Positions 1 to 64,000 of a DNA stretch of 64,000 bases are shown here, piece by piece. The stretch comes from Lepidurus packardi. Lineage: Eukaryota > Arthropoda > Branchiopoda > Notostraca > Triopsidae. The notes under the pieces were generated by a model, which was given only the letters and a program-made list of their open reading frames with translations, made no database searches and was not told the DNA's origin. Where the stretch lies: NCBI GenBank assembly GCA_023053545.1, contig JAKZAN010000002.1, forward strand, positions 2,526,375 through 2,590,374. Direction: 5' to 3'. Made by a program: the position numbers and the translations under genes. Position 1 is the first letter of the stretch, and each line of letters begins with the position of its first letter.

Positions 1-11
1 AGAGTACTTAC

Positions 12-122
12 GTTAAAGTTGGCGGATTTGGCCCAGAGAGATCCATCCGTGCCAATAATGGCGGCTTGGTTGACGAATCCCGATGCCAACAATTGCTTGT
101 CTACGTAATCTTGCCAGCTCAT
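12..122 (-). CDS. chic: Profilin, first coding exon (gene continues beyond the left edge)
   Basis: Profilin binds actin monomers and poly-proline ligands such as formins and Ena/VASP, and controls actin assembly in the cytoplasm. The exon encodes 37 residues beginning [16 protein letters not shown], the highly conserved profilin N-terminal helix, followed by the [12 protein letters not shown] strand typical of profilins. The start is the ATG at 122-120. A consensus donor (GTAAGT) follows at 11-6, so the rest of this roughly 126-residue protein lies outside the window. The conserved Trp and Tyr of the N-terminal helix, which form part of the poly-proline site, are present. The family call is strong. 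The Drosophila symbol chic is used by analogy. Confidence 0.9.
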
Positions 123-1470
123 GATGCTGATATGGGAGAAGTTGTGTAAATCCTAAACAATATGAGAAGATACAGTAAAGAACTGCAAATCTGCTCCGCA
201 CTGCACACGCTAGAACCAGAACCACAGACCGGAGAAACCCAGGCAGAAAGACACGAGAGAAGTCGCACGAAAAGAGGAACGGCACACGGCCTCGCCCGCA
301 GCTGCTCGTTTCAGTCCCAAACCGTCAGCCGACGCTTGCCAGACGGTTAGAAACCGCACATGCATTAGCTTATGGCCTTCACAGTGTGCGCTAAGCCGCC
401 CGCTCTTTGCGGGTTGCGGCAAGGATGTACTGCTACGCGCAGCAGCCAATCACTGCTCAACATTTGTAGAAGATGCGGTCTTGACCGGGACTTTCGAACG
501 TTTGATGACTCACCAATCAAATAACCATGATGAAATAATCGCAATTGCACTAAATATTTGTTATAACTTTCTCTTCGCTTGCGAAATTTAGGTAAAAAAA
601 AGTAGCAAGCATGAAACCTACAAATTATATGAAGGTATGGCTATTTCCCATATTTGGCATTTTTCACTTTCCATGTACTCCAAACTAACTCTCGTAGTGA
701 AAAAAGTAACTGAAAATGCGCTACGCAGCTGCATAACATTAATCAATCCAGCCGCAACGACAATTTTTTGCAGTAAGTATCCTGATCCTTTAATGCCCAG
801 ACGCTTTTTAAATAGCAACACAGTTTACAAGATGGGACGCAAAGGAAGGCGTCCAAAGTTATAACCATATGTGGACTTCGGTCTTGAGGGCGACACTAAG
901 CAACCGGTTAGCTCGTTCCTTAGGCTCTTGTTGAAAACAAGTAAAAAGCAAGAGGTTTTAAAATGGCTCGGAAGGAACCCCCTCGCCAAACGTTTGTTTT
1001 CTTAACCTAGTTTGCCCATGTATGTAACAAAAGCGACAGCCATTTTAGTAACGAACTGGATAGTCGCCTGCCAAAGCATTGCAAAATATGTTTTCGAGCG
1101 GATATCCGCCAATGCCCCACAGCCGCTCCAATCCTTATCGGTTAGCCAAACGATACGTAAAATGTGGCTAGATTAAAGTTCCAAGTCGAGCTGCAATGAA
1201 ACCACACTTTCCGTTCTCGCATTAAAAAAAAATTATCTGAATCCAAAGTCCGCTACTTCCTCACGCACATTAGGATTGACATGAACAACGCCGTTGTGTA
1301 CTTCCGCTTCATTTGACACAAACACTTAAAAAAAAATCCCTGGCAAACATTTTGGGGAAGTAGGAGGGTATATAAGTTCATGCTACTGGGCTCCAAGCGT
1401 TGTAAATTTCCCAAATGGAACAGAATTCAAAAGGGTTAATGTCTGGGCTGGCCAGACGCCAGAACTGTCA
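123..1470. other. Intergenic region between profilin and U2SURP
   Basis: I see no convincing gene. The part next to profilin should hold its promoter and 5' UTR, and the part next to 1471 should hold the U2SURP 3' UTR. A TATA-like sequence on the plus strand near 1369 has no visible downstream gene. Short open frames here have no recognisable content. Confidence 0.5.
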
Positions 1471-5971
<4,501 letters not shown>

Positions 5972-7117
5972 GTTGAATGCTTTACATGTAATATAGATTA
6001 CACGATCATATAGCTTGTAAACGGCACCAGATTAGTTCAATGAAACGCAAAATACGCGTAATTTATCCTCATTTCGCCCACCCAAACAAAACAAGCTCTT
6101 TTCACGTTGCTGCCGAAATAAAACGACTGTTCGCCACTAGATGACGTTCTTCACGAAAGAATTCTGTAGTCGAGATGACCTACAATAATTAACCGGGAAT
6201 TCTTAGCGTGCTTTTAGGCATCTGTTTTCTCGCCTCCTGAAACGGAATAATCCTCAAGTGGTATATACTGCATCTCCATGTACCGTTACCAATTATTTCG
6301 GTCTAGGTAAGTAAAGAACAAGATACTGGCAATTCGAACAAGGTTTATTAATAGATACAACTCGTTATCACATGGGGGTCAGTATGTTATGTATACAGCA
6401 AACGGATACTTTCAGAAACAAGGAAGGCAACCGGCTTCGCGAGTTAGGCAAGAATTGCAATGGTGAAAAGGATAGTTATATACTTTTTTTACAGTGAAAA
6501 TTCCTGCCATTCGCAAGGTCTTTTACAGTTACGTACAGGATTCGTGAGTCAGGAAAAATGATTCGTTGTAGAAGTTGCGTGCGAAGGGGGGGGGGGGGGG
6601 GGGGGGGGGAGTTCAATACTACACGAAATTTCGTCTGCTTTTTGGGGTCGTTTAAGCCGAGGATTATGCGTTTCCGAGTTGTCTTTTAAATATTGGTCAG
6701 TTAATAAAGCGCCCTTAGGGCGCTTTTTCTGTATTCACACACTTGACAATTGGAATAAGTTAAGGAATATAATAAGTTATACATCTTCGTATAGCCAAGA
6801 GAAACTCACACGAGTTCTACAGAAAGGCTTTGCTAAAAACTAAGGAAAAAAATACTAAAAGAAAATACTACAACATAGTATAAAAAAACATTTGGGGAGG
6901 ACTGGAATGAATGACGCGAGGGGCCTCTGGGATTCTGCAGACCTGCTGCAGATATACAGTTACCCGCACTTCTGCACTGTGTAAGACAAAGCTAGTCGCT
7001 ACCTTGCAACTATTAAAAAAAAGAATTGTGCTGACATCTTATTTTACCTGGACTTTCCTATTTAAGCTTTTTTCGTAATCTTAGAACTGTTATAATATTG
7101 AAGAGTTTTCTATCTCC
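5972..7117. other. Intergenic region: U2SURP promoter and ZP-gene 3' UTR
   Basis: No coding gene is visible. The right part is probably the 3' UTR of the minus-strand ZP gene. It contains a run of 24 G at 6586-6609 (C-rich on the transcribed strand's RNA) and a perfect hairpin at 6709-6725 (AGCGCCCTTAGGGCGCT) followed by T5. A CTCF-like motif lies at 6134-6146. Confidence 0.5.
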
Positions 7118-10100
7118 CTAATTGGCTACTTTGACAAATTCGGCGTTGTCAAAACCCGGGTGCAACATACTGGAAGACGAAGTCTTGGAATCGCGTTCGA
7201 AAGAGCGAACGCGGAGCAAGAGGAATGTGGATACAATCACAGCTACGATCAATACCAACAAGAGCATGACCAATCCTCCTACGAAGCTGGGCGTGGACAT
7301 GCAGATATGGTTGGAATCTGGGAATCTGGACAGGTCTTGGACCACAACCGTTTCGTTGGCGGCGCCCAAGTTGAACGCTACGTCGCCTGGTGCTACCACT
7401 TGCAGGATTCGGACAGTTTCCACGTCGGTCATTTCTTGAGTGTCGCGTTTGTAGATTCTGAGAACGGGCAATCCGTCCACGCTGCGGCGAGTGCGGTTAG
7501 CGTCGATAATAACCGGGACATTGATTTCCACGGAACGAGGGCGACCCGCAATAGAAGGTAGTTTCTCGTCAGGTTTATCATCAGACTCATCAGCCAGGCC
7601 TTCGCGATTGATGGATCCGTAGTTAGGCTGAAGAAGCTGGGGACGAGGCAAGTTGACCCCGGCCGGTCGGGCGGGGATGGGTAGAGGTTGAGGTAGAGGA
7701 GCGGATCCGTACTGGCCAGCAGACGGAGCGGGTCCTGCTGGAGCAGGAGCGTAACTTGCAGAGGGTACCGACTCGGCGGAGGTCGTTCCGGCATAGGATG
7801 GAACACGAGGATCGGGGGCGTTGTTGTTCGTGGCAGCGTAGCTGAGGTCGCCTTCGCAACGGGGCTCGGGGCAGTTGTGACGACAGACCTGGATGACGCA
7901 TTGGAAGTGGACGTTCATGGAATCCGGGAATTTGAAGGCTTGGAAGTAGGCATAGGAGACAACGGACGCTGAAGGTCCAAAGTTCTTAACCTTTTGGAAC
8001 CGGCTCATAATCTTGGGTCTCAGAACGCATCCGTACTGGTCAACCAGCTGGATAGGAGCACGTATGCCATCGTGGGCCACACAGTTACGTACCAGCATAT
8101 CGAATTTGTTTTCGTCATCCTTAATAGCCAGGACCATGGTCATGGTCTGTCCGATCTTGACGATGCCGGAGACTTCGGACGCCCAGGGTCCTTTGCCGAC
8201 TTGGATCTGCATCCAGCATTGCAAATTGTCGCCCAGGAAGTTGGCGGTGACAGCGTTGACCATATCCACGGCGAAAGGCCTAAACGTGACGGACTTCTCA
8301 TAGTAGTCGTACCAAGTGCAGCGCAGACGACGCGCTTGGTCCCACACTTCCTGGACGAGAGGATCGTACTGGATGATAATGGTGTTTTCGACGAAGCTGC
8401 CAGTGGGCGACGGCTGACCGTATCCAGCGCCGGTGAGGCTGTTCGCCGAGGAGGTCATGCCACAAGAATTGAGGTAGACGTCAAAGGTAGCGCTAAGCTG
8501 ACCCGTCCCGGGACGTACGTGGACGCAATTGGGATCGCTGTAATGTCCCTTGGAGAAGATCATTCCATAAAAGGGTCTGTCGAATTCCATGTTGACACGC
8601 ATATGCGTTTTCTCACACTGGACTTGCAAGTTTTTAATCTGCGGCATATCCGTTGGGTTGGCCAGTGGCCAAGCATCATCAGGGCCGGGAGCAACGGGGC
8701 CCGGAGCACCGAGGACATTGCCGTAGGACGGTTGAGCACCAGATTGGAGTGGTAAAGGTCCGTAGCCCGGTGGCGGGAGTGGGAGTCCGCGATGTTCCGC
8801 CGGTAACGACACTGAATCGTCAGCGACCACCAACTAAAAGTAAAAACCAAGAAGAAGCGAACGTTATCAATCAAAACTCTTCCGTAAGATATTCAGAAGT
8901 TCAGCCGGTTTTCCCCATGAAACGGGTTAAAAATAAAATACAAGTAAAAAGAAGAAAGGAAACCGGTTCATATTTACGTTTATTTTCTTAATATATATAT
9001 ACGACAAGGAAAGTCCGTTGCACCTTCGCACCTGATGCGGGCTGGTCTTATCTTTATTCACGTTCTATATAGATGTTTCTTGTACCCCTTCCCTTTTTGA
9101 TGTGGAAAGGAAAAATAAAAGTTCCCATCTGCAGGTAGGAAAGAAGAGCTAGCGCATGCTTACATATGCACCAGATGCTGTGTGCGACTTAATCGTGGTT
9201 CGCTGTTAGGAGGGACGAAAGAACTTGTTAATGCTCAAGCGTTACCGTTATGGACGTACTTGGCCATTGGCCCCTTTTAGAGCGAAAGCAAAAGCGTGTG
9301 TGTGTGTGTGCTGCAACTGTTGCGCTCAACTGAGGCATGAGACATGGATCTCATCTGGACCGTGCAATTAAAACTAGCTCAAATCAATTCTGGTCCAAAC
9401 GGCTCAGAAAGGAACCATTTGTACCTACGTACTTTACCAGTACCGCAGTTTATAAGATTTTAAACCTTTCAAGGTTGGCTAACAAGTTCTATACTTTCAT
9501 GTCTTGAAGACTCTTTTAAAGCTTTAGCGGTTTTTCAAAGAAAATGGGCTATAAAGAGTTGAGGAGGTTGACAATCTTGGTTGGTAATCTTGGGGTTTTC
9601 TATAAGGTTTGACTCCAAGGGTCTATCATCCACAAGCAAAAGAAGGTTAAGGTTAGTTTCCTTCTTTCGTTAGTTAATTGGAAGCCTTTGGGCCTGAGAT
9701 TCTCTTTTGGTTTTAGAGCAAAGAGAAGAACTAAAAGGAAAAGACAAAACCCTGCGACAGTAAGATGACTTTTTAACGGTACCTGAGGTTGCCTCCAACT
9801 GCACAAGTTTGCATCCTATATACTAGTAACCTATACAAAAACCCGAGCAATCCACAAACGCAACACCAAAAGGCAATATAACCATCGACCCCGAAGTGAA
9901 AAGCTTGTGCGTTGGATCTTTTTCTAATGCCTAGGTCTACCCGGGAGCATATTGAAACAGCGCCAGAACTGTAATATAAGCAGTACATTGGTCCGGGGAA
10001 CTTCTTAACTAACACTCCACTTCTTCCGGGTCAGTTGCTCACCCCATAGCATTCCAAAATGTATCCTCGTCCCCAAAATTGGCCTACGCAAGATTTTCCC

Positions 10101-11335
10101 ACATATCTGCTATACAGTTGTTCTTGTCTAAGCTGCGGTGTTGACAAGGTGGTTAAAAGGTGGTTAAAAGGATGATAAAATAATGAAAGGACTGAGGCAG
10201 GATCCCAAACAGTATCTGAACATGCCATAGAACCTCATGGAAAACTTCTAAACTGAGCTAAATACAGGTCAGATACCTGTTACGTCAGGACGTTATTGAT
10301 CTTCCAGTGTATAAAAAAAAATGCGAGTCTTTATTGCAATTTAAAAAGATTTGGAATGATACGAGAACTTTTCTCATGACAACAAGAGACGCTAATTTTT
10401 TGGCAGACAGATGGTTTGAAACCAGTGCTTTTCGTTAGCCTCAACGGAAAGGAAAATAATTAAGGCTTATGTGGCTACGGCATACTGTGGCGGTACAACT
10501 CGTCACATTTGTACGGAAGTAACTGCAGACTGCGGCTTGAGAGAGAAACAAAAGAGAATCTCGGATGATTTACTATGAGAATCTGTGGGTTTCCTTCCGT
10601 CTTCGCTACGTCGCGTATCACATGCCCTCAGTTGCAATGTTTGCGCTATAAAGCCCAGGCAAAATTTGGAGAAAGAAACTACCGTTATAAATGTAATGAC
10701 AGCTGCATGAAAAAAATGCAATAAAAATCCCAAGTGTTAGACGGACGAAAAGAAAAAGGCGGAAGTTGTTGGCTATCCTTAACACCATGACACGTCAGTT
10801 GGCCACACAAAAAAAGCAAGTTTACAAAAAATAAGAAATACAAGTATGCTGCTATGCTATTAGTTGTATCCTCCCCCCCGTACATGTCGCTAAACTTTCC
10901 ACGACCTAGTTTACGGAAAGGAAATACAGGTACCCGCTTGAACGCATTCGTAATCAGATTTAAAAACAAGGCGATAATCGTCCGCTACGCACATTGCGTA
11001 TGTAGGGTAGATAAAAAAAAGTCTCACGGAAAGCGAAATAAAATAAGCATCGAAGTACAAAATGAATTTCTAAAGCCAAATTATAAATGCTTTACCAAAT
11101 TATAAATGTAATCTAAACTGTAGATAGTTTTCAATAAAATTCCAAAATGATATACTAAATCAAACTTAAGGATCTAATTATAGAATTTCATTTTTGAATT
11201 AAATCTTACTGTAATAATACCTATTTTAAGAAGATTTTTTTTCATAAGAATAGTATATTTTAAAACTAAATAACTCACCTGATGAACGACTAAAAGTGCC
11301 AGCAACGGCGAAATCCACGACCAACTTCGCACCAT
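7118..11335 (-). CDS. ZP-domain single-pass membrane protein, two coding exons
   Basis: This is a 590-residue zona pellucida domain protein of the arthropod apical extracellular matrix class, which links epidermal apical membrane to cuticle. Exon 1 (11279-11335) encodes MVRSWSWISPLLALLVVHQ, a signal peptide, with donor GTGAGT. Exon 2 (7118-8833) follows acceptor TTTTAG and continues in phase as LVVADDS. A proline-rich linker precedes the ZP module (about residues 92-345, first Cys in QVQCEKTHMRV, last in CPEPRC). A furin-type site RTRR lies at 466-469, as expected for release of the ZP ectodomain. A transmembrane helix spans about 536-559, followed by a short cytoplasmic tail with a FDNAEF-like segment. 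The ZP core (WYDYYEKSVTFRPF, WMQIQVGKGPWASEV) is strongly conserved in insects. I cannot decide which insect paralogue (dusky, nyobe, cypher and others) is the orthologue. Non-coding 5' exons may lie further right. Confidence 0.88.
8834..11278 (-). other. Large intron of the ZP gene
   Basis: This 2.4 kb interval separates the signal-peptide exon from the main exon and is bounded by GTGAGT and TTTTAG on the minus strand. I see no coding sequence, only low-complexity patches such as a TG run at 9296-9310. Its size is far above the roughly 50-230 bp introns of the neighbouring genes, so it could hold enhancers. Confidence 0.6.
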
Positions 11336-14300
11336 TTTTGTTTGGAATTTCTGGAAGTAAGAAAAAGAACACAAAGTCCAAATTGAGTTCTTTGGAATAT
11401 CAGTTCAATCACGAAACCTTAAATCTAATACCACACTAAATTTTACCCCCAAAAAATCCAATATCCCTCGGGTACAAACTCCTGAAAGTCCAACGGAGCA
11501 ATCGAAAGACTGATGTTCACTCACATACAAGTTGCCTTAGCGACTAAAAAGGAGAGCCACAAGACCACCAAAGCCAACAGCTGCGTGAGGACGACTCTGT
11601 CAGGGATTCTCTTTTAGCACTCTGTGTATATTTGCCGGGAGGAAGCCACTGGAAATGTGGCAGCGAAGGAGCGAACAAAAAGTACCGTTAGCTTTTCGTG
11701 TATATACGCCAGAGCTATGCATGCATGCATGTATGTATATATGTGCGGAAAGCCCCCTCTTACTTTAGCTACTGAAGAAGTTTGGAAGCCAGGGTACGGA
11801 AATATTATCAAATGACATCAACCGTTCCAGTAATCTAAGACAGCATCGCTGGTTAGGGAGAAACCTTAGACTGTTTTTGAGAGGCTTCCAAGTGAAAGAA
11901 CCAAAAATTAAAATAAAAAAAATTCCGGCCTGCTTTACCGTGACCTCATTTTCTAATACATCTATCTTTCCAGGTGGAGAATCCGAGGCGAAATATGTCT
12001 GTAATGTCAGGGAAGCCTGAAGAGGGGGGCTCGGGCCAAAAGGGACTACAGTCTGAATAAATTCGAGAACTTTCCCGTGTCTGCGCAGCACACCATTACC
12101 ATCAAAGCATGGATTTAGGTTACCGATAATGTAAACTAGAACTTTTTAGTACATTCTTCCACTTGCGGCTCGACCGCTGGTAGTTCTTAAGCACAAACCC
12201 CGAAACGCAAAGCAGGCTGTGTGCTGTCGATGAGGTCCATTGGAAGGGTATGCTATGGCCGCCTTGCTCTATTTACCGCGCTCGAAAACAGAATTTGAAG
12301 ATGGCACGTCAACTGACGCTGAAAATCTCTCCTTAAGAATCTTCTTTTCTTAAAAGATCCAAACGTCCTTCTCATCCTGACTGCAATACCGTATCAGCAC
12401 AATACAAAGTAAAGGGAGGCAACCCCAGTACCGAGTTTAGTAGGTGAAACGGAAACCGTTCTTTACTGGAGCATTACATCCTTTTAAAACTCCATTTCGA
12501 ACAACAGAAAAACAGTTAGTTGAGAGGACTTTTATCAAGTACCAAAAAATTCTTCTTGATCTTGTTTTTCAACGATTTTAATTATGAAATTACTTTCTAT
12601 GCAAGTTCATTACCCTCCAAGTTTTGAACTTGATACGTGCTCGGAAGTTAAGTGGATCTTGGCGGATCGCGATAACCGCGAATAACAGTGTTTATCAAGG
12701 TTTCGAAATCTTGGTGCTATTTTCTCTGATAATTCTCAACCGGCTTTCATTAACCTTATTAAAAACTCATTGGCTCCCTTGGGAATTCTTAAAAAAGGCG
12801 AAAGATGAGTTGCTCTTGGCATGTCTGCTGTTCTGTTATGTGAGGATGCCTGCAAGCTTGGAAGTTCTCGCTGTGACGTCATAACGGCCTTCAAATCCCG
12901 TTAGTTTTTCCGCGCGTACATATCAACGGGCCCCGGCTTCGGGCTGTGTTACGCTCAGTTGACCAACCTGGCTTGGAGGATGGTACACTATAATGGGATA
13001 ATCCAGCCCTAAACAGCTCTCCTCTACAGCAGGATGGAGCAAGAGTCGAGAAAAGACGATAGACGATGGCGCTTTCCTGCTGGAGCGACCTAATTACGTT
13101 TTGCCTGCCAGGTTTAGGAGGTCACAGGGACAACACCCACTCATACGCGCCTTTTTGGCTACAAAAGAGAAGCAGCTCCATACACAACATCTCCCTGCCC
13201 GAGAAAGGTAACAACGCCCAATTTGCCACACTATGTGGCAAATTATATATATATGCTATGTTACAATGCCGCCTACTCTTTCTGTAACAGTTTTCTAAAG
13301 CTGTCATCAACGGGACTTGTGAGAAGTCAGTCAGCACCAAATTCCGTCCTAACGTTTCTGCACTTCTCATAATAATAATAATAATAATAATAAAGGAACG
13401 TTCAAATTACATAAGAAACTAACTCCAGGGATTTCTGCAAAAACAAAACAAAAAAAACTTCCTTTTCTTATCGTCTAAAATTACTAGAATCGAGTGCAGT
13501 TTCGTCAACTGATTTTTTTCATTTGTGGATTCAGTTTCTTCCACTGCACTGATTTGCTCCTGCTCATATCACGGAATTTAGTGCGACTACAATTCTTCAA
13601 GAAAAACCTTAAAATTTGAAAACGTACCTTTTGGGTAGGGAACAATTTAAAAGTCCTCAGCAACAAAATTCCCAAATATATGTGCACTTGGAATAAATCA
13701 CCGGTGTTTCGTGAAGGTTACAAAGCACGTATAGCACGAGCTTTTCCGAAGGGAAAATTGCACTAAATATAAATTAAATAAATACAAACTGTTCCAAGCT
13801 CTTTTAAGGAGCCAACGCTTGGAAAGAAGTATGAACAATAACTGTTTTAGTGTAGTGTTAGTCTTTACCTTTATATACAGCCGTTAGGATAGCGCGAGGG
13901 GAGGAGGGGTCTTGGCTTTCTCATTGGCTTACGCATGGGAGAAATAGGTCAGTCTTCCACGTCCTGGTAAGACGCGCTACAGTATATACATTTTCCAAAA
14001 CCTGGGGGAAAAGAGTCGGGACTTTCATCCATACGTTTATTAGACATACGTGCGTATTTTGGGATGGTGTATACCTAGTCTGGGGTAAGGTAGGTAGAGA
14101 GGCAAGGCCAAGGTTCTCCACGTCGGTATAGCCGATACATTGCAATCTCGAGAGCCCCAATACAGTACAAAGGGCCAGACCCTAAGCAAGGCAAAGGAGT
14201 CGAAGCAAAAGACGTCAGACGGCCCGAAAAAACGAAAACGCGGACATAACTTTCTCTTCGGCCACTTCCGTCTCCTTACAGCCCCATACTCCGAATGCCA

Positions 14301-17300
14301 AACAGATGAAAATTGCATAGAAATGACACATTTTAATTTGTTTGTTTAGAAACCAGTCTTACTCACTTTAGCATTGGAAATTAGTGACGAGTTGAAACCT
14401 GCCTTGATTAAAGGCCATTACGGAATAACTAGACGAAAAAATGAGGCACATAACGGGACAGAAAAATATGGTTCGAGGCCAAATTGCATCTTCTTGCCTT
14501 GTATATAGCCTTTGGAGAGCTACATCTTCCATTATAATGTGCTCTATCGTTTGCTGTCTTCATTACACAACTAAAAACCAAATGAAAGAATCCCATGTTT
14601 TAACCATTACGCCAGTTGTTTTAACCATTACGCCAGAAAGTTGTTAGATTTACGTTTTCTTTATTTTTTACAACTCAAGTAAACACAAGCTAAAAGTGAT
14701 CTCGTGAATCACAACCATTGCAATCTATGAAGATCCGATACATGTTTTGCTTCGTAAGGAGTAGAAAGTGGAAATTTTTTTTGCGTTTAATAGCTGGGAG
14801 GGGTTCAATTATTGTCATCCTAAATCGGAAAAGCCACAATAGAAAAGATCCTCTCATGCATTATTCTCACTAACCAAGAATTTCTGTTTTGGATCGCTAG
14901 TGTCAAGTAAAGGAAAGTGATGTTACTCTCTTTTTCTGAAGGCAAGAAAGCAAAATTTGGTCGTAAAGTATACGAAAGTTCCGTCGCCTACTAATATTGC
15001 ATTGTTGGTGGCAGTAATCGTGCTCTTGAGGTACGGTATGCTACCTGGGGGAAAGTAGGTCATGTCCGGTTCCGGAACCCCTCAACTTCCAAAACTACAT
15101 TCAACATTGCCGTCATCTCCTCCTGCCTTGTATGAAAGCAGTCCCCGAAAACAGCCTGTTTTCAGGTTCAAGAGATCTTTTTCACAGGTTTTCCGCCTCC
15201 GAACCCCAGAATCCAAAAGCGTCTCGCCGCAAGCAAAGAGCTTGCATAGAATTATTTAGAAAAACGGCTTTTTGTCCCTCATCGCGTGACGTCACAAGGT
15301 TTCACCCGCTTCGCTTTCAGTACCCCGGAATGGAACCTGAAATCTTTCACAAAGAACCAGACTTACTACATTGTACGAATACTGTAATAACATAAGTAAG
15401 AAGAACTGTAAGAATACAGTAATACTAAATAATATTAATAGGACATAGTGCTTTAACATGCTAAAACATCTATATAGTGCGTTAATAATAGAAATTATAA
15501 AGAAATAAAAAATAGTATAGTATTATTACTATTAATATATGTATTGCATACACTATAAATGTAATATTCCGATACAGTAGTTTAATAATGACTCCATGCA
15601 AAGAATTTATTTCGTTTCAAGTTTTAAGGTAAATATGATTCATAAATATAGGTTAAACTAGAATTGCATCAGACAATGGAGAGGAACGCAACCTTCATAG
15701 CGTCCGTTAAACTTCCCATTTGGAAGGAAGAAGGAAACTAGACCTTTTGCCAAGTTTTTTTTTTTGCTAAGTAGGTTACTTTGCCAGGCAAGTTGTTATG
15801 TTTTCGTGTCCTTTTGAACGCCATGGCCAATTCTCTCAATTCGCCAAACCACGAAAGACATACGGCCACGAAAGCGTGAAGTGTGAATGGCAGAAATTGG
15901 GTATACATAATAAATCCAGCATAGGGAAAACGGACTGGTGTTTTCGTGGGACAGTGTTTGCACACAAGTCGCAAGTTACATTTCCGATACGATCCCATCC
16001 CAACAGTTGGCAATCAAGGTGCAGCTAAGCTAGACAAATTTTTTCTTATTTTCTTTTTTTACAGCAACTGCAGTAGGTCAGCGAGTGACCCCGTAACTTG
16101 CCCAGTTTTTACTGTTTTGTAAATCTTTCCGTTTAGATTAACAAGGCCCATCGAGATTTTTCTTGACGTCCGTAGAATAAAGGAGCGTCTCTTGGACGAA
16201 TCCCAAACGCGACGAAACGGAAACCAGTGTCCTCATTAAACCCGAAAAAAGACCAAAACTTGGCATTTAGCCTAAAAAAACTAAAGTATGTGAGGCTATG
16301 GACAGATTTATTAAAGATTCGAAGCATTCTTGAGCTCCTGAGTCGTGAGCTCATGAACAGTGCATGAACAATGCTCACTTATTGCAGCCTAAAAGCTCGT
16401 TCATAGCCGTTTGACAAACCTGGGAGGATGAAAAACTTGGTCAGGTTCATAAATAATCTCCAGCGCACATCTGCCTTACTTTTTAAAAGAACGTCTGTCA
16501 TGCTGGAAATCTTATAAAACATCGCGGTTCCTTGGTCATTGCGTGAATGCCCCACAATGCAGCTTGATTAACGAGCCGCAAGAGCACAAACGCCGAGAAA
16601 AGGAAAGCTTTCCTATAGGATTTGAGCTATGCTTATGCGTCGCAATTTTTTTTAATCATATGTCTGTGTGGTACAGCATTCTTAGAAGCCGTTAACGAGG
16701 GATCGAGGATTTGGGCGTGTTGCTCAATTTCCGCGTGAAAGCTAGCTTTCCCGCATCTCCGTTCTTGTCTCTTACCGTTCCGGAAACTATTTCTACTTCT
16801 GGCCCGGCATCTGTTCACAGTACAAGCCGTCTACTAGTTATCCTGTGCATGCATTCCTGGCGACTCTTAAATTTCCTTTATTAAGGGGGACATTGTGCAA
16901 CACTTACAGGAGAAAGTTACGGGAAAATTTTCTCCGTGTCCTTATACGCGCTATGCACAGCGCAACATATACCGGATGCTAATCCCTATACTACACAAGG
17001 AAATCACTTTCTGTGGTAATTGACATTATCAGAGAAAAGAGATTTTTTTAAGTTTGGTTAATTTTTTTAAGGGTAACCTATTTGAGTTCAAAGGAAACTT
17101 AATGACTTTACAACCTTTGTGGAACAATAGAAGCAATTCCTGAAAAACCCTGGAAAAGATTTACAACCTTTCCTTAAAAGATATAGGCTGGTCTTTTTCT
17201 TTGTAAGTCTGTAAATTTCGTTGTCATTCAAGAGTTTCTGGAATGAAGGCCGGAATTGTGGAAACGACCCCAATTTCACGGTTGTCGTACCTTTTCTGTT

Positions 17301-17816
17301 ATTGCATAAGTACCCTGAATTATCTAGGTCAGAAAGATTTGTGGATGCATATGTTAAGTATTTTTGTGGCTTGAGGAAAATCAGATTAAGTGAACGTTAC
17401 CTTTTTCCCACTCAGAAATAAAGTGTTAATTCAACAGGAATGACTAAATTATGGGTACTTGCAAGTATGTAATTTGACATGCAAAGGATCTGTTTATTTT
17501 TTTAAAAATTATTTTTCCGTTTAGATTATTTAAGGGTACTTCAACGGATGCGCAGGCAAAGTAAGTTCTCAAGAAAAGCTTGTATTGAATTTAAAAAACT
17601 CAAATAGAGAAGCGCCTAACAGAAGGAATTAAAGTCAGATTTCGTGTGTATTTCGTAAAAGGATGTCTGTCATTTGTAATTATGTCAACACATTATGTTA
17701 GCACACAGGATTGCATTTCAAAAGGAAACGTTTGCTCTTCTATGTTTCGAAACAGAGTTACGCAAAAAGTTCCGCATATCAGTAATTCATTAATTTTAAT
17801 TCGTCTATTCTCCCCG
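11336..17816. other. 6.5 kb without a recognisable gene
   Basis: Both strands were read and no open frame resembles a known protein. No tRNA-like B-box with matching arms was seen. Structure present: an (ATA)n run at 13370-13394; an 11 bp-arm palindrome around 13220-13244 (arms AATTTGCCACA, loop CTA); a 19 bp direct repeat at 14597-14615 and 14618-14636; and a TGACGTCA (CRE-type) site near 15288-15295. It may be the upstream regulatory domain of the ZP gene or host a lncRNA. Confidence 0.5.
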
Positions 17817-18009
17817 GGGGGAGTGGGCCGATCCCGGAGGTACTGCAATACCGGGCCAACCCGCGGCGGAGGTGGAGCAAGCCCCAGCACTCCGCCAGTT
17901 TCCAAAAATCAGTTTAATATACTGGATTCCACATGGGAATCGTATCAGATATTAAGCTGATAAGAACAGATACTACACTTTGATCTTAGCCAAAAGGCCG
18001 AGAAGCGAT
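17817..18009 (-). ncRNA. U2: U2 spliceosomal snRNA
   Basis: Read on the minus strand, the gene begins ATCGCTTCTCGGCCTTTTGG at 18009, the invariant U2 5' end that pairs with U6. It continues through the branch-point recognition region (GTGTAGTATCTGTTC), stem-loop IIa (ATCAGCTTAATATCTGATAC) and an Sm site (GATTTTTGGAA). The 3' stem-loop IV follows, with CCCGGTATTGCAGTACC pairing to the downstream CTCCGGG. Length is about 190 nt, as expected. U2 base-pairs with the intron branch point in the spliceosome and should be transcribed by RNA polymerase II from a PSE-type promoter to the right of 18010. The exact 3' end is uncertain by a few bases. Whether this copy is functional cannot be proven, but all key elements look intact. 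Confidence 0.95.
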
Positions 18010-18979
18010 AACTTACCTAGTATTTCTTCCAAGTAAAATAAAAAACAACAATTTATAACTCACACCCTACAAAAGACAAGAAAAATCGGTAAAAGCGATT
18101 GCTCGCTGCCCTAAAATGTTGAATACCTGTTCTAAGCGATAGAGCGACTGTTCCCACACATTACTGTTAAGTAATCTGAATTTTTTCGCGCTTTTGTTCC
18201 GTTTTGAAAATAGTAATATTCGCGTACTTTGATGACACCGGCATTTCGGCGGGCGCGATACGCACCGTCCATCTGAGGAAATAAAAACGGACGGGTTTTC
18301 ATTTAAATACAGACACATAGAATGCAGAAACAGTAGAGAAAGGCATACAAAAACTAGCTTTAAGTACAAAACAATGAAATATACATGCTAATAAAGGAGC
18401 AGATTAACTTTTCATAGAATAAAATATTGTTTGCACTTTTAAGGAACAAAAGTGCATGTCAGCTATCAAGGTAAAATAGGGAGGCAATCCATATTATTGT
18501 TCTATTTTACGCTACTACATATACTTACTAGAAATACAGATGTAAGCATAAACTGTGCAGAAAACGACACATGTATTCAAAACATCAAATAAAAAAGGCC
18601 AATTTTTGGCGCGTATAACGGCTGAAGCTACTCTAATGATGGACGCTTAATCTAGATGGCGATGGCACATTTTATGGTGACAATTTGCAAATTCTACCAT
18701 AATCAGAATTGTAGATAAAAAGACTTAATTTCTTTAATTTTTTAACTGTAACATTGTATTTTTATTTCTTGAAATAGTGAGCTTACTAAATGTAAAACAA
18801 CAGTAAAAGATCGCCCCATCCTATGGTCATACTAAATAACAGCAGATGAAAAGTTACACACTGTTGGCAATTCACTGACTAGTATGACTTTCTTAACCAG
18901 CTGGATGCCGCTACGAAAACCGCCTGGACAACAGTAAGTTTATGCCCGAACGTGAAGTTAGCAAAAACCTTGCTTTAGC
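18010..18979. other. Intergenic region between U2 snRNA and SRP9
   Basis: It should contain the U2 promoter (minus side) and the SRP9 promoter (plus side). No coding sequence was recognised. A CTCF-like core (CTAGATGGCG) occurs at 18652-18661. Confidence 0.5.
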
Positions 18980-19333
18980 ATGACATATCTCAAGTCTTGG
19001 GAAGATTTTGAAAAAGCAGCAGAAAAGTTATACCTTGCAAATCCCAATAAGGTATGTTGTTAGCAAATTGTAATTGATATTCAGATTCACCAAAAATTTT
19101 ATTTTGCTTTTCCAGGTCAGGTTCACAACAAAATATCGTCACAATCTTGGAAAAGTAGTTTTAAAAATGACGGACGACGTAGTGGTAATTAAGAAAACAC
19201 TACGAATTTTGTGATACCATTACAGACTTTGTTTCCATAGTGCCTACAATACAAGACAGAAATCAGTCAAGACATGAAGAAACTCGACAAATTCCTCGGT
19301 AACCTCATGAGACATATGGTCTCCTCGGATTAA
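18980..19333 (+). CDS. SRP9: Signal recognition particle 9 kDa protein
   Basis: SRP9 pairs with SRP14 on the Alu domain of SRP RNA and mediates elongation arrest during targeting to the ER. Three exons give 78 residues: 18980-19051 (MTYLKSWEDFEKAAEKLYLA), 19116-19184 (VRFTTKYRHNLGKVVLKMTD) and 19241-19333 (CLQYKTEISQDMKKLDKF to HMVSSD). Introns are 64 and 56 bp with GT/AG ends. The motif order (W-E-F-AAE-LY, KVRF-KYRH, LKMTDD-V-CLQYKT, KKLDKF) is diagnostic and the length is close to the family's roughly 86. A poly(A) signal AATAAA follows near 19406. The gene is tail-to-tail with the TAF6-like gene, 94 bp apart. Confidence 0.95.
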
Positions 19334-19427
19334 AATGTTTGTGTATCTTTTTAAAATTTCAATGGGAACTTCGGGTATGCTTGGAAACTGTGTATCATTT
19401 TGTTCAATAAAATGTTCACCTTAGTGT

Positions 19428-21451
19428 TTAGATAACATAGAAAGGATGTTCGGTTCCTAGTTGAACACTTGAGCCTTTAGGCTGTCTACCGCTTGATCTC
19501 AGCGCCTTACTGAGCAAGTGAAGTGTACTGCAATTAGGATAATAACACGTTGCCGGTTTTCGCTGCGGAAACCTCGCTGTTGTCCCTCCCACATTCCATT
19601 CCATCGAGTGGTCTTTCAATGTACAAATTTCGAACCACTCTTTTAAAGGCAAAGGACACGTTGGCCTGGTTTTACGTACAAGCGGGTTCTGTTTTCGGAC
19701 CCAGTACTGCTTCTCGGTCAGGGGCCGTTCTTTGGGGCGTCCTTTCCTCTCCAAACCTTGGAAGACTTGGCACTGCAAAAAGGGCAAAGTTCCCAACTGA
19801 CTTTGTAAACGATCTCCAAAGCATTGACTCGCCATTGCGTACAATCTTCCAATTTGCTTTCCCGAATCTGAGGTGTCTTTCTGAACTTGGTACTGGCAGG
19901 CAGAATTCGATAAACTTTGACACAAACGCTGCATCTCAGTTTTGAAAAACCTTGAACATGCACGCTAGGAAAAATTAGGGTTACAATTAGCAGAAAACCT
20001 ATAAACGTAGTCTTTCCTTACTATAAGGTAATGTCCTGCGATTGCATCATCGTTATTTCCCATAGCCCAGGCCTGAATTAGCAGCGACAGTTCGGCCAAC
20101 AGTTTTGTATCTTCAACTCCTTTCGCCATGAGCGACAAAACCATAATAGCTTTGCATCGCTCTTCCAAAGGTTTGTGGTTATCGACTACTATGTCGTGCA
20201 GGTTATTAGAAATCGAAAGCACCAACACGCTATTTTCCCGGCAACGCAAAAGCATCTAAGAATGTGGAAAGGATTGTTTTTTAACCCACTTTACGAAACA
20301 GTATATACCTTCAGGAAAGAATGGCCGACCGAACAGGATATGTGATAGTCAATTGGCAATAATACCAGTTGCAACAAGCAAGGAAGTAAAACTTCACCCT
20401 ACATAATAATGCAAATCTATTTGAAAATGCGATTTTGTCCATTTCCTTTCTCAGTGCTCTTATCTTGTAAGATATTGCTATTAAGTACACTAGTTTACTT
20501 ACGTAAGGACTCATAGTACAAAAGTGATTAAGTAAAAGCGCTCGGATTGCTTGCGAAAGGCGACTAGCAATGCGCTCGTTTCGGATCTTCCCAGAAGAAC
20601 AAAGTTTCTGAAAACTTTGCACAAAAAGCGACAAAGTTAGGCCAAGCTTCGGATTCGTCTTCAGGTCTTCTAAACAAGCCTGACAAACGAAAAAATTACA
20701 TTACATGCCACAATTAAACCTTTTCGGTTACCAAAGACAGGTCTTCTCTATCATCCAAAAGGGCACGCAGACACTGCTGATGATAAGTTTTTTGAACATT
20801 TGAGATTTTGGGAATACCAGTTTTCTCTTTGCTTTTTTTCTCCGAACTGGCTTCATTATGAGTCTCTTTGGGACATTCTGCTGCAACCCATGTTGCTAAA
20901 GAAATAAACTTGAACAGAAGTTCATCTTAATATGATTTTTTTGTCAAACTACCTTCAAAAACAGGTTGCTGACAGAGCTCTACGTCCAAGTCAGGTGGAT
21001 TGCGCTCTTCGAAATCAACGGTGTTTTCAACCGGAACGCATACTTTAGCTTCTTTAACATAACAGTACACTGACGTAGAAGTACTTGAATAGCCAAATAT
21101 TTTCGGAAGGCCCAACTGTGTAAAAACTTGGTTTACATCGTCTCCATTTAGTTTCCTTCTTTTTGTATGTCGGAGAATTTGTCCACATTGCTAGAAAACA
21201 AAACATTAAGGACAGTTTCATTTTGTGGTAAAATTAATCGTTACATTTGCAATCTCGCGCAATCTGTAAGAAACATCTTCCGCTAATGAAATTGCAATTT
21301 CTTCAGGAATACTGGAATGGCCCGAGGCATCAGCAATTAATTTTATACTTTGTGGGGAAATCTGTGCAAATTTTTTCTCTTCTTTAGATACAGTCCGTCT
21401 TTGAGCACTCTGGGGTGTCTCCTTAAATCCGCTATTGATAGTACTTGCCAT
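19428..21451 (-). CDS. TAF6L: TAF6-like protein (probable SAGA subunit TAF6L)
   Basis: The protein starts at 21451 with an N-terminal tail and then a histone fold: ISPQSIKLIADASGHS and EEIAISLAEDVSYRLREIAN, spliced (donor GTAACG) to CGQILRHTKRRKLNGDDVNQ. The AEDVSYRLRE and HTKRRKL segments are hallmarks of TAF6 family histone folds that pair with TAF9. A second conserved part (from about 20890 leftwards) resembles the TAF6 HEAT-repeat region, with ISNVQKTYHQQCLRALLDD and ACLEDLKTNPKLGLTLSLF. The last exon ends at 19428 and is poorly conserved. The divergent middle argues for TAF6L, the SAGA paralogue, over canonical TFIID TAF6. This is an inference and needs a tree. Exon joints in the right half were read; the 3' ones are approximate. 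Confidence 0.78.
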
Positions 21452-21570
21452 AATTTTAACTACTGGTATATCCTACCTAAGTTGTTATACAGATTTGAGT
21501 TGACCACAGCAAAAATCAAAACAATAACACGAGTTTTTTGCCATCTACTAGCGCTCTTGGTTACTTCTGC

Positions 21571-21579
21571 GGCGTGAGC
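21571..21579 (+). repeat. Left target-site duplication of the 589 bp MITE
   Basis: GGCGTGAGC is repeated exactly at 22170-22178, flanking the element. Confidence 0.75.
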
Positions 21580-21580
21580 C

Positions 21581-22169
21581 TTACATCATATATACTATAG
21601 ATAGGACATGGCTACTGCGGTGCGTACGTAAAGGGTGGCGCAGCCGTAGATTTGGCCATAGCAATGGCGCTTTTCGTTTACGATCAGTGTTTCCATGGTT
21701 CGGCTTTTGTAGCGCTTGGTTCAAATAATGTTTAGGATTCTCTGAGAAAAAATGGTGCAAAAGTGAACTTTCCCAGGTTATAAGAAAAGAGAGGAAAAAG
21801 GGAAGAATATAGCCTTTGATATTAACTTTATATTTTTTTTTTATAAATAATTGTTTCGAACAGGTATCCATGGCCTAACGTAGAATTGCTTGGACAATGG
21901 AAAAAGGTTGTAGGGAATCCGAGTTCAAAACGAAGTCAAAGGATTTGTTCAGCCTATTTTTTTCCGTGTGAACTTATTCACAGTAATGTCAAACAGTTTT
22001 ATACCACGAATTAGCGTATACGACGAAAGGAATTATGTGGCATGCGTGCCCCTGGCAAAGTTTCATAAAGCGCTCCTAGATTTGGCCACAACAATGGCGG
22101 CTGAGTTTGAGTTAAGTCGAGCACAGCCGTCCACATAGCCATTCCCTATCTATAGTATATATGATCTAA
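21581..22169. mobile_element. Non-autonomous DNA transposon (MITE), Mutator-like by TSD length
   Basis: The ends are inverted repeats. The left end reads TTACATCATATATACTATAG and the right end, reverse-complemented, reads TTAGATCATATATACTATAG. Both continue GATAGG and then a related ATGGCTA. A 9 bp direct repeat (GGCGTGAGC, with a tenth position C/T) flanks it, which fits Mutator-like elements (9-10 bp). It has no coding capacity. A subterminal motif TAGATTTGGCCA recurs near both ends. It sits between the divergent TAF6-like and Mocs2 genes, so it may have separated a formerly tighter bidirectional promoter. The superfamily assignment is inference from duplication length only. Confidence 0.75.
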
Positions 22170-22178
22170 GGCGTGAGC
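22170..22178 (+). repeat. Right target-site duplication of the 589 bp MITE
   Basis: GGCGTGAGC, identical to 21571-21579. Confidence 0.75.
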
Positions 22179-22453
22179 TCAAGTTAAAACTACAGCTTTC
22201 ATTGGTCCTTGGCCTTGGCCAACTCATTGCAACTCCCCTAAAGGCAGCTCTCATCGTAGATTTCACATGTATTTGAACAATCGGCATAGTGATAAATTTT
22301 TACACTAGCTTAGCTACATTTTTCACCTTGAATTGACCTCTAGGTCGAAAGATTCCAAGGAACCAGTCATTCTTCATTCGTTGGCTTCGCTGAAACTGTT
22401 GTGACAATTCTTTCTAGCGATCTTTAGCTTCACAAAGTTGGGCGGCTCATCAC

Positions 22454-22732
22454 ATGGCCGGTAGTGAAGTCACGCTTCGGGTTTTGTTTTTCGCCAAGGC
22501 TCGAGAATTAATTGGGCATAAAGAAGCCGCCTTAGTTATCACCAAAGCGAAGTCCGGGGTTTATTCGCGAGAAGAGTTGTTAGAATTGCTCTTGCAAACG
22601 TACCCCATTCTTACACCGATTGCGGGTTCTATTGTTTTAGCGTTCAAGCAAGAGTATCTTGATCAAAACGCCACTGTTAAAATCAACGAAGGAGACGAGC
22701 TCGCTGTCATTCCCCCGCTAAGTGGAGGCTAG
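22454..22732 (+). CDS. Mocs2A: Molybdopterin synthase small (sulfur carrier) subunit
   Basis: This MoaD-type ubiquitin-fold protein carries the thiocarboxylate sulfur for molybdopterin synthesis in the cytosol. It is 92 residues, uninterrupted, with the typical start VTLRVLFFAKARELIG, the ALVITK and ELLELLLQTYP segments, a central INEGDELAVIPPLSGG and the essential C-terminal Gly-Gly. It is the first cistron of a bicistronic message: its TAG stop (22730-22732) is followed after 5 bases by the ATG of Mocs2B, with no room for a splice site between them. Translation of the second cistron must therefore use leaky scanning or reinitiation, as known for MOCS2 in animals. Confidence 0.95.
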   Translation: MAGSEVTLRVLFFAKARELIGHKEAALVITKAKSGVYSREELLELLLQTYPILTPIAGSIVLAFKQEYLDQNATVKINEGDELAVIPPLSGG

Positions 22733-22737
22733 AAAAG

Positions 22738-24361
22738 ATGGATTTAATCAAACTGACGCACGAAAAACTGGATGTTGGGAAAATTAGTGACGAAGTCACT
22801 TGCAGTTCGACGGGGGCTGTTTCTATCTTCGTTGGTACCACCAGGGATCATTTTGAGGGGAAAGAAGTGATTTTTGTATATTTTTCATCTGGAGTGTAGT
22901 TTTAACTCACATTTTATTACCACTAGGTCGTAAAACTTGAATACGAAGCATATAATGGAATGGCCGAAAAGGAGATGAATAAATTATGTGGGGAAATTCG
23001 AGAGAAGTGGCCTGTTAAGAACATAGCCATTTGTCACCGGTAATTACATCCTAATTCTCAGCTCCGACACTAACCTACTTTTGGGTAAGATTGGGGGACG
23101 TTCCGACCAAAGAAGCCAGCGTTGTTATAGCCATTTCTTCCGAACATCGTACAGAATCGTTGCAGGCTGTTCAATGGACCATTGACACGTTAAAATCCCG
23201 CATTCCCATATGGAAGAAGGAAGTTTATAAAGCAGGTCAAGGGGAATGGAAGTCTAACAAAGAATGCGCCTGGTCAAGTAACGAATCGTGATGACTTGTC
23301 GTTTTTTCATAGTATATAGCTGTCCTTACATAATTGGCAGCTTTTTTTTTAGTCAACTTAGACACGTCTAACACTTTTATAAGCGTTAATATGTTTCTTT
23401 AAAAGTCTACGAAGCATGTTGAGAAATAAATCTGTTTTTGGTACGGGAAATCCATGTGCCTTCTTAAACGCCAGCTGTCATTAATTAGTGTAATTCCTTA
23501 CAGGTAGAACGGGAAATATGAAACAAGAAGATGTAAACTATATACAAGTTAACGCCTCTAATCAAGAAGTAAAAGCTCTACACGCATTAATATCACATTA
23601 CGGCTAAGTAAGCTTTTCTAGATTGAACGTAGAATTGCGGCATTTGTGGAACGTAAACGTCAAGAGAACGATATAACCAATGTGCGGGAGTTTTGCAGTC
23701 GGTTTAGTGAACAGGGACCTGTTGCTAATACTTGTGCCCGTACTGATGCTGTTCTCGTTAGTAGAAAAGACAGCAAGAGTCACTTGAGAGGTAAAACTTT
23801 CGAAGTAAATGGAATATTTCACTAATGGTGTTTTATTTGTTAAAGTTTCCCGTGTTGTGAACACATGGGGACCCCAAACCTGTGGCGTTGATCCTGGTTC
23901 AATCCCAGTTAATACTAATCTCCCCCTAAAAACTGAAAAACTTCCCTCAAAAGAGCCTTATTTGCCTGTTGCTATTGAAGCAAGGCTAAAATGCATTGAG
24001 GAAAGCAGTGGGGTTTTGTTACAAGAGGGCAAACCAGTCCCGAAACACATTTACGCAAGATTGAAAAAGTTAGAAGATAGATTGCTCTTTCTGGAATCCC
24101 TCTCGCCTGAATATTTTGCCGGGGTATTTGTAATTACACTCATACTTTCATAACATTTCTAACTAATTTAATTGATCTCTAGGATCTTGTGCATATTACG
24201 AGTCGGACGCAAGAAAAACGAAAAGTATGTTTGCAAAATCGAGTTGAAACTGAAACAATTTAAAATGTAATTGTTTATAGGCAATTGATGTGTCCGAATT
24301 GGATTTACGAATGGCTGCACTGAAAAAGAAATTGAGAGTCAAGCAGGAATTACAAGAATAG
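22738..24361 (+). CDS. Mocs2B: Molybdopterin synthase catalytic subunit fused to an MBIP domain
   Basis: The MoaE-type part transfers two sulfurs to precursor Z. It is built from exons 22738-22866 ([26 protein letters not shown]), 22927-23039 ([24 protein letters not shown]) and 23090 onward ([31 protein letters not shown]). If the last exon is read through, translation stops at 23291 (147 aa, MOCS2B only). If intron 23278-23503 (GTAACG...TTACAG) is removed, the frame stays open through exons 23504-23568, 23622-23790, 23846-24123, 24183-24224 and 24281-24361. That gives 354 aa with an MBIP/ATAC-type region ([65 protein letters not shown]) and a C-terminal coiled coil. All phases close. Drosophila Mocs2B is, to my knowledge, a similar fusion and belongs to the ATAC histone acetyltransferase complex. 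Confidence 0.9.
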
Positions 24362-24456
24362 GTAATAAGTTCACAAGTATTTGAATTATGGACTGATTTT
24401 TCTTTTTTTCTTCTTTTTATTCCTCGCTACGCACTTTTAAACATTCAACAGTTTGA

Positions 24457-26282
24457 TCACTCACTCTCAGCTTCGCGTTTTACAAGTCCTTGATGACGAC
24501 ATTCCGGGAACTTTTCTGTCAGGAAACTCACTTGTTCACCATACTCTGCCCGCAACTGAATGCGCACCTAGAAAAATTAGTTAATAAAGGATCAAACGAA
24601 TGACATTCAAGAAACAGATGGAAACTTACATTATGATGGTTTCGATGATGAATGGTTCTTCGTATTCTTCGGTCCCAAGAGGGTAATAGTTCATAAAAGG
24701 GTGGACGTTTGACCTTTTTCAATGGAACTTTATTGTCCATTACGCACTAGAATCCAAAGAATATTATATATACAGTAACAACACAAAACGGAATTATTTA
24801 CCAAGTTGAAATCTAGGACTTCCCTAGGGCTGATTTCTGCCAAGGTACGGCAGGTATCAGTCGGCGAAGCCACAACTGTAGGGAAGTTATCATTTTCTTT
24901 GCTGAACTCCACCACATGCAACTTTTTTTCTTCAGCTAATTTGTTAAACGTTTTCTATCGCGAAATTCAATTATTGTGAAAACCGGGTACATAAGTAATT
25001 ACGCAATTACTTGTTGTAACAAGCCCAGGAAGAAAGCCTTGCAGACGTGTTGAAGATTAGTAGAACCTTCCACTTTGGCATACAGATCTTTGATACCGAT
25101 CACTTCACATATGGTTTTAATGGCGCGATGGCAAACCAAACCGTAGCCTTCTGGTTTTTTCTCAACGAAAATCTTGGACCGACCAAATTGGGTAAAGAAA
25201 TCGTGATACACTAGAAAAAAACGGATAAAATCTACTGTCAAAGTACTAAAGTTACCTGTATGTTCCCTGTAACGTTCTACGTAAATCAGCTTCTGAGCAG
25301 CGCGATTTTTTGCTTTGCGCGTAGCAGCAGTTCCCATTGGTGCTTTGCCAACTGCAAAACCACCCAAACCTTGTCCATTGCCGGTGATAACGAACGCGCT
25401 CATGCGCCGCTTTCTTCCAAAGTTAGCTTTCATGTTGAATACAGATTTAAGCTACACGACAATGGTTAGAGCCATCCAATATACTAAAAGGAGTACCAGT
25501 TTACCTCGAGCACTTTTGTGTCGAATCCCTCAAATGTTTCTTCGCCAACGGGTTCCGGGGGGCCCACGCTTCGACCAGGCATTTTTACTCCGGACCAACC
25601 GCGTTCGATTGGGGACAACCGTAATGGTCTAAAAGTACCCATAGAGTCTCGCATTTTGATCAACTTCGCTTCTCTCTCTGGGTCATCAGGTAGTTTTTGT
25701 TGACGGACAACTTCTCTGCCTTGGATAATTGGGGCGTTCAAACCAGGCCACAGCATGTTCGACTTGCCTGCAAAGCCGAACCACACGTATTAATGTGCCA
25801 AACGGAAACTTTTAATTTTCATTGATTTACCAAGGCCAATGGTTTGGCCTCTATTAAGATTCTTCGCCATTTTCCTTCCAACGCCTTTTCCACGTCCTCT
25901 CTTTTTGCCGGCATTGCTAACGCTGGTTACACCTTTCCATATCTCATCCGCAGTCACTAATAACATAATAACGGTTAGCTTTGGTTTATACGATATAACG
26001 CTAAAGGATATTTACATTTGTTGAAGAAGCTAGTATTTCGTACTGAAATCAAAAGGGGGGGTCTTGTGATTTTACTTCCGCTAGCACCACTACCATTAGG
26101 AACTGGGTAAGATTGAAACGTGTGTGTAGTTTTGGTGGCGGAACTTAAATGAACACAACCTAAGCGGATATTCTATTTCAGTCGGATTACTCTAAGTACT
26201 TAAATTACTTACTTTGTGCACAATATTTTTGGTAGCTTGAGAGGTTATTGGGCCTCGTTAAATACCGCAAAATTGCAGCCAT
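24457..26282 (-). CDS. mRpS5: Mitochondrial small ribosomal subunit protein S5
   Basis: This is a uS5m component of the mitoribosome. Exon 1 (26213-26282, MAAILRYLTRPNNLSS) looks like a mitochondrial presequence, with donor GTAAGT. Splicing in phase gives IRNTSFFNKLTADEIWKG, matching the FFxKLTADELWKG hallmark of MRPS5. Next come a basic stretch KKRGRGKGVGRKM and NLNRGQTIGLGKSNMLWPGL. The S5 double-stranded-RNA-binding fold (SAFVITGNGQGLGGFAVGKA) and S5 C-terminal domain (KPEGYGLVCHRAIKTICEVI, GIKDLYAKVEGSTN) follow. The C-terminal extension ends at a TGA (24459-24457). The start was chosen because it begins a short exon with a targeting-like sequence that splices in frame. A longer open frame on the same strand to 26595 is in a different frame. 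It is tail-to-tail with Mocs2, 95 bp apart. Confidence 0.93.
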
Positions 26283-26863
26283 ATTTCCAAGTGTTGTTTA
26301 CAAAATCTGAAGCCCGCCTCCTTTGTGGGCAAGCGATTGCCATGAAAGTGCGTCCTGATTGGTTAAGTATGGTGGCGAAGCTTGGAACTTCAGAGCATGT
26401 AAACTTATAAATCAAACCAGTCATAAACAAACTACCTACAGAAAACCCCAAGTGATATGATGCTCTTAGATGTCTTGCATCAGCTGATATCTTGGCCCGC
26501 ATGTATACTGTATTTGATATTGTAAAGGAAAGAAGGCACTTGATTGGATTTTCGAGCCGAGTCGGCGAGTGAAAAGCCGAATTATCGAACGCCATTTTAT
26601 GTATTTATGACTTACAATACACTAATATTTTCTTAGCGAGATTAATGTGGTACGTGATGCAGAATTATTTTTCAAATTGACTCATTATAGCTCAAGTTAT
26701 TCGACGAAGGTTATGTACACGTTTGCCTTCACAAATATACTGAGGCGTTTTTATAATGTGGAAAATTGCTTTTTCCTCTGCGCTCGAAAACAAAAGCTCA
26801 AGTATGAGCGGAAAACAGTTGTATTCAAATCCAAGATACAAAGCCCAAACAAAGCGTAACGCA

Positions 26864-29420
26864 TTAGCCAACGAGATTTTCTTGAGACTCCCGCTGAGTT
26901 TCGCAAGTAGAAGTTTCATTGCTTCCTCTAGCTCGAATACTGCTTGGAATGTAGGACATAGTTGCAGGATATGGCGTCGGAGCTGGTGTTGAAGCCAGAG
27001 ACGCGCTCAACTCGCACTGATCCAACAAACGTAATAACTCCTCTGGTGTCGGTCCACCGGATGTTCGCGTGGCTATATTCCAAATTCTAGTACTTAACAA
27101 ATTTAAAAAACAAAAGATCTCTTACCTGGTTCTCCTTTCCCAGCCAAATCCAATGCAGTGGTCAAATCCCATATTTGCACAGCTCCATTGCTATGACCCG
27201 TAAAAAGAAACCTCCTCGGTCGAGATCCCATTCGACTGGATCCCTCGCATTCATGGACCCAATATGAGGTGATCATAGTTCCATCCACGGACTTAATAAT
27301 ACAGACGCGCTTTCCAGTAGACGCCAAACGTACGAATAACTGATCGGTTTCGGGGACAACTTTCTGTATAAATAACTGCTCGTCATCTTGCTCCCCGTAA
27401 GGTCCTACAAGACAAGCCCTCTTTTAGTTATTTTTTTGTATCTAAAGCAAGACAAGTATACCACAGTCATTCCCAGGCAATGCAGCAGCAACAGACGATT
27501 CTGCTTCGTCTAATGCAATAATCTTAAAAGACGCTACGGGTGTAGAGCCTGGCTGAGTTGATATCATGCCACGGAATCTTGTCACGCTCCAAGTTCGAAC
27601 ATGATTATACTCGCTGCAAACGGAAACCAAATACTTCTCAGACAAACGAACCTTAAACGAAAAAATAAAATATACATACAAAGAGCTAATAATTGACACA
27701 CACCTTGATCAGGGGACTGCGATGTGCAGTGAAAGTTTGCAACAAATGGGGACCATGCCCAACATATTCGGGGTGCTGTACAATAATACGGACTGTGCCT
27801 GCACTAGTTCCGTATGCAATCTCAACAAAATTACTACCCACAACGTTAGGTGCACCTGCAGAATTGGAACAGAGAATATAATTAAAACAGGGAAGAAATG
27901 GAAGGGATTTTACTTGATCTTGGGTTTAAGTAAACGGAAATAGCAGTTATGCTGTCATGAGAAGGATCCCGGTAAAGCTCAGTTACGAGAAGGTCATTGT
28001 CTTTCATTCGCAATGGAAATTTTTGCATATCAATATAACAAATTGCTCCATTAGCGCAACCCAGCAAAAGGAGAGTTCCTGCTGTGTCATAACTAATTAT
28101 AGGCGAAACATCTTGAATCTGCCAGTGCTGGGTCATGGCGTGCCACACACCAATCTTGCCTATCGGAGGCCTGGACAAGGCCACTAATTGACTCCCAATG
28201 AAAAACAAAGATTCCACAGCAACATTTAGGTTAAAGGTGCCTACAATTGTCTTCATTAGCCTTTTGAAGCACAAGGAAACTAATTTTAAGTACCGATATC
28301 CGCTTTAGTACCGTTGTCGGAAATGCCCCATAGACTAACATTAGGCCCACACGCCACTGCAACCATTTTTGCAATTGTTAAACCTTGCTCGTTCGCAGCA
28401 GCTAAAGGAGGACCCATTTTGCCATTGATGGCCACACGATCTACGTGACCTTCCAAATGAGGCGAAATAAAAATCAATTTCCAGCCTCCTGAATCTTTCT
28501 GCCTAAAGACGGCTTTTTTTATCAACTCAAAACGTTAGCAGAATTCAACTTTACTTGAAGCAACAGATTACATGGTGGTAGGCTACGAGAATCCAGTTAT
28601 TATGAGCTTTTATTATCTGTACTTGGAGCGGATCAATGCCACGAACTAAGGAAAAGATAAACTGAGTTGGGATTTCTGAGTTTTAGGGTGAATGTCGTTT
28701 GAAATTACCGCCTTGCAAGCCGCCCAACATGGAAGCTAGCTGCTGTTTTACGGTCCGGCTTATGTCTCCTACGCTATTACGGGCAAATCTCACGTCAAAG
28801 GATGACGATCGTGAGAGACAGCTTCTAATAGACGCTAAACCTCGGTTAGCTGCAAAAGACGAGCTTCGCGAGTGACTAGATTCACCTTCTCCCTGGGCAA
28901 TACCCAGGCAAGATTGGGACTCATGTTCTTGAGGCGGTGACGGAATGGCTAGGTAAGTGCAAGTGAAACTTAGGAAGGCGGTTACAAATTTAGAATAATA
29001 ATACCTGGGGGACTCAAGTAGCCATAGAACAGCACATCCCCACAACAAGACGTGTTGATATCTTCTACTAAGCAAAGTCGCCGAACTAATGGCGTTATGC
29101 CATAGAAATCTGCTTCATGCCTTAAAGCTCGTGCCGCTTCGTATTCCAAAACGTTAATTTCTTTGGTTCGTAAGTAGTTCAGTATATGAGAAAATAAAGT
29201 CGGATCTCGGTCAACGAATATAGCCCCTGTATCGTCGTGAAGGGTAGAAATCCTCCCGCTCAACATAGCGGTGAAAAATGTGTCGGGTATCCATGTTAAA
29301 GTTTGTTTCGAGGTGCCAAATCTATAACATATTTAGTGATAAGACCAGATTCAGCTTATACATATTCACATGTTACCTGGTTCCGCCAACGTTCAGATAG
29401 ACTATGTCACTAGTTTGCAT
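26864..29420 (-). CDS. KCTD3: BTB/POZ protein of the KCTD3/SHKBP1 family
   Basis: This family has an N-terminal BTB (T1-type) domain followed by a WD40-like propeller and acts as adaptor or trafficking partner (HCN3 for KCTD3, SH3KBP1 for SHKBP1). Exon 1 (ATG at 29420) gives [15 protein letters not shown]. The next exon gives [36 protein letters not shown] and [14 protein letters not shown], which is an unmistakable KCTD BTB. A serine-rich linker follows ([19 protein letters not shown]). The propeller includes [93 protein letters not shown] and [20 protein letters not shown]. The tail carries [18 protein letters not shown] and ends near 26864. Vertebrates have two paralogues and arthropods usually one, so the symbol is approximate. 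Confidence 0.92.
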
Positions 29421-29607
29421 ATCCCGGACTCTTTTACTTCCCCGTTGTTTATACCCGTATGCAAATTTGTTTTGCGTTACAGTATCCTTTCGAATGACCA
29501 ATCAAAGTTTTGAACCATGAACCATAACAATGTTGCTAATGGTACATCCGGAAGCGCGGTGGCGCTGCTGTTTTACTCCAATGTGTAAGGGTGCTGGTTC
29601 TTCAGGG

Positions 29608-29613
29608 GCATTC
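29608..29613 (+). repeat. Left 6 bp target duplication of the outer transposon copy
   Basis: GCATTC, repeated at 31572-31577 immediately outside the opposite end of the element. Confidence 0.85.
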
Positions 29614-31264
29614 TATGGAAGCCCTGAGAGGACAAAACTCGGGAACCGCAGAAAGTGACTCGGGAACAGCAGAAAGTACACTTATGGGAACATATTGACT
29701 TTCGGGAACACGGGAACCTATGGAAGCCCTGAGAGGACAAAACTCGGGAACCGCAGAAAGTACACTTATGGGAACATATTGACTTTCGGGAAAACGGGAA
29801 CCAGTTTTCGGAACATGGGAACCAGTTTTGCCAAAACTGGTTCCCATGTTCCCAAGTTCCCAAAACTTTTGGGAACTTGGGAACATGGGAACCAGTTTTG
29901 GGAACACTATCGGGAACACGGGAACATTATCGGGAACACGGGAACATTATCGGGAACACGGGAACATATCGCTGTTTTCGGAACATATCGATATCTTCGG
30001 ATGCAAGGTCGCTTTCACACTGTCATACAACTAGGCCCCCCCCCCCCCCCCCCAAGACCATAAAACCAATTTATCTTCTTCCACTAGCTTGCGCCCCCTT
30101 GTGGAACTTGTAGGAAACACATTGAGAAATGTTTCTCTGGTTTACTTATGCACGAAACGTGCGGAAATGTAGTTTAAACAGAAGAAAAAGACCTTGTCGC
30201 CATTACAGAAGCATTTGTTTATTAATTGGAAAGTCACTGTTTTGCTGTTGGGGAACTGACAGTTGCAATACATTCTAGTTATTTGAAGGAGTTTTTTCCA
30301 ATCATAATAATAATAATGACGGTTTATGCATTAAGGCTAATATCATATTTTACAGTTTTTCCCAACAAAGTTTGCTCAGTATTTCACAATTAATATCGCA
30401 TGAAGAGTTCTTTATTATTAGTTGTATGACAGTGTGAAAGCGACCTTGCATCCGAAGATATCGATATGTTCCGAAAACAGCGATATGTTCCCGTGTTCCC
30501 GATAATGTTCCCGTGTTCCCGATAGTGTTCCCAAAACTGGTTCCCATGTTCCCAAGTTCCCAAAAGTTTTGGAAACTAGGGAACATGAGAACCAGTTTTG
30601 GCAAAACTGGTTCCCATGTTCCGAAAACTGGTTCCCGTGTTCCCGAAAGTCAATATGTTCCCATAAGTGTACTTTCTGCTGTTCCCGAGTCACTTTCTGC
30701 GGTTCCCGAGTTTTGTCCTCTCAGGGCTTCCATAGGAACCAGTTTTCGGAACATGGGAACCAGTTTTGGGAACACTATCGGGAACACGGGAACACTATCG
30801 GGAACACGGGAACATTATCGGGAACACGGGAACATATCGCTGTTTTCGGAACATATCGATATCTTCGGATGCAAGGTCGCTTTCACACTGTCATACAACT
30901 AATAATAAAGAACTCTTCATGCGATATTAATTGTGAAATACTGAGCAAACTTTGTTGGGAAAAACTGTAAAATATGATATTAGCCTTAATGCATAAACCG
31001 TCATTATTATTATTATGATTGGAAAAAACTCCTTCAAATAACTAGAATGTATTGCAATTGTCAGTTCCACAACAGCAAAACAGTGACTTCCCAATTAATA
31101 AACAAATGCTTCTGTAATGGCGACAAGGTCTTTTTCTTCTGTTTAAACTACATTTCCGCACGTTTCGTGCATAAGTAAACCAGAGAAACATTTCTCAATG
31201 TGTTTCCTACAAGTTCCACAAGGGGGCGCAAGCTAGTGGAAGAAGATAAATTGGTTTTATGGTC

Positions 31265-31305
<41 letters not shown>

Positions 31306-31571
31306 TAGTTGTATGACAGTGTGAAAGCGACCTTGCATCCGAAGATATCGATATGTTCCGAAAACAGCGATATGTTCCCGTGTTCCCGATAATGTTCCCG
31401 TGTTCCCGATAATGTTCCCGTGTTCCCGATAGTGTTCCCAAAACTGGTTCCCATGTTCCGAAAACTGGTTCCCGTGTTCCCGAAAGTCAATATGTTCCCA
31501 TAAGTGTACTTTCTGCTGTTCCCGAGTCACTTTCTGCGGTTCCCGAGTTTTGTCCTCTCAGGGCTTCCATA
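29614..31571. mobile_element. Outer copy of an inverted-repeat transposon (interrupted by an inner copy)
   Basis: Both ends start TATGGAAGCCCTGAGAGG. The first 105 bp (29614-29718) match the reverse complement of the right end perfectly. The arms are built of repeated GGGAACACGGGAAC, GGGAACATTATC and GGGAACCAGTTTT words. Removing the inner insertion and one target duplication leaves about 936 bp with long imperfect inverted arms and a unique core that includes a run of about 36 G near 31267-31302. There is no coding capacity: the longer open frames are by-products of the repeats. The 6 bp target duplication does not fit hAT, Tc1 or piggyBac. Polinton and Dada groups are known for about 6 bp, but no assignment can be made here. 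Confidence 0.88.
29719..30734. mobile_element. Inner copy of the same transposon, nested in the outer copy
   Basis: A complete 1,016 bp element with ends TATGGAAGCCCTGAGAGG and its reverse complement. It is flanked by the 6 bp duplication GGAACC (29713-29718 and 30735-30740) that derives from the outer copy's own arm. Deleting the inner copy and one GGAACC restores the outer arm sequence GGGAACCAGTTTTCGG, as seen intact on the other side. Its core lies opposite in orientation to the outer core: 30036-30419 is the reverse complement of about 30893-31315. This makes a large near-perfect palindromic arrangement in the region. Confidence 0.88.
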
Positions 31572-31577
31572 GCATTC
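31572..31577 (+). repeat. Right 6 bp target duplication of the outer transposon copy
   Basis: GCATTC, identical to 29608-29613. Confidence 0.85.
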
Positions 31578-32188
31578 GCCCCCTAATTTTTGCTCTTTTG
31601 CCCCCATACGCCTCGGTCCATTTGGAACATTTGGAACATTTGAAACATTTGGAACAACATTTGGAACCATTTGGAACACCATTTGGAACATTCGGACCTC
31701 CCGCCATCTAGCGGCAGTGGACTGAACCGCGTCGTCATTAACATTGGTGCCTCTCCCCTCTCCTCGACTCCGGACGCCTTCAACCCGCTCAACCGACCTT
31801 CCCGAGCTGGCGCTCCCATGCGGGCTTCTTACGCACTTGCCCGTTTATTTATAAGCTCGATAGACTAACTCCCTTTTCTTTCATTTATTTTTTAAGAATA
31901 ATTCTGGTCGATCCTTTGCATCTCTATTTTTATTTTCGCATACTGTGGTATACCAATCCTGCTTTACCAAAGAACACGCGTAAGTTAACGAAAGCCAAAT
32001 TAAATAAAAAGAATTCTATGTTCAGGGGTTCATTTATCCAGTCAACGCTATAAGTTAGAGATTGCTCATAATCTTCTTCCCGTCTTATTATTATTTGTAT
32101 CCCCGGATAATAATTGATTATGGATTATTGATCAAGGTGGCCGGCTTCATGAAACGAAACGACACACGTCAGTTAAAAATAAGCTCAA
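31578..32188. other. Unique boundary segment between the transposon and the histone array
   Basis: No gene was recognised. 31619-31692 is a cluster of diverged CATTTGGAA words. A CTCF-like motif lies at 31701-31714 (minus). Homology with the histone units starts abruptly at 32189 inside the spacer downstream of 5S, so the first unit lacks its upstream 5S gene. Confidence 0.55.
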
Positions 32189-32346
32189 GCTTTTTCTGGA
32201 CATGATTCTGAGAAGGTATCTGAAAAGCAAGCTCGAAATACAGTCTACGAAAGAAAACATCTGCTGTCATTTTACAGCCTTCTAACACTGGATCCTTGGC
32301 CGGTACATCGAGATCGGAAACTAGTCACCCATCGAGATCGGAAACT

Positions 32347-32362
32347 GGTCACCCATCCAAGT
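32347..32362 (-). other. Antisense fragment of 5S rRNA in the spacer (first unit)
   Basis: GGTCACCCATCCAAGT is the exact reverse complement of 5S nucleotides 77-92 (box C region). It sits at the end of a tandem 24 bp duplication (CATCGAGATC...GGTCACCC). It recurs in every unit, for example at 37006-37021. Confidence 0.6.
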
Positions 32363-33035
32363 TTCAAACATTGTGCTGTTGTCCATGAATCATAATGCAA
32401 GAGATCTTTTGCTCGTTTTCTCGTCGATTTATTTTCCTACTGTTTGTATTGCGAGGGTGGAATAAATAATAGCCAGGTTTATCGACATGTAAGATTTTGC
32501 ACTGTAAGACTTAGAAAAGTTCCATGTAGTAGTATTTATGCCAATTGGGACGCGAGCTGACTAAGCCCGACCCCGGTCCTGAGTTGGCCGTGGAAACACA
32601 CCCTAGGGTGTTGTTGAATATAGTTGACAACAGTAGTTCGTCTTTATAACCAGTCACCCCAAACTAACTAAAAGAAAGTTTATTAGCTCATCACATCATT
32701 TTTAGTCCACACTCATTTATAAAAAAAAAAGCAAGTAAACTACTAGAATCTGAGGATTTCAGGCTGTACTTTTCACTTTGCTTTGGAACATTCCTCGCAT
32801 TACCGCGGTAGGTGCTTCCCATTATCCGGTACTTGTAGCGTTGTTCCGGTCTGTCTGGAGAGCCTGCACCGAACAGACGGCTTATGGGACAAAAGGGCAG
32901 CAACGCTAAGAGTTTCAGCTTTCGGGGTTAGGTGGCGGTTATAAATTCCACTGATTTATAACAAACGGTCAGAAATAGTATGCTCTAATGAATAGCCATA
33001 TCTTTTGAGTTGTAAGCTTTCGGGACGCAATTGTT

Positions 33036-33051
33036 GGCCCTGAAAAGGGCC
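33036..33051 (-). terminator. Histone 3' stem-loop of H4 (first unit)
   Basis: On the minus strand this reads GGCCCTTTTCAGGGCC, the canonical replication-dependent histone mRNA 3' hairpin bound by SLBP. It lies 36 bp past the H4 stop. Confidence 0.95.
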
Positions 33052-33087
33052 GTTGGGGTGGGTCAGACGGCAAAAACAAACCCAATT

Positions 33088-34042
<955 letters not shown>

Positions 34043-34071
34043 GCAAGTTGCACTTTTGCCAATAAACCAAC

Positions 34072-34087
34072 GGCCCTTTTCAGGGCC
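34072..34087 (+). terminator. Histone 3' stem-loop of H3 (unit 1)
   Basis: GGCCCTTTTCAGGGCC, 29 bp after the stop codon, preceded by CCAAC. Confidence 0.95.
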
Positions 34088-34699
34088 AACACGTCTTTTG
34101 TAAAGTTAAAAACCACGACAGCGTTTATTGATAGGAGAAGCAAACGCTTCTGTAGCGTCCAAAATCGAAAACCACCCAAGCAGGCGCGAACGAGTCATAC
34201 TGCTGGATACATTTTCATTCGTTTTTCTCCGCGTTTGCGATAGTAGTTATCAGGGGGAGAAAAGGGCTTTTTCTTTGGTAGTCTTTGTGAGGTTCGTCGT
34301 TTTTAAAAGTCAATTCAGTTGAGGAATTGTTTCATGTAAAGTATTTAACTCCTGCGTGTGCTACTCTATTCTTGTATGCTTCTCTCTTTACTCGTATGCT
34401 ACTGCCGGGCTTCCTTCCTACTCTATGCTATTCCGTGTTTTCTTGTATCTTGTCTGATAACCAGAAAAGCTATACAGCGCCGTTTACCTGACGGTTCAGG
34501 CCGGAACTCGAAGGCAGTACACTCTGCTTAGGGACTCGTAGCGGCTTGCCAAGGCATTACCGCAACAAACAAGCGTACTTATTTAGGGTGTGTGAGAAAT
34601 TGCTTCTTTTTCATTTTATGTAACACGAATTCGATTCGAATAATAAGCGCAAAGAGTCTTAGGAGCCAAACCGGCAATAACTTTCGGAAGTTAGATGGT
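34088..34699. other. H3-H2A 3' spacer (unit 1)
   Basis: This 612 bp interval separates the two convergent 3' ends and holds histone downstream elements by position. No gene was recognised. Identical copies occur in units 2-5. Confidence 0.6.
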
Positions 34700-34715
34700 G
34701 GCCCTGAAAAGGGCC
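34700..34715 (-). terminator. Histone 3' stem-loop of H2A (unit 1)
   Basis: On the minus strand GGCCCTTTTCAGGGCC, 21 bp after the H2A stop. Confidence 0.95.
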
Positions 34716-34736
34716 GTTGGGGAAAGAAGAAACTTT

Positions 34737-35111
34737 TTAGGCTTTCTTTTCAGTTTTCTTAGGCAACAGCACCGCTTGGATGTTGGGGAGCACTCCGCCT
34801 TGGGCAATGGTAACGCCGGACAAGAGCTTGTTTAACTCTTCGTCGTTGCGGATGGCCAACTGCAAGTGACGGGGAATAATACGAGACTTTTTGTTGTCGC
34901 GGGCAGCATTGCCAGCCAATTCCAAGACTTCTGCAGCCAAGTACTCCATAACAGCAGCCAAATACACGGGTGCGCCAGCTCCGACACGCTCGGCATAATT
35001 GCCTTTGCGAAGCAAACGATGGATGCGACCGACGGGGAACTGAAGCCCGGCACGGTTGGAGCGCGACTTGGACTTGCCCTTAACTTTGCCTCCTTTGCCG
35101 CGACCAGACAT
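34737..35111 (-). CDS. H2A: Histone H2A, unit 1
   Basis: 124 residues, [20 protein letters not shown] to [10 protein letters not shown]. It has the [14 protein letters not shown] entry and the acidic patch residues (NDEELNKLL), and lacks the SQ(E/D) tail of H2AX, so it is canonical H2A. The start chosen is the ATG at 35111-35109. The open frame continues upstream to 35744, but that part is the antisense of H2B and the promoter. Intronless, divergent from H2B, stem-loop at 34700-34715. Confidence 0.99.
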
Positions 35112-35345
35112 GGTTGAAAAATTGAAATAGAATGGGGGAACGGGTTTCGCTCGCCCAAGTCTTCTAGTGTCATGTTTTCCATAGTACCCACCGTTTATAG
35201 GCGACTCACTGGTCTCCGGCAGGACTTCGGCTGGGCCCCCTATCACCCAATCAGCGATCGCGCAGTTCCTGGCCGCGTACCCGGCTGAGCTGCTGGGAAG
35301 TATATATTGGGGTCGGTGAATTTGTGACTCGAACAGTGGTGCACA
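35112..35345. promoter_or_regulatory. Divergent H2A/H2B promoter region (unit 1)
   Basis: A TATA box TATATATT at 35301-35308 faces H2B. TATAAA on the minus strand at 35194-35199 faces H2A. A CCAAT box (CCAATCAG) lies at 35247-35254. The 234 bp region is repeated unchanged in units 2-5. Confidence 0.8.
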
Positions 35346-35717
35346 ATGCCTCCCAAGACAAGCGGTAAAGCAGCCAAGAAGGCGGGCAAGGCCCAGAAGA
35401 ACATTTCCAAGACCGACAAGAAGAAGAAGCGCCGCAGGAAGGAGAGCTATGCTATCTACATTTACAAAGTGCTCAAACAAGTTCACCCTGACACCGGCGT
35501 TTCCAGCAAAGCCATGAGTATCATGAACAGCTTTGTCAATGACATTTTTGAGCGCATTGCGGCCGAAGCTTCCCGTTTGGCCCACTACAACAAACGCTCG
35601 ACCATAACCAGTCGGGAAATCCAGACGGCCGTTCGTCTGCTCCTGCCCGGTGAGTTGGCTAAGCATGCCGTCAGTGAAGGCACTAAAGCCGTCACCAAGT
35701 ACACTAGCTCCAAGTAA
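35346..35717 (+). CDS. H2B: Histone H2B, unit 1
   Basis: 123 residues, [20 protein letters not shown] to AVTKYTSSK, with an arthropod-style N-terminal tail and [20 protein letters not shown] leading into the histone fold. The C-terminal AVTKYTSSK contains the conserved ubiquitinated lysine. Intronless; stem-loop at 35746-35761. It dimerises with H2A, encoded divergently next to it. Confidence 0.99.
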
Positions 35718-35745
35718 GAGCTTTCGCCTGGAAGAAAAACCCAAC

Positions 35746-35761
35746 GGCCCTTTTCAGGGCC
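35746..35761 (+). terminator. Histone 3' stem-loop of H2B (unit 1)
   Basis: GGCCCTTTTCAGGGCC, 28 bp after the stop codon. Confidence 0.95.
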
Positions 35762-36444
35762 AACCAATTTCTTGATGAAAGTTCAAACTACTTGCTTTAC
35801 TTATGTCTTTCCGAACAGATAATTTTAAGGTTGCTGTTTTAAATATCGACTCTGGAGAGATTTTGAATACACACACATTTGACTATTCCGTACGCTACTT
35901 TACTCCCGAGTTTCGTCATGTCTGAGAACCCGAAAAGCGTTGTTGGTGGACGGGTTAGGCCGAAGAGCGGGTCAGGCCGGGACTCATAGCATTCCTTCGG
36001 CCTGTGTCATCCATTCGTGATCGTGTTCCTTCAAGGCGTAGATTTTTGAACAGTTGCAAATGATAGTCGATCATCTACAAGGGAAAAATCGAGATTGAAC
36101 ACGCGTCTATCTTTGAAAATGCTCAGCCCCTGAAGAGTCAGGGCTTAATGGGGACTGTTTGCCCAAAACAGAACGCGTTAGTAATGCGTATACCAAGATG
36201 TCATTGTATTGATTGTTGTTCACGAAGATATGATACATATGAAGCAAATAAAAATAGCCAAATATAGTATCGAACATTTGTGTGCTGAAAGGAAATGTCA
36301 ATTCAGTAGTAATTGAATAACAGTCGAATAAACTTTAAAAAATGCCAATGCCATATGGTTTGTGAGATAACGCACCGCGTCTCAGCTCAGGCATAACCGC
36401 AACACCAAGTGCGATTCTTAGGCGGCTAATGATCTACATTAGAT
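35762..36444. other. H2B-5S spacer (unit 1)
   Basis: 683 bp without a recognised gene. The last tens of bases upstream of 36445 should hold any 5S upstream promoter element. In unit 3 this spacer carries the private 2 bp deletion. Confidence 0.55.
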
Positions 36445-36564
36445 GCCAACGGCCATACCACGCAGAATGTACCCAGACTCGTCAGCTCCTGGAAGTCAAG
36501 CTGCGTCGGGCCCGGTCAGTACTTGGATGGGTGACCGCCTGGGAACACCGGGTGCTGTTGGCCT
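36445..36564 (+). rRNA. 5S rRNA: 5S ribosomal RNA, unit 1
   Basis: 120 nt from GCCAACGGCCATACCACGC to GGTGCTGTTGGCCT. The ends pair as helix I. The internal promoter is visible, including the box C region GGATGGGTGACCGCCTGGGA. A T4 terminator runs directly from the 3' end. It is transcribed by RNA polymerase III in the same direction as H3 and H2B. It sits inside the histone unit, a linkage known in some crustaceans. Confidence 0.97.
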
Positions 36565-37696
36565 TTTCGTCTTCTCAGACGGAAATATTTTTTTTGGTCG
36601 CGGGCAGCATTGCCAGCCAATTCCAAGACTTGTGCAACCGAGTACTCTTTTATACACTGAAATTGTAGACTTTTCTTTCTGAGCCGTTAAAGTGCGTTCC
36701 ACTTGCTAAAATATTGGTGCAATGTTGCTGTATTGGTGCAATATTGTTTGCACTCAGTCTATATATTATACACTGAGTCCTGCCTGTGCAACTGCACGGA
36801 TCGTGTTCCACTTACAGGATGCGCACTGGAAAGTGCAAAACAATGCTGCTTTTTCTGGACATGATTCTGAGAAGGTATCTGAAAAGCAAGCTCGAAATAC
36901 AGTCTACGAAAGAAAACATCTGCTGTCATTTTACAGCCTTCTAACACTGGATCCTTGGCCGGTACATCGAGATCCGAAACTAGTCACCCATCGAGATCGG
37001 AAACTGGTCACCCATCCAAGTTTCAAACATTGTGCTGTTGTCCATGAATCATAATGCAAGAGATCTTTTGCTCGTTTTCTCGTCGATTTATTTTCCTACT
37101 GTTTGTATTGCGAGGGTGGAATAAATAATAGCCAGGTTTATCGACATGTAAGATTTTGCACTGTAAGACTTAGAAAAGTTCCATGTAGTAGTATTTATGC
37201 CAATTGGGACGCGAGCTGACTAAGCCCGACCCCGGTCCTGAGTTGGCCGTGGAAACACACCCTAGGGTGTTGTTGAATATAGTTGACAACAGTAGTTCGT
37301 CTTTATAACCAGTCACCCCAAACTAACTAAAAGAAAGTTTATTAGCTCATCACATCATTTTTAGTCCACACTCATTTATAAAAAAAAAAAAGCAAGTAAA
37401 CTACTAGAATCTGAGGATTTCAGGCTGTACTTTTCACTTTGCTTTGGAACATTCCTCGCATTACCGCGGTAGGTGCTTCCCATTATCCGGTACTTGTAGC
37501 GTTGTTCCGGTCTGTCTGGAGAGCCTGCACCGAACAGACGGCTTATGGGACAAAAGGGCAGCAACGCTAAGAGTTTCAGCTTTCGGGGTTAGGTGGCGGT
37601 TATAAATTCCACTGATTTATAACAAACGGTCAGAAATAGTATGCTCTAATGAATAGCCATATCTTTTGAGTTGTAAGCTTTCGGGACGCAATTGTT
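36565..37696. other. 5S-H4 spacer (junction of units 1 and 2)
   Basis: About 1.1 kb without a protein gene. It contains an H2A-derived fragment at 36597-36646, the antisense 5S fragment at 37006-37021, an A12 tract at 37380-37391, and a perfect palindrome near 37600-37624 (GTTATAAAT, 7 bp, ATTTATAAC). No H1 gene is present. Confidence 0.6.
36597..36646 (-). pseudogene. H2A coding fragment downstream of 5S (unit 1)
   Basis: 35 bp (36597-36631) are identical to H2A coding positions 34896-34930 and similarity continues with a few changes to about 36646. It covers the [10 protein letters not shown] part of H2A. It is too short to be a gene and is best read as a duplicated scrap. Copies occur after every intact 5S gene and after the split one (near 53042). 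Confidence 0.85.
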
Positions 37697-37748
37697 GGCC
37701 CTGAAAAGGGCCGTTGGGGTGGGTCAGACGGCAAAAACAAACCCAATT

Positions 37749-38075
<327 letters not shown>

Positions 38076-38187
38076 TTAAGAACGGAACAAAAGCCGGTGT
38101 GTGCTTGTTCTGTAAAGCCCTACTCCTATTTGATCTAGCCCGACGGACGGCAAGGCTGATGGCTAGGTGCAACCAATGGAAAGATAG

Positions 38188-38703
<516 letters not shown>

Positions 38704-39397
38704 GCAAGTTGCACTTTTGCCAATAAACCAACGGCCCTTTTCAGGGCCAACACGTCTTTTGTAAAGTTAAAAACCACGACAGCGTTTATTGATAGGAGAA
38801 GCAAACGCTTCTGTAGCGTCCAAAATCGAAAACCACCCAAGCAGGCGCGAACGAGTCATACTGCTGGATACATTTTCATTCGTTTTTCTCCGCGTTTGCG
38901 ATAGTAGTTATCAGGGGGAGAAAAGGGCTTTTTCTTTGGTAGTCTTTGTGAGGTTCGTCGTTTTTAAAAGTCAATTCAGTTGAGGAATTGTTTCATGTAA
39001 AGTATTTAACTCCTGCGTGTGCTACTCTATTCTTGTATGCTTCTCTCTTTACTCGTATGCTACTGCCGGGCTTCCTTCCTACTCTATGCTATTCCGTGTT
39101 TTCTTGTATCTTGTCTGATAACCAGAAAAGCTATACAGCGCCGTTTACCTGACGGTTCAGGCCGGAACTCGAAGGCAGTACACTCTGCTTAGGGACTCGT
39201 AGCGGCTTGCCAAGGCATTACCGCAACAAACAAGCGTACTTATTTAGGGTGTGTGAGAAATTGCTTCTTTTTCATTTTATGTAACACGAATTCGATTCGA
39301 ATAATAAGCGCAAAGAGTCTTAGGAGCCAAACCGGCAATAACTTTCGGAAGTTAGATGGTGGCCCTGAAAAGGGCCGTTGGGGAAAGAAGAAACTTT

Positions 39398-39772
39398 TTA
39401 GGCTTTCTTTTCAGTTTTCTTAGGCAACAGCACCGCTTGGATGTTGGGGAGCACTCCGCCTTGGGCAATGGTAACGCCGGACAAGAGCTTGTTTAACTCT
39501 TCGTCGTTGCGGATGGCCAACTGCAAGTGACGGGGAATAATACGAGACTTTTTGTTGTCGCGGGCAGCATTGCCAGCCAATTCCAAGACTTCTGCAGCCA
39601 AGTACTCCATAACAGCAGCCAAATACACGGGTGCGCCAGCTCCGACACGCTCGGCATAATTGCCTTTGCGAAGCAAACGATGGATGCGACCGACGGGGAA
39701 CTGAAGCCCGGCACGGTTGGAGCGCGACTTGGACTTGCCCTTAACTTTGCCTCCTTTGCCGCGACCAGACAT
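39398..39772 (-). CDS. H2A: Histone H2A, unit 2
   Basis: Identical 124-residue copy starting at the ATG 39772-39770. Stem-loop at 39361-39376 (minus). Confidence 0.99.
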
Positions 39773-40006
39773 GGTTGAAAAATTGAAATAGAATGGGGGA
39801 ACGGGTTTCGCTCGCCCAAGTCTTCTAGTGTCATGTTTTCCATAGTACCCACCGTTTATAGGCGACTCACTGGTCTCCGGCAGGACTTCGGCTGGGCCCC
39901 CTATCACCCAATCAGCGATCGCGCAGTTCCTGGCCGCGTACCCGGCTGAGCTGCTGGGAAGTATATATTGGGGTCGGTGAATTTGTGACTCGAACAGTGG
40001 TGCACA

Positions 40007-40378
40007 ATGCCTCCCAAGACAAGCGGTAAAGCAGCCAAGAAGGCGGGCAAGGCCCAGAAGAACATTTCCAAGACCGACAAGAAGAAGAAGCGCCGCAGGA
40101 AGGAGAGCTATGCTATCTACATTTACAAAGTGCTCAAACAAGTTCACCCTGACACCGGCGTTTCCAGCAAAGCCATGAGTATCATGAACAGCTTTGTCAA
40201 TGACATTTTTGAGCGCATTGCGGCCGAAGCTTCCCGTTTGGCCCACTACAACAAACGCTCGACCATAACCAGTCGGGAAATCCAGACGGCCGTTCGTCTG
40301 CTCCTGCCCGGTGAGTTGGCTAAGCATGCCGTCAGTGAAGGCACTAAAGCCGTCACCAAGTACACTAGCTCCAAGTAA
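40007..40378 (+). CDS. H2B: Histone H2B, unit 2
   Basis: Identical 123-residue copy. Stem-loop at 40407-40422. Confidence 0.99.
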
Positions 40379-41105
40379 GAGCTTTCGCCTGGAAGAAAAA
40401 CCCAACGGCCCTTTTCAGGGCCAACCAATTTCTTGATGAAAGTTCAAACTACTTGCTTTACTTATGTCTTTCCGAACAGATAATTTTAAGGTTGCTGTTT
40501 TAAATATCGACTCTGGAGAGATTTTGAATACACACACATTTGACTATTCCGTACGCTACTTTACTCCCGAGTTTCGTCATGTCTGAGAACCCGAAAAGCG
40601 TTGTTGGTGGACGGGTTAGGCCGAAGAGCGGGTCAGGCCGGGACTCATAGCATTCCTTCGGCCTGTGTCATCCATTCGTGATCGTGTTCCTTCAAGGCGT
40701 AGATTTTTGAACAGTTGCAAATGATAGTCGATCATCTACAAGGGAAAAATCGAGATTGAACACGCGTCTATCTTTGAAAATGCTCAGCCCCTGAAGAGTC
40801 AGGGCTTAATGGGGACTGTTTGCCCAAAACAGAACGCGTTAGTAATGCGTATACCAAGATGTCATTGTATTGATTGTTGTTCACGAAGATATGATACATA
40901 TGAAGCAAATAAAAATAGCCAAATATAGTATCGAACATTTGTGTGCTGAAAGGAAATGTCAATTCAGTAGTAATTGAATAACAGTCGAATAAACTTTAAA
41001 AAATGCCAATGCCATATGGTTTGTGAGATAACGCACCGCGTCTCAGCTCAGGCATAACCGCAACACCAAGTGCGATTCTTAGGCGGCTAATGATCTACAT
41101 TAGAT

Positions 41106-41225
41106 GCCAACGGCCATACCACGCAGAATGTACCCAGACTCGTCAGCTCCTGGAAGTCAAGCTGCGTCGGGCCCGGTCAGTACTTGGATGGGTGACCGCC
41201 TGGGAACACCGGGTGCTGTTGGCCT
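41106..41225 (+). rRNA. 5S rRNA: 5S ribosomal RNA, unit 2
   Basis: Intact 120 nt copy, identical to unit 1. It is followed by the H2A fragment at 41258-41307. Confidence 0.97.
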
Positions 41226-42409
41226 TTTCGTCTTCTCAGACGGAAATATTTTTTTTGGTCGCGGGCAGCATTGCCAGCCAATTCCAAGACTTGTGCAACC
41301 GAGTACTCTTTTATACACTGAAATTGTAGACTTTTCTTTCTGAGCCGTTAAAGTGCGTTCCACTTGCTAAAATATTGGTGCAATGTTGCTGTATTGGTGC
41401 AATATTGTTTGCACTCAGTCTATATATTATACACTGAGTCCTGCCTGTGCAACTGCACGGATCGTGTTCCACTTACAGGATGCGCACTGGAAAGTGCAAA
41501 ACAATGCTGCTTTTTCTGGACATGATTCTGAGAAGGTATCTGAAAAGCAAGCTCGAAATACAGTCTACGAAAGAAAACATCTGCTGTCATTTTACAGCCT
41601 TCTAACACTGGATCCTTGGCCGGTACATCGAGATCCGAAACTAGTCACCCATCGAGATCGGAAACTGGTCACCCATCCAAGTTTCAAACATTGTGCTGTT
41701 GTCCATGAATCATAATGCAAGAGATCTTTTGCTCGTTTTCTCGTCGATTTATTTTCCTACTGTTTGTATTGCGAGGGTGGAATAAATAATAGCCAGGTTT
41801 ATCGACATGTAAGATTTTGCACTGTAAGACTTAGAAAAGTTCCATGTAGTAGTATTTATGCCAATTGGGACGCGAGCTGACTAAGCCCGACCCCGGTCCT
41901 GAGTTGGCCGTGGAAACACACCCTAGGGTGTTGTTGAATATAGTTGACAACAGTAGTTCGTCTTTATAACCAGTCACCCCAAACTAACTAAAAGAAAGTT
42001 TATTAGCTCATCACATCATTTTTAGTCCACACTCATTTATAAAAAAAAAAAAGCAAGTAAACTACTAGAATCTGAGGATTTCAGGCTGTACTTTTCACTT
42101 TGCTTTGGAACATTCCTCGCATTACCGCGGTAGGTGCTTCCCATTATCCGGTACTTGTAGCGTTGTTCCGGTCTGTCTGGAGAGCCTGCACCGAACAGAC
42201 GGCTTATGGGACAAAAGGGCAGCAACGCTAAGAGTTTCAGCTTTCGGGGTTAGGTGGCGGTTATAAATTCCACTGATTTATAACAAACGGTCAGAAATAG
42301 TATGCTCTAATGAATAGCCATATCTTTTGAGTTGTAAGCTTTCGGGACGCAATTGTTGGCCCTGAAAAGGGCCGTTGGGGTGGGTCAGACGGCAAAAACA
42401 AACCCAATT

Positions 42410-42736
<327 letters not shown>

Positions 42737-42848
42737 TTAAGAACGGAACAAAAGCCGGTGTGTGCTTGTTCTGTAAAGCCCTACTCCTATTTGATCTAGC
42801 CCGACGGACGGCAAGGCTGATGGCTAGGTGCAACCAATGGAAAGATAG

Positions 42849-43364
<516 letters not shown>

Positions 43365-44058
43365 GCAAGTTGCACTTTTGCCAATAAACCAACGGCCCTT
43401 TTCAGGGCCAACACGTCTTTTGTAAAGTTAAAAACCACGACAGCGTTTATTGATAGGAGAAGCAAACGCTTCTGTAGCGTCCAAAATCGAAAACCACCCA
43501 AGCAGGCGCGAACGAGTCATACTGCTGGATACATTTTCATTCGTTTTTCTCCGCGTTTGCGATAGTAGTTATCAGGGGGAGAAAAGGGCTTTTTCTTTGG
43601 TAGTCTTTGTGAGGTTCGTCGTTTTTAAAAGTCAATTCAGTTGAGGAATTGTTTCATGTAAAGTATTTAACTCCTGCGTGTGCTACTCTATTCTTGTATG
43701 CTTCTCTCTTTACTCGTATGCTACTGCCGGGCTTCCTTCCTACTCTATGCTATTCCGTGTTTTCTTGTATCTTGTCTGATAACCAGAAAAGCTATACAGC
43801 GCCGTTTACCTGACGGTTCAGGCCGGAACTCGAAGGCAGTACACTCTGCTTAGGGACTCGTAGCGGCTTGCCAAGGCATTACCGCAACAAACAAGCGTAC
43901 TTATTTAGGGTGTGTGAGAAATTGCTTCTTTTTCATTTTATGTAACACGAATTCGATTCGAATAATAAGCGCAAAGAGTCTTAGGAGCCAAACCGGCAAT
44001 AACTTTCGGAAGTTAGATGGTGGCCCTGAAAAGGGCCGTTGGGGAAAGAAGAAACTTT

Positions 44059-44433
44059 TTAGGCTTTCTTTTCAGTTTTCTTAGGCAACAGCACCGCTTG
44101 GATGTTGGGGAGCACTCCGCCTTGGGCAATGGTAACGCCGGACAAGAGCTTGTTTAACTCTTCGTCGTTGCGGATGGCCAACTGCAAGTGACGGGGAATA
44201 ATACGAGACTTTTTGTTGTCGCGGGCAGCATTGCCAGCCAATTCCAAGACTTCTGCAGCCAAGTACTCCATAACAGCAGCCAAATACACGGGTGCGCCAG
44301 CTCCGACACGCTCGGCATAATTGCCTTTGCGAAGCAAACGATGGATGCGACCGACGGGGAACTGAAGCCCGGCACGGTTGGAGCGCGACTTGGACTTGCC
44401 CTTAACTTTGCCTCCTTTGCCGCGACCAGACAT
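44059..44433 (-). CDS. H2A: Histone H2A, unit 3
   Basis: Identical 124-residue copy. Stem-loop at 44022-44037 (minus). Confidence 0.99.
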
Positions 44434-44667
44434 GGTTGAAAAATTGAAATAGAATGGGGGAACGGGTTTCGCTCGCCCAAGTCTTCTAGTGTCATGTTTT
44501 CCATAGTACCCACCGTTTATAGGCGACTCACTGGTCTCCGGCAGGACTTCGGCTGGGCCCCCTATCACCCAATCAGCGATCGCGCAGTTCCTGGCCGCGT
44601 ACCCGGCTGAGCTGCTGGGAAGTATATATTGGGGTCGGTGAATTTGTGACTCGAACAGTGGTGCACA

Positions 44668-45039
44668 ATGCCTCCCAAGACAAGCGGTAAAGCAGCCAAG
44701 AAGGCGGGCAAGGCCCAGAAGAACATTTCCAAGACCGACAAGAAGAAGAAGCGCCGCAGGAAGGAGAGCTATGCTATCTACATTTACAAAGTGCTCAAAC
44801 AAGTTCACCCTGACACCGGCGTTTCCAGCAAAGCCATGAGTATCATGAACAGCTTTGTCAATGACATTTTTGAGCGCATTGCGGCCGAAGCTTCCCGTTT
44901 GGCCCACTACAACAAACGCTCGACCATAACCAGTCGGGAAATCCAGACGGCCGTTCGTCTGCTCCTGCCCGGTGAGTTGGCTAAGCATGCCGTCAGTGAA
45001 GGCACTAAAGCCGTCACCAAGTACACTAGCTCCAAGTAA
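44668..45039 (+). CDS. H2B: Histone H2B, unit 3
   Basis: Identical 123-residue copy. Stem-loop at 45068-45083. The spacer just downstream has the 2 bp deletion near 45308. Confidence 0.99.
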
Positions 45040-45764
45040 GAGCTTTCGCCTGGAAGAAAAACCCAACGGCCCTTTTCAGGGCCAACCAATTTCTTGATGA
45101 AAGTTCAAACTACTTGCTTTACTTATGTCTTTCCGAACAGATAATTTTAAGGTTGCTGTTTTAAATATCGACTCTGGAGAGATTTTGAATACACACACAT
45201 TTGACTATTCCGTACGCTACTTTACTCCCGAGTTTCGTCATGTCTGAGAACCCGAAAAGCGTTGTTGGTGGACGGGTTAGGCCGAAGAGCGGGTCAGGCC
45301 GGGACTCAGCATTCCTTCGGCCTGTGTCATCCATTCGTGATCGTGTTCCTTCAAGGCGTAGATTTTTGAACAGTTGCAAATGATAGTCGATCATCTACAA
45401 GGGAAAAATCGAGATTGAACACGCGTCTATCTTTGAAAATGCTCAGCCCCTGAAGAGTCAGGGCTTAATGGGGACTGTTTGCCCAAAACAGAACGCGTTA
45501 GTAATGCGTATACCAAGATGTCATTGTATTGATTGTTGTTCACGAAGATATGATACATATGAAGCAAATAAAAATAGCCAAATATAGTATCGAACATTTG
45601 TGTGCTGAAAGGAAATGTCAATTCAGTAGTAATTGAATAACAGTCGAATAAACTTTAAAAAATGCCAATGCCATATGGTTTGTGAGATAACGCACCGCGT
45701 CTCAGCTCAGGCATAACCGCAACACCAAGTGCGATTCTTAGGCGGCTAATGATCTACATTAGAT

Positions 45765-45819
45765 GCCAACGGCCATACCACGCAGAATGTACCCAGACTC
45801 GTCAGCTCCTGGAAGTCAA
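45765..45819 (+). pseudogene. 5S rRNA: 5S rRNA, 5' part (nucleotides 1-55), split by the retrotransposon
   Basis: Identical to the first 55 nt of the intact copies and then abruptly replaced by retrotransposon sequence. The break falls inside the box A region of the internal promoter, so this part alone cannot be transcribed as 5S. Confidence 0.97.
45806..45819 (+). repeat. Left 14 bp target-site duplication of the LINE
   Basis: CTCCTGGAAGTCAA, 5S nucleotides 42-55, repeated at 52931-52944. Confidence 0.97.
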
Positions 45820-46451
45820 TTCCGATCGCTCCCGAGCAAAAGTCATTTTCTAGTTCCTAGTTCATCACGAGAGTTAGAATCCCGTGATAGCGTGTAGTTT
45901 TTTTTTGGACTTGATTATTAAAAAGGGAAAACGCATTCAAGCACATTTTCCTTACGACCGCGACCGCATCCATTGCATTAGTTAAAGGGTAAGCGACGTA
46001 TTAGTGTATAATTATTATTTTTTTTTCTATATATAGATATTATTTGCCTTGTTGTGTGAGTGTGCGTATTTCCCATTTCCCCCTTTCTTCCCAGCAAGCT
46101 GTCATTAAGCAGATCCCAGACACATAATCCAGATAGTCTGGTTAAATTCCTCCCCCCTTTGTTTCCCTTTTTTCTCTCAGTTTCGAACTCACACTGGAGG
46201 TATTGAACACGTGGCTATACCCTGTTTGTTCTTTTCTTCCCGTTTGAACTCACGGGTGGTAGCGAGCACATGGCCATACCCTGTTTGTTCTTTTCTTCCT
46301 GTTTGAACTCACACAGGTGAAGTCGGGTATTCTCATATTCGTGCCTTTTTCCTTGTTTGTTTTCAAAACAGATACCCCGCCTTGTTTTTCTGTTCAACCT
46401 ATATTTCAAATTTAATTTTGATACTTTTCCTTCTACTTTCTATATAAAAAA
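45820..46451 (+). promoter_or_regulatory. LINE 5' UTR with tandem repeats
   Basis: 632 bp. From about 46187 to 46327 a unit of about 60-65 bp is repeated a little over two times (TACCCTGTTTGTTCTTTTCT followed by TCC(C/T)GTTTGAACTCAC). Repeated monomers upstream of ORF1 are typical of internal promoters of LINEs. No core promoter motif is certain. Confidence 0.65.
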
Positions 46452-47756
46452 ATGGATAACACGGGAATTGGTCCAAAATTATCTCGATTGAACACGGCGT
46501 TCATTAATCTAGCACAGTTACCGTGGAACGACCTACCATCCCATTCTTTTTTTCATCAAAAATTAATGAAGGAGTACGGAGTGAAAGAAGAAGAGCTAGC
46601 GTGCATAGATATTGACAAGTACAACAAGACATGGAACTTAAAATTCAAAACCGAAAAGGCACTGGAAAAGTTTGTTGAAACATGCGGAGGCGAGATCCAA
46701 CTAACGCACAACAACGGAACGCTGTACTACTTGCCAGTAGGCACAACCGAGAGTAAGCACAGAATACTTTTACTATCCAAACTTCCATTCGAAATAGAAG
46801 AGAAGCATATCGTAGAAACACTGAAAGAATATGGAAAAGTCCTAAAATTTCGCAGAGAATTCTTCACTGGAAGCAATATCTTCAAAGTAGCTAGGGAGAG
46901 AGCCACCGTACAGTTTTTAATGACTAAAGACGTGCCTCCTTTCATAAACATCTTAGGCACATCTGTACAAGTTCAGTACCCTGGACAGAAAGAGCAGTGT
47001 AATTACTGCAAAACTCTGGGCCATAACCGTAATGGATGCCCTAAGCTAGCAACCAAGCAAAAACGATTCGAGGAGGATTTTCCGCCTTTAGTCGTTAACA
47101 GTGCTAACGCAGATTGTCAAACAGAGGGAGAAGGGTATAGTACATTGGCAACTCTTGAACCCCTTGGCAAAGTAGTAGAAGAGAATGAAGGGTCGAAGGA
47201 CCAGCCAACAGGGGTAGACACAGATTTGAATACTCTGGAGTTAGAACCTCCGGTAACACAAGACATGGAGGTGCAGGAGAGCACAACCAAAGTACCGGAT
47301 TCAGAAGCGGTTTTGATAACAGAAGAGGAGGAGGCCGAGGAGCCAGCGCTAGAAGTGCAGAATCGTTTCCAGTTACTAGGAACGCTAGGAGAAGAAGAAG
47401 TGAGACTCGGGGAAAGCGAAGGGTTTTTGATAGCAGAGCAGCAAAATGCAAACGAAAGCGAGGAAATCACAAGCCTGACGACACTAAGCCGGACACCCAA
47501 AGCAACTGACCAACAAGTTAGGGAAAAATCAGGACTCAACCTTCGTTTAAAAAAAATGCGTACAGATGAATATGAAAATTTAAAAACCCCAGTGAAATCG
47601 ATGGCCAGTCAAGAAGTTGAAAAGGAAGGAAATGAAGAAATACAGAAAGAACCAATTTTACCAGTAAAACCATCAACAAGTGCAAAAAAGAAGAACGTAC
47701 CAGCTACCAAAGCACAGAGAACTGCTGCGACGAGGGCAGGCAGAACCCCACGCTAA
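46452..47756 (+). CDS. LINE ORF1 protein (zinc-knuckle nucleic-acid-binding)
   Basis: 434 residues. ORF1 proteins coat the element's RNA and form the RNP used for retrotransposition. An RRM-like segment lies at about residues 105-175 (RILLLSKLPFEIEEKHIVET...ATVQFLMTKD). Directly after it, at about 178-193, stands a CCHC knuckle, CNYCKTLGHNRNGC (C-X2-C-X4-H-X4-C). The C-terminal half is acidic and low-complexity and ends in a Lys/Ala/Arg-rich tail. The ATG at 46452 follows an A-rich leader (ATATAAAAAA) and is the first long-frame start. The TAA stop at 47754-47756 is followed after one base by the ORF2 start. No close family match is claimed beyond the Tx1-like layout. Confidence 0.9.
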   Translation: MDNTGIGPKLSRLNTAFINLAQLPWNDLPSHSFFHQKLMKEYGVKEEELACIDIDKYNKTWNLKFKTEKALEKFVETCGGEIQLTHNNGTLYYLPVGTTESKHRILLLSKLPFEIEEKHIVETLKEYGKVLKFRREFFTGSNIFKVARERATVQFLMTKDVPPFINILGTSVQVQYPGQKEQCNYCKTLGHNRNGCPKLATKQKRFEEDFPPLVVNSANADCQTEGEGYSTLATLEPLGKVVEENEGSKDQPTGVDTDLNTLELEPPVTQDMEVQESTTKVPDSEAVLITEEEEAEEPALEVQNRFQLLGTLGEEEVRLGESEGFLIAEQQNANESEEITSLTTLSRTPKATDQQVREKSGLNLRLKKMRTDEYENLKTPVKSMASQEVEKEGNEEIQKEPILPVKPSTSAKKKNVPATKAQRTAATRAGRTPR

Positions 47757-47757
47757 T

Positions 47758-50700
47758 ATGGAAGCTTTAAACGAAGAAATTAAAATATGTAGTTTAAATG
47801 TCAGAGGACTGAAACAATCGATGAAACAAAAACTGATGACAAGCTTTATAGAACAGTATGAGCTAGATGTAGTGTGCCTTCAGGAACTCAATACGGATTT
47901 CAACCCAAATCCTGATAGGTTCAATCTTATTTGTGATGTGGGACCTGGAAAACCAGGTATAGGTATTCTCTATAGAAGGGAATTCGAATTAAAAAACTTT
48001 AAAACCTCGACGACAGGTAGAATCTTACAAGCAGTCTTTCAAAACTTTATCGTATTAAATGTCTATGGCCACCCAGGGAATCACCCAGCAAACGAGAGAA
48101 ATGAGCTTTTTAACATATTTTTACCAATTTACCTTAAAAATGAAAACATACACACAGTCTTAGTGGGCGATTTTAACGTAGTAATAGACGGAAAAGACGC
48201 TACTACCCCGCGCATGAATGATTTCCTAAAACGTGCAATAAACGGTTTTGAGCTAGTAGACGCATATCGTCTTCAATACGCGCTAACGACAGACTTTACA
48301 TTCATCCATTCCAAAGGAGGAGCCAGACTTGATAGGATTTATTTGGGCAAAGGTTTAAAAAATAACTTTCATAAAATAGAACACACAACTTTCGTAGGAT
48401 CGGACCATAAAGCGGTTATAGTAACACTCAAAGGCACTCTTGAAGACATAACAAGAGAAGAAATAAGACGAAGACCCAATAGATGGCACCTAAACCAAGA
48501 TATATTAAACGACCCGCGCTTCGTCATACACGTTAAGGAACTAGCTCAAGAGTTTACTACCCGATTGGATCCAAAGAAACCATACATAAGGTACTGGAAT
48601 AATTTTAAGAAAAACATTCAGTTATTTGCCAGGAGCCTCCAGCAAGAAATACAAATTGAGCAGAATGCACTAAGAGCCTTTTACAAGAGCTGTTTCGATG
48701 AGGCAAGCGAGAACGTCAGTGCCAATGCAGGGAGTTGGGAGGATTTTGTATACTATAGACAGAAATTGAGAGAAATGGAAATACGCCAAATACAGGATGC
48801 ATTATACAAGAGCCGAATAGATAGTATACAAAAGGGTGAACAAGCGAGTCTGACCCACGTACTGGAAGAAAAAAGGAAAGCTAACCAGAGCATTTTTAAA
48901 AGCTTAAGAAGACCAGATGGGGAACTCCTTTACAAGGAAGAGGACATTAGAGCTTTATTCGAAAACCATTTCCAAACAATCTACACACCGGAAGATAGAG
49001 TAGAAGAGACGGAAGTGTTTGGAACAGCCTTTCTAGAGATGGCAATATCCCACGATGACGAGGAAAATTTAAAGCAAACGATAACGTGGAGAGAAGTTCG
49101 ATCAGCAATCAATTTATTACCCCGCAATAAGTCCCCAGGGCCGGATGGGCTGAGTGTTGAATTTTATACAAGTTTTTCAGAGATTTTGTCCCCACTACTG
49201 GTTCTTTTAGCCAATGAGGTTTTCCAAGGGGGACTCAAAGAGGGTGACAATGACAGCCTAGTAAAACTTTTAGCCAAAGGAGGAGATAAAAAGAACATAC
49301 AAAACTGGAGACCGATCGCACTACTAAACTCAGACTACAAAATTTTATCAAAATTGCTCGCTGAGCGAATTAAGCCATATCTAACGCAGGTAATCGTTCC
49401 GCATCAAACTGGGGGGGTACCAGGGAGGAACATTACGGACAACTTAGCCAAAATTAGGAATGCAATAGAGTTTGCAACAGAAAGGTACAGACAATATCCA
49501 GAAAACTTTAGTAATTATAAAACCAATTCAATTGCGAGACTAGGCGTCATCGCACTAGATCTCGAGAAAGCATACGATAGGGTGAACAGAAACTATTTAT
49601 TTAAAATCATGAAACTGTACGGCTTCCCAGACTACATCATAAATAGTATACAAGGACTCTACGAACATGCGAGATGCAAAATCTTAATCAATAAAATATC
49701 CGCCAAGCCGGTAAACTTGAATAGAGGAGTAAGACAAGGGTGTCCTTTATCTCTTTATTTATTTAGTATATATATAAACCCTTTATTAACCAAATTAGCA
49801 CAGGAATTGCACGGGTTTGATATCATAGGCGAAAAACAGATAGTAATGGGTTACGTGGATGATCTAACAATACTAACAGCTAAAGAGACGGATTTTAAAC
49901 TTATAGAGGAAACCCTGGAAGCCTTTTGTAACTCATCGGGAGCAAAAATTAACTGGAAGAAATCAGGCATTCTTCCTTTTGGAGCATGGCAGGGGAGAGA
50001 GGACTGGGCCATGCCGAAATTGAAAACTAAACTAGATTTGCAGATTCTAGGGATTAGCTTCAAACAAAAGATGTCCGAAACAATCTCCAGTAACTCAAAA
50101 ATTATGGCACAATACGCAACCAAGAAATTCTACGTCTGGAAAACAAGATTCTTATCCATTCATCAAAAAGTAAGCTACGTCAACCTTTATATTTTACCAC
50201 TTTTTTATCACCTTGCAAGAATTTTACCAATTACAAAGCCCTGCATAAAACTGATGAAGCAAAAAGTGGGGACCTTTCTATGGGGCGGTAGGCTGGAGAG
50301 ATTAGCCTATGAAGAAATTTTAAACGCACGTACAGACGGGGGACTGGGCCTCGTGGACCTAGAGAGCCAGTGTAGAAGCTTCCAGTTGCAGAAACTTTGG
50401 AATGACTCGCAATCAACCGACAGAGCTACGAAAAGAATTTTAACGTATTTTACAGCTATACCATGGCGTAAAATATACCAAACACCAAACGGACCCAAAG
50501 CGGAAGTCATACCCATGTCATTAAAAGACGCGGTCACAACTATGGTTGGTCTAGGACCTTTTTTAAAACGCGACCAAGCTTTCCCAAGAAAAGAAGTGTA
50601 TCAATTTTTAACGGCAAAGAAATTAAGAACACCCAAGATTGTAACTAAATACGCAGACAATGATTACCCAACGATATGGAAAAACCTTACCAGTCAAGTT

Positions 50701-51126
50701 TTAACTCCGGAAGTTAAAAGTCATGTATTTTATCAGGTGCACGACATTCACCCTACCGCGGAGAGATTAAAAAGATGTAGACAATCAGTGACGGACGTAT
50801 GCGACCAATGCCAGTGCAAAGAGAATATTTATCACACATTTTTGTGCAAAAAGCTTCAAACAGCCAATGATTGGGCAAAGAGTGTCCTCACTCGGGTACT
50901 ACCGAATACACCCATGTCGAGAGCATGCATGCTCGATTTCCAGACGACCGGAATGGAGAACCACCAAGTGGGTGTGTGGTTTATAGCCGAGTACACATAC
51001 CACCTGTGGAAAGCCAGAAAAAAAGGTGATGGTGCAGTAGCCGAAATAAGAGCTAGAATGAAACATCGTTTAGAAATGCAAAGGAAGATACAACCAGCGC
51101 TAGCAACACTTGGCAACATATTTTAG
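47758..51126 (+). CDS. LINE ORF2 polyprotein: AP endonuclease and reverse transcriptase
   Basis: 1,122 residues from the ATG at 47758. The same frame is open upstream to an ATG at 47680 inside ORF1, but conserved sequence begins with ICSLNVRGL. The AP-endonuclease has N14, E43 (CLQEL), D138/N140 (LVGDFN), D192 (ARLDRIYL) and SDH 215-217 (GSDHKAV), all catalytic positions intact. Reverse transcriptase motifs: NKSPGPDGL, NWRPIALLNSDYKILSKLLA, ALDLEKAYDRV, RGVRQGCPLS and the active site GYVDDL (YVDD 699-702). A C-terminal Cys/His motif near 1015-1032 (CDQCQCKENIYHTFLC) resembles those of L1/Tx1 proteins. The enzyme nicks the target and primes cDNA synthesis there. Translation probably depends on termination-reinitiation at TAATATG. 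Confidence 0.97.
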   Translation: MEALNEEIKICSLNVRGLKQSMKQKLMTSFIEQYELDVVCLQELNTDFNPNPDRFNLICDVGPGKPGIGILYRREFELKNFKTSTTGRILQAVFQNFIVLNVYGHPGNHPANERNELFNIFLPIYLKNENIHTVLVGDFNVVIDGKDATTPRMNDFLKRAINGFELVDAYRLQYALTTDFTFIHSKGGARLDRIYLGKGLKNNFHKIEHTTFVGSDHKAVIVTLKGTLEDITREEIRRRPNRWHLNQDILNDPRFVIHVKELAQEFTTRLDPKKPYIRYWNNFKKNIQLFARSLQQEIQIEQNALRAFYKSCFDEASENVSANAGSWEDFVYYRQKLREMEIRQIQDALYKSRIDSIQKGEQASLTHVLEEKRKANQSIFKSLRRPDGELLYKEEDIRALFENHFQTIYTPEDRVEETEVFGTAFLEMAISHDDEENLKQTITWREVRSAINLLPRNKSPGPDGLSVEFYTSFSEILSPLLVLLANEVFQGGLKEGDNDSLVKLLAKGGDKKNIQNWRPIALLNSDYKILSKLLAERIKPYLTQVIVPHQTGGVPGRNITDNLAKIRNAIEFATERYRQYPENFSNYKTNSIARLGVIALDLEKAYDRVNRNYLFKIMKLYGFPDYIINSIQGLYEHARCKILINKISAKPVNLNRGVRQGCPLSLYLFSIYINPLLTKLAQELHGFDIIGEKQIVMGYVDDLTILTAKETDFKLIEETLEAFCNSSGAKINWKKSGILPFGAWQGREDWAMPKLKTKLDLQILGISFKQKMSETISSNSKIMAQYATKKFYVWKTRFLSIHQKVSYVNLYILPLFYHLARILPITKPCIKLMKQKVGTFLWGGRLERLAYEEILNARTDGGLGLVDLESQCRSFQLQKLWNDSQSTDRATKRILTYFTAIPWRKIYQTPNGPKAEVIPMSLKDAVTTMVGLGPFLKRDQAFPRKEVYQFLTAKKLRTPKIVTKYADNDYPTIWKNLTSQVLTPEVKSHVFYQVHDIHPTAERLKRCRQSVTDVCDQCQCKENIYHTFLCKKLQTANDWAKSVLTRVLPNTPMSRACMLDFQTTGMENHQVGVWFIAEYTYHLWKARKKGDGAVAEIRARMKHRLEMQRKIQPALATLGNIF

Positions 51127-51180
51127 AATAAAAACACGAAATGTGACTAAAAAGAAACGTAGAACCTCTTGTAAACGTAA

Positions 51181-51229
<49 letters not shown>

Positions 51230-51364
51230 CCTTCACAGCATCAAAAAGAAAAATTGAAGAAAGAAAACCTAAATAAATAAAAATAAAATAAAAGATAAGA
51301 AAGAAAATAAAAATAAAGCAAGGAAATAAGAAATAAAAAAAAAAAAAAAAAAAAAAAATAAAAA

Positions 51365-51407
<43 letters not shown>

Positions 51408-51738
51408 TTAGAAACGTAGTTTCCAAAGGAACTGGCTGAGTGCTAATAAGTATTATGGTTAAAAAAAAAAAAAAAGGAAACGACAGTTAGAAACTTAGGC
51501 TCCTGAGACACTGTTTGAACCCCGAGAGAATATTTTGAATACCCAAGAAACTATATCCCCATTCTTCTCATTAAAAAGAAAGTAGAACACCAAACTTTGT
51601 TAAACCCTATTTACTAACTAATGAAAATTATCCTCAAACAAAACAAAATATAAGTAACGTAGGAGTAACGTATTAGTAACGTAGGATCCAAATAAACTTA
51701 ATGATCCAAATCTGATTGCTAATAAGTTGCTTGCTTAC

Positions 51739-51775
<37 letters not shown>

Positions 51776-51931
51776 GCCAGTTAGAAACATATGCTCCCGA
51801 GAAACTGTTTCAATCCCGACAGGATATTTAGAATACCCAAGAAACTATATCGCCATTCCCCTCATTAAAAAGAAAGTAGAACCCAACTTTGTTAAAATCC
51901 TATTTGATAACTAAAGAAAACCTATCCCATA

Positions 51932-51977
<46 letters not shown>

Positions 51978-52868
51978 ACTACTACTATTAACAAAATCCA
52001 CATACAAAAGAAGAAAGAATTGCATACTAACCAAACGAAAACTAACAAAATATAACACCAAACTGAAAGAACACTAACATTTAACAGGAAAAAAAAATCT
52101 AACATTAACTGAACAGTTTATTAGGCGAAAATTGTCTAAACCATCAAAACATCATCAGCAAATGCAATCATTGCAACAAATTAAGGGAGAGGGTAATTTT
52201 GGGACACCAATTGTTAGAAGTACCTTACCACAAAGTCAGCTTGGTGCGCGTCATCGACATAGCGAACAAACTCACCAAGGAAGAAAATGTCATGAAAGTC
52301 ATGAAAGGATAACCACCAAATATTGCGGGAATACAAACTCCTGGAACGCGAATTACGTCGGAGCTGATTAAAACACAATGTGGAAGTTTTACACTATAAG
52401 AGACACGAATTTGGATACCCAAAGCAAAATCATCCAACCACAAAGTCAAATTATACTTGACATTGCCAGAACGAACATACTCATCAAAGATTAAGAAGAC
52501 CAAACAACACCCGAACAGGCGATAGCGACGAAAGTTGAGGACTACCATGACGAAGTTAGACAACAAATGAAACCGTACAAGTTGTCTGGAGCACAATCAT
52601 AGAGGCACCAAACCCAGAACCCTGTCACCAAACCCAGAACACACTCATCGGAGTTGTCAATAAAACAAAGCAGGCAACAAATGTTGTCCCATGGGCAAGC
52701 TCAAATTCAGTGCCAAGTAGTGCCAAGTAGTTCGAAATATTAAGCAACCGTGCATTCCCTGTATCACAGAAAGTAACCTGTAGCGTGATAATCTCTTTAA
52801 TTCCAACTATTTGTAACCCTCGCAAATGCAAAATTATTCGACTCAAAATTGCAATACAATTGTTTTAA

Positions 52869-52930
<62 letters not shown>
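51127..52930 (+). other. LINE 3' UTR with internal A-tracts, a duplicated block and terminal poly(A)
   Basis: Long A-runs occur near 51183-51225, 51338-51404, 51740-51773 and 51934-51974, and the final tail is at about 52869-52930. A block of about 155 bp (51484-51640) recurs with many differences at 51778-51935; shared words include AGAATACCCAAGAAACTATAT-type sequence and ATTAAAAAGAAAGTAGAAC. Each copy follows an A-tract. 52100-52860 has ordinary composition and a 123-codon open frame on the minus strand (52225-52596) with no family I recognise. Confidence 0.8.
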
Positions 52931-52933
<3 letters not shown>

Positions 52934-52944
52934 CTGGAAGTCAA
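52931..52944 (+). repeat. Right 14 bp target-site duplication of the LINE
   Basis: CTCCTGGAAGTCAA directly after the poly(A) tail, identical to 45806-45819. Confidence 0.97.
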
Positions 52945-53009
52945 GCTGCGTCGGGCCCGGTCAGTACTTGGATGGGTGACCGCCTGGGAACACCGGGTGC
53001 TGTTGGCCT
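52931..53009 (+). pseudogene. 5S rRNA: 5S rRNA, 3' part (nucleotides 42-120), downstream of the retrotransposon
   Basis: 79 nt identical to the 3' part of intact copies. Because nucleotides 42-55 are duplicated, this piece keeps the entire internal control region (box A, intermediate element, box C) and the T-run terminator. It could still recruit TFIIIA/TFIIIC and start in the LINE poly(A). Confidence 0.96.
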
Positions 53010-53041
53010 TTTCGTCTTCTCAGACGGAAATATTTTTTTTG

Positions 53042-53091
53042 GTCGCGGGCAGCATTGCCAGCCAATTCCAAGACTTGTGCAACCGAGTACT
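53042..53091 (-). pseudogene. H2A coding fragment after the split 5S gene
   Basis: Same fragment as at 36597-36646, displaced by the insertion. Confidence 0.8.
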
Positions 53092-54193
53092 CTTTTATAC
53101 ACTGAAATTGTAGACTTTTCTTTCTGAGCCGTTAAAGTGCGTTCCACTTGCTAAAATATTGGTGCAATGTTGCTGTATTGGTGCAATATTGTTTGCACTC
53201 AGTCTATATATTATACACTGAGTCCTGCCTGTGCAACTGCACGGATCGTGTTCCACTTACAGGATGCGCACTGGAAAGTGCAAAACAATGCTGCTTTTTC
53301 TGGACATGATTCTGAGAAGGTATCTGAAAAGCAAGCTCGAAATACAGTCTACGAAAGAAAACATCTGCTGTCATTTTACAGCCTTCTAACACTGGATCCT
53401 TGGCCGGTACATCGAGATCCGAAACTAGTCACCCATCGAGATCGGAAACTGGTCACCCATCCAAGTTTCAAACATTGTGCTGTTGTCCATGAATCATAAT
53501 GCAAGAGATCTTTTGCTCGTTTTCTCGTCGATTTATTTTCCTACTGTTTGTATTGCGAGGGTGGAATAAATAATAGCCAGGTTTATCGACATGTAAGATT
53601 TTGCACTGTAAGACTTAGAAAAGTTCCATGTAGTAGTATTTATGCCAATTGGGACGCGAGCTGACTAAGCCCGACCCCGGTCCTGAGTTGGCCGTGGAAA
53701 CACACCCTAGGGTGTTGTTGAATATAGTTGACAACAGTAGTTCGTCTTTATAACCAGTCACCCCAAACTAACTAAAAGAAAGTTTATTAGCTCATCACAT
53801 CATTTTTAGTCCACACTCATTTATAAAAAAAAAAAAGCAAGTAAACTACTAGAATCTGAGGATTTCAGGCTGTACTTTTCACTTTGCTTTGGAACATTCC
53901 TCGCATTACCGCGGTAGGTGCTTCCCATTATCCGGTACTTGTAGCGTTGTTCCGGTCTGTCTGGAGAGCCTGCACCGAACAGACGGCTTATGGGACAAAA
54001 GGGCAGCAACGCTAAGAGTTTCAGCTTTCGGGGTTAGGTGGCGGTTATAAATTCCACTGATTTATAACAAACGGTCAGAAATAGTATGCTCTAATGAATA
54101 GCCATATCTTTTGAGTTGTAAGCTTTCGGGACGCAATTGTTGGCCCTGAAAAGGGCCGTTGGGGTGGGTCAGACGGCAAAAACAAACCCAATT

Positions 54194-54520
<327 letters not shown>

Positions 54521-54632
54521 TTAAGAACGGAACAAAAGCCGGTGTGTGCTTGTTCTGTAAAGCCCTACTCCTATTTGATCTAGCCCGACGGACGGCAAGG
54601 CTGATGGCTAGGTGCAACCAATGGAAAGATAG

Positions 54633-55148
<516 letters not shown>

Positions 55149-55842
55149 GCAAGTTGCACTTTTGCCAATAAACCAACGGCCCTTTTCAGGGCCAACACGT
55201 CTTTTGTAAAGTTAAAAACCACGACAGCGTTTATTGATAGGAGAAGCAAACGCTTCTGTAGCGTCCAAAATCGAAAACCACCCAAGCAGGCGCGAACGAG
55301 TCATACTGCTGGATACATTTTCATTCGTTTTTCTCCGCGTTTGCGATAGTAGTTATCAGGGGGAGAAAAGGGCTTTTTCTTTGGTAGTCTTTGTGAGGTT
55401 CGTCGTTTTTAAAAGTCAATTCAGTTGAGGAATTGTTTCATGTAAAGTATTTAACTCCTGCGTGTGCTACTCTATTCTTGTATGCTTCTCTCTTTACTCG
55501 TATGCTACTGCCGGGCTTCCTTCCTACTCTATGCTATTCCGTGTTTTCTTGTATCTTGTCTGATAACCAGAAAAGCTATACAGCGCCGTTTACCTGACGG
55601 TTCAGGCCGGAACTCGAAGGCAGTACACTCTGCTTAGGGACTCGTAGCGGCTTGCCAAGGCATTACCGCAACAAACAAGCGTACTTATTTAGGGTGTGTG
55701 AGAAATTGCTTCTTTTTCATTTTATGTAACACGAATTCGATTCGAATAATAAGCGCAAAGAGTCTTAGGAGCCAAACCGGCAATAACTTTCGGAAGTTAG
55801 ATGGTGGCCCTGAAAAGGGCCGTTGGGGAAAGAAGAAACTTT

Positions 55843-56217
55843 TTAGGCTTTCTTTTCAGTTTTCTTAGGCAACAGCACCGCTTGGATGTTGGGGAGCACT
55901 CCGCCTTGGGCAATGGTAACGCCGGACAAGAGCTTGTTTAACTCTTCGTCGTTGCGGATGGCCAACTGCAAGTGACGGGGAATAATACGAGACTTTTTGT
56001 TGTCGCGGGCAGCATTGCCAGCCAATTCCAAGACTTCTGCAGCCAAGTACTCCATAACAGCAGCCAAATACACGGGTGCGCCAGCTCCGACACGCTCGGC
56101 ATAATTGCCTTTGCGAAGCAAACGATGGATGCGACCGACGGGGAACTGAAGCCCGGCACGGTTGGAGCGCGACTTGGACTTGCCCTTAACTTTGCCTCCT
56201 TTGCCGCGACCAGACAT
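55843..56217 (-). CDS. H2A: Histone H2A, unit 4
   Basis: Identical 124-residue copy. Stem-loop at 55806-55821 (minus). Confidence 0.99.
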
Positions 56218-56451
56218 GGTTGAAAAATTGAAATAGAATGGGGGAACGGGTTTCGCTCGCCCAAGTCTTCTAGTGTCATGTTTTCCATAGTACCCACCGT
56301 TTATAGGCGACTCACTGGTCTCCGGCAGGACTTCGGCTGGGCCCCCTATCACCCAATCAGCGATCGCGCAGTTCCTGGCCGCGTACCCGGCTGAGCTGCT
56401 GGGAAGTATATATTGGGGTCGGTGAATTTGTGACTCGAACAGTGGTGCACA

Positions 56452-56823
56452 ATGCCTCCCAAGACAAGCGGTAAAGCAGCCAAGAAGGCGGGCAAGGCCC
56501 AGAAGAACATTTCCAAGACCGACAAGAAGAAGAAGCGCCGCAGGAAGGAGAGCTATGCTATCTACATTTACAAAGTGCTCAAACAAGTTCACCCTGACAC
56601 CGGCGTTTCCAGCAAAGCCATGAGTATCATGAACAGCTTTGTCAATGACATTTTTGAGCGCATTGCGGCCGAAGCTTCCCGTTTGGCCCACTACAACAAA
56701 CGCTCGACCATAACCAGTCGGGAAATCCAGACGGCCGTTCGTCTGCTCCTGCCCGGTGAGTTGGCTAAGCATGCCGTCAGTGAAGGCACTAAAGCCGTCA
56801 CCAAGTACACTAGCTCCAAGTAA
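56452..56823 (+). CDS. H2B: Histone H2B, unit 4
   Basis: Identical 123-residue copy. Stem-loop at 56852-56867. Confidence 0.99.
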
Positions 56824-57550
56824 GAGCTTTCGCCTGGAAGAAAAACCCAACGGCCCTTTTCAGGGCCAACCAATTTCTTGATGAAAGTTCAAACTACTTG
56901 CTTTACTTATGTCTTTCCGAACAGATAATTTTAAGGTTGCTGTTTTAAATATCGACTCTGGAGAGATTTTGAATACACACACATTTGACTATTCCGTACG
57001 CTACTTTACTCCCGAGTTTCGTCATGTCTGAGAACCCGAAAAGCGTTGTTGGTGGACGGGTTAGGCCGAAGAGCGGGTCAGGCCGGGACTCATAGCATTC
57101 CTTCGGCCTGTGTCATCCATTCGTGATCGTGTTCCTTCAAGGCGTAGATTTTTGAACAGTTGCAAATGATAGTCGATCATCTACAAGGGAAAAATCGAGA
57201 TTGAACACGCGTCTATCTTTGAAAATGCTCAGCCCCTGAAGAGTCAGGGCTTAATGGGGACTGTTTGCCCAAAACAGAACGCGTTAGTAATGCGTATACC
57301 AAGATGTCATTGTATTGATTGTTGTTCACGAAGATATGATACATATGAAGCAAATAAAAATAGCCAAATATAGTATCGAACATTTGTGTGCTGAAAGGAA
57401 ATGTCAATTCAGTAGTAATTGAATAACAGTCGAATAAACTTTAAAAAATGCCAATGCCATATGGTTTGTGAGATAACGCACCGCGTCTCAGCTCAGGCAT
57501 AACCGCAACACCAAGTGCGATTCTTAGGCGGCTAATGATCTACATTAGAT

Positions 57551-57670
57551 GCCAACGGCCATACCACGCAGAATGTACCCAGACTCGTCAGCTCCTGGAA
57601 GTCAAGCTGCGTCGGGCCCGGTCAGTACTTGGATGGGTGACCGCCTGGGAACACCGGGTGCTGTTGGCCT
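57551..57670 (+). rRNA. 5S rRNA: 5S ribosomal RNA, unit 4
   Basis: Intact 120 nt copy. H2A fragment follows at 57703-57752. Confidence 0.97.
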
Positions 57671-58854
57671 TTTCGTCTTCTCAGACGGAAATATTTTTTT
57701 TGGTCGCGGGCAGCATTGCCAGCCAATTCCAAGACTTGTGCAACCGAGTACTCTTTTATACACTGAAATTGTAGACTTTTCTTTCTGAGCCGTTAAAGTG
57801 CGTTCCACTTGCTAAAATATTGGTGCAATGTTGCTGTATTGGTGCAATATTGTTTGCACTCAGTCTATATATTATACACTGAGTCCTGCCTGTGCAACTG
57901 CACGGATCGTGTTCCACTTACAGGATGCGCACTGGAAAGTGCAAAACAATGCTGCTTTTTCTGGACATGATTCTGAGAAGGTATCTGAAAAGCAAGCTCG
58001 AAATACAGTCTACGAAAGAAAACATCTGCTGTCATTTTACAGCCTTCTAACACTGGATCCTTGGCCGGTACATCGAGATCCGAAACTAGTCACCCATCGA
58101 GATCGGAAACTGGTCACCCATCCAAGTTTCAAACATTGTGCTGTTGTCCATGAATCATAATGCAAGAGATCTTTTGCTCGTTTTCTCGTCGATTTATTTT
58201 CCTACTGTTTGTATTGCGAGGGTGGAATAAATAATAGCCAGGTTTATCGACATGTAAGATTTTGCACTGTAAGACTTAGAAAAGTTCCATGTAGTAGTAT
58301 TTATGCCAATTGGGACGCGAGCTGACTAAGCCCGACCCCGGTCCTGAGTTGGCCGTGGAAACACACCCTAGGGTGTTGTTGAATATAGTTGACAACAGTA
58401 GTTCGTCTTTATAACCAGTCACCCCAAACTAACTAAAAGAAAGTTTATTAGCTCATCACATCATTTTTAGTCCACACTCATTTATAAAAAAAAAAAAGCA
58501 AGTAAACTACTAGAATCTGAGGATTTCAGGCTGTACTTTTCACTTTGCTTTGGAACATTCCTCGCATTACCGCGGTAGGTGCTTCCCATTATCCGGTACT
58601 TGTAGCGTTGTTCCGGTCTGTCTGGAGAGCCTGCACCGAACAGACGGCTTATGGGACAAAAGGGCAGCAACGCTAAGAGTTTCAGCTTTCGGGGTTAGGT
58701 GGCGGTTATAAATTCCACTGATTTATAACAAACGGTCAGAAATAGTATGCTCTAATGAATAGCCATATCTTTTGAGTTGTAAGCTTTCGGGACGCAATTG
58801 TTGGCCCTGAAAAGGGCCGTTGGGGTGGGTCAGACGGCAAAAACAAACCCAATT

Positions 58855-59181
<327 letters not shown>

Positions 59182-59293
59182 TTAAGAACGGAACAAAAGC
59201 CGGTGTGTGCTTGTTCTGTAAAGCCCTACTCCTATTTGATCTAGCCCGACGGACGGCAAGGCTGATGGCTAGGTGCAACCAATGGAAAGATAG

Positions 59294-59809
<516 letters not shown>

Positions 59810-60503
59810 GCAAGTTGCACTTTTGCCAATAAACCAACGGCCCTTTTCAGGGCCAACACGTCTTTTGTAAAGTTAAAAACCACGACAGCGTTTATTGATA
59901 GGAGAAGCAAACGCTTCTGTAGCGTCCAAAATCGAAAACCACCCAAGCAGGCGCGAACGAGTCATACTGCTGGATACATTTTCATTCGTTTTTCTCCGCG
60001 TTTGCGATAGTAGTTATCAGGGGGAGAAAAGGGCTTTTTCTTTGGTAGTCTTTGTGAGGTTCGTCGTTTTTAAAAGTCAATTCAGTTGAGGAATTGTTTC
60101 ATGTAAAGTATTTAACTCCTGCGTGTGCTACTCTATTCTTGTATGCTTCTCTCTTTACTCGTATGCTACTGCCGGGCTTCCTTCCTACTCTATGCTATTC
60201 CGTGTTTTCTTGTATCTTGTCTGATAACCAGAAAAGCTATACAGCGCCGTTTACCTGACGGTTCAGGCCGGAACTCGAAGGCAGTACACTCTGCTTAGGG
60301 ACTCGTAGCGGCTTGCCAAGGCATTACCGCAACAAACAAGCGTACTTATTTAGGGTGTGTGAGAAATTGCTTCTTTTTCATTTTATGTAACACGAATTCG
60401 ATTCGAATAATAAGCGCAAAGAGTCTTAGGAGCCAAACCGGCAATAACTTTCGGAAGTTAGATGGTGGCCCTGAAAAGGGCCGTTGGGGAAAGAAGAAAC
60501 TTT

Positions 60504-60878
60504 TTAGGCTTTCTTTTCAGTTTTCTTAGGCAACAGCACCGCTTGGATGTTGGGGAGCACTCCGCCTTGGGCAATGGTAACGCCGGACAAGAGCTTGTTT
60601 AACTCTTCGTCGTTGCGGATGGCCAACTGCAAGTGACGGGGAATAATACGAGACTTTTTGTTGTCGCGGGCAGCATTGCCAGCCAATTCCAAGACTTCTG
60701 CAGCCAAGTACTCCATAACAGCAGCCAAATACACGGGTGCGCCAGCTCCGACACGCTCGGCATAATTGCCTTTGCGAAGCAAACGATGGATGCGACCGAC
60801 GGGGAACTGAAGCCCGGCACGGTTGGAGCGCGACTTGGACTTGCCCTTAACTTTGCCTCCTTTGCCGCGACCAGACAT
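60504..60878 (-). CDS. H2A: Histone H2A, unit 5
   Basis: Identical 124-residue copy. Stem-loop at 60467-60482 (minus). Confidence 0.99.
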
Positions 60879-61112
60879 GGTTGAAAAATTGAAATAGAAT
60901 GGGGGAACGGGTTTCGCTCGCCCAAGTCTTCTAGTGTCATGTTTTCCATAGTACCCACCGTTTATAGGCGACTCACTGGTCTCCGGCAGGACTTCGGCTG
61001 GGCCCCCTATCACCCAATCAGCGATCGCGCAGTTCCTGGCCGCGTACCCGGCTGAGCTGCTGGGAAGTATATATTGGGGTCGGTGAATTTGTGACTCGAA
61101 CAGTGGTGCACA

Positions 61113-61484
61113 ATGCCTCCCAAGACAAGCGGTAAAGCAGCCAAGAAGGCGGGCAAGGCCCAGAAGAACATTTCCAAGACCGACAAGAAGAAGAAGCGCC
61201 GCAGGAAGGAGAGCTATGCTATCTACATTTACAAAGTGCTCAAACAAGTTCACCCTGACACCGGCGTTTCCAGCAAAGCCATGAGTATCATGAACAGCTT
61301 TGTCAATGACATTTTTGAGCGCATTGCGGCCGAAGCTTCCCGTTTGGCCCACTACAACAAACGCTCGACCATAACCAGTCGGGAAATCCAGACGGCCGTT
61401 CGTCTGCTCCTGCCCGGTGAGTTGGCTAAGCATGCCGTCAGTGAAGGCACTAAAGCCGTCACCAAGTACACTAGCTCCAAGTAA
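61113..61484 (+). CDS. H2B: Histone H2B, unit 5
   Basis: Identical 123-residue copy. Stem-loop at 61513-61528. Confidence 0.99.
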
Positions 61485-62211
61485 GAGCTTTCGCCTGGAA
61501 GAAAAACCCAACGGCCCTTTTCAGGGCCAACCAATTTCTTGATGAAAGTTCAAACTACTTGCTTTACTTATGTCTTTCCGAACAGATAATTTTAAGGTTG
61601 CTGTTTTAAATATCGACTCTGGAGAGATTTTGAATACACACACATTTGACTATTCCGTACGCTACTTTACTCCCGAGTTTCGTCATGTCTGAGAACCCGA
61701 AAAGCGTTGTTGGTGGACGGGTTAGGCCGAAGAGCGGGTCAGGCCGGGACTCATAGCATTCCTTCGGCCTGTGTCATCCATTCGTGATCGTGTTCCTTCA
61801 AGGCGTAGATTTTTGAACAGTTGCAAATGATAGTCGATCATCTACAAGGGAAAAATCGAGATTGAACACGCGTCTATCTTTGAAAATGCTCAGCCCCTGA
61901 AGAGTCAGGGCTTAATGGGGACTGTTTGCCCAAAACAGAACGCGTTAGTAATGCGTATACCAAGATGTCATTGTATTGATTGTTGTTCACGAAGATATGA
62001 TACATATGAAGCAAATAAAAATAGCCAAATATAGTATCGAACATTTGTGTGCTGAAAGGAAATGTCAATTCAGTAGTAATTGAATAACAGTCGAATAAAC
62101 TTTAAAAAATGCCAATGCCATATGGTTTGTGAGATAACGCACCGCGTCTCAGCTCAGGCATAACCGCAACACCAAGTGCGATTCTTAGGCGGCTAATGAT
62201 CTACATTAGAT

Positions 62212-62331
62212 GCCAACGGCCATACCACGCAGAATGTACCCAGACTCGTCAGCTCCTGGAAGTCAAGCTGCGTCGGGCCCGGTCAGTACTTGGATGGGTG
62301 ACCGCCTGGGAACACCGGGTGCTGTTGGCCT
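62212..62331 (+). rRNA. 5S rRNA: 5S ribosomal RNA, unit 5
   Basis: Intact 120 nt copy. H2A fragment follows at 62364-62413. Confidence 0.97.
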
Positions 62332-63515
62332 TTTCGTCTTCTCAGACGGAAATATTTTTTTTGGTCGCGGGCAGCATTGCCAGCCAATTCCAAGACTTGT
62401 GCAACCGAGTACTCTTTTATACACTGAAATTGTAGACTTTTCTTTCTGAGCCGTTAAAGTGCGTTCCACTTGCTAAAATATTGGTGCAATGTTGCTGTAT
62501 TGGTGCAATATTGTTTGCACTCAGTCTATATATTATACACTGAGTCCTGCCTGTGCAACTGCACGGATCGTGTTCCACTTACAGGATGCGCACTGGAAAG
62601 TGCAAAACAATGCTGCTTTTTCTGGACATGATTCTGAGAAGGTATCTGAAAAGCAAGCTCGAAATACAGTCTACGAAAGAAAACATCTGCTGTCATTTTA
62701 CAGCCTTCTAACACTGGATCCTTGGCCGGTACATCGAGATCCGAAACTAGTCACCCATCGAGATCGGAAACTGGTCACCCATCCAAGTTTCAAACATTGT
62801 GCTGTTGTCCATGAATCATAATGCAAGAGATCTTTTGCTCGTTTTCTCGTCGATTTATTTTCCTACTGTTTGTATTGCGAGGGTGGAATAAATAATAGCC
62901 AGGTTTATCGACATGTAAGATTTTGCACTGTAAGACTTAGAAAAGTTCCATGTAGTAGTATTTATGCCAATTGGGACGCGAGCTGACTAAGCCCGACCCC
63001 GGTCCTGAGTTGGCCGTGGAAACACACCCTAGGGTGTTGTTGAATATAGTTGACAACAGTAGTTCGTCTTTATAACCAGTCACCCCAAACTAACTAAAAG
63101 AAAGTTTATTAGCTCATCACATCATTTTTAGTCCACACTCATTTATAAAAAAAAAAAAGCAAGTAAACTACTAGAATCTGAGGATTTCAGGCTGTACTTT
63201 TCACTTTGCTTTGGAACATTCCTCGCATTACCGCGGTAGGTGCTTCCCATTATCCGGTACTTGTAGCGTTGTTCCGGTCTGTCTGGAGAGCCTGCACCGA
63301 ACAGACGGCTTATGGGACAAAAGGGCAGCAACGCTAAGAGTTTCAGCTTTCGGGGTTAGGTGGCGGTTATAAATTCCACTGATTTATAACAAACGGTCAG
63401 AAATAGTATGCTCTAATGAATAGCCATATCTTTTGAGTTGTAAGCTTTCGGGACGCAATTGTTGGCCCTGAAAAGGGCCGTTGGGGTGGGTCAGACGGCA
63501 AAAACAAACCCAATT

Positions 63516-63842
<327 letters not shown>

Positions 63843-64000
63843 TTAAGAACGGAACAAAAGCCGGTGTGTGCTTGTTCTGTAAAGCCCTACTCCTATTTGA
63901 TCTAGCCCGACGGACGGCAAGGCTGATGGCTAGGTGCAACCAATGGAAAGATAGGCGGGTCCTGCTGTTCGGGCGCCTGCCTATATAACCCTAATACTCG

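Follow-up and report, generated by a model that had tools for sequence, protein, structure and literature searches.

The window, that is, the whole stretch of 64,000 nucleotides that was analysed, maps to contig C2 of the host genome (G000, 108.6 Mb) and contains five histone-5S units, each with H4, H3, H2A, H2B, and a 5S rRNA gene. By their Rfam matches, the host 5S gene is 119 nt long, and four of the five copies are intact, the other one being split by a LINE. In insects, clusters of histone genes and of 5S genes frequently lie together (PMC11354594). The window also holds a complete U2 snRNA gene at 17818-18009 on the minus strand (Rfam, 180.9 bits). The features of the insertion and its surroundings are the following.

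45765..45819 (+): 5S rRNA gene, nt 1-55, the 5′ part, ending with the left duplication copy; identical to the intact 5S gene at 36445-36563
45806..45819 (+): target-site duplication, left copy, 14 bp (5S nt 42-55), by sequence comparison
45820..52930 (+): LINE, 7,111 bp, delimited by its junctions with 5S and by the end searches of G000
45820..45929 (+): element head of about 110 nt, found at the 22 recovered 5′ ends (used as query); also nearly all of a short element of about 115 bp
46452..47756 (+): ORF1, 434 aa, an open frame; at residue 183 a zinc knuckle of CCHC type (by eye)
47758..51126 (+): ORF2, 1,122 aa, with Exo_endo_phos at 11-217 and RVT_1 at 511-739 (Pfam) and a C-terminal Cys/His motif near 1015 (by eye)
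51127..52870 (+): 3′ UTR of about 1.7 kb with several internal A-tracts, from the sequence
52871..52930 (+): terminal poly(A), 60 nt, from the sequence
52931..52944 (+): target-site duplication, right copy, 14 bp (5S nt 42-55), by sequence comparison
52931..53008 (+): 5S rRNA gene, nt 42-119, the 3′ part, by sequence comparison
53565..53590 (+): segment of the 5S spacer, from AATAAA (53565) to the CGAC at which the spacer piece of another locus, L071/L077, ends, by comparison

The two copies of the 14-bp duplication, CTCCTGGAAGTCAA, match perfectly, and the window has no occurrence of this 14-mer outside the 5S genes and the two junctions. The initial annotation read the locus as 5S nt 1-55, 7,111 bp of retrotransposon, and nt 42-120. 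Both junctions, the length, and the perfect duplication stand, but the gene ends at nt 119 by Rfam, the 3′ remnant retaining nt 42-119. The spacing of the histone units was also said to close to the base, but the excess across the occupied unit is 7,123 and not 7,125. The unit preceding the insertion measures 4,659 bp, 2 bp less than its 4,661-bp neighbour, and hence the spacing closes only once these 2 bp are counted. The insertion divides the internal promoter region of the 5S gene.

Both frames are open, and the endonuclease motifs of ORF2 (LNV, QE, GDFN, D, and SDH) and its reverse transcriptase motifs (DLEKAYD and VDD) align to their counterparts in human L1 ORF2p. We take the catalytic residues to be among these aligned motifs, in agreement with the coding capacity first ascribed to the element. 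ORF1 has no Pfam match, and its structure model is poor (pLDDT 39). The 3′ UTR contains an internal repeat of about 128 nt (51461-51588 and 51755-51882, 88% identical). A 5′ ribozyme or tRNA-like head in nt 1-110 was considered and rejected, there being no convincing Rfam match and no excess of folding over shuffled sequences. Rfam returns, in 45700-46500, a weak match to the broken 5S gene (E 3.4) and a chance-level match on the opposite strand (E 2.9). Against shuffled sequences, element nt 1-111 show no gain in folding (z 0.47), and folding is somewhat better (z -2.38) for a longer stretch that takes in 5S nt 1-55. A B-box-like stretch, AGTTAGAATCC, can be seen in the head, by eye only.

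The best relative of ORF2 in the PDB is human L1 ORF2p (220 bits), to which it aligns over residues 3-883, with R2 proteins scoring at most 94 bits. ORF2 combines an endonuclease of apurinic type with a reverse transcriptase, is L1-like in sequence, and has no Pfam match for an RNase H. This combination supports a predicted affinity with the L1 group, the closest among the PDB chains that make up the comparison set. The N-terminal Exo_endo_phos domain (ORF2 residues 11-217) sets the element apart from the RLE type (R2, R4, NeSL, Utopia), and the reverse transcriptase, the poly(A), and the 14-bp duplication set it apart from Dada DNA transposons. In the viral and prokaryote contig collections, no relatives were confirmed.

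The host genome was searched with element nt 1-200, a query containing no 5S sequence, and all candidates were scored. Among the 23 matches (the window and 22 others), whose boundaries were all read, 22 start at element nt 1, each directly preceded by sequence derived from 5S that stops at nt 55. The remaining match, L034, comes from within the element and begins at its nt 43. The share of 22/22 is not built in, because the query is free of 5S sequence. Seven of these ends (L036-L042) carry an extra T at the joint with nt 55, and a few of the occupied 5′ halves of 5S carry substitutions. In L043, the 5S gene is degraded, and only its nt 37-55 precede the element; this copy is counted as lying in a 5S gene because 5S nt 42-116 follow the element.

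A search with the 3′ end, with all candidates scored and all matches read (the window and 16 others), gives 17 matches. Thirteen are true ends, and 11 of these 13 consist of poly(A) followed by 5S nt 42. The other matches lie inside copies (L054 and L056) or have no 3′ end (L061 and L062). In the two exceptional ends (L050 on C4 and L053 on C2), poly(A) is followed by non-5S sequence, that of L050 lying beyond a gap of 100 N. No exact target core is found past L050 or L053 among the matches listed, and therefore both seem to lie at the edge of an array, where a misassembly or a deletion may have occurred. Scans for the junction patterns with up to two mismatches find 15 5′ junctions and 17 3′ junctions of poly(A) and nt 42, the latter being the 11 from the end search plus six (L064, L069 twice, L070, L071, and L072). 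As these patterns contain the target, they count junctions and do not test the share. The reversed patterns have no match in G000 at up to two mismatches. The A-runs at the 17 3′ junctions vary from 3 to 60 nt. The target core itself occurs at 124 places at up to two mismatches, some of which may be occupied 5′ halves, and at least 100 are exact and uninterrupted among the matches listed, versus 22 occupied 5′ halves. Recurrent insertion at one exact 5S position, suspected from the single copy in the window, is thus confirmed by 22/22 5′ and 11/13 3′ ends, and the junctions across the genome rule out chance insertion. The element is a site-specific, 5S-directed LINE that inserts with base precision in an arthropod.

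The copies of ORF2, which the initial annotation proposed to collect together with their junctions, give the same picture. The search yields at least 47 matches, a lower bound, as 41 of the 418 first-look candidates were scored. Six matches at 24-29% identity were left out as other LINEs, and joining neighbours by eye leaves at least 20 places. Twelve places hold over 800 ORF2 residues, and every one of them shows a junction at this exact 5S base on one side or both, so that the large copies do not lie mostly at unrelated sites. A thirteenth place, C3:2111651 (about 350 residues of ORF2), has the 5′ junction. Junctions on both sides, judged by position, are found at 8 of the 20 places, on C2, C3, C4, and C5. 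The copy on C9 runs into a gap of 2,500 N. Seven ORF2 fragments, each of at most about 355 residues, have no recovered terminus (C5:12450072, C2:1761505, C100:38274, C58:96850, C2:1608154, C3:748225, and C3:4304647).

Six copies of ORF2 were compared for dN/dS. Between the window type and the C5/C9 type, which share the insertion site, dS is 0.33-0.38 and dN/dS is 0.13-0.19, ratios that show purifying selection between the ORF2 subfamilies. For pairs of the same type, dN/dS is higher in most cases and comes from fewer changes (1.14 on 5 changes for window/C4, 0.18-0.53 for the others), and there is no uniform constraint. Some 3′ ends that are only 75-76% identical to that of the window (C16, C41, C2:1036217, and C38) also join nt 42. 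With divergent ORF2 types and 3′ ends at one base, the site has therefore been kept through the divergence of subfamilies. The C38 copy was considered as a subfamily of about 65% identity and rejected as such, its clean pieces being 92-93% identical and its 66% stretch having nine stops.

Not all copies represent separate insertions. Duplicates are seen among the tandem copies on C3, which have a period of 9.27 kb, and among L036-L042, so that the counts exceed the number of independent events. For the 22 5′ ends (leaving out L034), the 62 nt upstream of the 5S gene fall into 7, 9, and 13 groups at 80, 90, and 97% identity, respectively; these groups are not a count of insertion events.

Besides full-length copies, there are truncated and short ones. 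L072 is 5′-truncated and lies between 5S nt 1-53 and nt 42 onward of a distinct, degraded 5S gene. L064 (G000:C1:7761355-7761470) is about 115 bp long, consists of the LINE head and a tail rich in A, and sits in a degraded 5S gene; it is possibly a non-autonomous SINE-like derivative. L018, a relative with an internal deletion, comes after a complete 5S gene and ends at nt 42. At L071/L077 (G000:C4:13468050-13470500; joint at C4:13468178), about 343 bp of 5S spacer are followed by 23 A and then by 5S nt 42. The spacer piece (98.6% identity over 286 aligned nt) stops 20 nt past the position of AATAAA in the spacer of the window; here the signal is AAAAAA, and sequence other than 5S forms the 5′ flank. 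The simplest reading of this one locus would be transduction by a read-through element RNA, 5′-truncated on insertion.

Further observations concern the neighbours of some copies and the 5S genes themselves. L067 (G000:C3:764000-765300) has about 130-160 bp of the element 5′ end in 5S, followed by an apparent intron-bearing cuticle gene of insect type. This stretch matches Pfam Chitin_bind_4 ("Insect cuticle protein"), a family that we take to mark arthropods, and it agrees with the first attribution of the element to an invertebrate. L068 (G000:C1:2587400-2589000) has about 300 bp of the 5′ end in 5S, followed by mitochondrial-like DNA with broken frames and nad4-like motifs. These motifs read under tables 1, 4, and 5 and partly under table 2, so that the piece does not tell the genetic codes apart and is left aside as evidence on the host. 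L021, L053, and L054 (G000:C2:2602624-2610316) show a tandem duplication of the last 1.15 kb or so of the 3′ UTR including the poly(A), in a copy that ends in non-5S sequence and has an interrupted ORF1 frame. Only parts of the first 500 nt or so, with no ORF1 match, are present in L063 (C4:1017752), L065 (C5:12433518), and L066 (C64:130500), and the opposite strand of L063 carries an RNase H-like ORF that is unrelated. A different type of 5S sequence, which in one comparison is 63% alike to that of the host, is found on C76, C78, C91, C135, C174, and C228, with a tandem period of about 180 bp on C135 and C174; these contigs possibly come from a contaminant or food organism. C9 and C25 show an alternation of 5S units (about 1,361 and 1,125 bp) with longer spacings (e.g., about 4,377 and 4,657 bp), in which, for the part of C9 that was read, the histone genes sit. 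A tardigrade host was considered and rejected; the pattern (GATGGGTTTT)4 has no match in the host genome, and the cuticle gene points to an arthropod.

We conclude that the element is almost certainly an autonomous, 5S-rDNA-specific non-LTR retrotransposon of the L1 group in an arthropod. Its junctions fit what target-primed reverse transcription would leave. The apurinic-type endonuclease would recognise 5S DNA and nick the antisense strand between nt 41 and 42, and the 3′ OH at the nick would prime reverse transcription of the polyadenylated element RNA. The sense strand would then be cut after nt 55, and fill-in would yield the 14-bp duplication. We infer this order of nicks, and also that the endonuclease alone would set the site. 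The element RNA may at times read into the 5S spacer and use the AATAAA of the spacer, and the multicopy 5S genes within histone repeats would serve as a safe haven.

The same end points might arise if one or a few chance insertions in 5S had been multiplied by unequal crossing-over and gene conversion, mimicking specificity. The flanks shared by the C3 tandem copies and by L036-L042, and the array-type flank common to seven 5′ ends at 90%, are what one would expect of such a process. However, there are at least seven flank groups at 80% identity, the A-runs differ in length, the truncated L072 sits in a 5S gene of its own, and ORF2 types at dS 0.33-0.38 and 3′ ends of 75-76% identity meet at one base, all of which makes this origin extremely improbable. 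Ty targeting of Pol III genes involves factors. The present target is likewise transcribed by Pol III, and its cut at nt 55 presumably falls within box A of the internal promoter. Hence Pol III factors or 5S chromatin bound by element proteins, rather than sequence recognition by the endonuclease, might guide the element, and LTR elements such as Ty do target Pol III genes (PMC5911963). Yet the junctions are base-identical on both sides, unlike those of factor-guided insertion, and degraded 5S genes are also occupied (L064 and L072), although the decay may postdate insertion; such guidance is unlikely.

Specificity for 5S might also have been acquired by a LINE of R1 or Jockey type, outside the L1/Tx1 group. 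Jockey-like elements accompany 5S arrays in Tribolium freemani (PMC11202950), but the alignment to human L1 ORF2p over residues 3-883 and an ORF2 with no RNase H match make this ancestry quite unlikely. Within the preferred reading, one may go further and tentatively propose an arthropod lineage of 5S LINEs, either independent of Mutsu or of very old shared origin, living in histone-locked 5S genes and occasionally mobilising spacer RNA. We regard this wider proposal as plausible but still rather doubtful.

Base-precise 5S targeting by a LINE with an apurinic endonuclease is extended into arthropods. In a single genome, there are numerous occupied and free sites, and the same base is shared by more than one subfamily, which makes this a good system for questions on how the endonuclease reads its target. 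The element also bears on whether 5S targeting has a single or repeated origin, and on the coexistence of a parasite and essential genes in one histone-5S array.

Human L1 is not site-specific. Its ORF2p (PDB 8sxt) resembles that of the present element in endonuclease, reverse transcriptase, domain order, and motifs, and both elements have a poly(A) tail; they differ in ORF1, which in the present element carries a CCHC motif and matches no Pfam family. Dada-5S elements also insert in 5S rRNA genes (PMC8869645), but Dada are DNA transposons with a 6-7 bp duplication (PMC3706591), whereas the present element is a retrotransposon, ends in poly(A), and duplicates 14 bp of its target. The Jockey-like LINEs of T. 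freemani are, like the present element, arthropod LINEs associated with 5S arrays, yet they interrupt satellite arrays carrying 5S, and the available excerpt describes no base-precise insertion within the gene (PMC11202950). No arthropod LINE of L1/Tx1 type inserted in 5S is named among the literature matches listed, most subscription papers and Repbase lying outside this search.

LINEs directed to 5S genes are best known from fish, and the Tx1 clade includes Mutsu, Keno, and Dewa. Mutsu is reported by Kojima and Fujiwara in 2004 and by Locati and colleagues in 2017, as cited in PMC11202950 and PMC3706591. The Tx1 and R1 clades are described as target-specific with apurinic-type endonucleases (PMC4640811), and Mutsu is listed for 5S genes (PMC3706591), those of zebrafish being its target, with a length of about 5,500 bp and two ORFs (PMC11202950). 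Compared by description, Mutsu and the present element are both non-LTR retrotransposons with two ORFs in 5S rRNA genes, but the former is an element of about 5.5 kb in fish (PMC11202950) and the latter one of 7.1 kb in the histone-linked 5S genes of an arthropod.
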